64,000 nucleotides of DNA from Hydrogenophilus sp. (GTDB lineage Bacteria > Pseudomonadota > Gammaproteobacteria > Burkholderiales > Thiobacillaceae): positions 290,969 to 354,968 of the forward strand of contig DYFK01000001.1 of the NCBI GenBank assembly GCA_020725265.1, in the 5' to 3' direction. The translations under genes were made by a program, and so were the position numbers. Below the pieces are notes generated by a model. That model was not told where the DNA came from and did not search any database. It saw nothing but the letters and a program-made list of their open reading frames with translations. Below are positions 1-64,000 of the stretch, in pieces (position 1 is the first letter of the stretch; each line of letters starts with the position of its first letter).

Positions 1-455
1 GGGAGCTGGAGGAAGTCAGCGGCGAACGCGACGCGCTCGAACGGCTGTGTCTGGTCGAAGCACCCGTGGCCGATTGCGTGGGCGATTGTTCGGCCTGCGC
101 CGAGCCGCTGCGGGGCCGCTGCGTGCTCTGTGTCGGCGGTCGCGCGCCGTTGTTGCCCCAGTACCGCCAGCTCGCCGAGCGGCTAGGCGTGCGTCTGCTG
201 CATCACGACGGCGGCCGCGAGGAAGCGTTGTCGCGCCTGCCCGACCTGCTCGCCGCCTCCGACGCGGTGATCTGTCCGACCGACTGCGTCGGCCATCTCG
301 CCTATTACCAGCTCAAGAAACATTGCAAACAGACCGGCAAGCCGTGCCTGCTGCCCAAGAGCTCGGGCGTGGCCAGTTTCGCCGCCGCCCTGACCCGGCT
401 GGCCGAAGGTCAGGCCGACCTTGCCGAAATCATTCCGGAAAGTCCCGGCAAATGA
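1..455 (+). CDS. DUF2325 domain protein (3' part; start lies before the window)
   Basis: The reading frame is open from the first complete codon at position 3, so the gene begins upstream of the window. A GTG at 66 is in frame, but coding-like sequence rich in Glu and Leu continues before it. The C-terminal ~130 residues match my memory of DUF2325: a short Cys-rich stretch (residues from about 66 onward, CVGDCSAC), a Rossmann-like strand (VLCVGG), the HDGGREE segment, and a conserved PTDCVGH...YYQLKKHCK end that could bind metal or a nucleotide. Family function is not established. The stop overlaps the hemP start (ATGA), so it heads or belongs to the hemP-tonB-exbBD operon, which hints at a link with iron or haem uptake (inference). 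Confidence 0.7.
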   Translation, partial: ELEEVSGERDALERLCLVEAPVADCVGDCSACAEPLRGRCVLCVGGRAPLLPQYRQLAERLGVRLLHHDGGREEALSRLPDLLAASDAVICPTDCVGHLAYYQLKKHCKQTGKPCLLPKSSGVASFAAALTRLAEGQADLAEIIPESPGK

Positions 456-637
456 CCGACCCCTCCCGCGCCAGCCCCGAGACGAAGACCGCGCCGGCAA
501 CCCCGGCCGTCGCGTCCATGCCAGCCCTGGCCAGCGAAACCCTGTTCGCCGGCCGCAAGGAAGTGGTGATCCGCCACGATGGCCATGACTATCGGTTGCG
601 CATCACCCGCCAGAACAAACTGATTCTCACCAAATGA
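452..637 (+). CDS. hemP: Hemin uptake protein HemP
   Basis: A 61-residue protein whose C-terminal half carries the HemP signature: LFxGxxEVxIxHxGxxYRLRITRQNKLILTK is matched almost throughout (residues about 31-61). HemP proteins are small factors of haem/iron acquisition loci; in some betaproteobacteria they activate haem-receptor expression. The N-terminal 30 residues are a low-complexity Pro/Ala/Thr tail, as is usual for the family. The ATG at 452 overlaps the preceding stop and the gene's own stop overlaps the tonB start at 634, so translation is probably coupled through the operon. The length is normal for the family and the identification is firm. Confidence 0.9.
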   Translation: MTDPSRASPETKTAPATPAVASMPALASETLFAGRKEVVIRHDGHDYRLRITRQNKLILTK

Positions 638-1323
638 TCCCGTACGCCGAATCACGCGCCGATTGGCGCGGCATCGCCGTGGTCGTCGCCATCCACGGCC
701 TGATCCTGTTCGCCCTGTTGAGCATGGAGCCGGTGGCCAGGGCGATCGGCCTCCAGCAACCGCTGATGGCCAGCCTGATCTCACCGCCGGCGCCGGAACC
801 CGAGGAAAAGCCGAAACCGCTGCCGCCCAAGCCGCGCGTGGAACCGCCACCGAAGCCGTTGCCGCCGCCACCCATCCTGAGCGCGCCGGAAGAAGCGCCG
901 GCGCCGGTGGTGGTGGCGCCACCGCCGCCGGAACCGGCGCCGGTGCCGGTGGTGCTGCCGCCACCGACGCCCGCCCCGGAAAAACCGGTGACCGCCGCCG
1001 CGCCCCCGGCACCGCCGGCGGCACCGCGCCCGGAGCCGGTGCAACCGCCACGCTTCGATGCCGACTACCTGGACAACCCGGCGCCCGCCTACCCGGCGCT
1101 GTCCCGGCGCATGGGCGAGCAGGGCCGGGTGCTGCTGCGCGTCTACGTGCTTGCCGACGGCAATGCCGGCCAGGTCGAAATCCGCGAGTCGAGCGGTTAC
1201 GAACGACTCGATCGCGCCGCCCGCGACACCGTCGCCCGCTGGCGATTCGTCCCCGCCCGCCAGGGCGACAAGGCGGTCGCCGGCTGGGTTCTGGTTCCCG
1301 TTTCATTCAGTCTGAGGAGTTGA
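634..1323 (+). CDS. tonB: TonB energy-transducer protein
   Basis: A 229-residue protein with the TonB layout: one N-terminal membrane segment (residues about 12-31), a periplasmic Pro/Glu/Lys-rich spacer (about 48-135) and a C-terminal TonB domain (about 145-229) containing YPALSRRMGEQG, VLLRVYV and a RWRFVPAR segment. TonB couples the proton-motive force harvested by ExbB/ExbD to outer-membrane receptors; the receptor at 16653 is a possible client. It is followed by exbB and exbD. The ATG overlaps the hemP stop by four bases. Several tonB copies are common in such genomes, so substrate specificity cannot be assigned. Confidence 0.92.
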   Translation: MIPYAESRADWRGIAVVVAIHGLILFALLSMEPVARAIGLQQPLMASLISPPAPEPEEKPKPLPPKPRVEPPPKPLPPPPILSAPEEAPAPVVVAPPPPEPAPVPVVLPPPTPAPEKPVTAAAPPAPPAAPRPEPVQPPRFDADYLDNPAPAYPALSRRMGEQGRVLLRVYVLADGNAGQVEIRESSGYERLDRAARDTVARWRFVPARQGDKAVAGWVLVPVSFSLRS

Positions 1324-1328
1324 TTCAC

Positions 1329-2093
1329 ATGGAAGCGCAACAAACCCTGGGCTTCGCCCACTTCATCGCGCAGGCCGACGGCGTCGCGCATTTCCTGCTG
1401 GCGGTGCTGCTGGTGATGTCGGTGGCGACCTGGTACCTGATCGTCACCAAGGCGATTTCCAACTGGAAGATGCGCAAGCGCGCGCGCGACTTCCTGCGCC
1501 AGTTCTGGGACGCGCCGGACATGCCGGCGGTGGCCGGTTACCTGCGTCAGCACGGCGTCGGCGATCCGTTCTCGCATCTGACCCACCACGGCCTGCGCGC
1601 CGCCGAGCAGTACGCCAACAAGCATGGCAACCGTCTGATCGAAGCCGGCAGCGCCGATGAATTCCTGACCCGGGCGCTACGCCGGGCCATGGAGCAGGAC
1701 ACCGCGCGTCTGGAATACGGCCACACCGTGCTGGCCTCGGTGGCCTCCAGCGCGCCCTTCGTCGGTCTGTTCGGCACGGTCTGGGGCATCTATCACGCGC
1801 TGCTGGCGATCGGCCTGTCCGGACAGGGCACGCTCGACAAGGTCGCCGGCCCGGTCGGCGAGGCGCTGATCATGACCGCGATCGGCCTGGCCGTCGCGAT
1901 TCCCGCCGTGCTCGCCTACAACGCCTTCTCGCGCGCCAACCGGCTGGTGTTGTCCGAACTGGACGGCTTCGCCCACGATCTGTTCGCGTTCATGTCCACC
2001 GGCAATCGCAGCGAGCCGACCACCCCCCGCGCCAACGCCAAGGTGGCCGTGCTCGCCGATGCCCAGCCGCGCGTCGCGGCGGGAGGCGCGTGA
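1329..2093 (+). CDS. exbB: ExbB/TolQ/MotA-family proton channel protein ExbB
   Basis: A 254-residue inner-membrane protein. I place the start at ATG 1329 because GAGGAG lies at about 1314-1319 and the frame before it is not ExbB-like. It shows the ExbB pattern of three membrane helices: residues about 19-40, then two near the C-terminal half around SSAPFVGLFGTVWGI and ALIMTAIGLAVAIPAVLAY. These contain the conserved small-residue and Thr positions of the MotA/TolQ/ExbB channel domain. It forms the proton channel with ExbD and energises TonB. The stop overlaps the exbD ATG by one base, indicating coupled translation. Confidence 0.93.
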   Translation: MEAQQTLGFAHFIAQADGVAHFLLAVLLVMSVATWYLIVTKAISNWKMRKRARDFLRQFWDAPDMPAVAGYLRQHGVGDPFSHLTHHGLRAAEQYANKHGNRLIEAGSADEFLTRALRRAMEQDTARLEYGHTVLASVASSAPFVGLFGTVWGIYHALLAIGLSGQGTLDKVAGPVGEALIMTAIGLAVAIPAVLAYNAFSRANRLVLSELDGFAHDLFAFMSTGNRSEPTTPRANAKVAVLADAQPRVAAGGA

Positions 2094-2515
2094 TGGCGTT
2101 CGGCGGCCTGTCCAACGACCGCGGCGGCCAGCCGATGGCGGAAATCAACATGATTCCGCTGATCGACGTGATGCTGGTACTGCTGGTCATCTTCATCATC
2201 ACCGCGCCGCTGCTCACGCACGCGGTCAAGATCGACCTGCCGCGCGCGTCCAGCGAAGTGAACACGCCCAAGCGCGAGAACATCCACCTGTCCATCGACG
2301 CCGCCGGCACCGTGTACTGGAACGGCGAGGCGGTCGAGGAAACCGCCTGGCGCGCGCGCATGGCCGAATCGGCGACGGTCGAACCGCAACCGGAACTGCA
2401 CATCCGAGCCGACGGCGAACTCGCCTACAAGCGCGTGGTGACGGTGATGTCCGACGCCGCGCGCGCCGGCCTCACCCGCATCGGCTTCATCACCGACCCG
2501 CGCGAGACGCCCTGA
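2093..2515 (+). CDS. exbD: ExbD/TolR-family biopolymer transport protein ExbD
   Basis: A 140-residue protein starting at ATG 2093, one base inside the exbB stop. A GTG just upstream is possible but unneeded. Residues about 19-41 form the single membrane helix with the motif NMIPLIDVMLVLLVIF; its Asp25 is the protonatable residue of the ExbD/TolR family. The rest is the periplasmic domain with the usual LPRA and HIRAD segments. It works with ExbB and TonB. About 120 bases separate it from the next gene; they hold a GACCGCC/GGCGGTC hairpin (2523-2544) without a T-run, so only a weak stop signal at best. Confidence 0.93.
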   Translation: MAFGGLSNDRGGQPMAEINMIPLIDVMLVLLVIFIITAPLLTHAVKIDLPRASSEVNTPKRENIHLSIDAAGTVYWNGEAVEETAWRARMAESATVEPQPELHIRADGELAYKRVVTVMSDAARAGLTRIGFITDPRETP

Positions 2516-2635
2516 GCATGAAGACCGCCGCCCGCGTGGCGGTCACGGAATCGTCATACGCCGGTAACGCGGGCCCGGCAGGATCGCGGGCTTGCCGGCC
2601 CCGCCGGGCCGCGGACCATCCACGACGATACCGCC

Positions 2636-5266
2636 ATGACCTTCCACCCCAAGCCCCGCGCGCGCCGCGTACTGTCCATCCTGGCCCCGCTGGCCTTCGC
2701 CCTGGCCGCCAACGGCGCGGTCGCGCAGATGCGCATCACCGAGTACATGTATCAGGGCGCCAACGGCGAATTCATCGAATTCACCAACGTCGGCGCGCTG
2801 CCCATCGATCTGACCGGCTGGAGCTTCGACGACGACAGCCGGCTGGCTGGCACGTTCGGCCTGAGTGGCTTCGGCCTGGTGTTGCCGGGCGAATCGGTGA
2901 TCCTGACCGAGGCCACCGCCGCCGACTTCCGGACCGCCTGGGGGCTGTGCGCCGGCGTCAAGATCCTCGGTGGTTCGAGCCAGGGTCTTGGCCGCAACGA
3001 TGAAATCAATCTGTACGACGCCGACAACGCGCTGGTCGACCGGCTCACCTATGGCGACCAGACCTTCCCGGGCACCATCCGCACGCAAAACCGGAGCGGC
3101 TGGGTCAGCGCCGCCGGTCTTGGCGCCAACGACGCGGCGGCCTGGACCCTGGCCAGCGCCGCCGACGCCGAGAATTCGTTCACCTCGACCGGCGCCGACA
3201 TCGCCAGCCCGGGCCGGAGTACGCGCGCGACGGTGGTGTTCGACGCCTGCGCGGCCGCGCCCGCCGGCTTTCCGACCATCGCGGCGGCGCCGACCACCAC
3301 GCCCTATCTGAAGCTGGATGGCGTCGGCCACGGCAAGACCAGTGGCGTGCTCGGCGATCCGACCGATCCGGCGTCGACGCTGGGCATCGATTTCGTGGTC
3401 GGCGATACCGCAACCCCGGCCGTCGATCTGATCGTGACCGCCTCCAGCAGCGATCAGAGCGTGGTACCGGATGCCAACCTGATCCTGTCCGGCGCCGGCA
3501 CCGACCGCAATCTGCGCATCACGCCGGCCGCGCCCGGCCGGACCATCGTCACGCTGACGGTCACCGATGGCGATGGCAATGCCAGCCACTTCTACGTGCT
3601 GCACGCGGTCTCGGCGGCTTCGTCGACGCCATCGTCGACACGCTTCCCGACCGGCGCCTGCGACGCCTCGACCGCGCTCGGCCTGGATGCCAGCCACATG
3701 CTGATCGCCAACGACGAGGACCAGCGCATCCGCCTGTACCGGCGCGACCAGTCCGGCCTGCATCTGGCCGATTTCGATTTCACCGGCGACCTCGGCCTGA
3801 CCGACCTGTCCGGCGGCGTGGCGCGCGAGGTCGATATCGAAGCCTCGACCCGGGTCGGCGACCGGATCTACTGGCTCGGTTCGCACAGCAACGCCGCCTC
3901 CGGCGCCCTCCGGGTCAACCGCTATCGCCTGTTCGCCACGGATGTCTCCGGTTCCGGCGCCGCCAGCACGCTGGCCTATGCCGGCCGCTACGACGGCCTG
4001 CGCGCCGACCTGATCGCCTGGGACGCCAGCAACGGTCATGGCCTCGGCGCCGGTGCCCTGGGCCTGGCCGCGAGCGCGGCCGACGGCGTGATCCCGGAAA
4101 CCGCCGACGGCTCCGGTTTCAACATCGAAGCCCTGGCCATGGCCCCGGACGGCACCACCGCCTATCTCGGCTTCCGCGCGCCGTTGCAGGACACCACCAA
4201 CCGCGACCATGCCCTGATCGTGCCAGTCGCCAATTTCGCCGGCCTGATCGGCGCCGGCGGCACCAGCGGCGAAGCCGCGTTCGGCGCGCCCATCCGACTC
4301 GATCTGGGCGGCCGTGCCGTGCGCGCGCTGGAACGCGCCGACGACGGCCAGTACCTGATCCTGGCCGGGCCCACCGCGTCGGCCGGCGGCTTTGCCCTGT
4401 ACGCCTGGGACGGCCATGCCGGCACGCCGGCGCAATTGCTGACCACCGACCTGTCGTTCGATGTCGATGGCGGCAGCTTCGAAGGCATCGTCGGTCCGCT
4501 CGCCTCGCTGGCACCCGGCGCCAACATCCAGCTGGTGGTCGACAACGGCGATTCCAGCTGGTATGGCGACGGCCTCTGCAAGGACGGCGGCGTGCCCGAA
4601 CAACAGAAATTCCGGCTGGAAACCGTCCAGCTCGGCTACGACAACGGCGTCGATCCGGCGGTCCAGGCGCAGGTTCCCAACCCCTCGGGTGGCGGTAACG
4701 GTGATGGCAACGGCGACGGCACGCCGGACGCCGAACAGGCCAACGTCGTCTCGCTGCCGGGCACCGGCGCGAATTACGTGACGCTGGCCGCCGAGGCCGC
4801 CGACAACGGCGGCGCCATTCTGCCAATCGTCGAAATGCAAGCGATCGCGCTGCCCGGCGACGCCCCCGGTGATCTGGATTTTCCGTTCGGCGCCTTCCGC
4901 TTCCGCGTCCTCAACGCGCCGCCGGGCGGTACCGTCAACCTGGCCATGTACGTGCCGGCCGCGCCCGTCATCGCCGGGTATCACAAGCCGGACAGTAATG
5001 GTGTCTGGCAGGACATCGCGACCTCGATCACCCAGGCCGGCGACAAGCAGCGCATCACCTTCTCGCTCACCGACGGTGGCCCGTTCGACGCCGACGGCCT
5101 GGTCAACGGCCAGATCCTCGATCCGGGCGGCCCGGTCGCCGTCGCCGCCGACGCGCCCTCCGGCGGCCTCACCCCGGTACCGCTGCTGAGCGCGCCCGCG
5201 CTTGGCCTGCTCGCCGGCCTGCTCGGCCTGGCCGGACTCGGCGGACTGCGCCGGCGTCAGCCCTGA
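2636..5266 (+). CDS. Exported lamin-tail / DUF3616-like / choice-of-anchor-U protein with a CTERM-like sorting tail
   Basis: An 876-residue secreted protein. Residues 1-30 are a signal peptide (RRVL, hydrophobic core, cleavage after AVA). Residues about 31-165 resemble a lamin-tail domain (ITEYMY, EFIEFTNVG, DLTGWSF). Residues about 350-680 resemble a DUF3616-type beta-propeller (IANDEDQRIRLY, DIEAS, FNIEALAMAPDG, FEGIVGP). A Gly/Asp linker follows, then a choice-of-anchor U-like domain (about 715-845). The last ~29 residues (PVPLLSAPALGLL..GLGGLRRRQP) form a motif, membrane helix and Arg cluster, like IPTL/PEP-CTERM sorting tails. This suggests export, transient anchoring and cell-surface or matrix sorting by an exosortase-type system. 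The ligand or function is unknown. Domain names are from memory of the families and not verified by search. Confidence 0.75.
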   Translation: MTFHPKPRARRVLSILAPLAFALAANGAVAQMRITEYMYQGANGEFIEFTNVGALPIDLTGWSFDDDSRLAGTFGLSGFGLVLPGESVILTEATAADFRTAWGLCAGVKILGGSSQGLGRNDEINLYDADNALVDRLTYGDQTFPGTIRTQNRSGWVSAAGLGANDAAAWTLASAADAENSFTSTGADIASPGRSTRATVVFDACAAAPAGFPTIAAAPTTTPYLKLDGVGHGKTSGVLGDPTDPASTLGIDFVVGDTATPAVDLIVTASSSDQSVVPDANLILSGAGTDRNLRITPAAPGRTIVTLTVTDGDGNASHFYVLHAVSAASSTPSSTRFPTGACDASTALGLDASHMLIANDEDQRIRLYRRDQSGLHLADFDFTGDLGLTDLSGGVAREVDIEASTRVGDRIYWLGSHSNAASGALRVNRYRLFATDVSGSGAASTLAYAGRYDGLRADLIAWDASNGHGLGAGALGLAASAADGVIPETADGSGFNIEALAMAPDGTTAYLGFRAPLQDTTNRDHALIVPVANFAGLIGAGGTSGEAAFGAPIRLDLGGRAVRALERADDGQYLILAGPTASAGGFALYAWDGHAGTPAQLLTTDLSFDVDGGSFEGIVGPLASLAPGANIQLVVDNGDSSWYGDGLCKDGGVPEQQKFRLETVQLGYDNGVDPAVQAQVPNPSGGGNGDGNGDGTPDAEQANVVSLPGTGANYVTLAAEAADNGGAILPIVEMQAIALPGDAPGDLDFPFGAFRFRVLNAPPGGTVNLAMYVPAAPVIAGYHKPDSNGVWQDIATSITQAGDKQRITFSLTDGGPFDADGLVNGQILDPGGPVAVAADAPSGGLTPVPLLSAPALGLLAGLLGLAGLGGLRRRQP

Positions 5267-5372
5267 GCGCGCGGCGGCGCAAACCGCCGCTCCTCGTGTA
5301 TCTTCGCGCTGTCCCGGTCGGGCGGCGCGGCGCGCCATGGCCCGGCCATGTCTGTCTTCACAAGGAATGACC

Positions 5373-5828
5373 ATGCGTTACTGGCTGATGAAAAGCGAAC
5401 CCTCCGAATTCAGCATCGACGATCTGCTGCGCGAGGGTTCGGTGGCCTGGTTCGGCGTTCGCAACTATCAGGCGCGCAATTTCATGCGTGATCAGATGCG
5501 GGTGGGCGACGGTGTGCTGTTCTATCACTCGTCGTGCGCCGAGCCGGGCATCGCCGGCCTGGCCGAAGTCAGCCGGGCGGCTTATCCGGACGAAACCCAG
5601 TTCGAGGTCGGCGGCAAGTATTTCGACGCCAAGGCAACGCGCGAAACCCCGCGCTGGTTCAACGTCGAGGTGAAGCCGGTGCGCAAGACCCGGCTGCTTT
5701 CGATCGGCGAGCTGCGCGGCTATCCAGAACTGGCATCGATGCGCATCCTGGCCAAGGGCAACCGGCTGTCGATCACGCCGGTCGATCCGGACGAGTGGAC
5801 GTTCATCCTGAACAAGCTGGACGCCTGA
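5373..5828 (+). CDS. EVE domain-containing protein
   Basis: A 151-residue single-domain protein beginning RYWLMKSEPSEFSIDDL, with the aromatic-cage segments typical of EVE (PUA-like) domains: VAWFGVRNYQARNFMRD, VGDGVLFYHSS and EPGIAGLAEV. EVE domains bind modified bases in DNA or RNA; the housekeeping form is a small stand-alone protein of this size. The ATG at 5373 follows a GGAATGACC stretch. A GCGGCGG/CCGCCGC hairpin at 5271-5290 sits just upstream and may weakly separate it from the previous gene. The TauE/SafE gene follows after 13 bases, a pairing often seen in betaproteobacteria. Confidence 0.9.
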   Translation: MRYWLMKSEPSEFSIDDLLREGSVAWFGVRNYQARNFMRDQMRVGDGVLFYHSSCAEPGIAGLAEVSRAAYPDETQFEVGGKYFDAKATRETPRWFNVEVKPVRKTRLLSIGELRGYPELASMRILAKGNRLSITPVDPDEWTFILNKLDA

Positions 5829-5841
5829 CGGCGCCACGATC

Positions 5842-6654
5842 GTGTTCGAACTGGCGCCGTATCTGGCGCTGTATCTGATCCTGGGCCTGGCCGCCGGCTT
5901 TTTCGCCGGCCTGCTCGGCGTCGGCGGCGGCCTGATCATGGTGCCGGTGCTGATCTCGCTGTTCGACCGGCAGGGTTTCGCGTCCGCCTACACCATCCAT
6001 CTGGCGCTCGGCACCTCACTGGCGGTGATCGTGCTTACCGCCATCTCCAGCCTGCGCGCCCACCACGCGCACGGTGCCGTCGATTGGCCGACCGTGCGTC
6101 GGATCACGCCCGGCATCCTGGCCGGCACCCTGGCCGGCAGCATCGCCGCTGCCTGGTTGCCCGACCGCGGCCTCAAGCTGTTCTTCACCGTTTTCCTGTT
6201 CTACGCCGCCACCCAGATGCTGATCGGCTTCCGCCCGCCCCCCAGCCGGCAACTACCTGGCTGGCCGGGCATGACCGCCGCGGGCGGCGTCATCGGAATG
6301 GTGTCGAGCTGGGTCGGGATCGGCGGCGGCACCATGACGGTGCCCTTTCTGACCTGGTGCAACACCAGCCTGCACCGGGCCATCGGCACCTCTTCCGCGA
6401 TCGGTCTGCCGATCGCGCTGGCCGGCACGCTCGGCTACATGCTCTCGGGTCAGGCCGTACCCGGCCTGCCCGCCGCCGGCATCGGTTTCGTCTACCTGCC
6501 GGCGCTCGCCGCCATCGCCGTCGGCAGCTGGTTGACCGCGCCGGTCGGCGCGCGCGCCGCCCACCGGCTGCCGGTCGGCAAACTGAAGAAGATCTTCGCC
6601 GGCCTGCTCTACCTGCTGGGCGTACGAATGGCCTATGGCCTGTTCGCCGGTTGA
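5842..6654 (+). CDS. TauE/SafE-family sulfite/anion exporter permease
   Basis: A 270-residue polytopic membrane protein with about eight hydrophobic segments and the two internally repeated family motifs: GLLGVGGGLIMVPVL near residue 30 and SWVGIGGGTMTVPFL near residue 165. TauE/SafE proteins export sulfite, sulfoacetate or related anions; the substrate here cannot be told. The start is a GTG at 5842 (VFELAPYLAL). It lies 13 bases after the EVE gene and 39 before the DUF3530 gene, so all three are probably co-transcribed. In a sulfur oxidiser a sulfite role would be sensible, but that is inference. Confidence 0.88.
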   Translation: MFELAPYLALYLILGLAAGFFAGLLGVGGGLIMVPVLISLFDRQGFASAYTIHLALGTSLAVIVLTAISSLRAHHAHGAVDWPTVRRITPGILAGTLAGSIAAAWLPDRGLKLFFTVFLFYAATQMLIGFRPPPSRQLPGWPGMTAAGGVIGMVSSWVGIGGGTMTVPFLTWCNTSLHRAIGTSSAIGLPIALAGTLGYMLSGQAVPGLPAAGIGFVYLPALAAIAVGSWLTAPVGARAAHRLPVGKLKKIFAGLLYLLGVRMAYGLFAG

Positions 6655-6693
6655 CGCGACAATTCACATTCCAACCGATTCCAGGAGAACCCC

Positions 6694-7422
6694 ATGCGTC
6701 TGCTGACCACCCTGCTGGCCCTGGCCCTGTCGTTGCCGGTCGCCGCCGCCGATTACGCACGCGAGAAACGCTGGGCCGACGAAATCGTGCCGGCCGTGAT
6801 GACCGGCGATCCGGTCTGGCTGGAACTGGCCAACAGCCACAAATTCCTGACCCTGTACACCGAGGCGGACAATGCCAAGGCGGGCGTGGTGGTGATCCAC
6901 GGCCTCGGCGTGCACCCGGACTGGGGACTGATCGCGCCGCTGCGTCAGGAGCTGCCGGAGGCCGGCTACGCGACGCTGTCGGCGCAGATGCCGGTGTTGC
7001 GCGCCGACGCCAAGGGCGACGAGTATCCGCCGACGTTCGATGAAGCCGCCGAGCGCATCCATCAGGCGGTGGCCTTCCTCAAGGCCAAGGGCTACGCCAA
7101 GGTCGCGCTGGTCAGCCACAGTCTGGGCAGCCGCATGGCCGCCCACTACCTGAAGAAGCACACCGACGCGCCGGTCGCCGCCTGGGTGTCGATCGGTCCG
7201 TCGGTGGCGCTGGATTACGGCAAGGTGAAATTCCCGGTGCTGGATCTGTACGGGGAAAACGACCTGCCGGCGGTGCTGAACACGGCCAAGCAACGGGCCG
7301 CGGAATTGCGCGGCAAGCCGAAATCGATGCAGAAGATGACGCCCAAGTCCGACCACTTCTTCAACGGCCACGAGGCGGCCCTGGTGAAGACGGTACGCGA
7401 GTACCTCGACCAGGCGCTGTAA
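6694..7422 (+). CDS. Exported DUF3530-type alpha/beta-hydrolase
   Basis: A 242-residue protein with a signal peptide (residues 1-19, cleavage after VAAA). The body is alpha/beta-hydrolase-like: VVVIHGLGVHPDW provides the oxyanion region, ALVSHSLGSRMA a nucleophile-elbow-like GxSxG variant (SHSLGS), LDLYGENDLP a candidate acid, and KSDHFF a candidate His. This matches my memory of DUF3530, periplasmic proteins of unknown substrate. AGGAG upstream supports the ATG at 6694. A perfect palindrome downstream (7445-7476) ends the transcript. Confidence 0.75.
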   Translation: MRLLTTLLALALSLPVAAADYAREKRWADEIVPAVMTGDPVWLELANSHKFLTLYTEADNAKAGVVVIHGLGVHPDWGLIAPLRQELPEAGYATLSAQMPVLRADAKGDEYPPTFDEAAERIHQAVAFLKAKGYAKVALVSHSLGSRMAAHYLKKHTDAPVAAWVSIGPSVALDYGKVKFPVLDLYGENDLPAVLNTAKQRAAELRGKPKSMQKMTPKSDHFFNGHEAALVKTVREYLDQAL

Positions 7423-7444
7423 CCGGCCCCCGCCGGTCAGGCAA

Positions 7445-7476
7445 AAACGGCGGTCCGGATATCCGGACCGCCGTTT
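7445..7476. terminator. Bidirectional intrinsic terminator (perfect 32-bp palindrome)
   Basis: The palindrome has arms AAACGGCGGTCCGGAT and ATCCGGACCGCCGTTT. It is flanked by A5 on the left and TTTCT on the right, so it reads as a GC-rich hairpin followed by a U-tract on either strand. It sits between the convergent DUF3530 gene and pilU, which is where a shared terminator is expected. Confidence 0.8.
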
Positions 7477-7503
7477 CTCATTGCTTCAGCCGGAATCGGC
7501 CGT

Positions 7504-8631
7504 TCAGACGATGTCCAGGTGCTCCAGTCCGGACAGCGGCCCGTCGCCGCGCCCTTCCTTCTGGTGCAACTTGATCTTCAGGCGCAGATCGTTGAACGAA
7601 TCGGCGTTGCGCAACGCGTCCTCGGCGCTGACGATGCCGTGGCTGTAGAGGTCGTACAGCGACTGATCGAAGGTCTGCATGCCCAGGTCGCGCGAGCGGC
7701 CCATGATCTCCTTCAGCTCGTCGAGCTGGCCCTTCATGATCAGATCGGAAATCAGTGGCGAATTGAGCATGATCTCGACCGCCGGGAAACGACCCTTGCC
7801 GTCCAGACGCGGCACCAGGCGCTGCGAGGCGATGGCGCGCAGGTTGAGCGAGATATCCAGCAGCAACTGGTCCCGGCGCTCGCGCGGAAAGAAGCTGAGG
7901 ATGCGGTCGAGCGCCTGGTTGGCGTTGTTGGCGTGCAGCGTGGTCAGGCACAGGTGGCCGGTTTCCGCGTAGGACAGCGCGTACTGCATGGCGTCGCGGT
8001 CGCGCACCTCGCCGATCATGATCACGTCCGGGGCCTGGCGCATGGCGTTGCGCAGCGCGCTGTCCCAGTCGTCGGTATCGAGTCCGATCTCGCGCTGGGT
8101 GACGATGCTCTGGCCATGCTGATGCACGAATTCGATCGGATCCTCGACGGTCAGGATGTGCTCCTGGCAACTCTGGTTGCGGTGGCCGACCATCGCGGCC
8201 AACGTGGTCGACTTGCCGGACCCGGTGGCGCCGACCAGAAAGATGAGGCCGCGCGGCATCATGGCGATATCGCGCAGGCTGGGCGGCAGGTGCAGTTCGT
8301 CCAGGCGCGGTATGCGCGTGTTGATGTGGCGCATGACCACGCCGACGCGCCCCTGCTGCATGAACACGTTGACCCGGAAACGGCCGATCTCCGGCTCATG
8401 GATGGCGAAGTTGGCCTCGTGGGCGTCGGCGAACGCGCGCTGCTGCTTTTCGTTCATCAGCGCCTTGGCGAAGCCGGCGGTATCGGCCGGCGTCAGGCTT
8501 TGCTTGGCGATCGGCGTGATCTTGCCGTCGAGCTTGATGGCCGGCGAGAAACCGGCGGTCAGGAACAGGTCGGACGCCTTGCGCGCGACCATGTAGCGCA
8601 GCCATTCATGTACCGTCGACAGGGCATCCAT
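7504..8631 (-). CDS. pilU: Type IV pilus retraction ATPase-like protein PilU
   Basis: A 375-residue GspE/PilT-family ATPase. It shows Walker A VGATGSGKSTT, the Asp box (TVEDPIEFVHQH), Walker B (DVIMIGEVRD) and the His box (GHLCLTTLHANNA). It is longer at the C-terminus than PilT, lacks the PilT C-terminal AIRNLIRE motif and has a charged tail (KLHQKEGRGDG), all as in PilU. PilU assists PilT in depolymerising type IV pili at the inner-membrane base. It lies 60 bases after pilT in the same orientation, the usual order pilT-pilU. Confidence 0.93.
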   Translation of the reverse strand: MDALSTVHEWLRYMVARKASDLFLTAGFSPAIKLDGKITPIAKQSLTPADTAGFAKALMNEKQQRAFADAHEANFAIHEPEIGRFRVNVFMQQGRVGVVMRHINTRIPRLDELHLPPSLRDIAMMPRGLIFLVGATGSGKSTTLAAMVGHRNQSCQEHILTVEDPIEFVHQHGQSIVTQREIGLDTDDWDSALRNAMRQAPDVIMIGEVRDRDAMQYALSYAETGHLCLTTLHANNANQALDRILSFFPRERRDQLLLDISLNLRAIASQRLVPRLDGKGRFPAVEIMLNSPLISDLIMKGQLDELKEIMGRSRDLGMQTFDQSLYDLYSHGIVSAEDALRNADSFNDLRLKIKLHQKEGRGDGPLSGLEHLDIV

Positions 8632-8691
8632 GATGTCGATCCTCTCAGTTAAACGATAGCCGCTTCCGGCCGCGCCGGTTCGCCAGGCGCG

Positions 8692-9735
8692 TCAGAGCGG
8701 GAACATGTCCTTGTTGACCGCGACCGCGCGCGCCTCGGCGGCGGCCAGCGCGTTGCGGCGGACCAGCTCGGCCAGGCACTGGTCCAGCGTCTGCATGCCC
8801 AGCGACTGGCCGGTCTGGATCGAGGAATACATCTGCGCCACCTTGTTCTCGCGGATCAGGTTACGGATCGCCGGCGTGCCCAGCATGATTTCGTGCGCGG
8901 CGACCCGGCCGCTGCCGTCCTTGCGCTTGAGCAGGGTCTGGGAAATGACGGCGCGCAGCGATTCCGACAGCATCGATCGGACCATCTCCTTTTCCGCCGC
9001 CGGGAACACGTCGATGATCCGGTCGATGGTCTTGGCCGCCGACGAGGTGTGCAGGGTACCGAACACCAGGTGACCGGTTTCGGCCGCGGTCAGCGCCAGG
9101 CGGATGGTTTCCAGGTCACGCAGTTCGCCAACCAGGATGACGTCCGGATCCTCGCGCAACGCCGAGCGCAGCGCCTCGGCGAAACCGTGGGTATGCGGAC
9201 CGACTTCGCGCTGGTTGATCAGGCATTTCTTGCTCTTGTGCACGAATTCGATCGGATCCTCGATGGTCAGGATGTGGCCGTAGAGGTTCTCGTTGACGTA
9301 GTCGACCATGGCCGCCAGCGTGGTCGACTTGCCGGAACCGGTCGGCCCGGTCACCAGCACGATGCCACGCGGCGTGTCGGCGATCTCCTTGAAGATGCGC
9401 GGCGCCTCCAGCTGTTCGAGGGTCAGGACGACACTGGGAATGGTCCGGAACACGGCGCCAGCGCCACGCTCCTGGTTGAAGGCGTTGACCCGGAAACGGG
9501 CCACGTCGCGCAATTCGAACGAGAAGTCGATTTCCAGATCGGCTTCGTACACCTTGCGCTGGGAGTCGCTCATGATGTCGTACACCATGGCACGGACTTC
9601 CTGATTGTTGAGCGCCGGCACGTTGATTCGGCGGATGTCGCCATGCACCCGGATCATCGGCGGCAATCCCGCGGAGAGGTGCAAATCTGAAGCTTTGTTC
9701 TTGACCGAGAAGGCAAGAAGCTCGGAAATTTCCAT
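8692..9735 (-). CDS. pilT: Type IV pilus retraction ATPase PilT
   Basis: A 347-residue hexameric retraction ATPase of normal length. Visible motifs are Walker A GPTGSGKSTT, Asp box TIEDPIEFVHKS, Walker B LREDPDVILVGELRD, the His box GHLVFGTLHTSSA, and the PilT-specific C-terminal TPAIRNLIRENK motif needed for retraction. The N-terminus (ISELLAFSVKNKASDLHLSAG) is canonical. It is divergent from yggS with 46 bases between the two starts, the classic betaproteobacterial and gammaproteobacterial arrangement. Confidence 0.96.
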   Translation of the reverse strand: MEISELLAFSVKNKASDLHLSAGLPPMIRVHGDIRRINVPALNNQEVRAMVYDIMSDSQRKVYEADLEIDFSFELRDVARFRVNAFNQERGAGAVFRTIPSVVLTLEQLEAPRIFKEIADTPRGIVLVTGPTGSGKSTTLAAMVDYVNENLYGHILTIEDPIEFVHKSKKCLINQREVGPHTHGFAEALRSALREDPDVILVGELRDLETIRLALTAAETGHLVFGTLHTSSAAKTIDRIIDVFPAAEKEMVRSMLSESLRAVISQTLLKRKDGSGRVAAHEIMLGTPAIRNLIRENKVAQMYSSIQTGQSLGMQTLDQCLAELVRRNALAAAEARAVAVNKDMFPL

Positions 9736-9781
9736 TATAATTCCCCGAGTTACGTGATTTTCCTAGGGAGCGCGAGGCATT

Positions 9782-10489
9782 ATGGGCGCAATCGCCGACG
9801 CCTTGCAAGCCTGCCGGGAACGCATCGAAAGTACCTGCGCCGAAGCCGGACGCGGTACCGGATGCGCCCGCTTGATCGCCGTCAGCAAGACCTTTCCCGC
9901 CGCCGACATCCGGGCCGCGCACGCGGCCGGACAGACCGCGTTCGGCGAAAGTTACGTCCAGGAAGCGCAGGAGAAACTCGACGCGCTCGCCGATCTGGCC
10001 CTGGAGTGGCACTTCATCGGCCCGATCCAGAGCAACAAGACCCGGCCGATCGCCAGCCGGTTCGACTGGGTGCACGGCATCGAACGCGAGAAGATCGCCC
10101 GGCGTCTGGCCGAACAACGACCGCCGGAACTGCCGCCGCTCAACGTCTGCGTCCAGGTCAACGTCAGCGGCGAAGCCAGCAAGCACGGCGTCGCCCCCGA
10201 ACAGGCAGTGGCCTTGGCGCGCGCCGTGGCGGCACTACCCCGGCTGCGCGCGCGCGGCTTCATGGCGATTCCCGAAGCGACCGGCGACCCCGCCCGGCAA
10301 CGCGCGCGCTTCCGGCTGCTCGCCGAACTGCTGGCGGAAGCCCGGCGTGCCGGTCTCGACCTGGACACCCTGTCCATGGGCATGTCCGACGATCTGGAAG
10401 CGGCCATCCTGGAAGGTGCGACAATGGTGCGCGTGGGCGGCGCCATCTTCGGCGCGCGCCGTTATACGACCAAGGAAGCGGAAACATGA
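9782..10489 (+). CDS. YggS-family pyridoxal-phosphate homeostasis protein
   Basis: A 235-residue single-domain PLP-binding TIM-barrel protein. The PLP lysine lies in LIAVSKTFPA (residue about 40); FGESYVQEAQEK, WHFIGPIQSNKTRPI, NVSGEASKHG and LSMGMSDDLEAAI(L)EGATMVRVG are the family landmarks. It buffers free PLP and affects amino-acid pools. The ATG follows GGGAGCGCGAGGC. Its stop overlaps the proC ATG (ATGA at 10486-10489); the yggS-proC-yggT-yggU linkage is strongly conserved. Confidence 0.95.
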   Translation: MGAIADALQACRERIESTCAEAGRGTGCARLIAVSKTFPAADIRAAHAAGQTAFGESYVQEAQEKLDALADLALEWHFIGPIQSNKTRPIASRFDWVHGIEREKIARRLAEQRPPELPPLNVCVQVNVSGEASKHGVAPEQAVALARAVAALPRLRARGFMAIPEATGDPARQRARFRLLAELLAEARRAGLDLDTLSMGMSDDLEAAILEGATMVRVGGAIFGARRYTTKEAET

Positions 10490-11295
10490 CCCTGGGCTTT
10501 ATCGGTGGCGGCAACATGGCCGCCGCCATGATCGGCGGTCTGCTCGACAAAGGTTTCACCGGCGATGGCGTGCGCGTGACCGAGATCGATGCCGACCGGC
10601 GTGCCTGGCTGACGCGCGAATTTGGCGTGGTCGCCAGCGAGTCGGCCGCCGAAGCGGCCACCTGCGACGTTCTCGTTCTGGCGGTGAAACCACAGCAACT
10701 GGCGGCGGTGCTGCGCGGGCTGCCGCCACTGGCGCCCGGCCAGCTGGTGATCTCCATTGCCGCCGGCGCGCGCGCGGCCGACATCTCGCGCTGGCTGGGC
10801 GGCCATGCCGCCGTGGTGCGGGCGATGCCGAACACGCCGGCGCTGATCGGCGCCGGCATCACCGGTCTGTACGCGCTGCCCGGCGTGTCGGCGGAACAGA
10901 AGGCACAGGCGGCGCGCATCCTGGAAGCGGTCGGCGACGCGGTCTGGGTCGACGACGAGGCACTGATCGACGCCGTCACCGCCATCTCGGGCAGTGGCCC
11001 GGCCTACGTCTTCCATTTCATCGAGGCGCTCGAACAAGCCGGCGTCGAACTGGGTCTGCCGCTGGAAACCGCGCGCCGCCTGACCCTGCGAACCTTCCAC
11101 GGCGCCGCCGCGCTTGCCCTCCTGGGCGAAGCCACGCCTGCCGAGCTGCGTGCCCGCGTCACCTCCAAGGGGGGCACCACCGAACGCGGCCTGGCCGCGC
11201 TGGACGCGGCCGGCGTCGCCGGGGCCATCGGCCAGGCGGCGCGCGCGGCGGCCTCGCGCGCCGCCGAACTGGGCGACCTGCTGGGGCGCGACTGA
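10486..11295 (+). CDS. proC: Pyrroline-5-carboxylate reductase
   Basis: A 269-residue enzyme for the last step of proline synthesis (P5C + NAD(P)H to proline). The N-terminal Rossmann motif GFIGGGNMAAAMI, the VLAVKPQQ turn, VRAMPNTPALIGAG and the C-terminal ITAISGSGPAYVFHFIEAL / TSKGGTTERGLAALD signature are all present. The start is the ATG overlapping the yggS stop. Its own stop overlaps the yggT start by one base. Length and motifs are complete. Confidence 0.97.
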   Translation: MTLGFIGGGNMAAAMIGGLLDKGFTGDGVRVTEIDADRRAWLTREFGVVASESAAEAATCDVLVLAVKPQQLAAVLRGLPPLAPGQLVISIAAGARAADISRWLGGHAAVVRAMPNTPALIGAGITGLYALPGVSAEQKAQAARILEAVGDAVWVDDEALIDAVTAISGSGPAYVFHFIEALEQAGVELGLPLETARRLTLRTFHGAAALALLGEATPAELRARVTSKGGTTERGLAALDAAGVAGAIGQAARAAASRAAELGDLLGRD

Positions 11296-11870
11296 TGTTC
11301 ACCGACGCCGCCGTATTCCTGCTGCGCACCCTGCTCGACCTGCTCGCGGTCGCCTTCTTCCTGCGTTTCTGGATGCAGCTGACCCGCGTGTCCTTCCGCA
11401 ATCCATTCGCCCAGTTCGTGGTCAAGGTCACCGATTTCGCGGTCAAGCCGTTGCGCCGCCTGCTGCCCGGCCTGTTCGGACTCGACTGGGCCAGCCTGTT
11501 ACCGTTCTTCCTGGCCGAACTGCTGATGATCCTGGGCGTGCAATGGTTGCTGGGCTATCCGTTCGCGCTCGCCGGCACCGGCGTGCTGCCCGGCTTCCTG
11601 CTGCTCGGCCTGGCCGCCGCGCTGCGCCTGGCCCTCTACGTGCTGATGGGCATGGTGCTGTTGCAGGCGGTGCTGAGCTGGATCAACCCGTTCTCGCCGC
11701 TGGCGCCAGTGTTCCACGCCATGTCGCGGCCGTTGCTCGGCCCCATCCAGCGCATCCTGCCGCCGCTCGGCGGGATCGATCTGTCACCGCTGGCGGTGCT
11801 GATCCTGGTGCAACTGGTGCTGGTGGCGCCGGTCTCGGCGCTGGAACGCTACGCGCGCGGCCTGCTCTGA
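11295..11870 (+). CDS. YggT-family integral membrane protein
   Basis: A 191-residue membrane protein made of two repeated YggT units. Each has a membrane helix and a conserved patch: QLTRVSFRNPFAQFVVKVTDF in the first half, and LSWINPFSPLAPVFHAMSRPLLGPIQRILPP in the second. The function is not well defined; family members have been linked to osmotic-shock tolerance and to membrane or cell-division processes. The ATG at 11295 shares a base with the proC stop. Confidence 0.9.
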   Translation: MFTDAAVFLLRTLLDLLAVAFFLRFWMQLTRVSFRNPFAQFVVKVTDFAVKPLRRLLPGLFGLDWASLLPFFLAELLMILGVQWLLGYPFALAGTGVLPGFLLLGLAAALRLALYVLMGMVLLQAVLSWINPFSPLAPVFHAMSRPLLGPIQRILPPLGGIDLSPLAVLILVQLVLVAPVSALERYARGLL

Positions 11871-11874
11871 GCCG

Positions 11875-12174
11875 ATGCCCGACTGGTACCGGCCGACCAG
11901 CGACGGCATCGAGGTCACGGTGCACGCGCAACCGGGCGCGACCCGCGACGAAATCGCCGGGCTCCATGGCGACGCCCTCAAACTGCGCATCGCGGCGCGC
12001 GCGGTGGAGGGTGCCGCCAACGAAGCGCTGGCGCGGTTTCTCGCGACACATCTTGGCTTGCCCCGGCGGGCGGTTAGAATCCTGCGCGGCGAAAAATCTC
12101 GCCGGAAGACGGTCTGGCTGGCGATCTCGCCGGACGAAATCGAGCGGCTGTTAACACCTGGGACGAAATCATGA
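11875..12174 (+). CDS. DUF167 (YggU-type) small protein
   Basis: A 99-residue protein with the DUF167 signature: VHAQPGATRDEIAGLHGDALKLRI, then AVEGAANEALARFLA and RAVRILRGEKSRRKTVWLA. Its biochemical role is unknown. It completes the conserved yggS-proC-yggT-yggU set, four bases after yggT. Its stop overlaps the start of the GTPase gene (ATGA at 12171-12174), so the dynamin-like gene appears to be part of this operon. Confidence 0.9.
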   Translation: MPDWYRPTSDGIEVTVHAQPGATRDEIAGLHGDALKLRIAARAVEGAANEALARFLATHLGLPRRAVRILRGEKSRRKTVWLAISPDEIERLLTPGTKS

Positions 12175-14138
12175 ATTCTGGTCTGGAAAGCGGCATCACG
12201 CGGTTCAAGAACCGGCGCGACCGTCTGGTCAAGGTGGTCTCCACCTACAAGGAATGGCTGGAACGCTATACCGAGGCCGACCCGCAACAACTGCTGCGAC
12301 TCTACGAACTGACCGAGAACCTCAAGCGCGACCGCCTGATGGTCGCCTTCGTCGCCGAATTCAGTCGCGGCAAGACCGAGCTGATCAACGCCCTGTTCTT
12401 TTCGGACTTCAAGCAACGGCTGCTGCCCTCGGACGCCGGCCGCACCACGATGTGTCCGACCGAGATCTATTACGACGCCGATTCCGAACCCTACATCCGG
12501 TTGCTGCCGATCGAAACCCGGTTCCGGGACGACAGCATCACCGCGCTCAAGCGCCAGCCGGTGGAATGGAGCACGATCCGGCTCGACGTCACCGACCCCA
12601 ACGTCATGGTCGCGGCCATGCGCAAGCTGGCCGAGACCAAGGTGGTGTTCAAGGTCGAGGCGCGCGCGCTCGGCCTGTGGGACGAGAACGACCCCAACCT
12701 CGGCTACATGGTCAAGGATCAGGACCGCGTGGAAATCCCGGCCTGGCGCTACGCCATGATCAATTTCCCGCATCCGCTGCTGGAATCCGGCCTGGCCATC
12801 CTGGACACCCCCGGACTCAACGCCATGGGCGCGGAGCCGGAACTGACCATCTCGGCGATCCCCAACGCCCACGCGCTGCTGTTCCTGCTGGCCACCGACA
12901 CCGGTGTGACCCAGTCCGATTATGAAATCTGGAACAAGTGGGTATCGCGCCACGCCAGCCAGCATTACGCGGTGCTGAACAAGATCGACATGCTCTGGGA
13001 TGACCTGAAGACGCCGGAGGAAATCGGCCGCACCATCCAGCGCCAGATCGAATCGACCGCCAGCCAGCTCAACATCTCGCCGGCCAGCGTGCTCGCCATT
13101 TCCGCGCAGAAGGCGCTGGTCGCCAAGATCCGCGCCGACCAGGACATGCTCCGCCGTTCCGGCATCCAGGGTCTGGAGGTGATGCTGGCGCGCGAGATCA
13201 TCCCCTCGCGCGAGAAGATCATGCGTGAATCGGTGACCCGCGAAGTCGGCCCGATGCTCCATGAGGCGCGCGAAACCGCGTTCAAGCGACAGCAATCGGC
13301 ACGCCAGAACCTGCTCGACCTGCAAGCGCTGTCCGGCAAGAACGAACAGATCGTCGGCCAGATGCGCGAGAAGATGCTGCGCGACAAGCAGCTCTATGAC
13401 GAAACCACCAGCAATTTCAACGTCACCCGCAAGCTGGTCGCGCAACAGGGCTGGGAAGTGCTGGCCCGGCTCGACGACGACCGCATGGACAAGATCATCG
13501 AGGAGTCGATGCTGGCGATCAGCGATTCCTGGACCACTGCCGGCCTGATCAAGGGCATGCACCTGCTGATCCGGCGCATGGGCGCGGAATTCGACCATGC
13601 CCACCAGCAGTGCGACGGCATCAAGCAATTGCTGAATACCGCCTACCAGCGCTTCCACGAGGTTCATGGCCTCGAACGCATGGACCCCCCCGCGCTCGAT
13701 CTCGGTCGCTACCGCGCGCGTCTGGACGAATTGATGGTGAGCACCCAGGAGTTCTGCTCCGATCCGCTCAACATCATGCTGGAAAAGCGCTTCATGGTGA
13801 AAAAGTTCTACATCGCCCTGGTCAGCCAGGCGCGCATCCTGTTTCAACAGGTGCGCATCGAGACGGAAACCTGGCTGCGCCTGACCCTGGACCCGATCGT
13901 GGTGCGCATCGGCGAGCACAAGAACCAGCTCGAACACCGCCTGGAAAACCTGAACAAGGTGTACGCCAATCTCGGTTCCATCCAGGAACGCAGCGCCGCG
14001 ATCAGCCGCGACATGGCGCGGATCAAGGCGCAGGTCGACCAGATCGAGGAGATCGCGCGCGAATTCTCGCAGCTGACCGGCACCGCCATGAAGCCCCTGG
14101 AAGCCGGCGAGGAGGCCCCGGCCGCGTCGGTCTCATAG
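12171..14138 (+). CDS. Dynamin-family (BDLP-like) GTPase
   Basis: A 655-residue large GTPase. The G1 loop is VAEFSRGKTELIN (residues about 60-72), a dynamin-type loop with Ala in place of the first Gly. G3 is LDTPGLN (about residue 209) and G4 is NKID (about 270). The C-terminal ~350 residues are helical and charged with coiled-coil character (KRQQSARQNLLDLQ; RLENLNKVYANL). Bacterial dynamin-like proteins remodel or protect membranes; the role here is unknown. It is translationally coupled to DUF167 and converges on rng with a 6-base overlap. In related genomes such a gene often sits in this spot (recollection). Confidence 0.85.
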   Translation: MNSGLESGITRFKNRRDRLVKVVSTYKEWLERYTEADPQQLLRLYELTENLKRDRLMVAFVAEFSRGKTELINALFFSDFKQRLLPSDAGRTTMCPTEIYYDADSEPYIRLLPIETRFRDDSITALKRQPVEWSTIRLDVTDPNVMVAAMRKLAETKVVFKVEARALGLWDENDPNLGYMVKDQDRVEIPAWRYAMINFPHPLLESGLAILDTPGLNAMGAEPELTISAIPNAHALLFLLATDTGVTQSDYEIWNKWVSRHASQHYAVLNKIDMLWDDLKTPEEIGRTIQRQIESTASQLNISPASVLAISAQKALVAKIRADQDMLRRSGIQGLEVMLAREIIPSREKIMRESVTREVGPMLHEARETAFKRQQSARQNLLDLQALSGKNEQIVGQMREKMLRDKQLYDETTSNFNVTRKLVAQQGWEVLARLDDDRMDKIIEESMLAISDSWTTAGLIKGMHLLIRRMGAEFDHAHQQCDGIKQLLNTAYQRFHEVHGLERMDPPALDLGRYRARLDELMVSTQEFCSDPLNIMLEKRFMVKKFYIALVSQARILFQQVRIETETWLRLTLDPIVVRIGEHKNQLEHRLENLNKVYANLGSIQERSAAISRDMARIKAQVDQIEEIAREFSQLTGTAMKPLEAGEEAPAASVS

Positions 14139-15584
14139 CAGGATGATGTCGTACTGTTCCTGGGTGAACAGACTTTCCACCTGTAGTGAAATCGGCTTGC
14201 CGATGAAGTCCGACAACTGCGCGAGGCTCTGCGACTCCTCATCCAGAAACAGGTCGATCACGGTCTGGTTGGCCATGATGCGGAACTCGCGGGCATCGAA
14301 CTGGCGGGCCTCGCGCAGGATCGAGCGCAGGATTTCGTAACAGATGGTCTGCGCGGTCTTGATCTGACCACGTCCCTGGCAGGTCGGGCAGGATTCGCAC
14401 AGGATGCGGGTCAGGCTCTCGCGCGTGCGCTTGCGCGTCATCTCCACCAGTCCCAGCGAAGTGAAGCCGTTGATGGTCATGCGCGTGCGGTCGCGTTGCA
14501 GCGCCTTGGACAGCTCGGCGAGCACCGCCGACTTGTGCTCCTGGCTATCCATGTCGATGAAATCCAGGATGATGATGCCGCCCAGATTGCGCAGCCGCAG
14601 TTGCCGGGCGATGGTCTGCGCGGCCTCCAGATTGGTCTTGAAGATGGTCTCGTCGAAGGTGCGGCCGCTGGTGAAGCTGCCGGTGTTGACGTCGATGGTG
14701 GTCAGCGCCTCGGTCTGGTCGACGATCAGATAGCCGCCCGACTTCAGGTCGACGCGCCGGCCCAGCGCCTTCTCGATCTCGTCCTCGACGCCATACAGAT
14801 CGAACAGCGGCCGCTCGGCGGCGTAATGGCCGATCTTGCCGGCGCCGACGCGGATGAATTCCTCGGCGAAAGCTTCCAGGCGCAGATAGGTCTCGCGCGA
14901 ATCGACCAGGATGCGGCTGGTCTCGGCGTTGACGAAATCGCGCAGCACCCGATGCGCCAGATCCAGTTCCTGATAGATCGGCTTCGGCCCGGACACGTTT
15001 TCCGAGCGCGCCTGGATCGCGTCCCAGAGCGCGTGCAGGTACTCGACGTCGGCGGCCAGCTCGGCGTCCTCGGCGGTGTTGGCCATGGTCCGGATGATGA
15101 AGCCGCCGTGCTCGTCGACCGGCAGCAAGCGGGTCAGGCGTTCGCGCAGCACCTCGCGCTCGGTCTCGTCCTCGATCTTCTGGGAGATGCCGATGCGCGT
15201 CTCCTGCGGCAGATAGACCAGATACCGGCCGGCCATGCTGATCTGCGTCGACAGCCGCGCGCCTTTGGCGCCGATCGGATCCTTGATCACCTGCACCAGG
15301 ATGTTCTGGCCTTCGTGCAACACCTTCTCGATCGGCCGCGGGCAGTTGTCGCAACGCGCCTCGACGATGTCGCCGACATGCAGGAAGGCGGCGCGATCCA
15401 GGCCGATGTCGACGAACGCCGACTGCATGCCCGGCAGCACCCGGCTGACCCGGCCCAGATAGACGTTGCCGACCAGGCCGAGCTGGCTGCTGCGTTCGAT
15501 ATGCAACTCCTGGACCTCGCCCAGGTAGATGACCGCGACCCGCGTTTCCTGCGGCGTCACGTTGATCAGGATTTCCTCGCTCAT
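14133..15584 (-). CDS. rng: Ribonuclease G
   Basis: A 483-residue RNase E/G-family endoribonuclease, starting MSEEILINVTPQETRVAV. It has an N-terminal S1 domain (about residues 35-125, GNVYLGRVSRVLPGMQSAFVDIG), the catalytic DNase-I-like subdomain with DVNTGSFTSGR and ILDFIDMD (metal-binding Asp residues), and the zinc-link cysteines CESCPTCQGRG. The absence of the long C-terminal degradosome scaffold makes it RNase G rather than RNase E. It processes 16S rRNA 5' ends. It lies 68 bases after maf in the usual maf-rng order. Confidence 0.95.
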   Translation of the reverse strand: MSEEILINVTPQETRVAVIYLGEVQELHIERSSQLGLVGNVYLGRVSRVLPGMQSAFVDIGLDRAAFLHVGDIVEARCDNCPRPIEKVLHEGQNILVQVIKDPIGAKGARLSTQISMAGRYLVYLPQETRIGISQKIEDETEREVLRERLTRLLPVDEHGGFIIRTMANTAEDAELAADVEYLHALWDAIQARSENVSGPKPIYQELDLAHRVLRDFVNAETSRILVDSRETYLRLEAFAEEFIRVGAGKIGHYAAERPLFDLYGVEDEIEKALGRRVDLKSGGYLIVDQTEALTTIDVNTGSFTSGRTFDETIFKTNLEAAQTIARQLRLRNLGGIIILDFIDMDSQEHKSAVLAELSKALQRDRTRMTINGFTSLGLVEMTRKRTRESLTRILCESCPTCQGRGQIKTAQTICYEILRSILREARQFDAREFRIMANQTVIDLFLDEESQSLAQLSDFIGKPISLQVESLFTQEQYDIILL

Positions 15585-15652
15585 GACCGGACCGTGAAGT
15601 TGTGAGTCGGCAACCGGCCGCGTACCGGCTCCCGACTCGCTCCTCGCGTCGT

Positions 15653-16264
15653 TCACCATACCCCGAATCCCACCTCCTCCAGCAATTGCCCGGTTTCGTG
15701 CAGCGGCAGGCCCATGACGCCGGAATAGCTGCCTTCCAGGTGCTCGACGAACAACGCCGCGCGCCCCTGGATGCCATAGCCACCGGCCTTGTCCAGATAT
15801 TCCTCGCTGGCGACGTAGGCGGCGATCTCGGTTTCGGTCAATGGCTTGAACGTCACCCGGCTGTCCGACAGAGCCACCTGGAGCTGGTCGCGCCAAGCCA
15901 CCGCCACCGCCGTCAGCACGCTGTGCGCGCGGCCGGAATACGCGCGCAGCATGGCCGCCGCCTCGCCGGCATCGGCCGGCTTGCCGAGAATCCGGCCGTC
16001 CAGCGTCACCGTTGTGTCGGCGGCCAGGATCGGCCAGTCCGGCAACTGGCGGCCAACCCGCGCGCGTACGCCGGCCGCCGCCTTCATGCGCGCCACGCGC
16101 AACACGTAATCGAGCGCCGGCTCGCCCGCCAATGGCGTCTCGTCGACCTCGGCGCGAGCGGGCGCGGCGCGCAGTGGCAACACCGTCGGCTCCAGACCGA
16201 TCTGGCGCAGCAACTTGAGGCGACGCGGCGATTGCGAAGCGAGAAACAGATGACGGGTGGACAT
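15653..16264 (-). CDS. maf: Maf/YhdE-type nucleoside-triphosphate pyrophosphatase (dTTP/UTP type)
   Basis: A 203-residue Maf-family nucleotide pyrophosphatase. The N-terminal LFLASQSPRRLKLLRQIGL is the substrate-loop signature; EVDETP, LAADTTVTLDGRILGKP and YSGRAHSVLTAVAV follow, and GGYGIQGRAA provides the YhdE-type ending. Maf proteins hydrolyse dTTP/UTP or modified nucleotides to monophosphates. It is the first gene of a minus-strand pair with rng. Confidence 0.93.
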   Translation of the reverse strand: MSTRHLFLASQSPRRLKLLRQIGLEPTVLPLRAAPARAEVDETPLAGEPALDYVLRVARMKAAAGVRARVGRQLPDWPILAADTTVTLDGRILGKPADAGEAAAMLRAYSGRAHSVLTAVAVAWRDQLQVALSDSRVTFKPLTETEIAAYVASEEYLDKAGGYGIQGRAALFVEHLEGSYSGVMGLPLHETGQLLEEVGFGVW

Positions 16265-16530
16265 GGCCGGCGAGTTTACCCGCTATGACACCTCCCCGAA
16301 CCGCCCGGGTGCGCACGACGGATCGGCAACGCCTCTCCGGCATCCTGGCCAGAGCCCTTCCGGCCAGGGACGAACCCGGGCCGCCGTTGAATCGTCACCC
16401 GCGAAGTTCTCCCACGTTCACGCAAACACTGTCCTGGCTGCTGTCGAAGCGGGTGGCCTCGCGCGATCCGGCGGCGAGCACTGGCCACCCGACTTCGACG
16501 TCGCGGTCGGCCATCCGCGCCGGTCGCCCA
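16265..16530. other. Non-coding spacer upstream of the Fur-boxed operon
   Basis: About 270 bases between the maf start and the promoter of the TonB-receptor operon. I see no convincing gene, terminator or riboswitch. I looked for a cobalamin-riboswitch core on both strands because such elements precede some TonB receptors, and did not find its conserved boxes. Base composition matches the neighbouring coding DNA. Confidence 0.5.
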
Positions 16531-16550
16531 TGACTTTGGTCAATTCGGTC

Positions 16551-16569
16551 AAGAATCATTATCATTAGC
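16551..16569 (-). promoter_or_regulatory. Putative Fur box
   Basis: On the minus strand the 19 bases read GCTAATGATAATGATTCTT. This matches 15 of 19 positions of the classic Fur box (GATAATGATAATCATTATC). It lies about 85 bases before the TonB-receptor ATG. A TTGGTC hexamer at 16536-16541 could be the -35 element, which would place the box over the -10 region, the usual position for Fur repression. Confidence 0.65.
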
Positions 16570-16652
16570 ATTGGATTCAGCCAGCTTCGGACATCCCGCC
16601 ATGCTCCTCCGCCAGCCAACATTTTCGCGGACCCACTCAACAGGAACCGAGC

Positions 16653-18728
16653 ATGCGACCGAACCCACTTTCCCCCGCCACCATGACGTTATGGGCCGCC
16701 CTGGCCCCCCTCCCCTGCCATGCGCTTGATGCCGTCACCCTGCCGGCCGTATCGGTGACCGCCAAGGGCTACGCCGCCGACCCGCTGGCCACCGCCAACG
16801 CGGTGGAGACGCTGGCGCCGTCCGTGATCAGCGGCGTCGTCGGTAGTCTGTTCACCGGTGAGCCGGGGCTGGCCGCGCATACCGACGGCGCCTGGGGTCG
16901 GAACCCGGTGCTGCGCGGCCTGAAGAAGGAAAGCGTGGTGGTGCTGGTGGATGGCGTACGCGTGAATTCCGCGCAGCCGGTGGGGGCCATCGCATCCTTT
17001 CTCGACCTGGGCCTGCTCGACCGCGCCGAGGCGGTGAAGGGGCCGACTTCGGTGTTGTACGGCAGCGGCGCCATGGGCGGCGTGGTCAACCTGATCACGC
17101 CCGAAGCGCGATTCAGGAAATCGCCCGGCTGGGATGGCCGTTTCAGCCTCGGCGCGTCGAGCGCGGACGACGGTTTCAACGGCGCCGTGCTGGGCCGCTA
17201 CGGCAATGCCGATCATGCGCTGGTGCTGGGCGCGGCGCATCGCAAGACCGGCGATTACGATGCGCCGGACGGCAAGGTGGCGCTGACCGGCTACCAATCC
17301 GACAGCCTGTTGTTCAAGTCGCGCCATCGGTTGTCGGGCGATCTGGTTCTGACCCTCAACCTGCAACGCCACGGCGACGACGATGTCTGGTATCCGGGTT
17401 CCGCGCGTACCGGTGGCCAGCCCGGTGGTGCCGGTATCCCACCTCTGCTGGGTACGGTGACGCTGCATTCGCCGGAGCAGCGGCGCGAACTGTACGAGGC
17501 GGGTATCGAAGGCAAGCTGGGGGACGGCCAGCTCAAGGCCGCGCTGTATCGCCAGGAGGTGTTCCGCCAGATCCGCGCCTGGTCGGCCAATCTGGGCCAG
17601 GATTACGTGCGCAACGACGTCGGCTTCGTCACCCACGGCGCCCGCGCGTCCTATCTGATGCCGGTGGCCGAAGGCCACCTGCTCACCGTCGGCGTCGATG
17701 CCTGGCGGATGACCGGCGACCCGGAGCGCTACATGGACAACAATGCGCCGGCCTTCGACAACAACGTGCGTAACGACCCGTTTTCCGATGGCAAGGTCAG
17801 CTCGGCCGGCCTGTTCGTGCAGGACGAATTCAGCCTCGGCGCGACCCAGATCCAGGCTGGTCTGCGTTACGACCGGATAGTCGGCGACGCGGCGCAAAAG
17901 GGTAGCGGGCCATCCGCCCAGACCACGGGCCTGAAGCACAGCGATGGCACGGTCTCCTGGTCGGTCGGCGCGGTGCATGCGGTATCGGGCGCCTTCAATC
18001 CCTACATCAACGTCGGCCAGGCCTACCGGGCCGCGGACATGCGCGAGCGCTTCGAGGATTCGGCCCGGGGCGACGGCTATTACGTGATCGGCAACCCGCG
18101 ACTGGAGCCGGAGTTCTCCTCCTCCTTCGAGATCGGCGCCAAGGGCCGGGCGGACGGCATGGAATACCGGGCGGCTGCCTTCCACACCACGGTGAAGGAC
18201 TTCATCGCCGGGCGCATCACCGGCGCCAACCATGCCGGCACCGGCCTGCCGATCAAGCTGACCGAGAACCTGGACAAGGTGGTGATTTACGGCCTCGAAG
18301 GCGGCGCCAGTCTGCCGGTGGGCGCATATGTGCTCGACGGCGCCTTCACCTGGCTGCGCGGCGACAACAAGCAGGACGACGAGCCGCTGTATCAGATGCC
18401 GGCGCCGGAACTGCGCCTCGGCATCGGCCAACCGGCCGAGCGCGGCTTGCGCTGGCGCGCCCAGGCGCGCGGCGTGGCGAAGCAGGACCGCATCGCGACC
18501 CAGTTCTCCAACGGCACCGAGAACACCACGCCGGGCTATGCCACGGTCGACCTGTCGGCCGGCTGGGGCTTCGGCAAGGTCGGCAATCTGGCCGCGCTGG
18601 ATCTCGACGCCTCGGTCAGCAACCTGCTCGACAAGGGCTATCACGATCACCTGACCGACGGTATCTCCGGCCGCGAAATCCAGGCGCCGGGGCGAAGTTT
18701 CAACCTGACCTTGAAGGGAAGCTTCTGA
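16653..18728 (+). CDS. TonB-dependent outer-membrane receptor
   Basis: A 691-residue receptor. A signal peptide (about residues 1-25, ending CHA) precedes a TonB-box-like AVTLPAVSVTA segment. The plug domain (about 45-160) shows RGLKKESVVVLVDGVRVN, RAEAVKGPTSVLYGSGAMGGVVN and NLIT. The remainder is a 22-strand-type barrel ending in a terminal aromatic (NLTLKGSF). Plug and barrel resemble receptors for siderophores or haem, but the substrate cannot be assigned. A Fur box lies upstream; the gene overlaps the binding-protein gene by one base (TGATG), making it the first gene of a TonB receptor/ABC importer/NnrS operon. Confidence 0.88.
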   Translation: MRPNPLSPATMTLWAALAPLPCHALDAVTLPAVSVTAKGYAADPLATANAVETLAPSVISGVVGSLFTGEPGLAAHTDGAWGRNPVLRGLKKESVVVLVDGVRVNSAQPVGAIASFLDLGLLDRAEAVKGPTSVLYGSGAMGGVVNLITPEARFRKSPGWDGRFSLGASSADDGFNGAVLGRYGNADHALVLGAAHRKTGDYDAPDGKVALTGYQSDSLLFKSRHRLSGDLVLTLNLQRHGDDDVWYPGSARTGGQPGGAGIPPLLGTVTLHSPEQRRELYEAGIEGKLGDGQLKAALYRQEVFRQIRAWSANLGQDYVRNDVGFVTHGARASYLMPVAEGHLLTVGVDAWRMTGDPERYMDNNAPAFDNNVRNDPFSDGKVSSAGLFVQDEFSLGATQIQAGLRYDRIVGDAAQKGSGPSAQTTGLKHSDGTVSWSVGAVHAVSGAFNPYINVGQAYRAADMRERFEDSARGDGYYVIGNPRLEPEFSSSFEIGAKGRADGMEYRAAAFHTTVKDFIAGRITGANHAGTGLPIKLTENLDKVVIYGLEGGASLPVGAYVLDGAFTWLRGDNKQDDEPLYQMPAPELRLGIGQPAERGLRWRAQARGVAKQDRIATQFSNGTENTTPGYATVDLSAGWGFGKVGNLAALDLDASVSNLLDKGYHDHLTDGISGREIQAPGRSFNLTLKGSF

Positions 18729-19729
18729 TGCGTTTCTGGCTGCTCGTCGCCACTGTGCTGCTGGCTAGCGCCGCCCAGGCCGCCAAACTGCCCAAACTCA
18801 CCCTGTCCGGCCCCTATGCCTCGGTGTCCAATCCGCTCATCCACATGGTGGAGAGCGGTGCGCTCAAGGACATCGCCGAGCAAGTCGAGTTCGTGCCCTG
18901 GAAAGACCCGGACCAGTTGCGCGTGCTGGCCATCGAGGGCAAGGCGGATTTCGTCGCCATGCCCACCAACGTGGCGGCCAATCTGTACAACCGGGGCGTC
19001 AAGCTGAACCTGCTCAACGTCTCTACCTGGGGCGTGCTGTGGATGATCTCGCGCGATCCGAAGCTGAAGACCCTGGCCGATTTCAAGGGCAAGGAAGTCG
19101 CCATGCCGTTCCGCGCCGACATGCCGGACATCGTGTTCGGCCTGTTGGCGGAAGGGCAGGGTATCGACCCCCGCCGCGACTTCAAACTGCGCTACGTCGC
19201 CAACCCGCTCGACGCCATGCAGTTGCTGGTCATGCGCCGCGTCGATCATGCGTTGCTGGCGGAACCGGCGCTGTCCATGGCGCTGCGCAAGACCAAGTCC
19301 TTCCCGGTCAGCGTCATCGCGCCGGACCTGTATCGCAGCGTCGATCTGCAAAAAGAATGGGGCCGCGTGTTCAAGACCGAGGCGCGCATGCCGCAAGCCG
19401 GCATCGTCGCCCTGGGCAAATCGCGCATGGACGCCAAGCTGATCGAACGCTTCCAGAACGCCTACGCCGCCTCGCTGAAATGGTGTCAGGCCCATGCCGG
19501 CGAATGCGGCAAGCTGGTGGCCAAGCGCATCGATCTGCTGACTCCCGAAGCCGTGGCCGATTCCATGGCGGTCAGCCAGATGCGTTTTGTGCCTGCCGCC
19601 GAAGCCCGGCCCGAGCTGGAATCCTTCTTCAAGCGCCTGCACGCCAAACAGCCGGCCCTGCTGGGCGGCAAACTGCCGGATGCGGGGTTTTATGGCGCTA
19701 CCGATCACGGCCGGGGCGCGAATCCATGA
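18728..19729 (+). CDS. NitT/TauT-type ABC transporter periplasmic binding protein
   Basis: A 333-residue protein with a clear signal peptide (residues 1-19, cleavage after AQA). The mature part is a type II periplasmic binding fold of the SsuA/TauA/NMT1 kind: LSGPYASVSNPLIHMVE, EFVPWKDPDQLRVLAIEGKADFVAMPTNVAANL and LADFKGKEVAMPF are typical. The family binds sulfonates, nitrate, thiamine precursors or other small ligands; residues do not settle which. The gene overlaps the receptor and the permease (ATGA at 19726-19729). Co-occurrence with a Fur-boxed TonB receptor suggests a ligand connected with iron limitation (inference). Confidence 0.82.
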   Translation: MRFWLLVATVLLASAAQAAKLPKLTLSGPYASVSNPLIHMVESGALKDIAEQVEFVPWKDPDQLRVLAIEGKADFVAMPTNVAANLYNRGVKLNLLNVSTWGVLWMISRDPKLKTLADFKGKEVAMPFRADMPDIVFGLLAEGQGIDPRRDFKLRYVANPLDAMQLLVMRRVDHALLAEPALSMALRKTKSFPVSVIAPDLYRSVDLQKEWGRVFKTEARMPQAGIVALGKSRMDAKLIERFQNAYAASLKWCQAHAGECGKLVAKRIDLLTPEAVADSMAVSQMRFVPAAEARPELESFFKRLHAKQPALLGGKLPDAGFYGATDHGRGANP

Positions 19730-20514
19730 ATCTGCTGCGCGCCTGGCTCGCCGGCATCCCCGCCTATCTGTGGAGCGGCTGGGGCGCCATCAGCAGCCTG
19801 ATGCTGTTTTTCGCCCTGTGGGACTGGGGCGCCCAGGTCCATGGCGATCTGGTGTTGCCGAGCCCGCTCGCCACTTTCGACACCCTGGCCGGCCTGCTGG
19901 CGGAAGGCTCGGCCTGGCAGGAACTGATGGTGACCGCCAGACGCGCCTTGATCGGCTTCGCGTTGTCGCTGGCGGCGGGTAGCGTGCTCGGCCTGATCGC
20001 CGGTCTGTCGATGACGGCGTCGATGATGTCCCGTCCCATCGTCACCGTGCTGGTGGGCATGCCGCCGATCGCCTGGCTGGTGCTGGCCCTGCTCTGGTTC
20101 GGCAGCGGCGACGCGACGCCGGTGTTCACCGTGTTCATCGCCTGCTTCCCCATCGTCTTCGTCGGCGCCCTGCAAGGCACGCGCACGCTTGACGACCAGC
20201 TCAAGGACGTGGCCCGGGCCTATCGCCTGCCGGCGCGCATGACCCTCACCGACGTCTATCTGCCGCACGTGGTGTCCTACCTGTTCCCGGCCTGGATCGC
20301 GGCGCTGGGCATGTCCTGGAAGATCGTGGTGATGGCCGAGCTGCTGTCCACGCCGGATGGCGTCGGCGCGGCATTGGCGGTATCGCGTTCGCATCTGGAT
20401 ACCGCCGCTTCGATGGCCTGGATCGCCGCCGTGGTCGGCCTGCTGCTGGCGGTGGAATACCTGGTGCTGGAACCGATCAAGCGGGAAGTGGAAGGCTGGA
20501 GGGCGATCCAGTGA
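19726..20514 (+). CDS. NitT/TauT-type ABC transporter permease
   Basis: A 262-residue inner-membrane permease with about six membrane helices. The cytoplasmic EAA-type loop is visible as DDQLKDVARAYRLPARMTLTDVYLPHVVSYLFPAW, matching the binding-protein-dependent transport family. It starts with ATG overlapping the binding-protein gene and overlaps the GTG start of the ATPase (20511) by four bases, so the three transporter parts are translated together. The substrate is unknown. Confidence 0.88.
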   Translation: MNLLRAWLAGIPAYLWSGWGAISSLMLFFALWDWGAQVHGDLVLPSPLATFDTLAGLLAEGSAWQELMVTARRALIGFALSLAAGSVLGLIAGLSMTASMMSRPIVTVLVGMPPIAWLVLALLWFGSGDATPVFTVFIACFPIVFVGALQGTRTLDDQLKDVARAYRLPARMTLTDVYLPHVVSYLFPAWIAALGMSWKIVVMAELLSTPDGVGAALAVSRSHLDTAASMAWIAAVVGLLLAVEYLVLEPIKREVEGWRAIQ

Positions 20515-21359
20515 GTCTGCGCGTGCAAGGTCTGGGCCACCGTTTCGGCCTCACCGAGGTGCTGTCCGGCATCGACCTCGTCCTGGCGCCGGGAGAGGCG
20601 GTTTCCCTGGTGGGGCCGTCCGGCTGCGGCAAGACCACGCTGCTGCATCTGATCGCCGGTCTGGAGCAGGCCAGCGAAGGCCGTATCGACAACGGCTTCG
20701 GCAATCCGGCCCATGTCTTCCAGCAACCCCGGCTGCTGCCCTGGAAGATCGCGCGCGACAACATCGCGCTGGGCCTGAAGGCGCGAGGCATGGCGCGCGC
20801 CGAACGGGATGCCCGCGCCGATGCCATCGGCCGCCGGCTGGGCCTGAGCCCGGACGATCTGGACAAGTTTCCGCACCAGCTTTCCGGCGGCATGCAGAGC
20901 CGGGTGGCGCTGGCCCGCGCCTTCGTGCTGGAGCCGGACCTGCTGTTGCTGGACGAGCCGTTTTCCGCGCTCGACATCGGCCTGAAGGCCGAGCTGTACG
21001 CGCTGCTGCTGAAGGAATTGGCAGATCGGGGCGCCAGCCTGCTGATGATCACCCACGACCTGATGGAAGCCGTGCGTCTGACCGACCGCATCCTGATGAT
21101 GGCGCCGGAACCGGGCCGCGTCGTCGGCGCGTTCCGGCTCGAACGGCCGCGTAAGCAACGCGACGAGGACTGGATCTACCGCACCACGGCGGCATTCATG
21201 GACGCTCCAGCCGTGCGGCAAGGATTTGGATTACCCCCCTCCCCCGCAAGCGGAGGAAGCGCCGGGGGAGAGGGAAACAGCGTCGTTGAATCCGGCGTCG
21301 AGTCAGTCTCCCGTTGCGGTCCGCTCAAACCGAAGGCCCACGCATGCGGCAAACATTGA
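20511..21359 (+). CDS. NitT/TauT-type ABC transporter ATP-binding protein
   Basis: A 282-residue ABC ATPase. Walker A GPSGCGKTT (residues 35-43), Q-loop VFQQPRLLPW, signature LSGGMQSRVALARA, Walker B LLLLDEPFSALD and the switch His in MITHDLMEAV are intact. SsuB/TauB-type homologues end near residue 240-260. Here residues about 242-282 are a Gly/Ser/Pro tail encoded over a REP-like GC repeat (21236-21274), so the tail is probably a read-through extension of no catalytic value. The start is GTG within the permease stop. The end overlaps the nnrS start region. Confidence 0.9.
   Translation: MSLRVQGLGHRFGLTEVLSGIDLVLAPGEAVSLVGPSGCGKTTLLHLIAGLEQASEGRIDNGFGNPAHVFQQPRLLPWKIARDNIALGLKARGMARAERDARADAIGRRLGLSPDDLDKFPHQLSGGMQSRVALARAFVLEPDLLLLDEPFSALDIGLKAELYALLLKELADRGASLLMITHDLMEAVRLTDRILMMAPEPGRVVGAFRLERPRKQRDEDWIYRTTAAFMDAPAVRQGFGLPPSPASGGSAGGEGNSVVESGVESVSRCGPLKPKAHACGKH
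21236..21274. repeat. REP-like GC inverted repeat inside the end of the ABC ATPase gene
   Basis: CCCCTCCCCCGC (21236-21247) is followed by AAGCGGAGG and by GCCGGGGGAGAGGG. The same left arm occurs at 34944-34955, where it pairs with a perfect right arm. The element reads in frame as the C-terminal PPSPASGGSAGGEG tail of the ATPase. Confidence 0.55.
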
Positions 21360-22585
21360 TCCCTGGTCTGGCCGCCCACCCGCTGTTCCTGTGTGGCTTC
21401 CGCCCGTTTTACTTGGCCACGGCCGGCTATGGCGTGTTTCTGCTGGCGGTCTGGTCGGCGATGCTGTCGGGCGGCTTGCCGATTCCCGAAGTACCCGGCG
21501 GCGCCGTGGTCTGGCATGCCTTCGAGCTGATCCACGGTTTCGCGCTGGCCTCGGTGGCCGGCTTCCTGCTCACCGCCGTGCCGGAATTCACCGGCTGCGC
21601 CATCGTCGACCGGCGCCGGCTGCTCGGGCTGTTCCTGCTCTGGTCGGCCGGGCGCGTGGCCTACTGGTTGGCCGGGGCGATCACGATCTGGCCGGCGGCC
21701 TTGCTCAATCTGGGCTTCCTGGCCTGGCTGGCGGTGATGTTCGCTCCGCCGATCTGGCGCGATCCGGGCCGGCCGCATGTGAGTTTTTTGTACGCGCTCG
21801 CGGCGCTGGCCATCGCCCAGGCCGGCGTATTCCTCGGCGCCGACCCGATGTCCTGGCTGTATGTCGCCACGGGCGTTCTGATGATCCTCATCGTCATCGC
21901 CATGAGCCGGATTTCCATGCGCCTGATCAACGGCATGCTCGACGTGGAAGGCGTGTCCGGCGTCGAATACCTGGCCCGGCCGCCACGCCGCGATCTGGCC
22001 ATGTTCGCCATCGGCCTGTTCACCGCCGTCGAATTCCTGTTGCCCGGCAACGGCGTCAGCGGCTGGCTGGCACTGGCCGCGTCGGCCGCCGTGTTCAACC
22101 TGCTGAACGATTGGCACATCGGCCGCCACCTGTTCAACCGCTGGGTCTTCATGCTCTATCTGGTCTATTGGCTAATGGCCCTGGGCTACGGTTTGATCGG
22201 CGTGGCGATCCTGGGGGATTGGCCGCTGGTCTCGGCGGGGCGGCACCTGCTGCTGGCCGGCGCCATGAGCCTGGCCATTTTCGCGGTGATGGTGGTGGCC
22301 GGCCGCATCCACGCGGGCTACTGGCTGGACAGGCGGCGCTGGCTCCCCGTCGCCGCGACGCTGATCGTGGCGGCGGCGCTGTGCCGCGTGCTGGCCGCCG
22401 TGCCGGTGCTGGCCGAGCGGGCCAATTTCCTGATGGCGCTATCAGCCCTGGCCTGGATGGCGGCGTTCGCGCTGTTCCTGGCGCATTTCTGGCCGGTGCT
22501 GGTCGGCCCACGCCCGGACAACGCCGCCGGCTGCGCCGAACCGGTGCCGCTGGAGGACACGCCGAAGAGCGAATTCGCCTGTTGA
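21344..22585 (+). CDS. nnrS: NnrS family membrane protein
   Basis: A 413-residue polytopic membrane protein with about twelve hydrophobic segments. It carries NnrS landmarks: HPLFLCGFRPFYLATAGYGV at the N-terminus, WHAFELIHGFALASVAGFLLTAVPEFTG, SRISMRLINGM and the C-terminal RPDNAAGCAEP tail. NnrS is a haem- and copper-containing membrane protein induced under NO/denitrifying conditions and thought to lessen nitrosative damage to iron pools. I choose ATG 21344 (RQTLIPGLAAHP); an ATG at 21314 would add ten residues. It is the last gene of the TonB/ABC operon. A diverged, internally deleted relative lies at 30910-31068. Confidence 0.87.
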   Translation: MRQTLIPGLAAHPLFLCGFRPFYLATAGYGVFLLAVWSAMLSGGLPIPEVPGGAVVWHAFELIHGFALASVAGFLLTAVPEFTGCAIVDRRRLLGLFLLWSAGRVAYWLAGAITIWPAALLNLGFLAWLAVMFAPPIWRDPGRPHVSFLYALAALAIAQAGVFLGADPMSWLYVATGVLMILIVIAMSRISMRLINGMLDVEGVSGVEYLARPPRRDLAMFAIGLFTAVEFLLPGNGVSGWLALAASAAVFNLLNDWHIGRHLFNRWVFMLYLVYWLMALGYGLIGVAILGDWPLVSAGRHLLLAGAMSLAIFAVMVVAGRIHAGYWLDRRRWLPVAATLIVAAALCRVLAAVPVLAERANFLMALSALAWMAAFALFLAHFWPVLVGPRPDNAAGCAEPVPLEDTPKSEFAC

Positions 22586-22658
22586 GGCGGGTCGCATCAG
22601 GGGGGTACTCATGGTTTACCGGTGTGTCCCCGGAAGGGATTGGCGACGGGCAGGTGTT

Positions 22659-23846
22659 TCACGATGCGTTGTCGTCAACCAAGCGCGCTGATTTCGGATC
22701 GTATGTCGCATTGGTAATGGAGCCATCCAGAATGCGCCGCACCGCCTCATCGATCACTTGCAGCGGCACCAGAAACCATTCCCTAGGCCGCACCGGATGG
22801 CCGAATCGATCATTGATGGTGAGATCAAGCTGTGCCGGCGCGAAGATGCGATGAAAGAGGTTTTCCAGCTTGGTGCGATCTAGGCCGGCTAATTTGTAGG
22901 TGGCGACGACCTCAACATCCGCCAGCAGATAGGTGGCATCGTGGACGGCATTGGCGATACGGGTTTCGACCTTGCCGCCGGTCACGCCGATCTTGTGGAT
23001 CAGTTCCCGGTGCTCGCTTACAAAGGGGTGCTCCGATCGGCTGCGCAGCACGTATATCGTGCCGCTCTCAATGTCATCCGCTTCCCAGGTTTCGCCAAAT
23101 AGCGGCCCCGCATTGGGATCGGAAATTAAGCGTGCAGCCTCGTCGCGATGCAGCGCGCGCTGCAGGGAGCGCTGCAATACGTTGCTCTCGGTGCCATTGT
23201 CGTAGATGACCCGAAGGCGGCTATCGCGGCGTTCGTATTGCGTGGTGAACGGCTCGCCCGCCTCCGCGATGTAGGCAATCTGGCCACCCACGACAAAGAA
23301 CGTACCCTGCTGGATTTCGTCCATGGTCCGGGTATGGAAGGCGCGTGTCTGGCGCTGTCCGGACTTCAATTCGTTTCTGACTGCCTCGAAGAGCGGCTTG
23401 AACCGCTCGAAGTCCTCGCACGGGGTGCGATTGGCGATTTCCTCGGCCGCGCGCTTCTCGGCGCTGGCGCGAACATGGCGCAATTCCGTGATGTCGGTTG
23501 GACCTGATGCGTCCGCCAATTCGGCCAGCAACTCGTCGTCGTCCAGCGTATACGCCTGCTCCGGCGAGGCGGCTTCAGTCTTGCTCAGCAACCCCTGATG
23601 ATCCAGCGGCATCAGCAGGGTTCGGCATTCCTCCAACAACCGCAGGCGACCCAGGCGCACCGCGTACAGGCGCTCGAAGATATCCCTGTCTTCGCCATGT
23701 CGCGGAACGCGGCCGTGCTGTTCGACAAAGCGCTGTATCTCCTCGAACCCCGCGATGATGCGTTCCTCTTTCGGCGAGCGCCCGCCCTTTTTCTCGGGCT
23801 GAGAGTAGTCGTCCAGCTCGGCGCGCAGTTCGTCCAGATCAGTCAT
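22659..23846 (-). CDS. GIY-YIG (T5orf172/MUG113-type) nuclease, YeeC-like
   Basis: A 395-residue protein. Residues about 262-340 form a T5orf172/MUG113-like GIY-YIG domain: TIYVLRSRSEHP, HKIGVTGGKVETRIANA and KLENLFHRIFAPAQLDL supply the strand pair, catalytic Arg and Glu regions. The N-terminal 240 residues are charged and helical with a DUF-like VVGGQIAYIAEAG segment. I start at ATG 23846, which overlaps the helicase stop by 8 bases; the frame is open further upstream but runs inside the helicase gene. It is the last gene of the four-gene methyltransferase/helicase island and is its likely cutting component (inference from Bacillus subtilis YeeC-type neighbours). Confidence 0.75.
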   Translation of the reverse strand: MTDLDELRAELDDYSQPEKKGGRSPKEERIIAGFEEIQRFVEQHGRVPRHGEDRDIFERLYAVRLGRLRLLEECRTLLMPLDHQGLLSKTEAASPEQAYTLDDDELLAELADASGPTDITELRHVRASAEKRAAEEIANRTPCEDFERFKPLFEAVRNELKSGQRQTRAFHTRTMDEIQQGTFFVVGGQIAYIAEAGEPFTTQYERRDSRLRVIYDNGTESNVLQRSLQRALHRDEAARLISDPNAGPLFGETWEADDIESGTIYVLRSRSEHPFVSEHRELIHKIGVTGGKVETRIANAVHDATYLLADVEVVATYKLAGLDRTKLENLFHRIFAPAQLDLTINDRFGHPVRPREWFLVPLQVIDEAVRRILDGSITNATYDPKSARLVDDNAS

Positions 23847-25884
23847 AGCGTCCCTCGTCCTTGAAGCGGACAAAGGCGGCCGCGCCTTCCGCCAAAAGGC
23901 GTTCATAGGGGTCCGTCGAACCGATTGAAGGCAGGCGTCCGCGCTCCTTCTTGAACTTGACGGCCCGAATCGCGTATTCCCTGGCTTCCTCCAATGACAG
24001 GCTGGTGCGCTTGGCGGCGATGACCGCCGCGACCTGCTTCAGGCTCTCCTCGTTCATCGCGACGGAAAGAATCGCATACGCCTCGCTGAACGGGTTGATG
24101 CGGTCGATCAGGTCGATATCCAGATCGTGGACATTCACGAACTTGCGCACACCCTCGATCAGGGCGGTATTGGGCGCCGGTTCGCTGATTCCCGTCATTT
24201 CGCCAATAGCCACCTGCTTGGCCTGTTGCACCAGGTTCAGAGCGGCGATGGCATGCTGGCGCACGGCCTCCTGATCTTCCTCGTCAAGGTCCGGATACTT
24301 CTCCTTGATGATCTTGCCCAAGCGAACCTGAGTCAGTTCTTCCGGGACCAGTTCCTCGTCGAACAGACCGCGCTCGATGGCGGTCTTGTCCTGAACGAAG
24401 GTGGCGATCACCTCGTTCAGGTCTTCCTGGCAGATGCGCGCCGCTTCCTCGCTCTTCGGCTCGGTCAGCCCCTTGATCTCGATCTGGAACTGGCCGGTGT
24501 CGTGGTTGAAGCCGACATTGCACTGACCCGGCTGATAACCGCCATCGCCATAGTCGAAACCCGGCGTGGCCTCATTGGCCGCCCGCTTGGGCTTGAACTC
24601 GAAACGCGGCGCCAACACCTGCTCCATCAGCAGGCTGGCGGCGATGGCCTTCAATGTGTCGTTGACCGCTTCGGTCACCGCCTGCTCCGAGGCATCGGGC
24701 TCGGCGATCAGGTTGGTGAAACGGGCGTGGGTCTTGCCCGGCGCATCGCGTGTCGCGCGACCGATGATCTGAACGATCTCGGTCAGGCTCGACCGATAAC
24801 CCACCGTCAGCGCGTGTTCGCACCAAATCCAGTCGAAGCCCTCCTTGGCCATGCCCAGAGCGATGATGATGTCGACGTGGTCGCGGTTGTTCTTCCGCGC
24901 CGGGTCTTTCAACGCCATGGATACCCGGTCGCGACGGGCCGGATCGTCGTCGACCAGATCGGCGATGCGCAGCACCTTGTCGGGTGTCTTGACCAACTGG
25001 AAGCCGGTCGCGGCATCGATCCCCTGCCATTCGCCCAGCGCCTCGATGATGTGCTCCACCTCGCGGATCTTGTCTTTCGTGCTCTCCCGAGAATTGACGT
25101 TCGGGATATGTACGATGGTCTTTTCCGCCGGATCGAGCACGTTGAGGATTTCGTCGGCGTAGGCGCCCGAGTAGAAGTAGTAGCCGATGTCGAGCTGTTT
25201 CAGGTGTTCGTAGCCGTTGAGCTGCTCGTAATAGGTGTAGGTGACGGTATCGAACCGCGCTTCGTCCTGGGGCGCCAGCACCGCCACCGCATCGCCCCGG
25301 AAATACGAGCCGGTCATCGCCACGATATGCGCCTTGTCGCGGGCGATGAACTGGCCCAGATGGGCGCCAAGCTTGTTGTCCGGGTTGGCGGAAACGTGAT
25401 GGAACTCGTCGACGGCGATCAGCCGGTTGTCGAACGCCTCGACGCCGAACTTTTCCACGGCGAAGCGGAACGTGGCATGGGTGCAGACCAGCACCTTGTC
25501 GGCACCCGCCAGAAACGCGCCCACCGATACCACCTTGCCGCCATCCTCGCCGGGCGCATTGCACAGATTCCACTTCGGCTCCACGCGCCAATCGGCCCAA
25601 AAGCCGGATTGGGACAGCGGCTCGTCGTTGAAGCTCGCGCCGATGGACTTCTCCGGCACCACGATGATGGCCTGCCTGAGTCCCTGGTTCGCCAGCTTGT
25701 CCAGGGCGATGAACATCAGCGCCCGGCTCTTGCCGGAGGCGGGCGGCGACTTGATCAGTAGATACGGCTCGCCGCGCCGCTCGTAGACACGTTCCTGCAT
25801 GGGGCGCATGCCCAAGGCATTGGCCTGGGTCGAACTGCCGTTGCGGGCGTAAGTCACCGAAACGGAAGGCACGGCTTTAGTCAT
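23839..25884 (-). CDS. DEAD/DEAH-box (DExH) helicase, YeeB-like
   Basis: A 681-residue superfamily 2 helicase. Motif I is PPASGKSRALMF, motif II VDEFHH (DExH class), motif III-like AMTGSYFRGD, and motif VI VQIIGRATRDAPGK. The C-terminal 250 residues are helical without a recognised nuclease. I choose ATG 25884 (MTKAVPSVSV) because GGGAGAGGA precedes it; ATGs at 25905 and upstream starts to 25950 are possible. The next gene overlaps its end. In the island it would translocate on DNA for the GIY-YIG nuclease, as restriction subunits do (inference). Base composition is less GC-rich than in flanking genes. Confidence 0.8.
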   Translation of the reverse strand: MTKAVPSVSVTYARNGSSTQANALGMRPMQERVYERRGEPYLLIKSPPASGKSRALMFIALDKLANQGLRQAIIVVPEKSIGASFNDEPLSQSGFWADWRVEPKWNLCNAPGEDGGKVVSVGAFLAGADKVLVCTHATFRFAVEKFGVEAFDNRLIAVDEFHHVSANPDNKLGAHLGQFIARDKAHIVAMTGSYFRGDAVAVLAPQDEARFDTVTYTYYEQLNGYEHLKQLDIGYYFYSGAYADEILNVLDPAEKTIVHIPNVNSRESTKDKIREVEHIIEALGEWQGIDAATGFQLVKTPDKVLRIADLVDDDPARRDRVSMALKDPARKNNRDHVDIIIALGMAKEGFDWIWCEHALTVGYRSSLTEIVQIIGRATRDAPGKTHARFTNLIAEPDASEQAVTEAVNDTLKAIAASLLMEQVLAPRFEFKPKRAANEATPGFDYGDGGYQPGQCNVGFNHDTGQFQIEIKGLTEPKSEEAARICQEDLNEVIATFVQDKTAIERGLFDEELVPEELTQVRLGKIIKEKYPDLDEEDQEAVRQHAIAALNLVQQAKQVAIGEMTGISEPAPNTALIEGVRKFVNVHDLDIDLIDRINPFSEAYAILSVAMNEESLKQVAAVIAAKRTSLSLEEAREYAIRAVKFKKERGRLPSIGSTDPYERLLAEGAAAFVRFKDEGRYD

Positions 25885-26149
25885 TTCCTCTCCCAAAACA
25901 TCCATTCTGGCGACGGGGCATCCCAGCCAACCGGAGAAATCAAAACCCAATCAAGAAATTTGGCACGCCAAAATCAGCGTAACCCATTGTTACTTAATGA
26001 CGAGCACTTGGCCGACTGGCTGTTTGGACAGGCGGCAACCAAAACCCGATCAAAACTTCTGTACATCCGATTTCATCCGTTTCCCACGCGTCACGCCTGG
26101 GTCATCCACCCATAACCACCCATAACCACCCATAACCACCCATAACCAT
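25885..26149. other. Non-coding gap inside the island, ending in a 10-bp tandem repeat
   Basis: 265 bases between the Schlafen-type gene and the helicase gene, markedly more AT-rich than the window average. No gene is seen. Positions 26111-26149 are a tandem array of the unit CATAACCACC (three exact copies plus one ending in ATT), just past the Schlafen stop codon. The gap could carry a second promoter for the helicase/nuclease pair, but I could not identify one. Confidence 0.6.
26111..26149. repeat. 10-bp tandem repeat, four copies
   Basis: The unit CATAACCACC begins at 26111, 26121 and 26131, with a fourth, slightly altered copy at 26141. The array abuts the end of the Schlafen-type gene. 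It is too short and has no spacers, so it is not a CRISPR. Slippage at this site could vary its length between strains. Confidence 0.85.
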
Positions 26150-27832
26150 TCAAGGTTCATTGAGCGTGTAAAAGGCACCACGCAATGTCCCATGCTGAAC
26201 CAGCTTGCCTTCCTCCTTGAGGCGCTTGAGCAACCACTTCGCCTGATCCACATTTAGATGGCACAGGTCCATGACCTCCCGGCGCTGAATCCGGCCGTGA
26301 TGCCGCACATGCCCCAGCACCATCTGTTCATGCTGCAAACGGCTGAACCCTGCCTGTCGCGTGTATTCCACCTGGCCGCCCTTGGCCCGGTACAACTCCG
26401 CCGACAAGGTATAGCTGCGGTTGCGCGTGTTGCCATGGGGTTGCACCAGTCCGGCCTCCACCAGCCGCTCCAGTGTGCGCTTCGCTTGGGCCGCGTCCCG
26501 ATGGATATGGCGGGCCAATTCTTCGGCATTCAGCCGCTTTTGCTCACGCAGGGCCGCCAGCACAATCAGGCTGTCGATTGGCAGCATGACGCCGTCCTGA
26601 AGGCTTTCCTGCTCAACCACGAGTTTCAGGAACACCTCATCGGCGTCCACCGTGGCCAGCTGCAAGACCACGTTGTTGCCATCGGTACGGCTGTAATCCG
26701 GTTCGGGGCGACCGAAACGAAGCATGCCTCGATAAATCTTGTCCACGCCGCGTCCCGACCGCTCGACGATGCCGATGCGCTTCATCGCATCGGCCAGGGC
26801 CGGGTTGCGCGGTCGCGGCTCGGTAGTCAACAGGTTATCCAGCGTCACGCCTTCCACCAGCCCGCCAGGATTGCTGACGGTCAAGCCGTGGTCATCCAGC
26901 CGCACATGCACCGCACCCAGCCGGTAGTAATCGCGATGCACCAGGGCATTGGCCACTGCCTCGCGGAATGCCCCCATGTCGACTTTGGGAACCGGCACCC
27001 GGAACAACCCGATCTGCACTTCCTTCTCCGGGTTGTTGGGGCGGAAATTGGTTTCCAGCCAGTCCAGTGCCTTCAACAGGGGAAATCGGCGGAACTCGTT
27101 GAACGATACCGTTTCCCGTGCCAACACCTGAAATGCCAGTTCATGCGTTGGCACCAACTCCCGCAACGCGGTTTCACGGCCGATCACCAGCAGGCCGGTC
27201 AGGGTGGGCGCCCGCTCACCTCCTTGCGTGCGGGTGGTGAAACCCAGCGCACCATCCAGCGCCTCGTCGTCCAGTTCCAGCAAGACGCGGTCGCCGCCGT
27301 ACTGACGGACGGACTGGCGCAGACGCTCCCGTTCAAGCGGGTCGAAATCCGCCAGCGTCGCCCCGGCCACCGCCTGGGCGGAAGCATCCGCCAAACCGAA
27401 GCGGCCGGCGCGGCTGTCGCGGTCATGCGGCAACATGGGTACGCACTCGGGCAGCCCGTCATGCTTGAGGCGACGGCGCAGATACACGCCCGCCGTGGTC
27501 GCCACCTCGGATGCGCACCGGGGGACCGCAATGCGCGCCACGCGGATGCCCGCCATGTCGAACGCCTCAACCGTCACCGCCAGGGAAGGTGAGGTTCTGG
27601 CCGCCACCAAGCCCGGCAGACCGGCCAGGTTCAGGTGCGCCTCATGCAAACCCGTGGGGGTGCCATCATCCTCAACGCCCAGCCAGAGTTCACCGCCCTC
27701 GCTGTTGGCCAGACAGGCCAGGGCTTCCACCAGTTCATCGTCGGGCAGACGCTTGCGGTCGCTCTTGAATTCGACGGTCAAGGTTTCCGACGGCGGCAGG
27801 ATGGATGAAGGGCGGCGCGACCTCGTGCTCAT
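26150..27832 (-). CDS. Schlafen-type AlbA_2 / RecG-like ATP-binding domain protein
   Basis: A 560-residue protein. Residues about 18-130 are an AlbA_2 (Schlafen-like) domain: LTVEFKSDRKRLPDDELVEALACLANSEGGELWLGV. Residues about 295-400 match the ATP-binding region of RecG-like transcriptional regulators: FREAVANALVHRDYYR, LTVSNPGGLVEGVT and GIVERSGRGVDKI. The last ~150 residues look like two winged-helix modules (AEELARHIHRDAAQAKRTLERL; VMDLCHLNVDQAKWLLKRLKEEG). Such proteins are regulators or, when Schlafen-like, nucleic-acid-acting defence proteins. It overlaps the methyltransferase stop by four bases, so the two are co-translated; a regulatory role for the island is plausible but unproven. 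Confidence 0.78.
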   Translation of the reverse strand: MSTRSRRPSSILPPSETLTVEFKSDRKRLPDDELVEALACLANSEGGELWLGVEDDGTPTGLHEAHLNLAGLPGLVAARTSPSLAVTVEAFDMAGIRVARIAVPRCASEVATTAGVYLRRRLKHDGLPECVPMLPHDRDSRAGRFGLADASAQAVAGATLADFDPLERERLRQSVRQYGGDRVLLELDDEALDGALGFTTRTQGGERAPTLTGLLVIGRETALRELVPTHELAFQVLARETVSFNEFRRFPLLKALDWLETNFRPNNPEKEVQIGLFRVPVPKVDMGAFREAVANALVHRDYYRLGAVHVRLDDHGLTVSNPGGLVEGVTLDNLLTTEPRPRNPALADAMKRIGIVERSGRGVDKIYRGMLRFGRPEPDYSRTDGNNVVLQLATVDADEVFLKLVVEQESLQDGVMLPIDSLIVLAALREQKRLNAEELARHIHRDAAQAKRTLERLVEAGLVQPHGNTRNRSYTLSAELYRAKGGQVEYTRQAGFSRLQHEQMVLGHVRHHGRIQRREVMDLCHLNVDQAKWLLKRLKEEGKLVQHGTLRGAFYTLNEP

Positions 27833-30615
27833 TGGATGGCCTTCCCTCGCTTGGGTTTGGTGGCGGCCTTGGGCTGCTCGGCCGTCATCTTGGTATACAG
27901 CTCAAACAGCTTTTCCAGCCGCTCGGTGTCGTTGCGGAAGCGGCGGCCGATGTAGATGCGCTCCAGAACCTCGTCGTTGCGCTCATGGGCCGCGCGCAGG
28001 TCGGCGGGCATGGCCTCGGGGTCGTACAGGTCGGCGATGGTGGCCGGAAAATGCGCCTCGCGGGCGAGCAGGATGTCGGAGGCCGTGCGGGTGAGGTCGG
28101 CTTTGTTCTTGTCGGTGAGGGTGGGAACGGGGAAGGTGTTCCAGCCGAGGGTGTTGGAGTAGGAAAAATCAGTTCTCATCCGAACGCAGACTGTGCCAAT
28201 CCAGACCCAATGCAGACGCGAGGCGATCAGCGCCATGTTCCAGAGGGGGGCGTCGTAGAGGGCAAAGTTTCGGTCGCCGATGATGGTTCCTTGCGACAGC
28301 AGTGCGACAGGCAAGTAAGGCCGGTTTTCGGAAGAAACACGAGGAACGACCATCAGCCGCTCATTGCCTCTCTGCCTGATTTGCTGAAAAGCATGTGGCG
28401 TGGTCGCCCCCCTTCGAGTCAATTCTTTGGTGCTTGCTTGGCGCATTGCGCGAACTTCGGCCAGGCGGGTCGCGACGCTGGGGATTGAATTGGCGAGATC
28501 AATGCTTTCGTCGTCAATCCAGAGACAGAGTCGCTGCTTTCCATTGATGGCTTCATCCGAACCAACAAAGGGGCGAATAAACTTTTCAGTACGGGAATCA
28601 GACAAGCGAAGCGCTTCCGCCTCGCTCAAATCCAGAATCAGGTGCCCGCCGTCAGCCGGCTTATTGCCGTTGGTCATCGGCGAGACAGAACCCAATGGGT
28701 TGGTTTCTGCCTCAACCACGACATTTACGCCAGCGACCAAATACGCATTGATGTAATCAGCCTCGCGCAACACCGTTTGCTTGTCGCCGCCTTCCCCATA
28801 TAAGCGGCGTGGCTGTCCAGCATTTCGCGCAATACCAACGATAGCTACCGTTACTCCCGCATTGTGACTGGCAAGATTCGCCCATTTGAAACTGGTATGA
28901 GCGAAGGCGATTTCGTGTCCAGTGTTGAAAATCAGCGGCCATAGATACGCGACTTGTTGCCCCTGACAAATGCTGTTGGTACTCACAAACGCAGCTACCG
29001 AGTTGGTGTGTGTGCCGTAATCGGCAGCCTTCATGAACCAGCCCGCTACATAGTCCAGTGTTTTCCAGGTCTTCGTGCGCCTGCTGAAGATGGCTTCCAA
29101 GTCGGCTTTTTGCGTGGCGGTTTGCCATGTCGAGCCAAGATAGGGTGGATTCCCGCAGATATACGTCTCCCCACCCTCATTCTCGAAATCAATCTGCGCC
29201 TGATCCAGCGGCGTCCCAAACAAATCTTCCGCCAGCAATTTCACCCCCGTGCCAGTCGGCGGGCAGATGCTCAACCAGTCCAGCCGCAGAGCATTGCCGC
29301 AGGTGATCCAGTTCTGCGACTCCAGCGGCAGAAATTCGGCCAGCGCCTCTTTCTGGCCGCGATACATCACGTCGCACTGGTACTCGGCGATGATGAGGGC
29401 AAGGCGGGCAATCTCGGCCGGGAAGTCGCGCAGCTCGATGCCGCGGAAGTTGGTCAGCGGGATGTCGCTCTTGCGCCCCGGCTCGCCGCGCCGCTCGTTG
29501 ATGGCGTTCTCGATCTCGCGCATCTGCTTGTAAGCAATGACCAGGAAGTTGCCCGAGCCGCAGGCCGGGTCGAACACCCGGATACGGGCCATGCGTTTCT
29601 TCAGGTTGAGCAGCTTGAGCTTGTTGTCGCCGGCCTCCGCCAGCTTGGCGCGCAGATCGTCCAGGAACAGCGGGTTGAGCACTTTCAGGATGTTGGGCAC
29701 GCTGGTGTAGTGCATGCCCAGGGCGCCGCGCTCCTCGTCGTCGGCCACGGCCTGGATCATCGAACCGAAGATGTCGGGGTTGATCCGGGTCCACTCCAGA
29801 TTGCCGACGTGCAGCAGGTAGGAACGGGCGATCTTGCTGAAGCGGGGCACGTCCAGGTTGCCGGAGAACAGGCCGCCGTTGACGTAGGGGAAGGTGTCGG
29901 CCCAGCGCGGCAGGTTGGCGGCGGCGCGGTCTTCGATCCTGACGTTCATGGCGCGGAAGATTTCGCCGATCACCGCGTGGGTGTTGGACGAATCCCGCGC
30001 GCTCATCTGGTCGATGGTGGCGGTGAACAGGCCGGAGCCATGGAAGATGTCGGTGTCTTCGGCGAAGAAGCAGAAGATCAGGCGGGCCATGAAGTGGTTC
30101 ATGTCCGGGCGGCGGTCGGCCGCGCCCCAGTCCGGGTTGTCCTTCAGCAGTTCGATATACAGCCGGTTCAGGCGGCCGGTGGCCTTGATGTCGAAGGCGC
30201 TTTCGCGGATTTGCTTGACGGTGGTGATGCCGGCCAGGGGCAGGAAGAAGCCGAAGTGGTCGGGGAAGTTTGGGTAGGCACAGGCGACCGTCTCACCAGT
30301 GGCGAGGTCTTCCGCCTCGAAGTCCGCGCCGTCGGTGGCGAGGATGAAGCGGGCCTTGGCCTTCGCGGTCGCCGGGCTGGCCTTCAGCTCGGCCAGGGTC
30401 TGGGTAACCCGGCCCGTGTCGGCGACGGCGATGTGGATGTTGTTGGTTTGCAGCACGCCGCCCAGGTCGGATTTGTTCGACGCCCCCGCGCGCAGGCGCT
30501 TGAGGGTCGTTTCCTTGTTGCCGAAGGCCATGAGAAAGGCAAATGGAAACGCCGCGCGGTCGAACGGCTGGAGCGCCAGGCTTGATATGGCTTCTTCAAT
30601 TTCTACGGCATTCAT
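27829..30615 (-). CDS. MmeI/YeeA (DnmA)-like adenine-specific DNA methyltransferase
   Basis: A 928-residue class I SAM-dependent DNA methyltransferase. Motif I is FDPACGSGNFLV (residues about 348-359) and the catalytic motif IV is GNPPYLGS (488-495), the N6-adenine type. The N-terminal region (FPFAFLMAFGNKETTLKRL, FPDHFGFFLPLAGIT) and the C-terminal target-recognition region resemble MmeI-family enzymes. I see no clear PD-(D/E)xK motif at the N-terminus, so it is probably a methyltransferase without its own nuclease. Order with helicase and GIY-YIG genes recalls B. subtilis yeeA(dnmA)-yeeB-yeeC. A -10-like GATAAT lies on its strand about 40 bases upstream (30654-30659). Segments of the C-terminal half (about 28150-29050) are AT-richer, a sign of transfer. 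Confidence 0.85.
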   Translation of the reverse strand: MNAVEIEEAISSLALQPFDRAAFPFAFLMAFGNKETTLKRLRAGASNKSDLGGVLQTNNIHIAVADTGRVTQTLAELKASPATAKAKARFILATDGADFEAEDLATGETVACAYPNFPDHFGFFLPLAGITTVKQIRESAFDIKATGRLNRLYIELLKDNPDWGAADRRPDMNHFMARLIFCFFAEDTDIFHGSGLFTATIDQMSARDSSNTHAVIGEIFRAMNVRIEDRAAANLPRWADTFPYVNGGLFSGNLDVPRFSKIARSYLLHVGNLEWTRINPDIFGSMIQAVADDEERGALGMHYTSVPNILKVLNPLFLDDLRAKLAEAGDNKLKLLNLKKRMARIRVFDPACGSGNFLVIAYKQMREIENAINERRGEPGRKSDIPLTNFRGIELRDFPAEIARLALIIAEYQCDVMYRGQKEALAEFLPLESQNWITCGNALRLDWLSICPPTGTGVKLLAEDLFGTPLDQAQIDFENEGGETYICGNPPYLGSTWQTATQKADLEAIFSRRTKTWKTLDYVAGWFMKAADYGTHTNSVAAFVSTNSICQGQQVAYLWPLIFNTGHEIAFAHTSFKWANLASHNAGVTVAIVGIARNAGQPRRLYGEGGDKQTVLREADYINAYLVAGVNVVVEAETNPLGSVSPMTNGNKPADGGHLILDLSEAEALRLSDSRTEKFIRPFVGSDEAINGKQRLCLWIDDESIDLANSIPSVATRLAEVRAMRQASTKELTRRGATTPHAFQQIRQRGNERLMVVPRVSSENRPYLPVALLSQGTIIGDRNFALYDAPLWNMALIASRLHWVWIGTVCVRMRTDFSYSNTLGWNTFPVPTLTDKNKADLTRTASDILLAREAHFPATIADLYDPEAMPADLRAAHERNDEVLERIYIGRRFRNDTERLEKLFELYTKMTAEQPKAATKPKRGKAIQ

Positions 30616-30909
30616 GGTTCGAGCATAACGGAGGCACGGGTTCTGGCGCGGCCATTATCTGGTTGTTCTCGCATGATCGACACGCAAAGGCCACAAGCGA
30701 TTTCCATCCAGCCACCATGAACCCCAAGGCCTGTCGGATTGGCTTCGACATTCGGCGGCAGGCCGTCGACGCGCCCTTCCCGCAAACGATCGCCACCCGC
30801 GCGCAAAGCCCGGCGCCGGGGCGCTGTCGCATACTTGCGGGCCATGTCCGTTCCCGTCGCCGGCCGCGCGCGCTTTCGCAGAATGAGTTGATCGCGCTGC
30901 TCGCGCTGA
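30616..30909. other. Island promoter region and unexplained spacer
   Basis: About 290 bases upstream of the methyltransferase gene. On the minus strand GATAAT (30654-30659) could be a -10 element, though its -35 is weak. The remainder has no gene I can support; short open frames on both strands lack ribosome-binding sites and homology. The segment leads directly into the nnrS remnant and is probably debris from the event that placed the island here. Confidence 0.45.
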
Positions 30910-31068
30910 TTGGCGCGGCCGCCGCGCCGCGATCTGGCCATGTTCGCCTTCGGTCTCTTCCTGTGGCGCTTCTGGCAACCGCTGACCCGGTCCCAGCCGG
31001 ACAACGCCGCCGGCTGCGCGGAGCCGGTGGCGACGGAGGCAGCGGCGACACGGGAATTCGCCTGCTGA
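30910..31068 (+). pseudogene. Internally deleted nnrS remnant (about 52 codons)
   Basis: In one frame ending at TGA 31066 the sequence reads LARPPRRDLAMFAFGLF, then FWQPLTRSQPDNAAGCAEP and a REFAC end. The first part equals an internal piece of the intact NnrS (around residue 210); the second equals its extreme C-terminus. About 150 codons in between are gone and there is an in-frame stop just before the homology begins (30907). A 33-base stretch at 30914-30946 differs from the intact gene by a single base, while the C-terminal part is more diverged. It is therefore a scar of a second nnrS copy or a recombinant, on the far side of the defence island. Confidence 0.8.
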
Positions 31069-31091
31069 AAGCGCGTCAGGCCAACGGTCCG

Positions 31092-31862
31092 CTAGGGGGT
31101 AACCAGTCCCATCCGTACCGCCACCGCCACCGCGTGCACCTTGCTGTGCACGCCGAGCTTCCTCATGGCATTGCCGAGGTGATGGATCACTGTCCGCTCA
31201 CTGATGTTGAGGATGTCGGCGGTTTCACCATTGGTCTTGCCCCGGCAGGCCCAGACCAGGCACTCCCGTTCGCGGTCGGTGAGCAGGCCGATGGCCGCTG
31301 GCGGGGCATCGACCTGGCCACGCAGGGCCAGCACCCGTTCGTGGTAGAGCAATGCCGCGAGCCGGAACCATGACGGCGGCTGGCCGTGCCGTTCCAGTTC
31401 CGCTGGGTCGCCGGGCCAGAACAGACTGATGATCGCCGAACGCGGCTGGCCAAACGGGTCGCGGGCATGGCAGGGCAGCACGTAGCCGTCGCGATAACCA
31501 TGGTCGCTGGCCAGTTCCACCAGCAGGCGCACCCGCCCCTTCACGCCCGGGCGCGGCTTGAGGTGGCGCCGGTAGTCCGGGCAATCGCTCCACAGGAACG
31601 GCGCGTTGCTGCTCGCCGCCCGCCGAACGGTGGGATCGAAGGCCGGCAGGTCGTGTTCCAGGTAGGTGGCGAGGAAGCCCCGGTCGAGGGAGGTCACGAA
31701 GTAGGGGGTCGGCTCGCGCGGCAGCGGCACCCGGCTGCAATCGGCATAGGTGCTGGCGGTGAAGCCGTATTCGGCCGCCATCCGGTCAAGCACGGGTTCC
31801 AGCGTGGCCAGATCGCGGCTGTCCATGACCCGGTTGAGCATGTCGTCCAGGATCAGGCTCAC
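31092..31862 (-). CDS. LuxR-family regulator with autoinducer-binding domain
   Basis: A 256-residue regulator. I set the start at GTG 31862 because GGGAGGGG lies just upstream; the open frame extends further (to 32009) without family similarity. Residues about 20-165 match the autoinducer-binding domain: the aromatic Tyr, an Asp-Pro pair (FDPTVRRA) and a Trp (PFLWSD) correspond to ligand-pocket residues of TraR/LuxR, followed by a GYRDGYVLPC segment. The C-terminal ~65 residues are the GerE-type helix-turn-helix (LTDRERECLVWACRGKTN, SERTVIHHLGNAMRKLGV). No luxI is in the window, so it may be a solo receptor. It is divergent from the beta-helix gene, and a lux-box-like dyad lies between them. 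Confidence 0.88.
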   Translation of the reverse strand: MSLILDDMLNRVMDSRDLATLEPVLDRMAAEYGFTASTYADCSRVPLPREPTPYFVTSLDRGFLATYLEHDLPAFDPTVRRAASSNAPFLWSDCPDYRRHLKPRPGVKGRVRLLVELASDHGYRDGYVLPCHARDPFGQPRSAIISLFWPGDPAELERHGQPPSWFRLAALLYHERVLALRGQVDAPPAAIGLLTDRERECLVWACRGKTNGETADILNISERTVIHHLGNAMRKLGVHSKVHAVAVAVRMGLVTP

Positions 31863-32069
31863 GACACCCCTCCCGCCGTCGCCATCGGCCAGCGACGAGC
31901 CTCCCGGGACGCGGCCGCGCCACGCCGGCGGGCTGCTCCCATCTTGAATTCGTCGTGCCGGAGGATTCTGGACATCCGCGCACTGTATCCAGGCGTCCCG
32001 GACAGTCAACCATGGTCATGCCACCCGCCTCCTTCTCCACCGCCACCGCCCTCGCGACCATCCGGCTTT

Positions 32070-32089
32070 ACCTGTCAGTTCCGACAGTT
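32070..32089 (+). promoter_or_regulatory. Lux-box-like operator upstream of the beta-helix gene
   Basis: The 20 bases ACCTGTCAGTTCCGACAGTT have the lux-box form ACCTGT-N8-ACAGGT with one outer mismatch; CTGTC and GACAG form a perfect inner dyad. A -10-like CAGAAT at 32111-32116 predicts a start near 32123, which puts the centre of the dyad near -43, the class II activation position for LuxR proteins. It faces the gene at 32213 and lies 208 bases before the LuxR start. No other control site is seen in the 31863-32212 spacer. Confidence 0.65.
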
Positions 32090-32212
32090 AATAGGCCGCG
32101 CCCCAGTCGACAGAATGGCCGCGCATGAGCTCGATGAGCATTGGGGCCGGCTGGCGTCCTGGACATGCCGGCCGGCGGTGGTGGTGGCCGGACGCGAAAA
32201 AGGATATCGACG

Positions 32213-34057
32213 GTGAAGGATCAAGGAGCAATGAGGCGGACTGACGCGGGCGACACGGTGGCATCGGTGCCGTGTTCCGGGGTCGGGGAGGATGCGCGAC
32301 AGGACCGGCGGCTGGCCGGATGGTGCCGCGCGATGTTGTTGTTGACGGCCACCGCCCAGCCGGCCTGGGCGGCGGTGTTGCAGGTATCGGACCATGGCAC
32401 CGTCCAGGCGACGGTGGACGCGGCGGCGGATGGCGACAGCGTCGTCTTGGCCGCGCAAACCTATGTGGAGCAGGTAACCATCACCAAGGCGATCACCCTG
32501 GAGGGCGCCGGGGTCGGCCAAACCATCCTGCGCGCGCCCGCCGCCGCCAGCCTGATGCAAAGCGGCGGCAACTGGACCAACCTCAAGAACCAGGACGTGT
32601 TCGCGATCATCGGCGTCAAGACCGGCACGGCCGGGCAGGTCACGATTCGGAACCTGACCGTGGACGGCGACGACCAGGGCTATCTTCCGGATGCCGCCTA
32701 CCCGAACAAGAACGACTACGACTTCCAGGGCATCGGCGTCTACGACGCCAACGTCATCATCGATTCGGTGCTGGTCACCGGCGTGCGCGCGCTGGCCTCG
32801 GATTACGGCTTCGGCCCGCCCGACGTGTATCCCGACGAGCCGGCCGGCATGAATCACAACGCGAGCATCTTCGCCGAAAGCGCGGAAGGCGCCGGCACCC
32901 ATACCCTCGTGGTGCGGAATTCCACCATCACCAAGTTCCAGAAGACCGCGCTGCTGGCCTGGGGCCCGACGCTGGTGGTGGACATTCACGACAACACGCT
33001 CCAGGGCTACGGCCAGACCCTGCACAGCAGCGGCAACGGCATCCAGATCGCCTCCTCGAATCTCTCCGGCGGCGCGGGCACCAGCGGCGATCGGCGGGGC
33101 ACCACCGGTGCCATCGCCAACAACCGGATATTGGGGTTCGGGCACGTCATCCCTGAACCGGGCGGCGTCTTCGATCCCGTGACGGGCTTCTATTCCAACG
33201 GCTCGTATCTGAATCCGTGGCAGAGCGGACCCAGTGGCATCCTGCTGTACGAGGCCGGCGCCGGCGTGCGGATCACCGGCAACACCATCACCGGGCCGGG
33301 CATCCATTCCTGGCACAGCAATCTCACCTCCAGCAACGGCGGCTACTCGAGCACCGGCATCAACGTCACCAACAGCATGAACGTCACGGTCACCGGCAAT
33401 CGGATCAGCGGCTTCGACGTCGGCATCCTCGAAGGGGCCGCGCTGCCCGGTTCGGTGTTCAATGTGGCGGGAAACACCCTGTCGGCCAACGACATCGACA
33501 TCTGGTCGGCATCGGGGAACGACCAGATTGCCCTGAGGCCGCACAGCGAAACCATCGCTTTCCGACAAACCGGCAACGGCATCGACACCCTGTCCGGTTT
33601 CGGTCCGGGCGACCGGATTCGCGTGATCGGCTTCGTCGCCGGCTCGGTCAACGGCATGATCGGCTCCGACCCCGTCCATATGACGGACACCTCGGGCAAC
33701 CCACGGATCAACGGCTATACCGACGGCCAGCCGGTGGTGGACTTCACCGGTGGCACGGTCGGTGCCGGCGACGGGAGCAACGTCCCGGCCAGATCGGCGC
33801 GGGTCTCCATCTCGGGCGGCATCACCCGGCTGCACATCGATACCGACGGCGTCGATGGCCCCCCCGAGCTGGTCATCGATCTGAACGGCCCCTACTCCCC
33901 GGAAAATTTCGTGCTCGCCGGCGACACCATCGGCTACGTGGCGACCCCCGTGAACATCCCGACGTTGTCCGGTTGGGGGCTGATGCTGCTGTCCGGGTTG
34001 CTGGCCGGACTGGCCGGCTTCCGTACCCGACGTCTCGCTCCTGAATCGGGGTCATGA
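32213..34057 (+). CDS. Exported parallel beta-helix protein with IPTL-CTERM tail
   Basis: About 614 residues from GTG 32213 (AAAAAGGA upstream); ATG 32231 after AAGGAG is an alternative. A long positively charged N-region precedes the signal core (AMLLLTATAQPAWA). Residues about 65-480 are right-handed parallel beta-helix repeats, pectin-lyase-like: TVQATVDAAADGDSVVLAAQTYVEQVTI, then recurring N-x-I/G turns such as ITGNTITG and VTGNRISG. A DTLSGFGPGDRIRVIGF stretch resembles calcium-type beta segments. The tail VNIPTLSGWGLMLLSGL...GFRTRR is a textbook IPTL-CTERM sorting signal. It is probably a surface or matrix polysaccharide-acting or adhesive protein under LuxR control (inference). Confidence 0.8.
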   Translation: MKDQGAMRRTDAGDTVASVPCSGVGEDARQDRRLAGWCRAMLLLTATAQPAWAAVLQVSDHGTVQATVDAAADGDSVVLAAQTYVEQVTITKAITLEGAGVGQTILRAPAAASLMQSGGNWTNLKNQDVFAIIGVKTGTAGQVTIRNLTVDGDDQGYLPDAAYPNKNDYDFQGIGVYDANVIIDSVLVTGVRALASDYGFGPPDVYPDEPAGMNHNASIFAESAEGAGTHTLVVRNSTITKFQKTALLAWGPTLVVDIHDNTLQGYGQTLHSSGNGIQIASSNLSGGAGTSGDRRGTTGAIANNRILGFGHVIPEPGGVFDPVTGFYSNGSYLNPWQSGPSGILLYEAGAGVRITGNTITGPGIHSWHSNLTSSNGGYSSTGINVTNSMNVTVTGNRISGFDVGILEGAALPGSVFNVAGNTLSANDIDIWSASGNDQIALRPHSETIAFRQTGNGIDTLSGFGPGDRIRVIGFVAGSVNGMIGSDPVHMTDTSGNPRINGYTDGQPVVDFTGGTVGAGDGSNVPARSARVSISGGITRLHIDTDGVDGPPELVIDLNGPYSPENFVLAGDTIGYVATPVNIPTLSGWGLMLLSGLLAGLAGFRTRRLAPESGS

Positions 34058-34116
34058 GCCGGATACCGGAAATCCCGCCGTGGCCGCCATCCGCCTCCGC
34101 GGTCATCGCCGCGTCC

Positions 34117-34713
34117 TTACTGTTTCCCGCCACGCAGCGGCTGTCGTGACCAGTCGCGCACGCCCCGCCGAGCCAGGCTCTCGGCCAGGGCGGTCAATTC
34201 GGCTTCGCCATACAACTCCGCCGCCCAGGTGGTGCGGCACTGGTAGTCCACACCACTGGCCCGGATCAGGTCGAGTGACGCCATCACTCGCGCATGGCCG
34301 CCCGGCGCGCCGACGATGGCGTCATGCCGGTCGGCCGGCGCCTTGATGTCCAGCCCCACCCAGTCGACCAGGGGCAGCACGGCGGCCAGCCGGTCCGGGT
34401 ACATGCCGGCGGTGTGCAGGGCGATTTCGAAGCCCATGTCCCGCATCTCGCGCATGGCATCGGGCAGGGCGGCTTGCAGGGTCGGTTCGCCACCCGAGAA
34501 CACCACGCCATCGAGCAGGCCGCGCCGGCGGGACAGGAAATCCCGCACCTTGCCCCAGCTCCAGTCCGTGGCGGCATCGGCCGGGATCAGGTGCGGGTTG
34601 TGGCAATAGACGCAGCGCCAGGGGCAGCCCTGGCAGAACACCACGGCGGCCAGCCGGCCGGGGAAGTCGATGGTGGTCAGCGGGGTCAGGCCGCCGACCC
34701 GCGGTTCGGCCAC
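34117..34713 (-). CDS. nrdG: Anaerobic ribonucleoside-triphosphate reductase activating protein
   Basis: A 198-residue radical-SAM activase. The iron-sulfur motif C-x3-C-x2-C is at Cys30, Cys34 and Cys37 (CPWRCVYCHN), followed by the GGEPTLQ SAM-binding segment and LDIKAP. It generates the glycyl radical on NrdD using SAM and an electron donor under anoxia. The start is not overlapped; 4 bases separate it from the small glycyl-radical-domain gene, so nrdD, the small gene and nrdG form one operon. The length fits the PflA/NrdG-like betaproteobacterial form. Confidence 0.92.
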   Translation of the reverse strand: MAEPRVGGLTPLTTIDFPGRLAAVVFCQGCPWRCVYCHNPHLIPADAATDWSWGKVRDFLSRRRGLLDGVVFSGGEPTLQAALPDAMREMRDMGFEIALHTAGMYPDRLAAVLPLVDWVGLDIKAPADRHDAIVGAPGGHARVMASLDLIRASGVDYQCRTTWAAELYGEAELTALAESLARRGVRDWSRQPLRGGKQ

Positions 34714-34717
34714 CGTG

Positions 34718-34921
34718 TCAGGCCGGCCGGCGGGGCTCGGCGAAAAAGCGGCGCTCGGCGTGCTCGCCTTTCTTGCCGGTGTTGAAGCTGGCCACCGGGC
34801 GGTGGTAGCCCATCACCCGGGTCCAGACCTCGCAGGGTTGGCGCTCCTCCTCCCGAAGGGAGGGCTCGTCGTCCTTGAGTTCGATGGCGGCGATGTGGGT
34901 CGTAGCGGATAGGTCAGTCAT
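34718..34921 (-). CDS. nrdD: Stand-alone glycyl-radical domain of class III ribonucleotide reductase
   Basis: A 67-residue protein starting at ATG 34921, behind AAGGAG at 34928-34933. Residues 28-55 carry CEVWTRVMGYHRPV...FNTGKKGEHAERR, the segment that in ordinary NrdD forms the extreme C-terminus: RVxGY holds the glycyl-radical Gly (here Gly38) and FNxGK follows. The neighbouring large NrdD stops just before this region. So the radical-bearing loop is made as a separate polypeptide, between nrdD and its activase nrdG. Cys30 may complete the zinc site. Names for this short protein in databases are simply anaerobic reductase; trans-assembly is inferred. Confidence 0.75.
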   Translation of the reverse strand: MTDLSATTHIAAIELKDDEPSLREEERQPCEVWTRVMGYHRPVASFNTGKKGEHAERRFFAEPRRPA

Positions 34922-34943
34922 CACGGTCTCCTTGGTGTTGGCG

Positions 34944-34993
34944 CCCCTCCCCCGCCCCACAGGGACTTCCTTCGGTCTCAAGCGGGGGAGGGG
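34944..34993. repeat. GC-rich inverted repeat between nrdD and the glycyl-radical-domain gene
   Basis: CCCCTCCCCCGC at 34944-34955 pairs perfectly with GCGGGGGAGGGG at 34982-34993, leaving a 26-base loop. It lies in the 91 bases between the nrdD stop and the small downstream gene. The same arm occurs inside the ABC ATPase gene at 21236, so it belongs to a dispersed repeat family. Confidence 0.75.
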
Positions 34994-35012
34994 CCGGGGG
35001 GGGTGGGGAAAC

Positions 35013-37055
35013 TCAGGCGGCGAGTTTTGCGCGCCCGCGGGCCAGGATTTCCTCGTCGCACTTGGGGCAGAAGGCGTGCTCGCCGGCCAGATAGCCGTGC
35101 TTGGGGCAGATGGAGAAGGTGGGCGTGACCGTGATGTAGGGCAGGCGGAAGTTCTCCAGCGCCCGCCGCACCAGGGTCTTGCAGGCCGCGCCGCTGGACA
35201 GGCGTTCGCCCATGTAAAGGTGCAGCACGGTGCCGCCGGTGTACCTGGCTTGCAGCGCCTCCTGGCGTTCCAGGGCTTCGAAGGGGTCGTCGGTCCAGCC
35301 CACCGGCAGTTGCGAGGAGTTGGTGTAGTAGGGCTGCTCCGCCGTGCCGGCTTGCAGGATGTCCGGCCAGCGTTTGCGATCTTCCTTGGCGAAGCGGTAG
35401 GTGGTGCCCTCCGCCGGGGTGGCTTCCAGGTTGTACAAGTGGCCGGTCTCTTCCTGGAAGGCGACGATGCGCGCCCGCACGTGGTCCAGGAAGCGCAGGG
35501 CGAAGGCGTGGCCCCAGTCGGTCGTGATGTCGTGCTCGTCGGCGCTGAAGTTGCGGATCATCTCGTTGAGGCCGTTCACGCCCAGGGTGGAGAAGTGGTT
35601 GCGCAGGGTGCCGAGGTAGCGTTTCGAATAGGGAAACAGGCCCTGGTCCATGAGCCCCTGGATGAGTTTCCGTTTGACCTCCAAGGTATCGCGGCCGATG
35701 GCCAGCAGCGCGTCCAGTCGTTTGAACAGGCCGGCCTCGTCGCCCTTGAAGAGATAGCCCAGACGGGCGCAATTGACCGTGACCACGCCGATGCTGCCGG
35801 TCTGCTCGGCGCTGCCGAACAGGCCGTTGCCGCGCTTCAGGAGTTCGCGCAGGTCCAGTTGCAGCCGGCAGCACATGGAGCGGACCATGTTGGGCTTCAG
35901 TTCCGAGTTCACGAAGTTCTGGAAATAGGGCAGGCCGTACTTGGCGGTCATCTCGAACAGTCGCCCGGCGTTCTCGCTCTCCCAGGGAAAGTCCGGGGTG
36001 ATGTTGTAGGTGGGGATGGGGAAGGTGAACACCCGGCCCTTGGCGTCGCCCTCGGTCATGACCTCGATGTAGGCCCGGTTGATCAGGTCCATCTCGGCTT
36101 GCAGGTCGCCATAGGCGAACGGCATCTCCTCGCCGCCGATCACCGGAATCTGTTCCTTCAGGTCGTCCGGGCAGGTCCAGTCGAAGGTCAGGTTGGTGAA
36201 CGGCGTCTGGGTGCCCCAGCGCGACGGCACGTTGAGGTTGTAGATCAGTTCCTGGATGTGCTGCTTCACCTCCGGGTAGGTCATGGCGTCCTTGCGCGCG
36301 AAGGGGGCCATGTAGGTATCGAAGGAGGAAAAAGCCTGGGCGCCGGCCCATTCGTTCTGCATGGTGCCGAGGAAGTTGACGATCTGACCGACGGCGCTGG
36401 ACAGGTGCCTGGGCGGCGCCGCCTCCACCTTGCCGGGCACGCCGTTCAGGCCCTCGTGCAGCAGGGTGCGCAGGGACCAGCCGGCGCAGTAGCCGGACAG
36501 CATGTCCAGGTCATGGATGTGGATGTCGCCCTCCCGGTGGGCCGCGCCCGCTTCCGGGGCGTAGACGTGGGACAGCCAGTAGTTGGCGGTGACCTTGCCG
36601 GCCACGTTGAGGATCAGGCCGCCCAGCGAATAACCCTGGTTGGCGTTGGCGTTCACCCGCCAGTCCTGGCGGTTCAGGTATTCGTTGATGGAGGATTCCA
36701 CGTCCACCAGGGTCTTGCGGTCCTGGCGCAACTTGGCGTGCTGCTCGCGGTAGACGATGTAGGCGCGGGCGGTCCTGAGGTGGTTGGCGGCGATCAGGGT
36801 CTGCTCGACCACGTCCTGGATCTGCTCGATGGCCGGCGCCTGACCGTGGAGGTGATGGCAGAACCGGTGGATCAGCACCTTGGTGACCTGGGCGGTGAGC
36901 AGCGCCGCCTCGTCCTCGCCGAATTCGCCGCTGGCCCGACCGGCCCGGGCGATGGCGGAACGGATCTTGCCTGCGTCGAACGGCAACCTGCGGCCATCGC
37001 GCTTGAGCACTTCGCGTGGCAGCGCCACGGCCTCGGCGCCACGGGTTTCGATCAT
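35013..37055 (-). CDS. nrdD: Anaerobic (class III) ribonucleoside-triphosphate reductase, large part lacking the glycyl-radical loop
   Basis: A 680-residue catalytic protein. An ATP-cone domain occupies residues about 12-100 (VLKRDGRRLPFDAGKIRSAIARA). The ten-stranded barrel follows with NANANQGYSLGG, HIHDLDMLSGYCAGWSL, the active-site Cys region (SMCCRLQLDL; VTVNCARLG) and YYTNSSQLPVG. The protein ends with the zinc region C650-x2-H and C663-x2-C666 and then stops (RAKLAA), without the RVxGY glycyl-radical segment, which is encoded by the next gene. GAGGAG precedes the ATG. Two NrdR boxes lie upstream. It converts NTPs to dNTPs without oxygen. Confidence 0.92.
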   Translation of the reverse strand: MIETRGAEAVALPREVLKRDGRRLPFDAGKIRSAIARAGRASGEFGEDEAALLTAQVTKVLIHRFCHHLHGQAPAIEQIQDVVEQTLIAANHLRTARAYIVYREQHAKLRQDRKTLVDVESSINEYLNRQDWRVNANANQGYSLGGLILNVAGKVTANYWLSHVYAPEAGAAHREGDIHIHDLDMLSGYCAGWSLRTLLHEGLNGVPGKVEAAPPRHLSSAVGQIVNFLGTMQNEWAGAQAFSSFDTYMAPFARKDAMTYPEVKQHIQELIYNLNVPSRWGTQTPFTNLTFDWTCPDDLKEQIPVIGGEEMPFAYGDLQAEMDLINRAYIEVMTEGDAKGRVFTFPIPTYNITPDFPWESENAGRLFEMTAKYGLPYFQNFVNSELKPNMVRSMCCRLQLDLRELLKRGNGLFGSAEQTGSIGVVTVNCARLGYLFKGDEAGLFKRLDALLAIGRDTLEVKRKLIQGLMDQGLFPYSKRYLGTLRNHFSTLGVNGLNEMIRNFSADEHDITTDWGHAFALRFLDHVRARIVAFQEETGHLYNLEATPAEGTTYRFAKEDRKRWPDILQAGTAEQPYYTNSSQLPVGWTDDPFEALERQEALQARYTGGTVLHLYMGERLSSGAACKTLVRRALENFRLPYITVTPTFSICPKHGYLAGEHAFCPKCDEEILARGRAKLAA

Positions 37056-37074
37056 GGGTAGTCTCCTCGTTGAA

Positions 37075-37090
37075 ACGCTATATCTAGTGT
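37075..37090 (-). promoter_or_regulatory. NrdR box 1 upstream of nrdD
   Basis: On the minus strand ACACTAGATATAGCGT fits the 16-base NrdR consensus (acaCWAtATaTWGwgt) at nearly every conserved place. It lies about 20 bases before the nrdD ATG. NrdR is the dATP/ATP-sensing repressor of reductase genes. Confidence 0.8.
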
Positions 37091-37106
37091 TGATGCTATG
37101 CGTATA

Positions 37107-37122
37107 AAACTAGATATGGAGT
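37107..37122 (+). promoter_or_regulatory. NrdR box 2 upstream of nrdD
   Basis: AAACTAGATATGGAGT is a second, slightly weaker NrdR box. Its centre is 32 bases from box 1, about three DNA turns, the paired spacing typical for cooperative NrdR binding. Confidence 0.75.
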
Positions 37123-37231
37123 GACATATGTCAAGAGCGCTGTCGGGAGACACCCTCCGGAAATGGGCATGCCCAGCGATCGGCGGTCGCGCGCGCCTCC
37201 CGGTGGCCGGAAGATCAAGCGCTGGCCGGCT

Positions 37232-38116
37232 TCATGATGGGCTCGCCACGTCCAGAAACCCCGCCACGTGCGGCAGGCCAGCCTCGGCGGCGCGGACGGC
37301 GGCGCACAGGCCGCTGGTCAGGCCGTTTCCCGAGCCCAGCCTCAGGGTCCTGATCCGGCCCTCCGCCAGCGCATGCGCGCAGGACCAGTCTGGCAGCACC
37401 GCGAGACCCTGGCCCAGGGCCGCCAGTTCGATGAGCATGGTGGTGCTTTCCACGTCGCGCACCCGGGCGGGCTCCACGCCGGCCGGCCAGAGAAAGCGGG
37501 TAAAGATGTCCAGGCGCCCTCTGGCCACCGGGTAGGCCAGCAGGGTTTCACCGGCCAGATCAGCCGGCATGACGCGGGCGCGCCTCGCCAGCGGATGGTC
37601 GGTCGCCAGCACCAGACGCATTTCGTAATCGAACAGCGGCGTCCAGACCAGACCCGGCAGCTCGCGCGGGTCCGGGCTCAACACCACGTCAAGGGCGCCT
37701 TCCATGAGCCGGGGCAGCGGGTCCAGACTGGCGGACAGCACCACGTCCAGTTCCACGTCGGGGAAGCGGTCTCGGTAGGCGCGCAGCCGTGGCAGCAACC
37801 ATTCCAGGCAACCATGGCATTCGCTGGCGACGTAGAGCCGCCCGGTCCGGCCCGTGGCCAGACCACGCAGGCCGGCCAGGGCATTGTCGACCTGGGGCAA
37901 CACCTTGCGCGCCAGTTCCAGCAGGCGGATGCCGGCCTGGGTCGGCCTGACCGGCCGCGCGCCACGGTCCAGCAGCGAGAGCGCCAGGCGTTCCTCCAGC
38001 TCCCTGAGCTGATGCGACAACGCCGACTGGGTGAGGTGCAGGCGTTCGGCCGCCGCCGTCAGGCTGCCGGTTTCGGCCAGGGCGACGAGGGTGCGCAGGT
38101 GGCGGAGTTCGATCAT
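37232..38116 (-). CDS. metR: LysR-family regulator MetR
   Basis: A 294-residue LysR-type regulator. The N-terminal helix-turn-helix (LRTLVALAETGSLTAAAERLHLTQSALSHQLRELEERL) is followed by a two-lobed effector domain. Features such as ASECHGCLEWLLPRL are typical of MetR, whose co-effector is homocysteine. It is divergent from metE with 92 bases between the starts, the classic metR/metE arrangement, which makes the assignment firm. It should activate metE and regulate itself. Confidence 0.9.
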   Translation of the reverse strand: MIELRHLRTLVALAETGSLTAAAERLHLTQSALSHQLRELEERLALSLLDRGARPVRPTQAGIRLLELARKVLPQVDNALAGLRGLATGRTGRLYVASECHGCLEWLLPRLRAYRDRFPDVELDVVLSASLDPLPRLMEGALDVVLSPDPRELPGLVWTPLFDYEMRLVLATDHPLARRARVMPADLAGETLLAYPVARGRLDIFTRFLWPAGVEPARVRDVESTTMLIELAALGQGLAVLPDWSCAHALAEGRIRTLRLGSGNGLTSGLCAAVRAAEAGLPHVAGFLDVASPS

Positions 38117-38128
38117 GAAAATTCCTCA
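38116..38128 (+). promoter_or_regulatory. Putative MetR binding site
   Basis: TGAAAATTCCTCA matches eight of the nine fixed positions of the MetR consensus TGAANNTNNTTCA. It begins at the metR start codon. A weaker half-similar copy (TGAAAATTTATCG) follows at 38136-38148, as tandem sites often do in MetR-controlled promoters. Confidence 0.45.
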
Positions 38129-38208
38129 TGTATTTCTGAAAATTTATCGTTTGTTCTCATTCTCCTCCGGATTGAAACTGCCCGCTTCGTTTTCCCGGAA
38201 TCAGGATC

Positions 38209-40497
38209 ATGACCATCATCCACAACCTCGGCCTGCCCCGTATCGGCGCCAGGCGCGAATTGAAATGGGCTCTGGAAAGTTATTGGCGGGGAGCGTGCGC
38301 CGTCACCGAACCGCTCACCGTGGCCCGCGACTTGCGCGCCCGCCATTGGGCCATGCAGGCCAGCGCCGGCTGTCATTACGTGACGGTGGGGGATTTCTCC
38401 CTCTACGACCCGATGCTGGACATGAGCGCCCGCCTGGGCGTGGTGCCGGCCCGTTTCGGCTGGCCGGGCGGCCCGGTGGACCTGGACACCTACTTCCGCA
38501 TGGCCCGAGGCCGGGCGCCTACCGGCCAGCCGGCGTTCGCCTGCGAGATGACCAAGTGGTTCGACACCAACTACCACTACCTGGTCCCGGAACTGGCGTC
38601 GGGGCAGGTCTTCGCCTTGTCGCGCGACGATCTGTTCGAGCAGGTGGAAGAGGCCAAGGCCCTGGGGCACGCGCCCAAGGTGGTCATGGTCGGGCCGTTG
38701 ACCTGGCTGTGGCTGGCCAAGGCTCAGGACGATTTCGCCAAGCTGGAGCTGCTGGATGCCCTGCTGCCAGTGTATGGCCAAATCCTCGCCCGCCTGGCCG
38801 GGCAGGGCGTGACCTGGGCGCAACTGGATGAACCCATCCTGGTCCTGGATCTTCCGCCGGAATGGCGGACCGCCTTCGAGCGGGCCTATCACGTCCTGCA
38901 AAGCGCCGGCCTCAAGATCATGGTGGCGACCTATTTCGGCGGCCTGGAAGACAACCTGATCACCGCCGCCAGGCTGCCGGTGGCCGGACTGCACGTGGAC
39001 GCGGTGAGCGCGCCGGACGAACTCGTCCAGACGGTGGACTGGCTGCCGGCCACCAAGGTGTTGTCGGTAGGCTGCGTGGATGGCCGCAACGTCTGGCGCG
39101 CCGACCTGGACGGCGCCCTCGACCGGCTGGCCCCCATCCACGCCAGGCTGGGTGATCGGCTCTGGCTGGCGCCGTCCTGTTCCCTGCTGCACGTCCCCCT
39201 GGATTTGACGGTCGAGACCGGCCTCGACCCTGATATCAAGTCCTGGCTGGCCTTCGCCCGGCAGAAGCTGGATGAACTGGCGACCCTGGCCCGCGCCCTG
39301 GAGCAGGGGCGGGAGGCGATCGCGCCGGTCCTGGAGGAAAACCGCGCCGCCCTGGCCGCGCGCCGGGCATCATCGCGGGTGCGCGACCCCGCCGTGCGCG
39401 CCCGGCTCGCCGCCGTCAAACCGGAGGACGGCCATCGCGCCTCGCCCTACGCCGAGCGGGCGATGATCCAGCGGGCACGGCTCAAGCTCCCCCTTTATCC
39501 CACCACCACCATCGGCTCCTTCCCTCAGACCGCCGACATCCGCGCCACCCGACGCGACTACAAGGCCGGCCGGATCGGCCAGGCGGCCTATGAGGAAAAG
39601 ATGCGCGCAGAAATCCGCCATGCCGTCGCGGTCCAGGAACAACTGGGCCTGGACGTGCTGGTGCACGGAGAGGCGGAACGCAACGACATGGTGGAATACT
39701 TCGGCGAGCAGTTGGCCGGCTATGCCTTCACCAGCGACGGCTGGGTGCAGTCCTACGGCTCGCGTTGCGTCAAGCCACCCATCATCCACGGCGACGTGGC
39801 CCGGCCGGCGGCCATGACCGTGGCCTGGAGCGCCCATGCCCAGTCGCTGACGCACAAGCCCATGAAAGGCATGCTCACCGGCCCCATCACCATGCTGAAA
39901 TGGGCTTTCGCGCGCGACGACCAACCCTGGCGCGACACCGCCTTGCAAATCGCCCTGGCCCTGCGCGACGAAATCCTCGACCTGGAAGCCGCCGGCATCG
40001 GCGTGATCCAGGTCGACGAACCGGCCTTCCGCGAGGCCATGCCGTTGCGCGCGAACCAGCGCAAGGCCTATCTGGCCTGGGCGGCGGAAGCCTTCCGCCT
40101 GGCCACCGCCGGCGTGGCCGACGCGACCCAGATCCACACCCACATGTGCTACTCGGAATTCAACGACATCATCGCCGCCATCGCCGACCTGGATGCCGAT
40201 GTCATCACCATCGAGACCGCCCGTTCCAACATGGAACTGCTCGATGCCTTCGCCGGTTTCAATTACCCCAACGAAATCGGCCCCGGCGTGTATGACATCC
40301 ACTCCCCCAACGTGCCCGAGGTGGAGGCCATGACACGGCTGATGCGGAAAGCCGCCGCCCGCATCCCGCCGGAGCGGCTCTGGGTCAATCCGGATTGCGG
40401 TCTGAAGACCCGCGCCTGGCCGGAGACGGAAGCAGCCCTGGCCAACATGGTGGCGGCGGCGAAACGATTGCGCGGCACCGGTTCGGTGGTGGCTTGA
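38209..40497 (+). CDS. metE: Cobalamin-independent methionine synthase
   Basis: A 762-residue enzyme that transfers the methyl group of 5-methyltetrahydropteroyltri-L-glutamate to homocysteine. The N-terminal barrel begins [21 protein letters not shown]. The C-terminal catalytic barrel has [11 protein letters not shown], the substrate/zinc segment [13 protein letters not shown] (His and Cys ligands) and the last Cys in [27 protein letters not shown] and [15 protein letters not shown] are further family motifs. Full length, no truncation. Start at ATG 38209 (MTIIHNLG). The divergent metR gene provides control. Confidence 0.96.
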
Positions 40498-40520
40498 ACC
40501 TGGCAACGGCGGTTGGCCGC

Positions 40521-41504
40521 TCATCCCTCCTCGACAGGCCCCTGGCTATTGCCCGGCGGTTCCGGCTCGGCTTCGGGCGCGCGCCAGACGTCATGCCAGA
40601 CGCAGACACGGTCGCCGCCCTGGGTCTTGGCGATCAGTTGCGCGCGCTCGACCCGTTCGAGGGTCTCGTCGATGAAGAACACCGGCTCCAGCGCGACCAC
40701 GCCGAACGAGGCGGTGAGTCGCGTTGGCCGGTCCTCGACGATGAATGGCTCGGCGGCGAGATCATCGCGCAGGCGATTGATCAGCGGGCCGGCCTGATCG
40801 AGGTCGGTGGCCGGCAGGCAGAGCAGGAATTCCTCGCCGCCCATCCGGTAGATGGTGTCGTAGCCACGCAGACGGCCGGCCAGGAAGGCGGCGACCGCCT
40901 TGAGGACGGCGTCGCCACCGCGTTGGCCCAGGTTCTCGTTGACCCGGGCGAAATCGTCGATATCCAGATAGCAGATCGCGCACGGCTGGCCGGTGCGTTG
41001 CACGCGCTCGATCTCCTCGGCCAGGCGCAGGTTGACCGCTTGCCGGTTCCAGACGCCGGTGAGCTTGTCGACCGCGCCCAGGCGTTCCATGAGATCGCAT
41101 TCCAGCCGGCGCAAGAGCTGGCGCACGCGCGCGGCGACGGCGACCAGGGCATCGTAGTCCTCGGCGGCGATCGGTTCGCCGGCGGCCTGGCGGCCGAGCA
41201 GATGGCGGGCGATACCGTGCATCGACTGGTGCGCGATCTCGATGGCGTCGTAACCGGGCTCGCGGCCGAGGTCGTCGCGGCCGGGGCCGTGCAGCCACTG
41301 GCCGAGCTGGCAACGCAGATGGGCGTCCTCGGCGACGTCGGCGACGTCGGCGGCGTGCGCGTGGCCGGCATCGATGGCGCCGGCGCCGCCGCAGATCAGT
41401 TGCCGGTTCAGACGAGCCAGCCACTGGGCATGCTGGGCGATGGCGCGGTCGAGCTCGCGCAGTCGCCTGAGCGTGGCTTCGTGGGCGGTATCGGTCTGGT
41501 TCAT
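40521..41504 (-). CDS. CZB-domain diguanylate cyclase (DgcZ-like)
   Basis: A 327-residue protein. Residues about 15-105 look like a chemoreceptor zinc-binding (CZB) domain: His25, Cys65 in CQLGQW, His92 and His96. The Cys-to-His spacing (27) and His-to-His spacing (4) equal those of E. coli DgcZ, though an insert lengthens the His25-Cys65 gap. Residues about 150-310 are a GGDEF domain with GGEEF at 222-226 and an intact RxxD inhibitory site (RGYD, 213-216). It should make c-di-GMP and respond to zinc. It overlaps the GGDEF-EAL gene by four bases and is last in a minus-strand signalling set. Confidence 0.82.
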   Translation of the reverse strand: MNQTDTAHEATLRRLRELDRAIAQHAQWLARLNRQLICGGAGAIDAGHAHAADVADVAEDAHLRCQLGQWLHGPGRDDLGREPGYDAIEIAHQSMHGIARHLLGRQAAGEPIAAEDYDALVAVAARVRQLLRRLECDLMERLGAVDKLTGVWNRQAVNLRLAEEIERVQRTGQPCAICYLDIDDFARVNENLGQRGGDAVLKAVAAFLAGRLRGYDTIYRMGGEEFLLCLPATDLDQAGPLINRLRDDLAAEPFIVEDRPTRLTASFGVVALEPVFFIDETLERVERAQLIAKTQGGDRVCVWHDVWRAPEAEPEPPGNSQGPVEEG

Positions 41505-44284
41505 GCGCGCGCCTCCTCGGGGTTCAGCGCGGGATGCCGCGCTTGCGGGCGGTCGAGATGGTAGCCCTGGGCGAGATCGACGCCGAGTTCGGCCAGCAGG
41601 CTCAGGGTGCCTTCATCCTCGACGAATTCGGCGACCGTGGTCTTGCCTAGACCGCGCGCGACTTCGACCATGCCGCGCACGAATACCTGGTTGTCGTGAT
41701 CGTGCGGCAGGTTGCGGATGAACATGCCATCGAGCTTGATGGTGTCGACGCGGATGTGCTTGAGGTAGGCGAAGGAGGCGAAGCCGGCGCCGAAATCGTC
41801 CAGGCAGACCCGGCAGCCGGCGCGCTTGAGCGCCTCGATGAAGCGCTCGGCATCGGTCAGGTCGGACACGGCGGCGGTCTCGGTGACCTCGATCAGCAGC
41901 CGGGCCGGATCGGCGCCGTGCTCGCGCAGCAGGTAGGTGATGTAGCCGGGCAGTCCGGGGTCGTCGAACGAGCGGCCGGAGATGTTGACGGCGATGGCCG
42001 GCGCGCGCGGGTTGTCGGCAAGCATGTGGATCACCCGGGCCAGCACCCAACGGTCGATTTCCAGGATCTTCCGGCTCTTCTCGGCGATCGGGATGAACTG
42101 GCCCGGCGGCACCAACTCGCCGGTGTTGGCGTCGCGCAGACGGATCAGCGCTTCCAGGTGCGAGAGTCGGCGATCGGCGACGGTGTAGACGCCCTGGAAA
42201 TGCAGTTCGAACAGGTCGTGGTCGAGCGCGTGCACCAGCCGCTCGTTCCAGGACAGGCGGTTGACCATTTCCGGCGTGGTGTCGAGGTCGGCGCGGTAGG
42301 CGCGCCAGGCATTCTTGCCGGCGTGCTTGGCCTGATACATGGCGGCGTCGGCGCAGGCGACCAACTGGTCCTGGTCGGCGGCGTGTTCGGGGAACAGGGC
42401 GATGCCAAGGCTGGACGAGATGTGCAGGGTCTGGCCCTCGAAGCGGAACGGGATGCCGGCGACCGCGCGCACGATGCGTTCGGCCAGCGCTTCCGCCTGC
42501 AGGCGGTTGGCGTTGGGCATGAGCACGGCGAATTCGTCGCCGCCGAGGCGGAACAGCATTTCGTTGCGCCGGGTCAGGCCGGAAACCTCGCCGGCGACCC
42601 GGATCAGCAGCGCGTCGCCGGCGCGGTGGCCAAAATGGTCGTTGATGGTCTTGAATTCATCGAGATCGAAGTACAGCAGCGCGGACGGCGAGCCGTAGCG
42701 TCCGGATTCCGACAGCATGCGCTCCAGTTCGATCTCGAAGCGGTGCCGGTTGTACAGGCCGGTGAGGGAATCACGTTCGGCCAGGTAGAGCAGTTGCTCG
42801 GCGGTCTGGCGTTCGCCGGTGACGTCCTCGTAGATCCACAGATAGCCGATGAAGTGGGCATCGCGGTCGCGCACCGCGTAGCTGAGCTGGGTGACGATGC
42901 GGCCATCCTCGACCACGATTTCGCGGCTCTCGCCATCTTCCTGGTGTTCCAGAAGCTGGCTGATGTAGGTCTGGTAGTCGTCGCCGCGCAGGACCGCGCA
43001 GGCGGACGCGTTGAACGCCGCGCGCACCGGCTCGCCGACCAGGTTATGGCGTTCCGGCAGGCGCCAGATATAGCCAAGCGCGGGGTTGTGATAGATCACC
43101 CGGCCATCGACGCCAACGAACAGGATGCCCAGGTTCATCGCCGACAGCAGCGCCTGAAGGCGCGCGCGCTCGGTCTCGGCGCCAAGCAGGTATTCCAGCG
43201 CCTTTTGCTCCGAGCGCTTGAGGTCGCTGATGTCGCGGATGCTGGCGCGGATGCCGAGGAACTGGTTTTCCCGGCTGTAGATCGGGTGCCAGTTGACCGC
43301 CGCCCAGAAACGGGCGCCATCCTTGCGTCGCATTTCGAACTGGTAGCCCTCGCCAGCGGCGCCGGACAGCGCATCCTGGAAACGCCGGCCGGCGGTCGAC
43401 CGGAATTCCTCGGTGATCAGCGCCAGCGGAAAACCGGGCAGGGTCAGGCATTCCTCGGCGGTATAGCCGACGATACGCTGCGCCGAGGGGTTGACCCAGA
43501 TGGTGCGGCCGGTCGGTTCGATCCACAGTTCGAGGTCGTAGGTGTAGTTGGCGATGGCGAAGAAACGCTGCTCGCTGTCGCGCAGTTCCGACAGACGCGC
43601 GCGCAACTGGTGCGACATCTGCCGGAAGGCGGCGGCAAGCTGGCCGACCTCGTCGCCGCCGGCGGCCGGCAGCAGGGCATCGAAATCCTGGCTGGCGAAC
43701 GCCCGGCTGGCGCGCGTCAGTTGTTCCAGCCGGCGGGTCAGCAGATAGCCAAGCAGGGACAGCGTGAAGAAGGTCAGCACCACCGCCGCCAGACCGGCGT
43801 TGATGCCCTGACGCACCACGCGTTCACGCGCCTGGGCCAGGAAATCGGTGGCGATGCCGAAATGCAGCCGGCCGTATTCGTGGCCAGCCAATGTGATCGG
43901 GATGCGCACGTCATGCACGGGATCGGCCGTGCCCGCGCGTAATTCCGGGGCCGGCGTCGGTAGCGGCTGGTCGGGCGCGATGCCGGAGGCGGCGACACGA
44001 AAGCCTTCGCTGTCGAGCAAGGCCAGATAGACATAGCTGTCGTTCTGGCGGGCTTCGTCCAGGATTTCCCCGAGTGTGCCGTAGTCGCGCTGCATCAGCG
44101 GTGTCGCCAACGCGGCGTTGAGCAGGGGGATGGCGCTGTCGATGCGCAGCTGGGTCTTGCGCACCAGCTCGTCCTCGGTCAGATGGATGTGGCCGAGCAC
44201 CAGCATGGAAATGATCACCGCCTCGACCAGCAGGCCGGCCAGGGTCAGCTTGAGCCAGAGCGGCGCGCGCAGGGACGATTTCAA
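41501..44284 (-). CDS. Membrane sensor with HAMP, two PAS, GGDEF and EAL domains
   Basis: A 927-residue c-di-GMP enzyme. Membrane helices lie at about 12-31 and 161-183, bounding a periplasmic sensor region. HAMP follows (about 184-237), then PAS domains (about 240-360, 372-490), GGDEF (about 500-660, GGDEF at 581-585) and EAL (about 680-920, EAL at 711-713). The EAL residues look intact (EALIRL, NISGRSF, EVTETA, LDDFGAGF, IKLDG). The GGDEF RxxD I-site is degenerate (RRNE). It starts with TTG at 44284 overlapping the stop of the upstream binding-protein gene (TTGA), suggesting coupled synthesis with that periplasmic protein, a possible ligand-presenting partner. Confidence 0.85.
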   Translation of the reverse strand: MKSSLRAPLWLKLTLAGLLVEAVIISMLVLGHIHLTEDELVRKTQLRIDSAIPLLNAALATPLMQRDYGTLGEILDEARQNDSYVYLALLDSEGFRVAASGIAPDQPLPTPAPELRAGTADPVHDVRIPITLAGHEYGRLHFGIATDFLAQARERVVRQGINAGLAAVVLTFFTLSLLGYLLTRRLEQLTRASRAFASQDFDALLPAAGGDEVGQLAAAFRQMSHQLRARLSELRDSEQRFFAIANYTYDLELWIEPTGRTIWVNPSAQRIVGYTAEECLTLPGFPLALITEEFRSTAGRRFQDALSGAAGEGYQFEMRRKDGARFWAAVNWHPIYSRENQFLGIRASIRDISDLKRSEQKALEYLLGAETERARLQALLSAMNLGILFVGVDGRVIYHNPALGYIWRLPERHNLVGEPVRAAFNASACAVLRGDDYQTYISQLLEHQEDGESREIVVEDGRIVTQLSYAVRDRDAHFIGYLWIYEDVTGERQTAEQLLYLAERDSLTGLYNRHRFEIELERMLSESGRYGSPSALLYFDLDEFKTINDHFGHRAGDALLIRVAGEVSGLTRRNEMLFRLGGDEFAVLMPNANRLQAEALAERIVRAVAGIPFRFEGQTLHISSSLGIALFPEHAADQDQLVACADAAMYQAKHAGKNAWRAYRADLDTTPEMVNRLSWNERLVHALDHDLFELHFQGVYTVADRRLSHLEALIRLRDANTGELVPPGQFIPIAEKSRKILEIDRWVLARVIHMLADNPRAPAIAVNISGRSFDDPGLPGYITYLLREHGADPARLLIEVTETAAVSDLTDAERFIEALKRAGCRVCLDDFGAGFASFAYLKHIRVDTIKLDGMFIRNLPHDHDNQVFVRGMVEVARGLGKTTVAEFVEDEGTLSLLAELGVDLAQGYHLDRPQARHPALNPEEARA

Positions 44285-45138
44285 GGCTTGAGCAGCTTGC
44301 GGGTTTCCTTGAGATAAGGATCGCCCCGCTTCATGCTGGTTTCGTTGACCGGCCGGATGCCGGAGTAGCCGGTCCGGCCGAGGAAATCGATGCCTTCCAT
44401 CTCGCCCGGAAACGCCAGGACCAGGGCGCGCAGGCGCGCCACCTCGGCCTTGTCGGCATCGGGCTTGAGCAGGAACACGAAGGCGGGAATGTCGGCGATG
44501 TGCTTGTGCAGGATCAGCCGGTCGCGGACCTCGGCGGGCATCTGCAACAGCCCCTGGCTGGTGGTGACGGCGGCCGCCGACAAGCCGGTGACCAGGGAGT
44601 GGGCGGCGCTGGCGTGGGTGCGGTGCTCGCGCACGCGGTAGTCGCGATCGGCCTCCAGGCCGTGCTCCTCCAGATAGACCAGCGCCGCCATGACCGTGAT
44701 CGCGAGCCGGTCGATGACCGCCAGTTGCTTGCCGCGCAGATCGGCGGGTGAAGTCAGCGGGCGATCAGCGTTGTACACCAGCAGGGTGTCGTGATCGGGC
44801 GCGAACTGGGCGATCGGCTGGAAGCCGGCCTCCTTCTGCGCGAGTCGGGCGAAATGCGCGGGCGTGATCGTCAGGTCGAAATCTCCGCGCAGGACGCGGG
44901 CGTGATAGCGGGCGAAATCCGGGGCGCTTTCGACCCGAACCGGGCGCTTGAGCGCTTTTTCCAGATACAGCCGCATCGGTTCGTAGCGTTCCACGAGCAC
45001 GCGCGTGCTGTGGATGGGCAGCACGCCGAGGGTGAACACCGGTGTCTCGGCGGCGGCGCGGCCGGCGAGGACGAACAGGGCGGCGAGGACGAACAGGGCG
45101 GCGCGCGCCAACCGGATGGAGCGGATGCCGCCCACCAT
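44281..45138 (-). CDS. PhnD-like periplasmic substrate-binding protein
   Basis: A 285-residue exported protein. A signal peptide (about 1-30, cleavage after AAAE region) precedes a PhnD-superfamily binding fold: FTLGVLPIHSTRVLVERYEPMRLYLEKAL is the typical opening; DFDLTITPAHFARLA and LRGKQLAVIDRLAI follow. These proteins bind phosphonate, phosphite or unrelated oxyanions. No ABC permease or ATPase accompanies it; instead the next gene, translationally coupled, is a membrane GGDEF-EAL sensor. I infer a sensing role rather than uptake. The start is at ATG 45138, immediately beyond the argA stop. Confidence 0.8.
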   Translation of the reverse strand: MVGGIRSIRLARAALFVLAALFVLAGRAAAETPVFTLGVLPIHSTRVLVERYEPMRLYLEKALKRPVRVESAPDFARYHARVLRGDFDLTITPAHFARLAQKEAGFQPIAQFAPDHDTLLVYNADRPLTSPADLRGKQLAVIDRLAITVMAALVYLEEHGLEADRDYRVREHRTHASAAHSLVTGLSAAAVTTSQGLLQMPAEVRDRLILHKHIADIPAFVFLLKPDADKAEVARLRALVLAFPGEMEGIDFLGRTGYSGIRPVNETSMKRGDPYLKETRKLLKP

Positions 45139-45139
45139 G

Positions 45140-46474
45140 TCAGGCCGGCTCCAGCGTCTTGACCAGCACCTTGGAACGGCGCTGCCAGTTGTACAGCTCG
45201 ATACGCGGCGCCGGCAGGTCTTCCGGCGCGCCGAGCACGAAACCGCGTTCGATGAACCAGTGCGCGGTGCGCGTGGTGAGCACGAACAGCCTGTCCAGGC
45301 CGGCCTGGCGGGCGGCCGCTTCGACCACTTCGAGCAGGGCGTCGCCGCGACCGGCGCGGCGGAACTCGGGCGCCACCGCCAGGCAGGCCATCTCGCCGGC
45401 GCGCGCGTCCGGATACGGATACAGCGCGACGCAGCCGACCACGCGGCCATCCAGTTCGTCGACGAAGAACTGCTCGACTTCCTGTTCCAGGCGCTCGCGC
45501 GAGCGGCGCACGAGGACGCCGCCGGCTTCCAGCGGTTCGATCACCGAAAGAATGCCGCCAACGTCCTCGATCTTGGCCGGCCGCACGGTTTCCAGGGCCA
45601 GCCGGGCGACCATGGTGCCGACGCCCTGGTGGGTGAACAGCTCCATCAGCACGGCGCCGTCGAGCGCGCGCGGCAGCAGGTGCGCGCGGCGCACGCCCTG
45701 GCGACAGGCCTGGGCGGCATGGGGCAGGTAGAGCTTGAGATCACCGTCCGGCAGACTCTTGACCAGACGCGAGGCGGCGGCGGCGGTGAGCTGGCTGATG
45801 TGGTTGCCGCGCGCGTCCGCGCAATCGCCGCGATCGAGCAGGAAGATCAGCTTCTCCGCCTGGAGGGCGATGGCCGCGGCGGTGGCGACCTCCTCCAGGG
45901 TCAGGTTGAAGACCTCGCCGGTCGGTGAATAGCCAAGCGGTGACAGCAGCACGATCTCGCCGGCGGCGAGCCGATCGGCGATGGCGCGGTCGGCGATCTT
46001 GCGCACCTCGCCGGTGAACATCAGGTCGACGCCGTCGACCACGCCCACCGGCCGGGCGGTGACGAAATTGCCGGACGCGACCCGGATTTCCGCGCCCGCC
46101 ATCGGCGTGTTGGGCAGGCCGACCGAAAGCAGGCTTTCGATGTCGACACGGACCGAACCGACCGCGTCCTTGACGTGTTCGAGGGTGTCGGCGTCGGTGA
46201 CCCGGCGATCCTGGACGTACATGGCGTCGACGCCGAGATCGCGCAGCCGTTCCTCGACCTGTGGACGCACGCCATGCGCCAGCACCAGACGCACGCCGAG
46301 ACTGTTGAGCAGGTTGAAATCGTGGATCAGGCCACGCAGGCCGGTCTCGTCGGTGAGCGCGTCGCCGCCGAAGGCGATCACGAAGGTCTTGCCACGAAAG
46401 GCGTGGATGTAGGGCGCGGCCGCGCGGAACCACTCGACGAAGGCGGTAGTGTCGGTGTCCGCGGATTTGGTCAT
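45140..46474 (-). CDS. argA: Amino-acid N-acetyltransferase (N-acetylglutamate synthase)
   Basis: A 444-residue bifunctional-fold enzyme. Residues about 15-280 are the amino-acid-kinase domain (YIHAFRGKTFVIAFGGDAL, LVLAHGVRPQVEERL, LSPLGYSPTGEVFNL) used for arginine feedback. Residues about 300-444 are the GNAT acetyltransferase domain (LAVAPEFRRAGRGDALLE is the acetyl-CoA loop). It makes N-acetylglutamate, the first step of arginine synthesis, and is of normal ArgA length. The ATG at 46474 lies 106 bases after rsmE; the downstream signalling genes follow with almost no spacing. Confidence 0.93.
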   Translation of the reverse strand: MTKSADTDTTAFVEWFRAAAPYIHAFRGKTFVIAFGGDALTDETGLRGLIHDFNLLNSLGVRLVLAHGVRPQVEERLRDLGVDAMYVQDRRVTDADTLEHVKDAVGSVRVDIESLLSVGLPNTPMAGAEIRVASGNFVTARPVGVVDGVDLMFTGEVRKIADRAIADRLAAGEIVLLSPLGYSPTGEVFNLTLEEVATAAAIALQAEKLIFLLDRGDCADARGNHISQLTAAAASRLVKSLPDGDLKLYLPHAAQACRQGVRRAHLLPRALDGAVLMELFTHQGVGTMVARLALETVRPAKIEDVGGILSVIEPLEAGGVLVRRSRERLEQEVEQFFVDELDGRVVGCVALYPYPDARAGEMACLAVAPEFRRAGRGDALLEVVEAAARQAGLDRLFVLTTRTAHWFIERGFVLGAPEDLPAPRIELYNWQRRSKVLVKTLEPA

Positions 46475-46580
46475 GTCGTCATCTCCGGCGCGGGCGCGCG
46501 GCGCGCGTGTATCAGGGCGGTCATTGTTTCGACCACCAGCGCGAAAACTTGAGAAATCGCCAGGGTCGGGGCCGCGCGTT

Positions 46581-47312
46581 TCACCGGAAATCCCCCCAGC
46601 GCGCCTGCAAGGCGGCGAGCGCGGCGAGCGCCGCCGTCTCGGTACGCAATACGCGTGGCCCCAGGCGCAGCGGCTGGAAGCCGGCGGCGAGCGCGGCGAC
46701 GCGCTCGGCGGGATCGAAGCCGCCTTCGGGCCCCGCCAGGAGCACGAGCTCTTCCCCTGGCGCTGGCGCCGGCAAGCCCTCCAGGCCGACGACCGCCTCC
46801 GGGTCGAGCAGGTAGCGTCCGGCGGCCGGACTGCCCGCGCGCAGCCAGTCGCGCAGATCGCGGATCGGCGCCACCTCGGGCACGACATTGCGGCCGCATT
46901 GCTCGCAGGCGGCGACGACCACACCCCGCCAGTGCCGTCTCCGGCGTTCGAGCTTGTCACCGGCCAGGCGGACCACGCAGCGGCGCATGTCGAGCGGCTG
47001 GATCGCGGCGACACCGAGTTCCACCGCCTTCTGGATGGTCAGGTCCATGCGTTCGCCGCTGGAAATGCCCTGGGCCAGGGTGATCCGCAGCGGCGATTCG
47101 CGGTCCGGTTCCGCGCGCGCGCCCAGCCGCGCGGCGGCGCCGCGCCCACTGGTTTCGAGCACGCCGGGATATTCACCGCCGTCACCGTTGAACAGCGTCA
47201 CCGTTTCCCCCGCGCGCAGGCGCAACACGCCGATCGCGTGGCGGGCGACGGCGTCGGGCAACTCGACCAGGCGGTCGGCGGCGAGCGGGAAATCGCAGAA
47301 AAAGCGCGGCAT
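46581..47312 (-). CDS. rsmE: 16S rRNA (uracil-1498-N3)-methyltransferase
   Basis: A 243-residue SPOUT-class methyltransferase. It opens MPRFFCDFPL and shows an N-terminal PUA-like part, LAQGISSGERMDLTIQKAVELGV, ACEQCGRNVVPEV, the LLAGPEGGFDPAE SAM-binding knot and GPRVLRTETAALAALAAL. It methylates U1498 of 16S rRNA. The start at ATG 47312 is chosen because RsmE proteins begin MPRFF. It is divergent from the thioredoxin-like gene. Confidence 0.94.
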   Translation of the reverse strand: MPRFFCDFPLAADRLVELPDAVARHAIGVLRLRAGETVTLFNGDGGEYPGVLETSGRGAAARLGARAEPDRESPLRITLAQGISSGERMDLTIQKAVELGVAAIQPLDMRRCVVRLAGDKLERRRRHWRGVVVAACEQCGRNVVPEVAPIRDLRDWLRAGSPAAGRYLLDPEAVVGLEGLPAPAPGEELVLLAGPEGGFDPAERVAALAAGFQPLRLGPRVLRTETAALAALAALQARWGDFR

Positions 47313-47390
47313 GCTGGATATGAGGGGCGGCCGGGAAGGCATCGGGTGGGTGATATTATCCGGCCGTCCGCCATTCAGGAGCTGCGCATC

Positions 47391-47948
47391 GTGGTACGCA
47401 TGGAAACCCCGGTCTGCGATTTCGGCTGGAAAGCCGTGGATTTCGACCTGCCCGGTGTCGACGGGCGCCGTTACACCCTCCGCGACGTCGCCGGCCCGAA
47501 CGGGTTGCTGGTCATGTTCATCTGCAACCACTGCCCCTACGTCAAGGCGGTCATCCATCGCATCATCCGCGACGTCGCCGAGCTGCGGACGCTGGGCGTC
47601 GGCGCCATCGCGATCATGTCGAACGATCCGACCGAATACCCGGAAGACGACTTCGAGCACATGCGCCGGATCGCCGCCGACCTGAAATTCCCGATGCCCT
47701 ACGTGGTCGACGCCAGCCAGGAGGTCGCCCAGGCCTATGGCGCGGTGTGCACACCCGACTTCTTCGGCTTCAACCGCGATCTGGAATTGCAGTATCGCGG
47801 CCGTCTCGACGAATCGCGCAAGGAAACCGCGCCGGAAGGCGCGCGCCGCGATCTGTTCGAGGCCATGAAGCAGGTCGCCGAAACCGGCCGGGGTCCGGCG
47901 GAGCAGATTCCGAGCATGGGCTGTTCGATCAAATGGAAAAATACGTAA
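47391..47948 (+). CDS. Thioredoxin-like (AhpC/TSA-type) family protein
   Basis: A 185-residue protein. The fold begins KAVDFDLPGVDGRRYTLRDVAG, and the CxxC is in FICNHCPYVKAV (residues about 42-50), the redox pair of thioredoxin-like peroxiredoxin/TlpA relatives. GAVCTPDFFGFNRD is the cis-Pro region. No signal peptide, so it is cytoplasmic. I choose GTG 47391 since AGGAG at 47377-47381 is well spaced for it; ATG 47400 would be too far. It may reduce or repair thiols; the substrate is unknown. Confidence 0.82.
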   Translation: MVRMETPVCDFGWKAVDFDLPGVDGRRYTLRDVAGPNGLLVMFICNHCPYVKAVIHRIIRDVAELRTLGVGAIAIMSNDPTEYPEDDFEHMRRIAADLKFPMPYVVDASQEVAQAYGAVCTPDFFGFNRDLELQYRGRLDESRKETAPEGARRDLFEAMKQVAETGRGPAEQIPSMGCSIKWKNT

Positions 47949-47966
47949 GCGGATCGCGGTCGACGG

Positions 47967-48824
47967 ATGTTGGAACCCTCCCGTGACCCCATGCCGATGA
48001 CCGCCAGCCCGCCACCCCCGACCAGCGACCTCGTGGCCGCCGTCATCGAAGCCTGTCGCGCGGTCGGCCGCGAGGAGGTGATGCCGCGCTATCTCAAGGT
48101 CGCGCATGAGCGCAAGGTCGACGGCAGCCTGCTCACCGAAGCCGACATCGCCGCGCAGAACGCGCTGATCACCCGTCTGCGCGCGATCGCGCCCTACCCG
48201 GTGCTGGGCGAGGAGATGACCGACGAGGAACAGCGCGACGTCTGGGCGCTCGGTGGCGACGGCTTCTGGTGCGTCGACCCGATCGACGGCACCAGCAATT
48301 TCGTCAACGGACTGCCGTTCTTCGCGGTCTCGGTGGCCCTGATCCGCGACCGCCGCAGTGTGCTCGGCGTGGTCTACGATCCGACCGCCGACGAAGCCTT
48401 CCACGCGGTTCTCGGCGGCGGCGCGTACATGAATGGCGCGCGTCTGCCGCTGAAGGAGCCGCCGACCGAACTGCGCCGCTGCATGGCCGGCATCGAACTC
48501 AAGCGCATCGACCGCGCCCTGGCCGGCCGCCTGGCCCAGGAGCATCCGTTCAGCTCCCAGCGCAACCTTGGCGCCAGCACCCTGGATTGGTGCTACGTCG
48601 CCGCCGGCCGACTGCATGTCTATCTGCATGGCGGCCAGAAACTCTGGGATTACGCCGCCGGCTGCCTGATCCTGCGCGAGGCGGGCGGCGCCGCCTGCAA
48701 GATGGACGGTTCCGATTTCACCGACGGCGATCCCTGGTGCCGCTCGGTTCTGGCCGCGCAAACCACGGAACTGCTGACGCAATGGCGGGACTGGCTGGGC
48801 ACCGACGCGACGGCGACCGGTTGA
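47967..48824 (+). CDS. Inositol-monophosphatase-family phosphatase (histidinol-phosphatase/3'(2'),5'-bisphosphate type)
   Basis: A 285-residue FIG-superfamily phosphatase. Metal-binding motifs are GEEMTDEE, DPIDGTSNFVNGLPFF and the C-terminal WDYAAGCLILREAGG. These define lithium-sensitive Mg2+-dependent phosphatases, but whether it acts on histidinol phosphate, inositol phosphate or PAP cannot be read from motifs. ATGs at 47991 and 47997 are alternative starts; the N-terminal ~20 residues are Pro-rich and probably not folded. It follows the thioredoxin-like gene by 18 bases. Confidence 0.83.
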   Translation: MLEPSRDPMPMTASPPPPTSDLVAAVIEACRAVGREEVMPRYLKVAHERKVDGSLLTEADIAAQNALITRLRAIAPYPVLGEEMTDEEQRDVWALGGDGFWCVDPIDGTSNFVNGLPFFAVSVALIRDRRSVLGVVYDPTADEAFHAVLGGGAYMNGARLPLKEPPTELRRCMAGIELKRIDRALAGRLAQEHPFSSQRNLGASTLDWCYVAAGRLHVYLHGGQKLWDYAAGCLILREAGGAACKMDGSDFTDGDPWCRSVLAAQTTELLTQWRDWLGTDATATG

Positions 48825-49091
48825 CGCCTCATCCCATCCCGATTCCGGTTCTTGTGCCTTGCAACATGAGAGCACCATAAGTCATTGGTCTGTATATATA
48901 AAAATATTTTAGTTTTTGCGCCCATCGTTACCGAACCCCGAAAAATCAAGGCGGTCGCCCGGGTTTGCCCTACTGGCGCGGGATTTCAGCGTTTCCCCTG
49001 GCTTGCTCTGCTTCTGGCGCCTACGACATAATCAAAGCTTTCCGCCCATCGCGGACCAAAAATTCTTATTTTTCTCTAAGGAAACAAAGAC
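48825..49091 (+). promoter_or_regulatory. Promoter/leader region of the tkt-gap-pgk-pyk-fba operon
   Basis: 267 bases without a gene. It starts GC-rich and passes an AT-rich stretch (48891-48916) containing AAAATATTTT, a likely bent or regulator-bound segment. A sigma70-type pair TTGCTC (49003-49008) and CATAAT (49027-49032), 18 bases apart, could be the promoter, leaving a ~50-base leader. TAAGGA just before the tkt ATG is the ribosome-binding site. I see no clear TNA-N7-TNA CbbR site, and no strong terminator after the preceding gene. Confidence 0.4.
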
Positions 49092-51080
49092 ATGGCAACA
49101 CGTACCGACCTCGCGAACGCCATCCGCGCCCTGGCCATGGATGCGGTCGAGAAGGCCAAGTCCGGCCACCCGGGCGCCCCGATGGGCATGGCGGAAATCT
49201 CCGAAGTGGTCTGGAACCATCACCTGCGCCACAACCCGGCCAATCCCAAGTGGCCGGATCGCGACCGCTTCGTGCTGTCCAACGGCCACGGTTCCATGTT
49301 GATCTACGCCCTGTTGCACCTGACCGGCTACGACGTCACCACCGATGACCTGAAGAACTTCCGCCAGCTGCATTCCAGGACCCCCGGCCACCCCGAGTAC
49401 GGCTACACCCCGGGCGTCGAGACCACCACCGGCCCGCTCGGCCAGGGCATCACCAACGCCGTCGGCATGGCGCTGGCGGAAAAGCTGCTGGCTCACGAGT
49501 TCAACAAGCCCGGCTTCGACATCGTCAACCATCACACCTACGTGTTCATGGGCGATGGCTGCATGATGGAAGGCATCTCGCACGAGGCCTGCGCGCTGGC
49601 CGGCACCTGGAAGCTGAACAAGCTGATCGCGTTCTGGGACGACAACGGCATTTCCATCGACGGCCATACCGAAGGCTGGTTCACCGACGACACGCCGAAG
49701 CGCTTCGAAGCCTACGGCTGGAACGTCATCGCCAATATCGACGGGCATGACCCGGTTGCCATCGAAGCCGCCGTGCAGAAGGCCAAGCAGTCCGCCGACA
49801 AGCCGACCCTGATCTGCTGCAAGACCATCATCGGCAAGGGCTCGCCGAACAAGGAAGGCACCCACGATGTGCACGGCGCCGCGCTCGGCCAGGCCGAAGT
49901 CGACGCCACCCGCAAGCATCTGGGCTGGAATCACGAGCCGTTCGTCATCCCCCAGGATGTCTACGAGGGCTGGGATGCCAAGACCAAGGGCGAAGGTCTG
50001 GAGAAACTGTGGTCGAACAAGTTCGCCGAGTACGCCAAGCAGTTCCCCGAGCTGGCCGCCGAGTTCACCCGCCGCATGGCCGGTGATCTGCCCGCCGACT
50101 GGGATGCCCGCGTCCAGGCCGCGCTGGCCACCACGCTGGAGAAGGCCGAGACCGTGGCTACCCGCAAGGCCAGCCAGCTCGCCATCGAACGCCTGGTCTC
50201 GACCCTGCCCGAGCGCGTCGGCGGCTCCGCCGACCTGACCGGTTCCAACCTGACCAACTGGCCCGGCTGCCACACCCTGCACCGCAACCCGGGCGGCAAC
50301 TACATCTCCTACGGCGTGCGTGAGTTCGGCATGAGCCACATCATGAACGGCATGGCCCTGCACGGCGGCATCCTGCCGTTCGGCGGCACCTTCCTGATGT
50401 TCTCGGAATACGCCCGCAACGCCCTGCGCATGTCCGCGCTGATGAAGCAGCGGGTGATCTACGTGTTCACCCACGACTCCATCGGCCTGGGCGAGGACGG
50501 CCCGACCCACCAGCCGGTCGAGCAAACCGCCACCCTGCGCATGATCCCCAACATGTCGGTCTGGCGTCCCTGCGACACCACCGAGACCCTGGTGGCCTGG
50601 GCCGCCGGCGTCGAGAAGAAGGATGGCCCCACCAGCCTGATCCTGTCCCGCCAGAACCTGCCCTTCATCCAGCGCGGCGATGACCAGATCGCCGCCATCC
50701 GCAAGGGCGGCTACGTGCTGTCCGACTGCGACGGCACGCCCGCCGTGGTGATGATCGCCACCGGTTCCGAGGTCGAGCTGGCCCTGAAGGCCCAGGAAGC
50801 CCTGAAGGCCGACGGCATCGCCGCCCGCGTGGTGTCCATGCCCTGCACCAACACCTTCGACGCCCAGGACGCCGCCTACAAGGCCAGCGTGCTGCCCGCC
50901 GGCGTCAAGCGTGTCGCCATCGAAGCCGGCGTCACCGACGGCTGGTACAAGTACGTGGGTCTGGACGGCGCCGTCATCGGCCTGGACCGCTTCGGCGAAT
51001 CCGCGCCCGCGCCCGCCCTGTTCAAGGAATTCGGCTTCACCGTCGAGAACGTCGTGGCCAAGACCAAGGCCGTTTTGTGA
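49092..51080 (+). CDS. tkt: Transketolase
   Basis: A 662-residue thiamine-diphosphate enzyme. The N-terminal [29 protein letters not shown], the TPP motif [18 protein letters not shown], the catalytic His-bearing [14 protein letters not shown] and [14 protein letters not shown] segments are intact. It moves two-carbon units in the Calvin cycle and pentose-phosphate pathway. It is the first gene of the operon with gap, pgk, pyk and fba, and codon use is strongly biased to C/G-ending codons, as in highly expressed genes. Confidence 0.97.
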
Positions 51081-51087
51081 TTGACCC

Positions 51088-51136
51088 GCAGGAGCGGCCT
51101 TCGGGCCGCGAATCGCGGGCAATAGCCCGCTCCTGC
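51088..51136. repeat. REP-like element with two inner hairpins between tkt and gap
   Basis: Outer arms GCAGGAGCG and CGCTCCTGC enclose two smaller stems: CGGCC-TTCG-GGCCG (a stable UUCG-type loop) and GCGGGC-AATA-GCCCGC. The cloverleaf-like layout is that of dispersed REP elements of Pseudomonas-like and betaproteobacterial genomes. In the operon mRNA it would fold and could protect or separate tkt and gap. Confidence 0.8.
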
Positions 51137-51157
51137 ACAGATTTACATCATCAATAA

Positions 51158-52168
<1,011 letters not shown>

Positions 52169-52171
52169 GTA

Positions 52172-52258
52172 AGTCGAGAGTGGAGAGTCGAGAGTGGAGA
52201 GTGAAAAGCTCCCCCCGCTTGGCTCTCCTCCTTTTCTCTCGGCTCTCGGCTCTCGACT
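52172..52258. repeat. Heptamer-built inverted repeat between gap and pgk
   Basis: The left arm (52172-52203) alternates the 7-bp units GTCGAGA and GTGGAGA; the right arm (52222-52258) carries their complements (CTCTCGG, CTCTCGA). The transcript would form one long imperfect hairpin. Related elements follow pgk (53512) and pyk (55033). Confidence 0.85.
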
Positions 52259-52326
52259 GAACCTACTGAGTTGTAAGAAATAGGTCTGCCTATCTCTTAC
52301 CGCTTAACTCTCCAAGGAGCACAACA

Positions 52327-53511
52327 ATGGCCAAATTCCTCCGCATGACCGACCTCGACCTGAAAGGCAAGCGCGTCTTCATCCGCGCCGACCTGAACGT
52401 GCCCGTCAAGGAAGGCAAGGTCACCTCCGACGCCCGCATCACCGCTTCCATGCCCACCATCGAGCATGCCCTCAAGGCCGGCGCCAAGGTCATGGTCACC
52501 TCCCACCTGGGCCGCCCGACCGAGGGCGAGTGGACCGAGGAAGTCTCCCTGAAGCCGGTGGCCGATGTCATGGCCGCCAAACTCGGCAAGCCGGTTCGCC
52601 TGATCAAGGACTGGGTCGACGGTGGTTTCGACGTCGCCGAGGGTGAAGTCGTCCTGCTGGAAAACTGCCGCGTCAACAAGGGCGAGAAGAAGAACGTCGA
52701 AGAGACCGCGAAGAAATACGCCGCGCTGTGCGACGTCTTCGTCATGGACGCCTTCGGCACCGCCCACCGCGCCGAGGCCTCCACCCATGGCATCGCCCAG
52801 TTCGCGCCGACCGCCTGCGCCGGCATGCTGGTATCGGAGGAACTGGAAGCCCTGGCCAAGGCGCTGGCCAACCCAGCCCGGCCGATGGTCGCCATCGTCG
52901 GCGGCTCCAAGGTCTCCACCAAGCTGACCGTGCTGGAAGCCCTGGCCGAGAAATGCGACCAGCTGGTGGTCGGCGGCGGCATCGCCAACACCTTCCTGGC
53001 CGCCACCGGCAAGAACGTCGGCAAATCGCTGTGCGAGAACGACCTGATCCCGACCGCCCAGTCCCTGATGACCAAGATGTCCGCCCGTGGCGCCACCATC
53101 CCGGTCGCCGTCGACGTCGTGTGCGGCAAGCAGTTCGACGCCAACGAGCCCGCCGTCCTCAAGGACGCCGGCGCCGTGGCCGACGACGACATGATCTTCG
53201 ACATCGGACCCAAGTCCGCCCAGGAACTGGTCGACATCATCATGAAGGCCGGCACCGTGGTCTGGAACGGTCCGGTCGGCGTGTTCGAGTTCGACCAGTT
53301 CGGCGAAGGCACCAAGGCCATCGCCAAGGCCATCGCCGAGACCAATGCGTTTACGCTCGCCGGCGGCGGCGACACCATCGCCGCGATCCAGAAGTACGAC
53401 ATCTACGACAAGGTATCCTACATCTCCACCGCCGGCGGCGCCTTCCTGGAATACCTGGAAGGCAAGGTTCTGCCGGCCGTGGATATCCTGGAAAAACGGG
53501 CGCAGGGCTGA
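52327..53511 (+). CDS. pgk: Phosphoglycerate kinase
   Basis: A 394-residue enzyme of normal length. [62 protein letters not shown] and the nucleotide-site GGGDTIAAI with [14 protein letters not shown] are the full set of PGK motifs. It interconverts 3-phosphoglycerate and 1,3-bisphosphoglycerate. Start at ATG 52327 behind CAAGGAGCAC. It lies between two heptamer inverted repeats. Confidence 0.97.
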
Positions 53512-53583
53512 GTTGAGAGCCGGGAGTCGAGAGTCGAGAGTACAACTCCCCCACTCTCGACTCGTCACTCTCCACTCTCGACT
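53512..53583. repeat. Heptamer-built inverted repeat between pgk and pyk
   Basis: The left arm (53512-53542) has GTTGAGA, GTCGAGA, GTCGAGA units; the right arm (53551-53583) has CTCTCGA, CTCTCCA, CTCTCGA units. It starts right at the pgk stop and ends ten bases before the pyk ATG. Confidence 0.85.
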
Positions 53584-53592
53584 GAGGTAAAT

Positions 53593-55026
53593 ATGCTACG
53601 CAGAACCAAAATCGTCGCCACGCTCGGCCCGGCCTGCTCCGATCCCAAGGTGCTGGACAAGATGATCGAATGCGGGGTGGACGTCGTCCGTCTCAATTTT
53701 TCCCACGGCACCCGCGACGAGCACCAGCAACGCTGCGAACTCGTGCGCTCGCTGGCCAAGACCCGGGGCCGCGCGGTCGGCGTGCTGGTCGATCTGCAAG
53801 GCCCCAAGATCCGCATCGGCAAGTTCAAGGACGGCAGGATCACGCTGAAGCCGGGCGATCAGTTCATCCTGGATGCCAATTGCGAGCTGGGTGACCAGAA
53901 CCGGGTCGGCCTCGACTACAAGCAACTGGTCAACGACGTCGCCCGTGGCGCCACCCTCCTGCTCGACGATGGCCGCATCGAGATGTGGGTCGAGGAAGTC
54001 CAGGGCGGCGAAGTCCACTGCAAGGTCATCCAGGGCGGCGATCTCTCCAACAACAAGGGCATCAACCGCAAGGGTGGCGGCTTGTCGGCCAGCGCGCTGA
54101 CCGAGAAGGACATCGAGGACATCAAGACCGCCGCCGCCATCAAGGCGGATTACCTGGCGGTGTCGTTTCCCCGCTCCGCGGCCGACATCCAGCAGGCGCG
54201 CGAAATTCTCCGCGCCGCCGGCGGCCGCGCCTGGATCGTCGCCAAGATCGAGCGCGCCGAAGCGATCGAGGAACTGGAAAGTATCCTGGAGGCCTCGGAT
54301 GCGATCATGGTCGCGCGTGGCGATCTCGGCGTCGAAGTCGGCGATGCCGCCGTCCCGGCCTTGCAGAAACGCATGATCCGGTTGGCGCGCGAGCACAACA
54401 AGGTGGTGATCACGGCGACCCAGATGATGGAATCGATGATTTCCAGCCCGATCCCGACCCGCGCCGAAGTCTCGGACGTCGCCAACGCGGTGCTCGACGG
54501 CACCGACGCGGTCATGCTGTCCGCCGAGACCGCCGCCGGCAAATATCCGGTCGAGGCGATTTCCGCGATGCATCGGGTCTGCCTGGAGGCGGAAAAGGAA
54601 TACGACTCCATGGCCGGCGCGCGCGGCATCGACCACGGCTTCCTGCGGGTCGACGAGGCCATCGCCATGTCCGCCGCCTTCACCGCCCTGCACCTCAACG
54701 TCAAGGCCATCGCGGCCATGACCCAATCCGGCTCGACCGCGCTTTGGATGTCGCGCATCAGCACGCACGTACCCATCTATGCCCTGACGCCCGAAGTCGA
54801 GACCCGCCGGAAAGTCACCCTTTTCCGTGGCGTCTATCCGGTCAATTTCAAACCGTCCACCAACGAGCGCGACCAATTGCTCACGGAAGCGGAAGATGAA
54901 CTGCGGCGGCGTGGCGCGGTCCGTAACGGTGACCTGATCCTGCTCACCATCGGCGAGCCGATCGGCAAACCCGGCGGCACCAACACCATGAAGATCGTTC
55001 GCGTCGGCGAACACAAGAAAGCTTGA
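53593..55026 (+). CDS. pyk: Pyruvate kinase
   Basis: A 477-residue enzyme. RRTKIVATLGPACSD, RLNFSHGTRDEHQQR, DLQGPKIRIGKF, the catalytic-Lys segment AKIERAEAIEEL, MVARGDLGVEVG and TQMMESMISSPIPTRAEVSDVANAVLDGTDAVMLSAETA are complete. It converts PEP and ADP to pyruvate and ATP. The inclusion of pyk among Calvin genes is usual for betaproteobacterial autotrophs. Confidence 0.96.
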   Translation: MLRRTKIVATLGPACSDPKVLDKMIECGVDVVRLNFSHGTRDEHQQRCELVRSLAKTRGRAVGVLVDLQGPKIRIGKFKDGRITLKPGDQFILDANCELGDQNRVGLDYKQLVNDVARGATLLLDDGRIEMWVEEVQGGEVHCKVIQGGDLSNNKGINRKGGGLSASALTEKDIEDIKTAAAIKADYLAVSFPRSAADIQQAREILRAAGGRAWIVAKIERAEAIEELESILEASDAIMVARGDLGVEVGDAAVPALQKRMIRLAREHNKVVITATQMMESMISSPIPTRAEVSDVANAVLDGTDAVMLSAETAAGKYPVEAISAMHRVCLEAEKEYDSMAGARGIDHGFLRVDEAIAMSAAFTALHLNVKAIAAMTQSGSTALWMSRISTHVPIYALTPEVETRRKVTLFRGVYPVNFKPSTNERDQLLTEAEDELRRRGAVRNGDLILLTIGEPIGKPGGTNTMKIVRVGEHKKA

Positions 55027-55032
55027 AACAGC

Positions 55033-55112
55033 AGTCGAGAGTGGAGAGTGGAGAGTCGAGAGTGAAACCGCACCCGACATCCCCTCTCGGCTCCCGGCTC
55101 TCCACTCTCAAC
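55033..55112. repeat. Heptamer-built inverted repeat between pyk and fba
   Basis: The left arm (55033-55063) consists of GTCGAGA, GTGGAGA, GTGGAGA, GTCGAGA units; the right arm (55083-55112) of complementary CTCTCGG, CTCTCCA and CTCTCAA units. It ends about 24 bases before the fba ATG, just upstream of its AAGGAG. Confidence 0.85.
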
Positions 55113-55135
55113 TGTTTTATTAAGGAGAACGACAG

Positions 55136-56203
55136 ATGGCTCTGATTTCCCTGCGTCAACTGCTGGACCACGCCGCCGAGAACGGCTATGGCCTGCCCGC
55201 CTTCAACGTCAACAACATGGAACAGGTCCAGGCCATCATGCAGGCCGCCGACAAGACCAACAGCCCGGTGATCCTGCAAGGCTCCGCCGGCGCCCGTTCC
55301 TATGCCGGCGAGCCCTTCCTGCGCCACCTGATCCTCGCCGCGATCGAGCAGTATCCGCACATCCCGGTGTGCATGCACCAGGACCACGGCGCCTCCCCCA
55401 GCATCTGCTTCCGCTCCATCCAGTCCGGCTTCAGCTCGGTGATGATGGACGGTTCCCTGGGCACCGACGGCAAGACCCCGTCCACCTATGAATACAACGT
55501 CGACACCACCCGCCACGTGGTCGAGCTGGCGCACGCCTGCGGCGTCTCCGTGGAAGGCGAACTGGGCTGCCTGGGCTCGCTGGAAACCGGCAAGGCCGGC
55601 GAGGAAGACGGCCACGGCGCCGAAGGCGTGCTGGATCACTCCGCGCTGCTGACCGATCCCGACGAAGCCGCCGACTTTGTCGCCAAGACCCACGTCGATG
55701 CCCTGGCCATCGCCATCGGCACCAGCCACGGCGCCTACAAGTTCACCCAGAAACCCACCGGCAAGGTACTGCGCATCGACCGCGTCAAGGAAATCCACCA
55801 GCGCATCCCCAGCGTGCACCTGGTCATGCACGGCTCCTCCTCGGTGCCGGAAGACTGGCTCGCCATCATCAACAGCTACGGCGGCGACATGGGCCAGACC
55901 TATGGCGTGCCGGTGTCCGAGATCGTGGAAGGCATCAAGAACGGCGTGCGCAAGGTCAACATCGACACCGACCTGCGCATGGCCTCCACTGGCGCCATCC
56001 GCAAGCATCTGGCGGAAAACAAGTCGAACTTCGACCCGCGCAAGTTCCTCAAGGAAGCCACCAAGGCCATGAGCGGCATCTGCGCCGCCCGCTACGAAGC
56101 CTTCGGCGCCGCCGGCCAGGCCAGCAAGATCACCAAGGTGTTCAGCCTGGAAGCCATGCAGCAGCGCTACGACAAGGGCGAACTGGATCCCAAGGTCAAT
56201 TGA
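55136..56203 (+). CDS. fba: Class II fructose-1,6-bisphosphate aldolase (Calvin-cycle subtype)
   Basis: A 355-residue zinc aldolase. [28 protein letters not shown], the zinc/catalytic [33 protein letters not shown] and VMHGSSSVP are the class IIB signatures, and the [11 protein letters not shown] segment completes the site. It joins DHAP with GAP, or with erythrose-4-phosphate, in the Calvin cycle. Last gene of the operon, followed by an intrinsic terminator. Confidence 0.96.
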
Positions 56204-56223
56204 GCATCGTACGGATTGACAAG

Positions 56224-56251
56224 AATGGCGGCCACTGGCCGCCATTTTTTT
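56224..56251 (+). terminator. Intrinsic terminator after fba
   Basis: AATGGCGGCC, loop ACT, GGCCGCCATT, followed by seven T residues. A 10-bp stem with a U-tract gives a strong terminator for the tkt-fba operon. The following ~130 bases up to the cbbR stop hold nothing I can identify. Confidence 0.92.
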
Positions 56252-56386
56252 GTTCGTGGATGCCGACCAACGCCGGCATGGCCGGAAAACGCCCGCGAAG
56301 GACCGATCGCGCATGAGTGCCCGGGCGGCTTATCGCCGCTCAGCCGATTCCTTGCCCCCGCCACACCCGCGGGCGGATGTCGCGAT

Positions 56387-57313
56387 CTAGAAATTAGGCT
56401 GGGTCTCGCGCCAGATGCGGGCACCATCCTGGAGCAGGAAGTCGAGGAATCGGCGGGTGGTGTGGGACAGTTTCTTGCCCTTCAGATGGACCGCGTACCA
56501 CTGACGAACCAGAGGAAAATGCTCGGCGTCCAGGATCGCCAGGCGGCCGGATTCCAGTTCCAGGCCCAGGTTGTGGCGGGACAGCACGGAGATGCCCAGG
56601 CCGGCCATCACCGCCTGCTTGATGGCTTCGCTGCTGCCCAGTTCCATGTAAGTGTTGGCGGTGAGTCCGTGCTGGGCGAACAGCCGGGTGCGGGCCTGGC
56701 GGGTGCCGGAGCCGGGTTCCCGGGACAGGAAGCGTTCCTCGGCGATGCGGGCCAGCGGGATCTTCTTCTGTCCCACCAGGGGATGATCCGGTGACGCCAC
56801 CACCACCAGCGGATTGTCCAGGAAGAATTCCGCTTCCAGGTCCATGTTATCCGGCACCGTGCCCATGATCACAAGGTCGTCGAGGTTGTTCTCCAGGCGT
56901 TCCACCACCCGGGTCTGGTTGGTGATGGTGAGCCGGGGTTCCACCGCCGGGTAGTCCCGCAGGAAATGGCCCAGCAGGTGGGGCATGAAGTACTTGGCCG
57001 TGGTGATGGCGGCTACGTGCAGGGGACCGCGAATACCTTCCTCCAGGCCGGTCATGTCTTCACCGAGCACGCGCAGACGCTCAAGCACATCCCGGCTGGC
57101 CTCGAACAGTTCCCGGCCGGCGTCGGTCAGGTAAAGGCGCTTGCCCATGTGTTCCACCAGTGGCAGCCCCACGCTTTCCTCCAGACGCTTGATCTGGATG
57201 GACACGGCGGGCTGGGTCAGATGCAGTTCCTCGGCCACCCGGGTGAAGGACAGGTGGGTGCCCAGGCTGCGGAACAGGCGCAGCTGGTGCAGGGTGACGT
57301 TGCGCAGTCTCAT
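56387..57313 (-). CDS. cbbR: LysR-family regulator of CO2-fixation genes (CbbR-type)
   Basis: A 308-residue LysR regulator. I place the start at ATG 57313 (MRLRNVTLHQLRLF); upstream codons to 57358 lack family similarity. The helix-turn-helix is LSFTRVAEELHLTQPAVSIQIKRLEESVGLPLVEH; the effector domain has GPLHVAAITTAKYFMPHLLG, typical of CbbR proteins. CbbR senses Calvin-cycle metabolites and activates cbb/cso operons. It is divergent from csoS2 with 151 bases between, so it is the likely activator of the carboxysome operon; it may also act on tkt-fba. Confidence 0.9.
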   Translation of the reverse strand: MRLRNVTLHQLRLFRSLGTHLSFTRVAEELHLTQPAVSIQIKRLEESVGLPLVEHMGKRLYLTDAGRELFEASRDVLERLRVLGEDMTGLEEGIRGPLHVAAITTAKYFMPHLLGHFLRDYPAVEPRLTITNQTRVVERLENNLDDLVIMGTVPDNMDLEAEFFLDNPLVVVASPDHPLVGQKKIPLARIAEERFLSREPGSGTRQARTRLFAQHGLTANTYMELGSSEAIKQAVMAGLGISVLSRHNLGLELESGRLAILDAEHFPLVRQWYAVHLKGKKLSHTTRRFLDFLLQDGARIWRETQPNF

Positions 57314-57464
57314 GGCGGCACATGAATAAACAAAAGTAAATCGATTCCATAATAACAATTAACTTCAGTTCATTGTTGATCCTAACTAGAGTTTGAACCG
57401 TCTGGTGGACCGGGGGTTGATGCCGGTTCCACCTTCGGAATCAACCTGCGCAAGAGGAAACGAC
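57314..57464 (+). promoter_or_regulatory. cbbR-csoS2 intergenic control region
   Basis: An AT-rich half (57321-57392) is followed by a GC-rich leader. TAA-N7-TAA at 57327-57339 fits the CbbR/LysR core TNA-N7-TNA. TTCAGT (57364-57369) and TAGAGT (57387-57392) with 17 bases between could be the csoS2 promoter. In the leader, GGTGGACCGG and CCGGTTCCACC (57404-57433) can pair as a hairpin. AGAGGAAA precedes the csoS2 ATG. Confidence 0.45.
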
Positions 57465-59759
57465 ATGTCTGATCTGACCGCGGATACCGACGCCCTGGCG
57501 GGCCTGAGCGGCAAGGAACTGGCCCGGGCCCGGCGGGCCATGTTGTCCCAGACCGGGAAAAAAGGCATCGGCCTGGTGACGCGCCAGAGCGTGGCGGCCA
57601 GCCTGCGGGGCCAGGCCGACGCGCCAGCCGTCGCGGCGGCCGTGGCCACCGAAGCCCAGGCCACTCCGGCCACCGTCGAGGAGGCGGCAATGGATATCGC
57701 CTGCGCCGTGGTCGAGAGCGCTCCCGAGGTCGCCCGGGAAATGGCCGGAGAAACCGGCCTGAGCATGCGTGATTACTGTCGCCAGCGCCGCCAGGCCCTG
57801 TCTTCGCAAGGCAAGGCGGCGATCAAGCCATCGGCCCGTCCCGCCAGCGTGCCCCAGGGCGCCAACGGCAGCGGTCAGGCCCAGGCCCGCCAGCGTCGTC
57901 TGGAGCAGAGCCTGAAAGGCCGCGGCGACGCACCCCCGGCCCGTCCTTCCGGCCGGGTGCGCCCATCGGTGGAGGCGCCCGCCAAGGTGGAAGTGGGCAC
58001 CACTCTGTCCGGCCAGGCGGTCACCGGCACCCAGGTGGAGCGCACGGTGAAGGTGACCGGCGGCGAGCCGGGTTCCTGCCGTGCCATCACCGGCACCGAA
58101 TACATCGGCAACGAGCAGTTCGACACTTTCTGCGCCAGCCGTCCGACGCCGGCGCCGGCCAAGGTGGGCGCCAGCGCCACCAGTCGCGGCCAGGTGGTGA
58201 GCGGCACCGAGGTGCGCCGTTCGGTCACGGTTACCGGTGGCGAGGCGGGTACCTGCAAGCCGGTCACCGGCACGGAATATCTGGGCAGTGAGAACTTCGC
58301 CGAGTTCTGCGCCGGAAAGGGCATGACCGCTCGTCCGGAAAAGGTGCCGGTGGGCATGACCGCCCGCAAGGGCCTGGCGGTCACCGGTAGCGACGAGGCG
58401 CGGGCGGTGGCCATCACCGGTGCCGAGGCCGGCGCCAAGCGGGGGATCACCGGCTCCCAGTACAACGACGCGGGCATCTCCCGCCTGACCATCAATGGCC
58501 CGGCCAAGGTGGCGCTCACCCATACGGTCGCCGGCCGGCCGGTGTCCGGCATCGAGGTGGGGCGTTCCATCAAGGTCACCGGCGACGAGGCGGGCTCCTG
58601 CCGCGCCATCTCCGGCACCGAGTACCTGTCCAACGAGCAGTTCCAGAGCATCTGCAATGCCCGCCCGGAACCCGGTCCGACCAAGGTCGGCGAGGCCGCC
58701 AGCCTGGCTGGCCAGCGCATCACGGGCAACCTGGTGGAACGCACCGAGCGGGTGACCGGCAACGAGCCCCGGGCCGAGGGCCGCATCACGGGTTCTCAGT
58801 ACGAGCGAGGCGCCGTCCGCGGCGAGGCGCCGGCCAAGGCGCGAGAAGTCCGCACCCTGTCGGGACGCCCCATGACCGGCGTGATGGCGGGCGCCAACTT
58901 CCCAAAGCTTTCCGGTGACGAGCACGGTGGGTGCCAGCGCGTCACCGGCATCGAGCAGGTTGGTCAAGCCGCCGCCTGCGTGAACGCACCCGAAGCCGTG
59001 CCCGCCGCCGCCAAGGTGGATGTCACCCACACCCTGCACGGCCTGGCCGTGTCCGGCACGCCCCTGGGCCGTGGCGGTCGGGTGACCGGTGACGAGCCGG
59101 GCAGTCATCTGGCCATCAGCGGTACGCCCTACGCCGCCAGCGAGCAGCTGACGGGCGGTTGCGGCTGCCGGCACGCCGCCGCCGAGGAAACCGCCGCGCC
59201 GCTCCAGGCCCATCCCCGCTTCCAGCCTCCGGGCCGGCCCCGGGCCATGGCCATGAGCATGCGGGCCACCGAGCCCAGGCCGGAATCCTTCAGTGTGTCT
59301 TCGCCGGCGCGGGAATCCTTCGGCCGCATCACCGGCACCGGCTACGGCGGCGCCGGCCGCATCACCGGCCCGGTGAACATGGCCTCGGGCCTGGTGTCCG
59401 GCACCCCCGAGTTCCGTTACCGGGATGACGCGCGCATCGGCTTCGGGGCGTTCCCGGCCCATGCCGCGGCGCCGGCCCAGGAAGCGCCGGCCCGCGCCAT
59501 CACCGGCGAGGGTCGCGACCAGGGCGCGCGCATCACCGGCGACGACTGGGGCCGCAACGAGCGCATCACCGGCACCGAGGGCCGCTGGGCCCAGGGTCGC
59601 AATCCCACCCTGCGCGGGGGCGGCCGCGGCATGGGCGCCAGCGCCTGGGCCAACAAGGACCTGGAGAAGCCGGAGGTGCCCCTGGCCAAGGTTACCGGCA
59701 GCAGTGGCAACGCCGGCAAGGGCGCGGTCATCACCGTCTCCGGCGGCGCCCGGGGCTAA
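57465..59759 (+). CDS. csoS2: Carboxysome scaffold protein CsoS2
   Basis: A 764-residue intrinsically disordered scaffold. The N-terminal region has three basic RxxRR-type repeats (RARRAMLSQTGK near 21, CRQRRQALSSQGK near 105, ARQRRLEQSLKG near 141) that bind RuBisCO. About seven middle repeats (174 to ~570) follow the KV...VTGTxVxR..KVTGxEPGSCRxITGTEY pattern; repeats 1, 2, 4 and 6 keep the Cys pair, 3 and 5 lack it. The C-terminal region has GRITGTGYGG, GARITGDDW and a final VTGSSGN..VITVSGGARG peptide that anchors to the shell. ATG 57465 follows AGAGGAAA. No obvious slippery heptamer for the programmed frameshift known in other CsoS2 was found. Confidence 0.95.
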   Translation: MSDLTADTDALAGLSGKELARARRAMLSQTGKKGIGLVTRQSVAASLRGQADAPAVAAAVATEAQATPATVEEAAMDIACAVVESAPEVAREMAGETGLSMRDYCRQRRQALSSQGKAAIKPSARPASVPQGANGSGQAQARQRRLEQSLKGRGDAPPARPSGRVRPSVEAPAKVEVGTTLSGQAVTGTQVERTVKVTGGEPGSCRAITGTEYIGNEQFDTFCASRPTPAPAKVGASATSRGQVVSGTEVRRSVTVTGGEAGTCKPVTGTEYLGSENFAEFCAGKGMTARPEKVPVGMTARKGLAVTGSDEARAVAITGAEAGAKRGITGSQYNDAGISRLTINGPAKVALTHTVAGRPVSGIEVGRSIKVTGDEAGSCRAISGTEYLSNEQFQSICNARPEPGPTKVGEAASLAGQRITGNLVERTERVTGNEPRAEGRITGSQYERGAVRGEAPAKAREVRTLSGRPMTGVMAGANFPKLSGDEHGGCQRVTGIEQVGQAAACVNAPEAVPAAAKVDVTHTLHGLAVSGTPLGRGGRVTGDEPGSHLAISGTPYAASEQLTGGCGCRHAAAEETAAPLQAHPRFQPPGRPRAMAMSMRATEPRPESFSVSSPARESFGRITGTGYGGAGRITGPVNMASGLVSGTPEFRYRDDARIGFGAFPAHAAAPAQEAPARAITGEGRDQGARITGDDWGRNERITGTEGRWAQGRNPTLRGGGRGMGASAWANKDLEKPEVPLAKVTGSSGNAGKGAVITVSGGARG

Positions 59760-59774
59760 GGAACGGAGCCGGCC

Positions 59775-61325
59775 ATGAACACCCGCGACGCCTACGCCCT
59801 GCGCGCCCAGGCCCAGCGTAACCGCCATCCGGCCCGACCGGCCGGTCACGCGCCCTACGGTCTAGGAACCCCGGCGGCCAACCTCCAGGCCCGGCCGGCG
59901 GACAAGCCGGCGGGCGCCGGCGAGCCGAGTCCGCGTCATCCGCTGGCGGACCGGGCCATGAACGCCCGCCTGGCCCACTGCGAGGATTCGGTGAAGGGGC
60001 GCTTCGACGCCATCGTGCCCACGCTCAAGTCTCTGTCGGCCCTGCAACATCTGGAGGATTTCCCCGCCCAGGCCCAACGGATCGCCGGGGAGCGGCTGGG
60101 TTACCCCCTGCCCGCCGTCATCCTGGAGGATGCCTGGGTGGGCGGACTGGACCTGAAGGCCTTGTACGCCCACTGCGCGTTCGAGTCCCTGAAGGCCGCC
60201 GTCGATCAGTTCGCGCGGGACATCAAGGCACAACTGGAAGTGGTGCGGGACACCCGCAACTTCTTCCTGGACTGCGGCTACCACGCGGTCGACATCAGCC
60301 CCTGCGCGGACGGCCGGCTGAAGGGTCTGAGCCGCTACATCCTGCGCCTGCCGCTGACCTCCCTGACCCGGCGCAAGGCCTACGCCGGCGCCCTGTTCGA
60401 CGTGGAGACCGACGTGCGCCACTGGGGCGCCACCGAACTGCGCCGCTTCCGCGAAGGCGTGCCGACCACGGCGGACGCCGGCACCCGCTATCTCAAGATC
60501 GCGGTGTACCACACCAGTTCGTCCGATCCCTGCCATGAAGGCTGCGCCGCCCACGGCAGCAACGAGACCCGCGCCATCGAGGCGGCCCTGGAGCGGCTCG
60601 GCCAATTCCGTCAGGCCATCGAGAACAGTTTCTGCTGCGGCGCCAGCACGGACATCCTGCTGATCGGCGTGGATACCGATACCGACGCCATCAAGGTGCA
60701 CATCCCGGACGCCAAGGGGGAGCTTTCCGCCCACCGCTTCGTGGACAACGCCGTCCTCTACCGGGAAACCGCCCGCCTGTCCGGCGACTCCGCCCGCGCG
60801 GCGGTGTACGAGGCGATCCGCGCCACCAGCCGCAAGGACGGCTGGGGCGCCGGCCACGGCGAGCCACACGACGGCATGCGCCGGCTGATCGGCAACCTGC
60901 TGGTGAACAACTTCTCCCAGATCGAGTACGTCAACGATCTGTACGACGGCCGCTACCCGGACATCGGCCATGCCGAGCGCTACATCAGCGTGGGCGACGG
61001 CTTCGAGGAAGTGCAGATGCGGAACGTGGCCTACTACGCCCACCTGCATACCGTCGAGGAAGGCGCGGCGGACATGGACGTCGGCATCAAGATCTTCAAG
61101 GGCCTGAACGTCAAACATGGCCTGCCCATCCCGGTGGCCATCCATTACCGCTATGACGCCAAGGTGCCCGGTGCCCGCGAGCGGGCGGCGGCCAAGGCCC
61201 GCCGGGTGCGCGATGCCATCCGCGCCCGTTATCCGGATCTGGCCGCCCAGGGCCTGCTGGCCTGCTGGCTGTCGGTGCAGGACCTGCCCACCGGCAGTCC
61301 CATCGAGGAGGTGAGCGAATCATGA
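59775..61325 (+). CDS. csoSCA: Carboxysomal carbonic anhydrase CsoSCA (CsoS3)
   Basis: A 516-residue beta-type carbonic anhydrase of alpha-carboxysomes. The zinc ligands are Cys177 (SPCADGR, with Asp179 and Arg181 beside it), His246 (AVYH) and Cys257 (CHEGC); each lies four residues after its counterpart in Halothiobacillus CsoSCA. The first ~55 residues are a disordered Arg/Pro/Ala tail thought to bind RuBisCO. It dehydrates bicarbonate to CO2 inside the shell. It follows csoS2 by 15 bases and overlaps csoS4A by four. Confidence 0.95.
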   Translation: MNTRDAYALRAQAQRNRHPARPAGHAPYGLGTPAANLQARPADKPAGAGEPSPRHPLADRAMNARLAHCEDSVKGRFDAIVPTLKSLSALQHLEDFPAQAQRIAGERLGYPLPAVILEDAWVGGLDLKALYAHCAFESLKAAVDQFARDIKAQLEVVRDTRNFFLDCGYHAVDISPCADGRLKGLSRYILRLPLTSLTRRKAYAGALFDVETDVRHWGATELRRFREGVPTTADAGTRYLKIAVYHTSSSDPCHEGCAAHGSNETRAIEAALERLGQFRQAIENSFCCGASTDILLIGVDTDTDAIKVHIPDAKGELSAHRFVDNAVLYRETARLSGDSARAAVYEAIRATSRKDGWGAGHGEPHDGMRRLIGNLLVNNFSQIEYVNDLYDGRYPDIGHAERYISVGDGFEEVQMRNVAYYAHLHTVEEGAADMDVGIKIFKGLNVKHGLPIPVAIHYRYDAKVPGARERAAAKARRVRDAIRARYPDLAAQGLLACWLSVQDLPTGSPIEEVSES

Positions 61326-61597
61326 AGATCATGCAAGTCGAGAAGACCCTGGTGTCCACCAACCGCATCGCCGACCTGGGCCACCGGCCCCTGCTGGTGG
61401 TGCGCGAGAAGGCGGGCGGCGGGCGCCAGGTGGCGGTGGACGCCATCGGCTGCATCCCCGGCGACTGGGTGATCTGCGTCGGCTCCTCGGCCGCCCGGGA
61501 AGCCGCCGGCAGCAAGGAATACCCGTCGGATCTCACCATCGTCGGGATCATCGACCACTGGCAGGCCGAGGAAGCCCAAGGCGGAGGGAAATCCTGA
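61322..61597 (+). CDS. csoS4A: Carboxysome vertex protein CsoS4A
   Basis: A 91-residue bacterial-microcompartment vertex (EutN/CcmL-type) pentamer protein. It begins MKIMQVEKTLVSTNRIADLGHRPLLVV and contains VDAIGCIPGDWVICVGSSAAREAAG and LTIVGIIDHW, the family landmarks. Pentamers cap the icosahedral corners. The start overlaps the csoSCA stop by four bases, and its stop overlaps the csoS4B ATG by one. Confidence 0.95.
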   Translation: MKIMQVEKTLVSTNRIADLGHRPLLVVREKAGGGRQVAVDAIGCIPGDWVICVGSSAAREAAGSKEYPSDLTIVGIIDHWQAEEAQGGGKS

Positions 61598-61848
61598 TGG
61601 AAATCATGCAGGTGCGCTCCGAACTGGTGGCCACCCGGCGCGTGGCGGGGCTGAAGAACCACTCCCTGCGCGTACTGGCGGATGCCAAGGGCGGCTTGTC
61701 CGTGGCTTGCGACCCGGTCGGCGTGCCGCCGGGCAAATGGGTGTTCACCGTGAGCGGCTCCGCCGCCCGGTACGCGGTCGGCGATGCCAAGGTTCTTACC
61801 GACCTGACCATCGCCGGAATCATCGATCAATGGGATCCGGCAACCTGA
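61597..61848 (+). CDS. csoS4B: Carboxysome vertex protein CsoS4B
   Basis: An 83-residue paralogue of CsoS4A (MEIMQVRSELVATRRVAGLKNHSLRVL; VPPGKWVFTVSGSAARYAVG; LTIAGIIDQW). It is also a pentameric vertex protein. Its stop codon lies inside the loop of a terminator-like hairpin (61836-61863) that separates it from the csoS1 genes. Confidence 0.95.
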   Translation: MEIMQVRSELVATRRVAGLKNHSLRVLADAKGGLSVACDPVGVPPGKWVFTVSGSAARYAVGDAKVLTDLTIAGIIDQWDPAT

Positions 61849-61863
61849 TCGCCGGAGTTTTTT
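61836..61863 (+). terminator. Terminator-like hairpin between csoS4B and csoS1
   Basis: TCCGGC (61836-61841) and GCCGGA (61851-61856) enclose a 9-base loop and are followed by G and six T residues. The stem is only six base pairs, so partial rather than full termination is likely. A second T6 lies at about 61891, before the first csoS1 leader, without a matching stem. Confidence 0.6.
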
Positions 61864-61911
61864 CAACCAACTGTTTCAACCGTGCTTTTTTAAACCGTAA
61901 GGAGAACTGAA

Positions 61912-62205
61912 ATGGCTGCTGTGACCGGAATTGCTCTTGGAATGATCGAAACCCGCGGTCTGGTGCCCGCGATTGAAGCCGCGGATGCCATGACCAAGGC
62001 GGCTGAAGTCCGCCTGGTGGGCCGTGAATTTGTTGGTGGCGGCTACGTCACCGTCATGGTGCGCGGCGAGACCGGTGCCGTGAACGCGGCGGTGCGCGCT
62101 GGCGCGGACGCCTGCGAGCGGGTCGGCGACGGCCTGGTCGCCGCCCACATCATCGCCCGCGTGCATTCGGAAGTGGAAGGCGTGCTGCCCCAAGCCGCCG
62201 CCTGA
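61912..62205 (+). CDS. csoS1: Carboxysome shell hexamer protein CsoS1 (copy 1)
   Basis: A 97-residue BMC-domain shell protein: [28 protein letters not shown], the [21 protein letters not shown] pore region, [16 protein letters not shown]. Hexamers tile the shell facets and pass bicarbonate and RuBP. AAGGAG precedes the ATG. It shares a ~60-base identical start with copy 3, including the leader. Confidence 0.95.
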   Translation: MAAVTGIALGMIETRGLVPAIEAADAMTKAAEVRLVGREFVGGGYVTVMVRGETGAVNAAVRAGADACERVGDGLVAAHIIARVHSEVEGVLPQAAA

Positions 62206-62241
62206 GCTGGATCTGACCTGATCGACTGAAGGAGAAATGAA

Positions 62242-62538
62242 ATGGCTGAAGTGACTGGAATTGCCCTGGGCATGATCGAAACCCGTGGCCTGGTGCCCGC
62301 CATCGAGGCGGCCGACGCCATGACCAAGGCCGCCGAGGTGCGCCTGATCGGCCGCCAGTTCGTCGGCGGCGGCTACGTCACCGTGCTGGTGCGCGGCGAG
62401 ACCGGCGCGGTCAACGCCGCCGTCCGCGCCGGCGCGGACGCCTGCGAGCGGGTCGGCGACGGACTGGTGGCCGCCCACATCATCGCCCGTGTCCACTCCG
62501 AGGTGGAAGGCATCCTGCCCAAGGCGCCGAGCGCATGA
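62242..62538 (+). CDS. csoS1: Carboxysome shell hexamer protein CsoS1 (copy 2)
   Basis: A 98-residue BMC-domain paralogue. It differs from copy 1 at a few places (MAEVTG start, LIGRQFVGGG, TVLVRGE, GILPKAPSA end) but keeps the pore and edge motifs. The leader (GAAGGAGAAATGAA) is like those of the other two. It is the most divergent of the three at DNA level. Confidence 0.95.
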   Translation: MAEVTGIALGMIETRGLVPAIEAADAMTKAAEVRLIGRQFVGGGYVTVLVRGETGAVNAAVRAGADACERVGDGLVAAHIIARVHSEVEGILPKAPSA

Positions 62539-62599
62539 GGCAGAAGGCGCGGGATGGGCGCGTCCCACCCGCGCGTACCCGATTTGAAGGAGAACTGAA

Positions 62600-62932
62600 A
62601 TGGCTGCTGTGACCGGAATTGCTCTTGGAATGATCGAAACCCGTGGCCTGGTGCCCGCCATCGAGGCGGCCGACGCCATGACCAAGGCGGCGGAAGTGCG
62701 CCTGGTGGGGCGCGAATTCGTCGGTGGCGGTTACGTCACCGTCATGGTGCGCGGCGAGACCGGCGCCGTGAACGCGGCGGTGCGCGCCGGCGCGGACGCC
62801 TGCGAGCGGGTCGGCGACGGCCTGGTCGCCGCTCACATCATCGCCCGCGTGCATTCGGAAGTCGAAGGCGTGCTGCCCGGCTCGCCCAACGCCGGCGGCG
62901 GCGGGCGGGATGGCGAGGTCGCGCGGAGCTGA
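62600..62932 (+). CDS. csoS1: Carboxysome shell hexamer protein CsoS1 (copy 3, C-terminally extended, CsoS1B-like)
   Basis: A 110-residue BMC-domain protein with a Gly/Arg-rich C-terminal extension ([17 protein letters not shown]), like the CsoS1B form of Halothiobacillus, which is also about 110 residues. At DNA level it is a mosaic: bases 1-44 equal copy 1, about 45-90 equal copy 2, and the rest is copy-1-like. This indicates gene conversion within the tandem array. Confidence 0.93.
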
Positions 62933-62942
62933 GGGCCGGATC

Positions 62943-63419
62943 ATGTGGGCGAATCCTCGTCTCGCGGGCTACCTGACCCAGGCGCTGGACCATGAATTTT
63001 CCGTGGTGCAGCAATACCTGACCCAGGCCTGCCTGTGCGAACTCTGGGGCGAAGCGGGCCTGGCGGCCTACTTCCGCAAGGAGGCCAACGAGGAACAGGG
63101 CCACGCCGCCCGGCTCATCGGCCACCTGCTCAGCCTGGGTCTGGCCCCCAACGGCACCCGCTTGAAGCCGGTGCGCCCGGGCCGGGACCTGCGCGAGATG
63201 CTGCTGCTGGACCGGGGCCTGGAACTGGACGCGGTGCGGCTCTACCAGGATGCCCTGCATTACGCCCGGCGCTGCCGGGACGAAGTGGCGGCGACCCTGT
63301 TCGCCGAGCTGCTGGCGGATGAGCAAGGCCACTTGGCGGAGCTGGACCGCATGTTGTCGGAACTGGATGAGAAGGGTTGCGACCCGGTGCGTTTTCTAGA
63401 GGAGATATGCCATGTCTGA
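62943..63419 (+). CDS. Ferritin-like (bacterioferritin-like) diiron protein of the carboxysome operon
   Basis: A 158-residue four-helix ferritin-like protein. Metal ligands are visible as Glu18, Glu51-x2-His54 (EQGH), Glu94 and Glu127-x2-His130 (DEQGH), the bacterioferritin diiron set. Such a gene follows csoS1 in many cso operons; its role there is unknown, possibly iron or redox handling. I choose ATG 62943 (MWANPRL). The end overlaps the acRAF start by 8 bases. Confidence 0.88.
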   Translation: MWANPRLAGYLTQALDHEFSVVQQYLTQACLCELWGEAGLAAYFRKEANEEQGHAARLIGHLLSLGLAPNGTRLKPVRPGRDLREMLLLDRGLELDAVRLYQDALHYARRCRDEVAATLFAELLADEQGHLAELDRMLSELDEKGCDPVRFLEEICHV

Positions 63420-63693
63420 CACCCCTCCCGCCGGCTGGCAGGTGCAAGCCAGGCCCCCGGCGATGACCCGGCGTTTCGATTTTCCCGACTACGCCGCCAC
63501 CCGGGATTTCCTGGACGGCCTGACCAAGCTGTCGGAAGCGAGCGGCTACTACCCGGATCTGAACTTCGCCAAGACTCACGTCAACGTCAGCGTGGCGGCC
63601 AGGGACGAAGTCCTGGGGCCGAACGAATACGCCTTCGCCAGCCAGGTGGACGTCCTGGCCGCCACTCCGCCCGTCAACCTCGCGACGGGTTGA
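63412..63693 (+). CDS. Alpha-carboxysome RuBisCO assembly factor (pterin-dehydratase-like, acRAF)
   Basis: A 93-residue protein of the pterin-4a-carbinolamine dehydratase fold: RRFDFPDYAATRDFLDGLTKLSEASGYYPDLNF. The usual catalytic His-His-Pro is replaced by Tyr-Tyr-Pro here, so it cannot be a normal dehydratase; this is the mark of acRAF, a chaperone for RuBisCO assembly. GAGGAGATATGCC provides the ribosome-binding site. It precedes mcdA by four bases. Confidence 0.88.
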   Translation: MSDTPPAGWQVQARPPAMTRRFDFPDYAATRDFLDGLTKLSEASGYYPDLNFAKTHVNVSVAARDEVLGPNEYAFASQVDVLAATPPVNLATG

Positions 63694-63697
63694 GACC

Positions 63698-64000
63698 GTG
63701 GCTGCCTGGGTGCTGGCGCTGGCCAACCTCAAGGGCGGCTGCGGCAAGACCACGCTGGCACTGAATCTGGCCGCCGGCCTCGCCCGGCGAGACAGCGTGG
63801 GCCTGGTCGACGCCGACCCACAAGGGGCCATGCGCCACTGGGTAGCCTGGGGCGACGAGGAAAACGACGCCAGCGGCGACCGCGACTTGCCCCGGGTGCT
63901 GGCCGGCGGCGCCGACCCCCTGGGGGCCATCGCCCGGGCCGCCAGGAACCACGAACGGGTGATTGTGGACTGTCCACCCTCGCTGGACATGGCCGTTACC
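63698..64000 (+). CDS. mcdA: ParA-type carboxysome-positioning ATPase McdA (5' part; runs off the window)
   Basis: The first 101 codons of a ParA/MinD-family ATPase, starting GTG 63698 (VAAWVLALANLKGGCGKTT). The deviant Walker A KGGCGKTT (with the signature Lys), LVDADPQGAMRHW (Walker A') and VIVDCPPSLDMAV (Walker B) are complete. In alpha-carboxysome operons this gene distributes carboxysomes over the nucleoid with McdB; mcdB would be expected just beyond the window. The remainder is not visible. Confidence 0.85.
   Translation, partial: MAAWVLALANLKGGCGKTTLALNLAAGLARRDSVGLVDADPQGAMRHWVAWGDEENDASGDRDLPRVLAGGADPLGAIARAARNHERVIVDCPPSLDMAVT

What the first reader, a model, noticed from the sequence alone, without database searches (positions are those of the whole stretch)
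22659..30615. Four-gene YeeABC-like island with an inserted Schlafen-type gene
Seen: an MmeI/YeeA-like adenine methyltransferase without a visible nuclease motif, a Schlafen (AlbA_2)/RecG-like protein, a DExH helicase and a GIY-YIG nuclease, all on the minus strand. The gene pairs at each end overlap by 4-8 bases. Known: methyltransferase-helicase-T5orf172 nuclease trios such as B. subtilis yeeA(dnmA)-yeeB-yeeC. Inference: an anti-phage restriction-like system in which the methyltransferase marks self, the helicase and GIY-YIG protein cut non-self DNA, and the Schlafen-type protein regulates or adds RNA/DNA damage. The inserted Schlafen gene makes it a distinct composition worth describing. 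AT-richer stretches and the nnrS scar suggest transfer.
Basis: partly seen in the sequence, partly recalled or inferred. Interest (0 to 1): 0.72.

Follow-up and report, generated by a model that had tools for sequence, protein, structure and literature searches.

The report
Swappable Schlafen cassette in restriction system
A known but little-studied bacterial restriction-like gene trio carries, at one exact slot, an exchangeable gene for a predicted RNA-cutting Schlafen protein, and a good part of the bacterial Schlafen genes examined are followed by an apparently undescribed pair of evenly phased DNA repeats.

Summary
The four genes are real and intact. Methyltransferase, helicase and GIY-YIG protein form a DnmA(YeeA)-YeeB-YeeC trio, described before. 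The Schlafen-type gene (AlbA_2, GHKL ATPase, winged helix) occupies a variable slot: of 80 related loci, 71 show the methyltransferase; 36 of these scored as cargo-free (2 unreliably), 35 carry cargo of about ten recognised families or without any hit. In 31 of 36 cargo-free loci the helicase start overlaps the methyltransferase stop by 4 bases; in 23 of 35 the cargo uses that junction. Cargo needs at least 32 changes on the nuclease tree; apparent fossils of replaced Schlafens remain, one in the window.

The Schlafen triad (E16, E21, D55) aligns with E205/E210/D248 of rat SLFN13, so I read it as a backup RNase plugged into a Type I-like restriction system.

Unexpected: such Schlafen genes are often followed by 10-11-bp-period repeats, in one group two boxes (TTGATCGGGTTTTGAT) 87-110 bp apart in helical steps: 12 of 55 discovery genes and 5 of 13 further genes, against 0 of 78 nuclease 3' flanks and 1 of 30 other cargos (an apparent fossil). 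The motif also occurs elsewhere. Function unknown; I infer an operator-like DNA site. Nothing was bench-tested.

The parts
27829..30615 (-). MmeI-family (DnmA/YeeA-like) adenine methyltransferase, 928 aa; DPACGSGNF and NPPY kept, variable target-recognition region
   Evidence: Pfam MmeI domains; PDB 5hr4 MmeI E 3.5e-140; conservation over 61 rows
27829..27832 (-). docking junction ATGA: methyltransferase stop and cargo start share 4 bp
   Evidence: same overlap in 31 of 36 cargo-free (helicase) and 23 of 35 cargo-bearing loci (cargo)
26150..27832 (-). Schlafen-A cargo, 560 aa: AlbA_2 (E16, E21, K23, D55), GHKL-type HATPase_c_4, C-terminal winged helices
26106..26148 (-). 10-bp tandem array (TTATGGGTGG x4.3) just behind the Schlafen stop; the doubled 20-mer occurs nowhere else in the genome as held
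26037..26053 (-). box 1 of the two-box element, TTGATCGGGTTTTGGTT
25938..25954 (-). box 2 of the two-box element, TTGATTGGGTTTTGATT, 99 bp downstream of box 1
23839..25884 (-). YeeB-like SF2 helicase (longest ORF from 25950; probable start 25884); ASGKS, DEFHH, QIIGRATR conserved
22659..23846 (-). YeeC-like GIY-YIG (T5orf172/MUG113) protein (longest ORF from 23906; probable start 23846)
30911..31068 (+). decayed 3' remnant of a second nnrS copy at the right edge of the island

Best explanation
A Type I-like restriction-modification trio with a plug-in accessory effector. The MmeI-type protein methylates an asymmetric site and gives specificity; the SF2 helicase and GIY-YIG protein form the restriction arm. 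At the methyltransferase-helicase junction sits an exchangeable cargo, here a Schlafen cassette: a gene for an AlbA_2 RNase with a GHKL ATPase and winged helices, plus its own 3' repeat element. Most likely the Schlafen is held inactive until restriction is blocked or overrun, then cuts tRNA or other RNA and stops growth, as PrrC does beside a Type I system. Shown here by sequence: gene content, exact junction, cargo turnover, conserved triad, 3' element. Inferred: methylation and restriction activity, RNase activity, trigger, and the operator-like role of the repeats.
For: Trio conserved as a unit: helicase end and nuclease start within 150 bp in 79 of 80 loci; all three proteins matched in 21 of 21 further loci; catalytic motifs near invariant. 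Cargo: 35 of 71 loci; of the representatives scanned, YhcG/DUF1016, RhuM, PIN, ParE, RHH, BrnT, DUF559, an AAA/OLD-like ATPase, PDC-S67, and in the even sample PDDEXK_4 and YafQ. Cargo needs at least 32 changes on the GIY tree of 72 rows (maximum 36; shuffled mean 35.25). Schlafen-A proteins of three distant trios form one clade (96/97) beside a Type I-linked pair (87/88). E16, E21, K23 invariant and D55 at least 90% in 23 proteins, aligned with SLFN13 entry 5yd0 (profile E 2.1e-5), where E205, E210 and D248 matter for tRNA cleavage (PMC5862951, passages). Fold: 3lmm E 3.5e-31, SLFN13 N-domain 8.1e-5.
Against: No activity was measured. In B. subtilis single deletions of the trio did not change infection by three phages, and dnmA did not affect plasmid transformation (PMC9973331, PMC7261158, passages). 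The Schlafen also occurs without a visible system (L103, L105 and several plasmids), so it need not depend on the trio. Vertebrate Schlafens clamp RNA with two lobes; one AlbA_2 per chain would have to dimerise. None of the 21 even-sample trio loci, 9 with a gap of 250 bp or more, holds a Schlafen: it is a minority cargo.
Confidence: 0.5

Rival explanations
1. The Schlafen protein is mainly a controller of the restriction arm, like C proteins of Type II systems: it binds the repeats behind its own gene through its winged helices and sets when the helicase and nuclease are expressed.
For: In the eight trio loci with a Schlafen the next restriction gene starts 73 bp or more behind it (my reading), while 22 of 30 other-cargo loci offer a helicase start within 60 bp of the last cargo stop (6 do not, three of these with Schlafen-type repeats; 2 unreadable). 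Two boxes also lie between the HsdS-position gene and HsdR in Type I locus L266, and a single repeat between methyltransferase and helicase-type gene in L274. Box spacing follows the helix, and the inter-box DNA is A+T-richer than the gene in 11 of 13.
Against: The element also follows Schlafen genes whose next gene points the other way (L271, annotated; L178 and L265, by ORF calling). The triad is kept, which a pure regulator would not need. A simple consensus scan found no sigma-70-like promoter in 22400-31200.
Confidence: 0.25
2. The Schlafen cassette is an independent mobile defence gene (or hitchhiker) that merely profits from the operon; it does not work with the trio.
For: Cargo is exchanged often; Schlafens occur alone, on viral contigs, in a phage and on plasmids; apparent fossils show replacement.
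Against: Insertion at one exact 4-bp junction in 23 of 35 loci and a trio-specific Schlafen-A clade of three suggest that the position matters; coupled translation alone could explain the position.
Confidence: 0.2
3. The trio is a relic and only the methyltransferase still works, as proposed for B. subtilis.
For: Negative phage and plasmid tests in B. subtilis (PMC9973331, PMC7261158, passages).
Against: Motifs of helicase and nuclease are intact and near invariant, and the target-recognition region is the variable part; PMC9973331 (passage) reports higher phage sensitivity after deletion of homologues in Vibrio crassostreae.
Confidence: 0.05

Closest known systems
DnmA-YeeB-YeeC of Bacillus subtilis and its Vibrio crassostreae homologue
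   Same: same three families, order and direction
   Different: a variable cargo slot between methyltransferase and helicase, here a Schlafen gene; the passages of PMC9973331 that I read place the helicase and nuclease directly 1st and 2nd downstream and do not describe such a slot
PrrC/RloC and other HEPN toxins embedded in R-M operons
   Same: predicted RNA-cutting accessory gene inside a restriction operon (PMC3710099, passages)
   Different: Schlafen AlbA_2 instead of HEPN; host system is YeeABC
Schlafen-HATPase-wHTH backup effectors of BREX and BR systems
   Same: same domain order, reported from at least 1017 taxa in PMC12839542 (passages)
   Different: found here in YeeABC loci; the 3' repeat element is not mentioned in the passages that I read
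Guilt-by-embedding candidates (PADLOC PDC and HEC families; Payne et al. preprint, seen only as cited in PMC12988326 and PMC12255303)
   Same: same principle; two of ten cargo proteins scanned hit PDC single-gene models (L004 PDC-S02, L026 PDC-S67)
   Different: YeeABC is not named as a host system in the passages read; the preprint itself was not available
RptR-DarTG2-Type I island of E. coli
   Same: accessory module inside R-M with repeat operator sites (PMC12255303, passages)
   Different: there the repeats lie in the island promoter, here behind the cargo gene

Membership tests
DnmA-YeeB-YeeC trio | MmeI-type methyltransferase, SF2 helicase, T5orf172/GIY-YIG protein in this order and direction | tested here: met
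   relatives
DnmA-YeeB-YeeC trio | methyltransferase lacks the N-terminal nuclease motif of MmeI | tested here: inconclusive
   no conserved acid or lysine in residues 60-68 of 61 rows, but MmeI residues 1-107 were not aligned directly
DnmA-YeeB-YeeC trio | m6A at a non-palindromic site | not testable with these tools
   needs methylome data
Schlafen RNases | AlbA_2 core with the E-x4-E and D of the SLFN13 active site | tested here: met
Schlafen RNases | fold like the Schlafen N-domain | tested here: inconclusive
   model pLDDT 86.1; Foldseek finds SLFN13 5yd0 at E 8.1e-5, probability 1.00, but rmsd 10.6 and TM 0.16/0.26 over 142 columns
Schlafen RNases | two-lobed clamp in one chain | tested here: not met
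   one AlbA_2 domain found by Pfam
Schlafen RNases | RNA cleavage | not testable with these tools
   bench assay needed
Type I restriction-modification | separate HsdM, HsdS and HsdR | tested here: not met
   one MmeI-type protein holds methyltransferase and target recognition; helicase and nuclease are separate
PrrC-like guard | accessory RNase inside an R-M operon, released when restriction is inhibited | tested here: inconclusive
   position and triad fit; release not testable here
C-protein controller | small HTH regulator binding repeats before the restriction gene | tested here: inconclusive
   winged helices and repeats before the helicase present, but a large multi-domain protein, and the element also occurs without a co-directional gene behind it

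The most novel reading that the evidence does not exclude
Bacterial Schlafen genes form a two-part cassette: the protein and a 3' DNA element of 10-11-bp-period repeats, in one large group two boxes set about 8 to 10 helical turns apart around an A+T-rich core. The protein, through its winged helices, bridges the boxes into a loop; this DNA complex is the silencing or sensing device that keeps the RNase off, and its disturbance (phage DNA degradation, blocked restriction) releases it. The cassette is moved as a unit into R-M, BREX, YeeABC, plasmid and phage loci.
Probability: 0.25. Interest if true: 0.8.

Novelty: new variant of a known kind. Interest (0 to 1): 0.58.

Why it matters
It turns an orphan trio, judged defunct in its model host, into a chassis with one exact docking point for defence cargo, and so gives a source of candidate effectors (several cargos scanned match no Pfam family). 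The 3' element gives a first concrete handle on how bacterial Schlafens may be kept silent: bind, mutate or delete the boxes and watch toxicity.

Tried and rejected
Structure prediction with 7 sequences failed (pLDDT 51.8); with 23 it worked. No Rfam family reached its threshold in the window and no tRNA was found. No solved relative of helicase or nuclease by sequence. I considered that the boxes are exclusive to Schlafens and rejected it: of 50 pattern places examined 10 lie behind a Schlafen ORF, and among the viral-contig stretches only L234 does. I considered an RNA element: the folds of 13 stretches look unlike each other by eye, and helical spacing speaks for DNA; not excluded. I considered a promoter for the next gene as the general purpose and rejected it because copies without a co-directional next gene exist. 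The coarse periodicity scans were weak: 40-base windows beat all shuffles in 7 of 28 (6 Schlafen-A, 1 Schlafen-B), 24-base windows in 2 of 28, one of them a run of N. The 9-mer test gave 6/12, 8/16 and 7/28 (shuffled means 0.3, 0.5, 0.5), but its controls were not clean: 6/79 behind the nuclease (shuffled 1.4) and 2/30 behind other cargos (shuffled 0.7); in the further 13 genes 6 of 13 behind and 2 of 13 in front. The two-box test is the specific one.
Full report
What is there. PADLOC files the methyltransferase under REase_MTase_IIG (E 1.2e-285), gives the helicase only a weak PbeA hit (5.3e-4) and the nuclease none. The helicase probably starts at ATG 25884, so the Schlafen-helicase spacer is about 265 bp.

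The trio. It is known: B. subtilis dnmA-yeeB-yeeC (PMC7261158 and PMC9973331, passages; the first cites Morgan et al. 2009 for the grouping). In my data it is a tight unit. Of 80 loci fetched by the nuclease (the best 80 of 353, so biased to close relatives), helicase end and nuclease start lie within 150 bp in 79, the exception being L033 with 171 bp. In an even sample of 398 genomes of the phylum, 22 had the helicase at E 1e-100 or better, own genome included; in the other 21, methyltransferase and nuclease were matched in 21 of 21. Walker A, DEFHH and GRATR of the helicase, the GIY-YIG residues of the nuclease, and DPACGSGNF and NPPY of the methyltransferase are near invariant, while the target-recognition region varies (81, 72 and 61 rows with the window; 0, 9 and 20 loci left out as too short or absent).

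The slot. In the 80 loci, 9 contigs lack the methyltransferase; of the other 71, 36 scored as having no insert (two of these, L017 and L076, on an unreliable gap) and 35 hold one or more ORFs between methyltransferase and helicase. In the even sample 9 of 21 have a gap of 250 bp or more, one of them (L134) with only an 83-residue ORF. I scanned representatives, not every cargo: YhcG/DUF1016, RhuM, Schlafen (two subfamilies), an AAA/OLD-like ATPase with PIN, PIN, ParE with RHH, BrnT, DUF559, PDC-S67, PDDEXK_4, YafQ, an HTH/M78 protein, a reverse transcriptase, and several without a hit. The labels PLD-like and HEPN-like used on the tree are my reading of the sequence, not a call.

The junction. 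In 31 of 36 cargo-free loci the helicase start and the methyltransferase stop overlap by 4 bases (RTGA); two more overlap by one base and three could not be read. In 23 of 35 cargo loci the first cargo ORF uses exactly this overlap, and so does the window. Cargo thus takes the place of the helicase in translational coupling.

Turnover. On a tree of 72 nuclease proteins (9 loci without methyltransferase left out) the cargo label needs at least 32 changes; the most possible is 36, and 200 label shuffles gave 33-36, mean 35.25: some inheritance, mostly exchange. For insert against no insert the count is 21, shuffled mean 24.2, 28 of 200 shuffles as low. The nearest relatives of the window's nuclease are L002 (DUF1016), L003 (Schlafen-B) and L004 (DUF1016). 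Apparent fossils agree: L002 keeps a Schlafen-A tail behind its DUF1016 gene (88% identical to L013 over 34 residues); L004 keeps a two-box element behind DUF1016; the window carries the two-box element, typical of Schlafen-B, behind its Schlafen-A gene (19-bp exact match to L003, E 5.6e-7). So the window probably once held a Schlafen-B.

The Schlafen protein. Schlafen-A relatives are rare: 3 of 369 genomes of the class at E 1e-40 and 7 of 398 of the phylum at 1e-60, own genome included in both. Contexts: YeeABC (window, L013, L028), Type I R-M (L084, L085) and BREX (L102, L104) by PADLOC models of the neighbours, an HKD/Snf2-type helicase with a Type IIG-like methyltransferase (L086), and no visible system (L103, L105); L091 and L092 are partial and were not placed. 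The three YeeABC copies form one clade (96/97); L013 and L028 belong to different phyla (13 rows). Across 23 proteins E16, E21 and K23 are invariant and D55 is at least 90% conserved. A profile of these finds SLFN14 (9.8e-7) and the SLFN13 N-domain entry 5yd0 (2.1e-5); counting along that alignment the three residues fall on the positions that, by their spacing, are E205, E210 and D248. In PMC5862951 (passages) mutating any of the three lowers tRNA cleavage and E205A and E210A are inactive. The model (pLDDT 86.1) matches 3lmm over its length and Schlafen N-domains locally and loosely. Schlafen-B shares the triad. It also occurs on plasmids between an MmeI-type methyltransferase and the helicase and nuclease (L267, and near-identical L279, with a 294-residue unknown gene and a small ORF in between), in Type I loci (L266, L275, L276), in a DUF1156/DUF3780 locus that I read as BR-like (L274), in a phage and a satellite phage, on viral contigs and without visible partners.

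The 3' element. While reading the spacer I saw a 10-bp array (TTATGGGTGG, 26106-26148), unique in the genome as held, and then that L013 and L028 have different 10-bp arrays at the same place. A 9-mer direct repeat at 9-12 bp within 70 nt after the stop occurs in 6 of 12 Schlafen-A, 8 of 16 Schlafen-B-type and 7 of 28 sampled HATPase_c_4 genes, against 6 of 79 behind the nuclease and 2 of 30 behind other cargos (one of these L004); shuffled means are 0.3-1.4, and the nuclease control too exceeds its own. A stricter form, two boxes of the type TTGA-N7-TTGA 85-120 bp apart, occurs in 1 of 12, 6 of 16 and 5 of 27, against 0 of 78 and 1 of 30 (L004), shuffled means 0.03 or less; no pair was found in front of 28 of these genes nor on the other strand. 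I wrote the rule on these loci, so I tested it on 13 further genes, chosen for diversity from the hits listed: 5 of 13 have two boxes (4 of 12 without the near-duplicate), 0 of 13 in front, shuffled mean 0.01; spacings 98, 99, 99, 100 and 110. So most Schlafen genes examined, 8 of 13 there, lack the two boxes; three of those eight (L270, L274, L275) show a single 11-bp repeat of another sequence. L007 (RhuM) seems to hold a degenerate pair, seen by eye only.

Spacing. One distance per gene (14, L004 included; two genes also offer another pair): 87, 87, 88, 97, 98, 98, 99, 99, 99, 100, 106, 109, 110, 110. They cluster in steps of about one helical turn (R 0.79 at 10.5 bp; 0 of 20,000 uniform draws as high). 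Related loci are not independent, so the number overstates the case; the further genes agree. The inter-box DNA is A+T-richer than the gene in 11 of 13 and than the DNA behind it in 11 of 13.

Specificity. In 398 genomes the exact pattern TTGATYNGGTTTTGATY has 17 matches in 14 genomes, its reversed control none in the rows shown; 8 of the 17, at 5 loci, lie within 251 nt behind a Schlafen ORF. The other 9, and all but L234 of the viral stretches (30 stretches), do not. The motif is enriched behind Schlafens, not private to them. The 20-mer TTATGGGTCG doubled hits one viral contig, the known L084.

Mechanism. Established here by sequence: gene content, slot, exact junction, exchange, conserved triad, 3' element. 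Taken from papers: trio homologues in V. crassostreae affect phage sensitivity (PMC9973331, passage); Schlafen-HATPase-wHTH proteins are seen as backup RNases beside BREX (PMC12839542, passages); accessory toxins beside R-M form a layered defence (PMC3710099, passages). Inferred: that the trio restricts, that the Schlafen cuts RNA when restriction fails, and that the repeats are a DNA site bound by the protein. The controller reading remains a serious rival, because in trio loci the element separates modification from restriction genes.

Island. G+C is somewhat lower inside. Homology to a congener (L108) runs to 22588, just past the nnrS stop; the right side holds a decayed nnrS 3' end (30911-31068), closer to the nnrS of that congener (78.6% over 84 bp) than to the window's own copy (72% over 123 bp). 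None of the seven flanking genes scanned is an integrase; the rest of the window was not scanned.

Literature limits. In the listings and passages that I read no paper describes the slot or the element: (the letters themselves: 0 papers). The library lacks most preprints and subscription papers; two key preprints (embedded defences; bacterial Schlafens) were seen only as citations.

Noticed in passing
30911-31068: Decayed 3' end of a second nnrS copy, in direct orientation to the intact nnrS (21314-22585), bounding the island; its sequence is nearer to the nnrS of a congener (L108).
   Followed up: partly
L137, L138: Very long cargo stretches (gaps of about 4 and 7 kb) in the same slot, with an HTH/M78 protein (L137) and a reverse transcriptase (L138).
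   Followed up: partly
L011, L015, L040, L042, L044, L007: Cargo proteins in the slot with no Pfam hit and no or only marginal PADLOC hits (of L007 the first of two cargo genes): candidate new effectors.
   Followed up: partly
L028:2282-2654: Besides the 10-bp array, two palindrome-like stretches (one TTAACATGA...TCATGTTAA) in the Schlafen-helicase spacer, seen by eye.
   Followed up: no
61876-62944: A 330-bp tandem duplication (84% alike) that reads like two adjacent microcompartment-shell-type genes; the name is recalled, no family search was run.
   Followed up: no
genome sample: Some genomes of the phylum hold several HATPase_c_4 genes: 7 in G455, 6 each in G385, G388 and G426.
   Followed up: no
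L267 and L279: The trio with Schlafen-B sits on a conjugative and a mobilizable plasmid of Roseobacteraceae; tblastn lists 40 plasmid records with this Schlafen at 60-80% identity, of which four were looked at: two have the trio, two (L268, L269) show none.
   Followed up: partly
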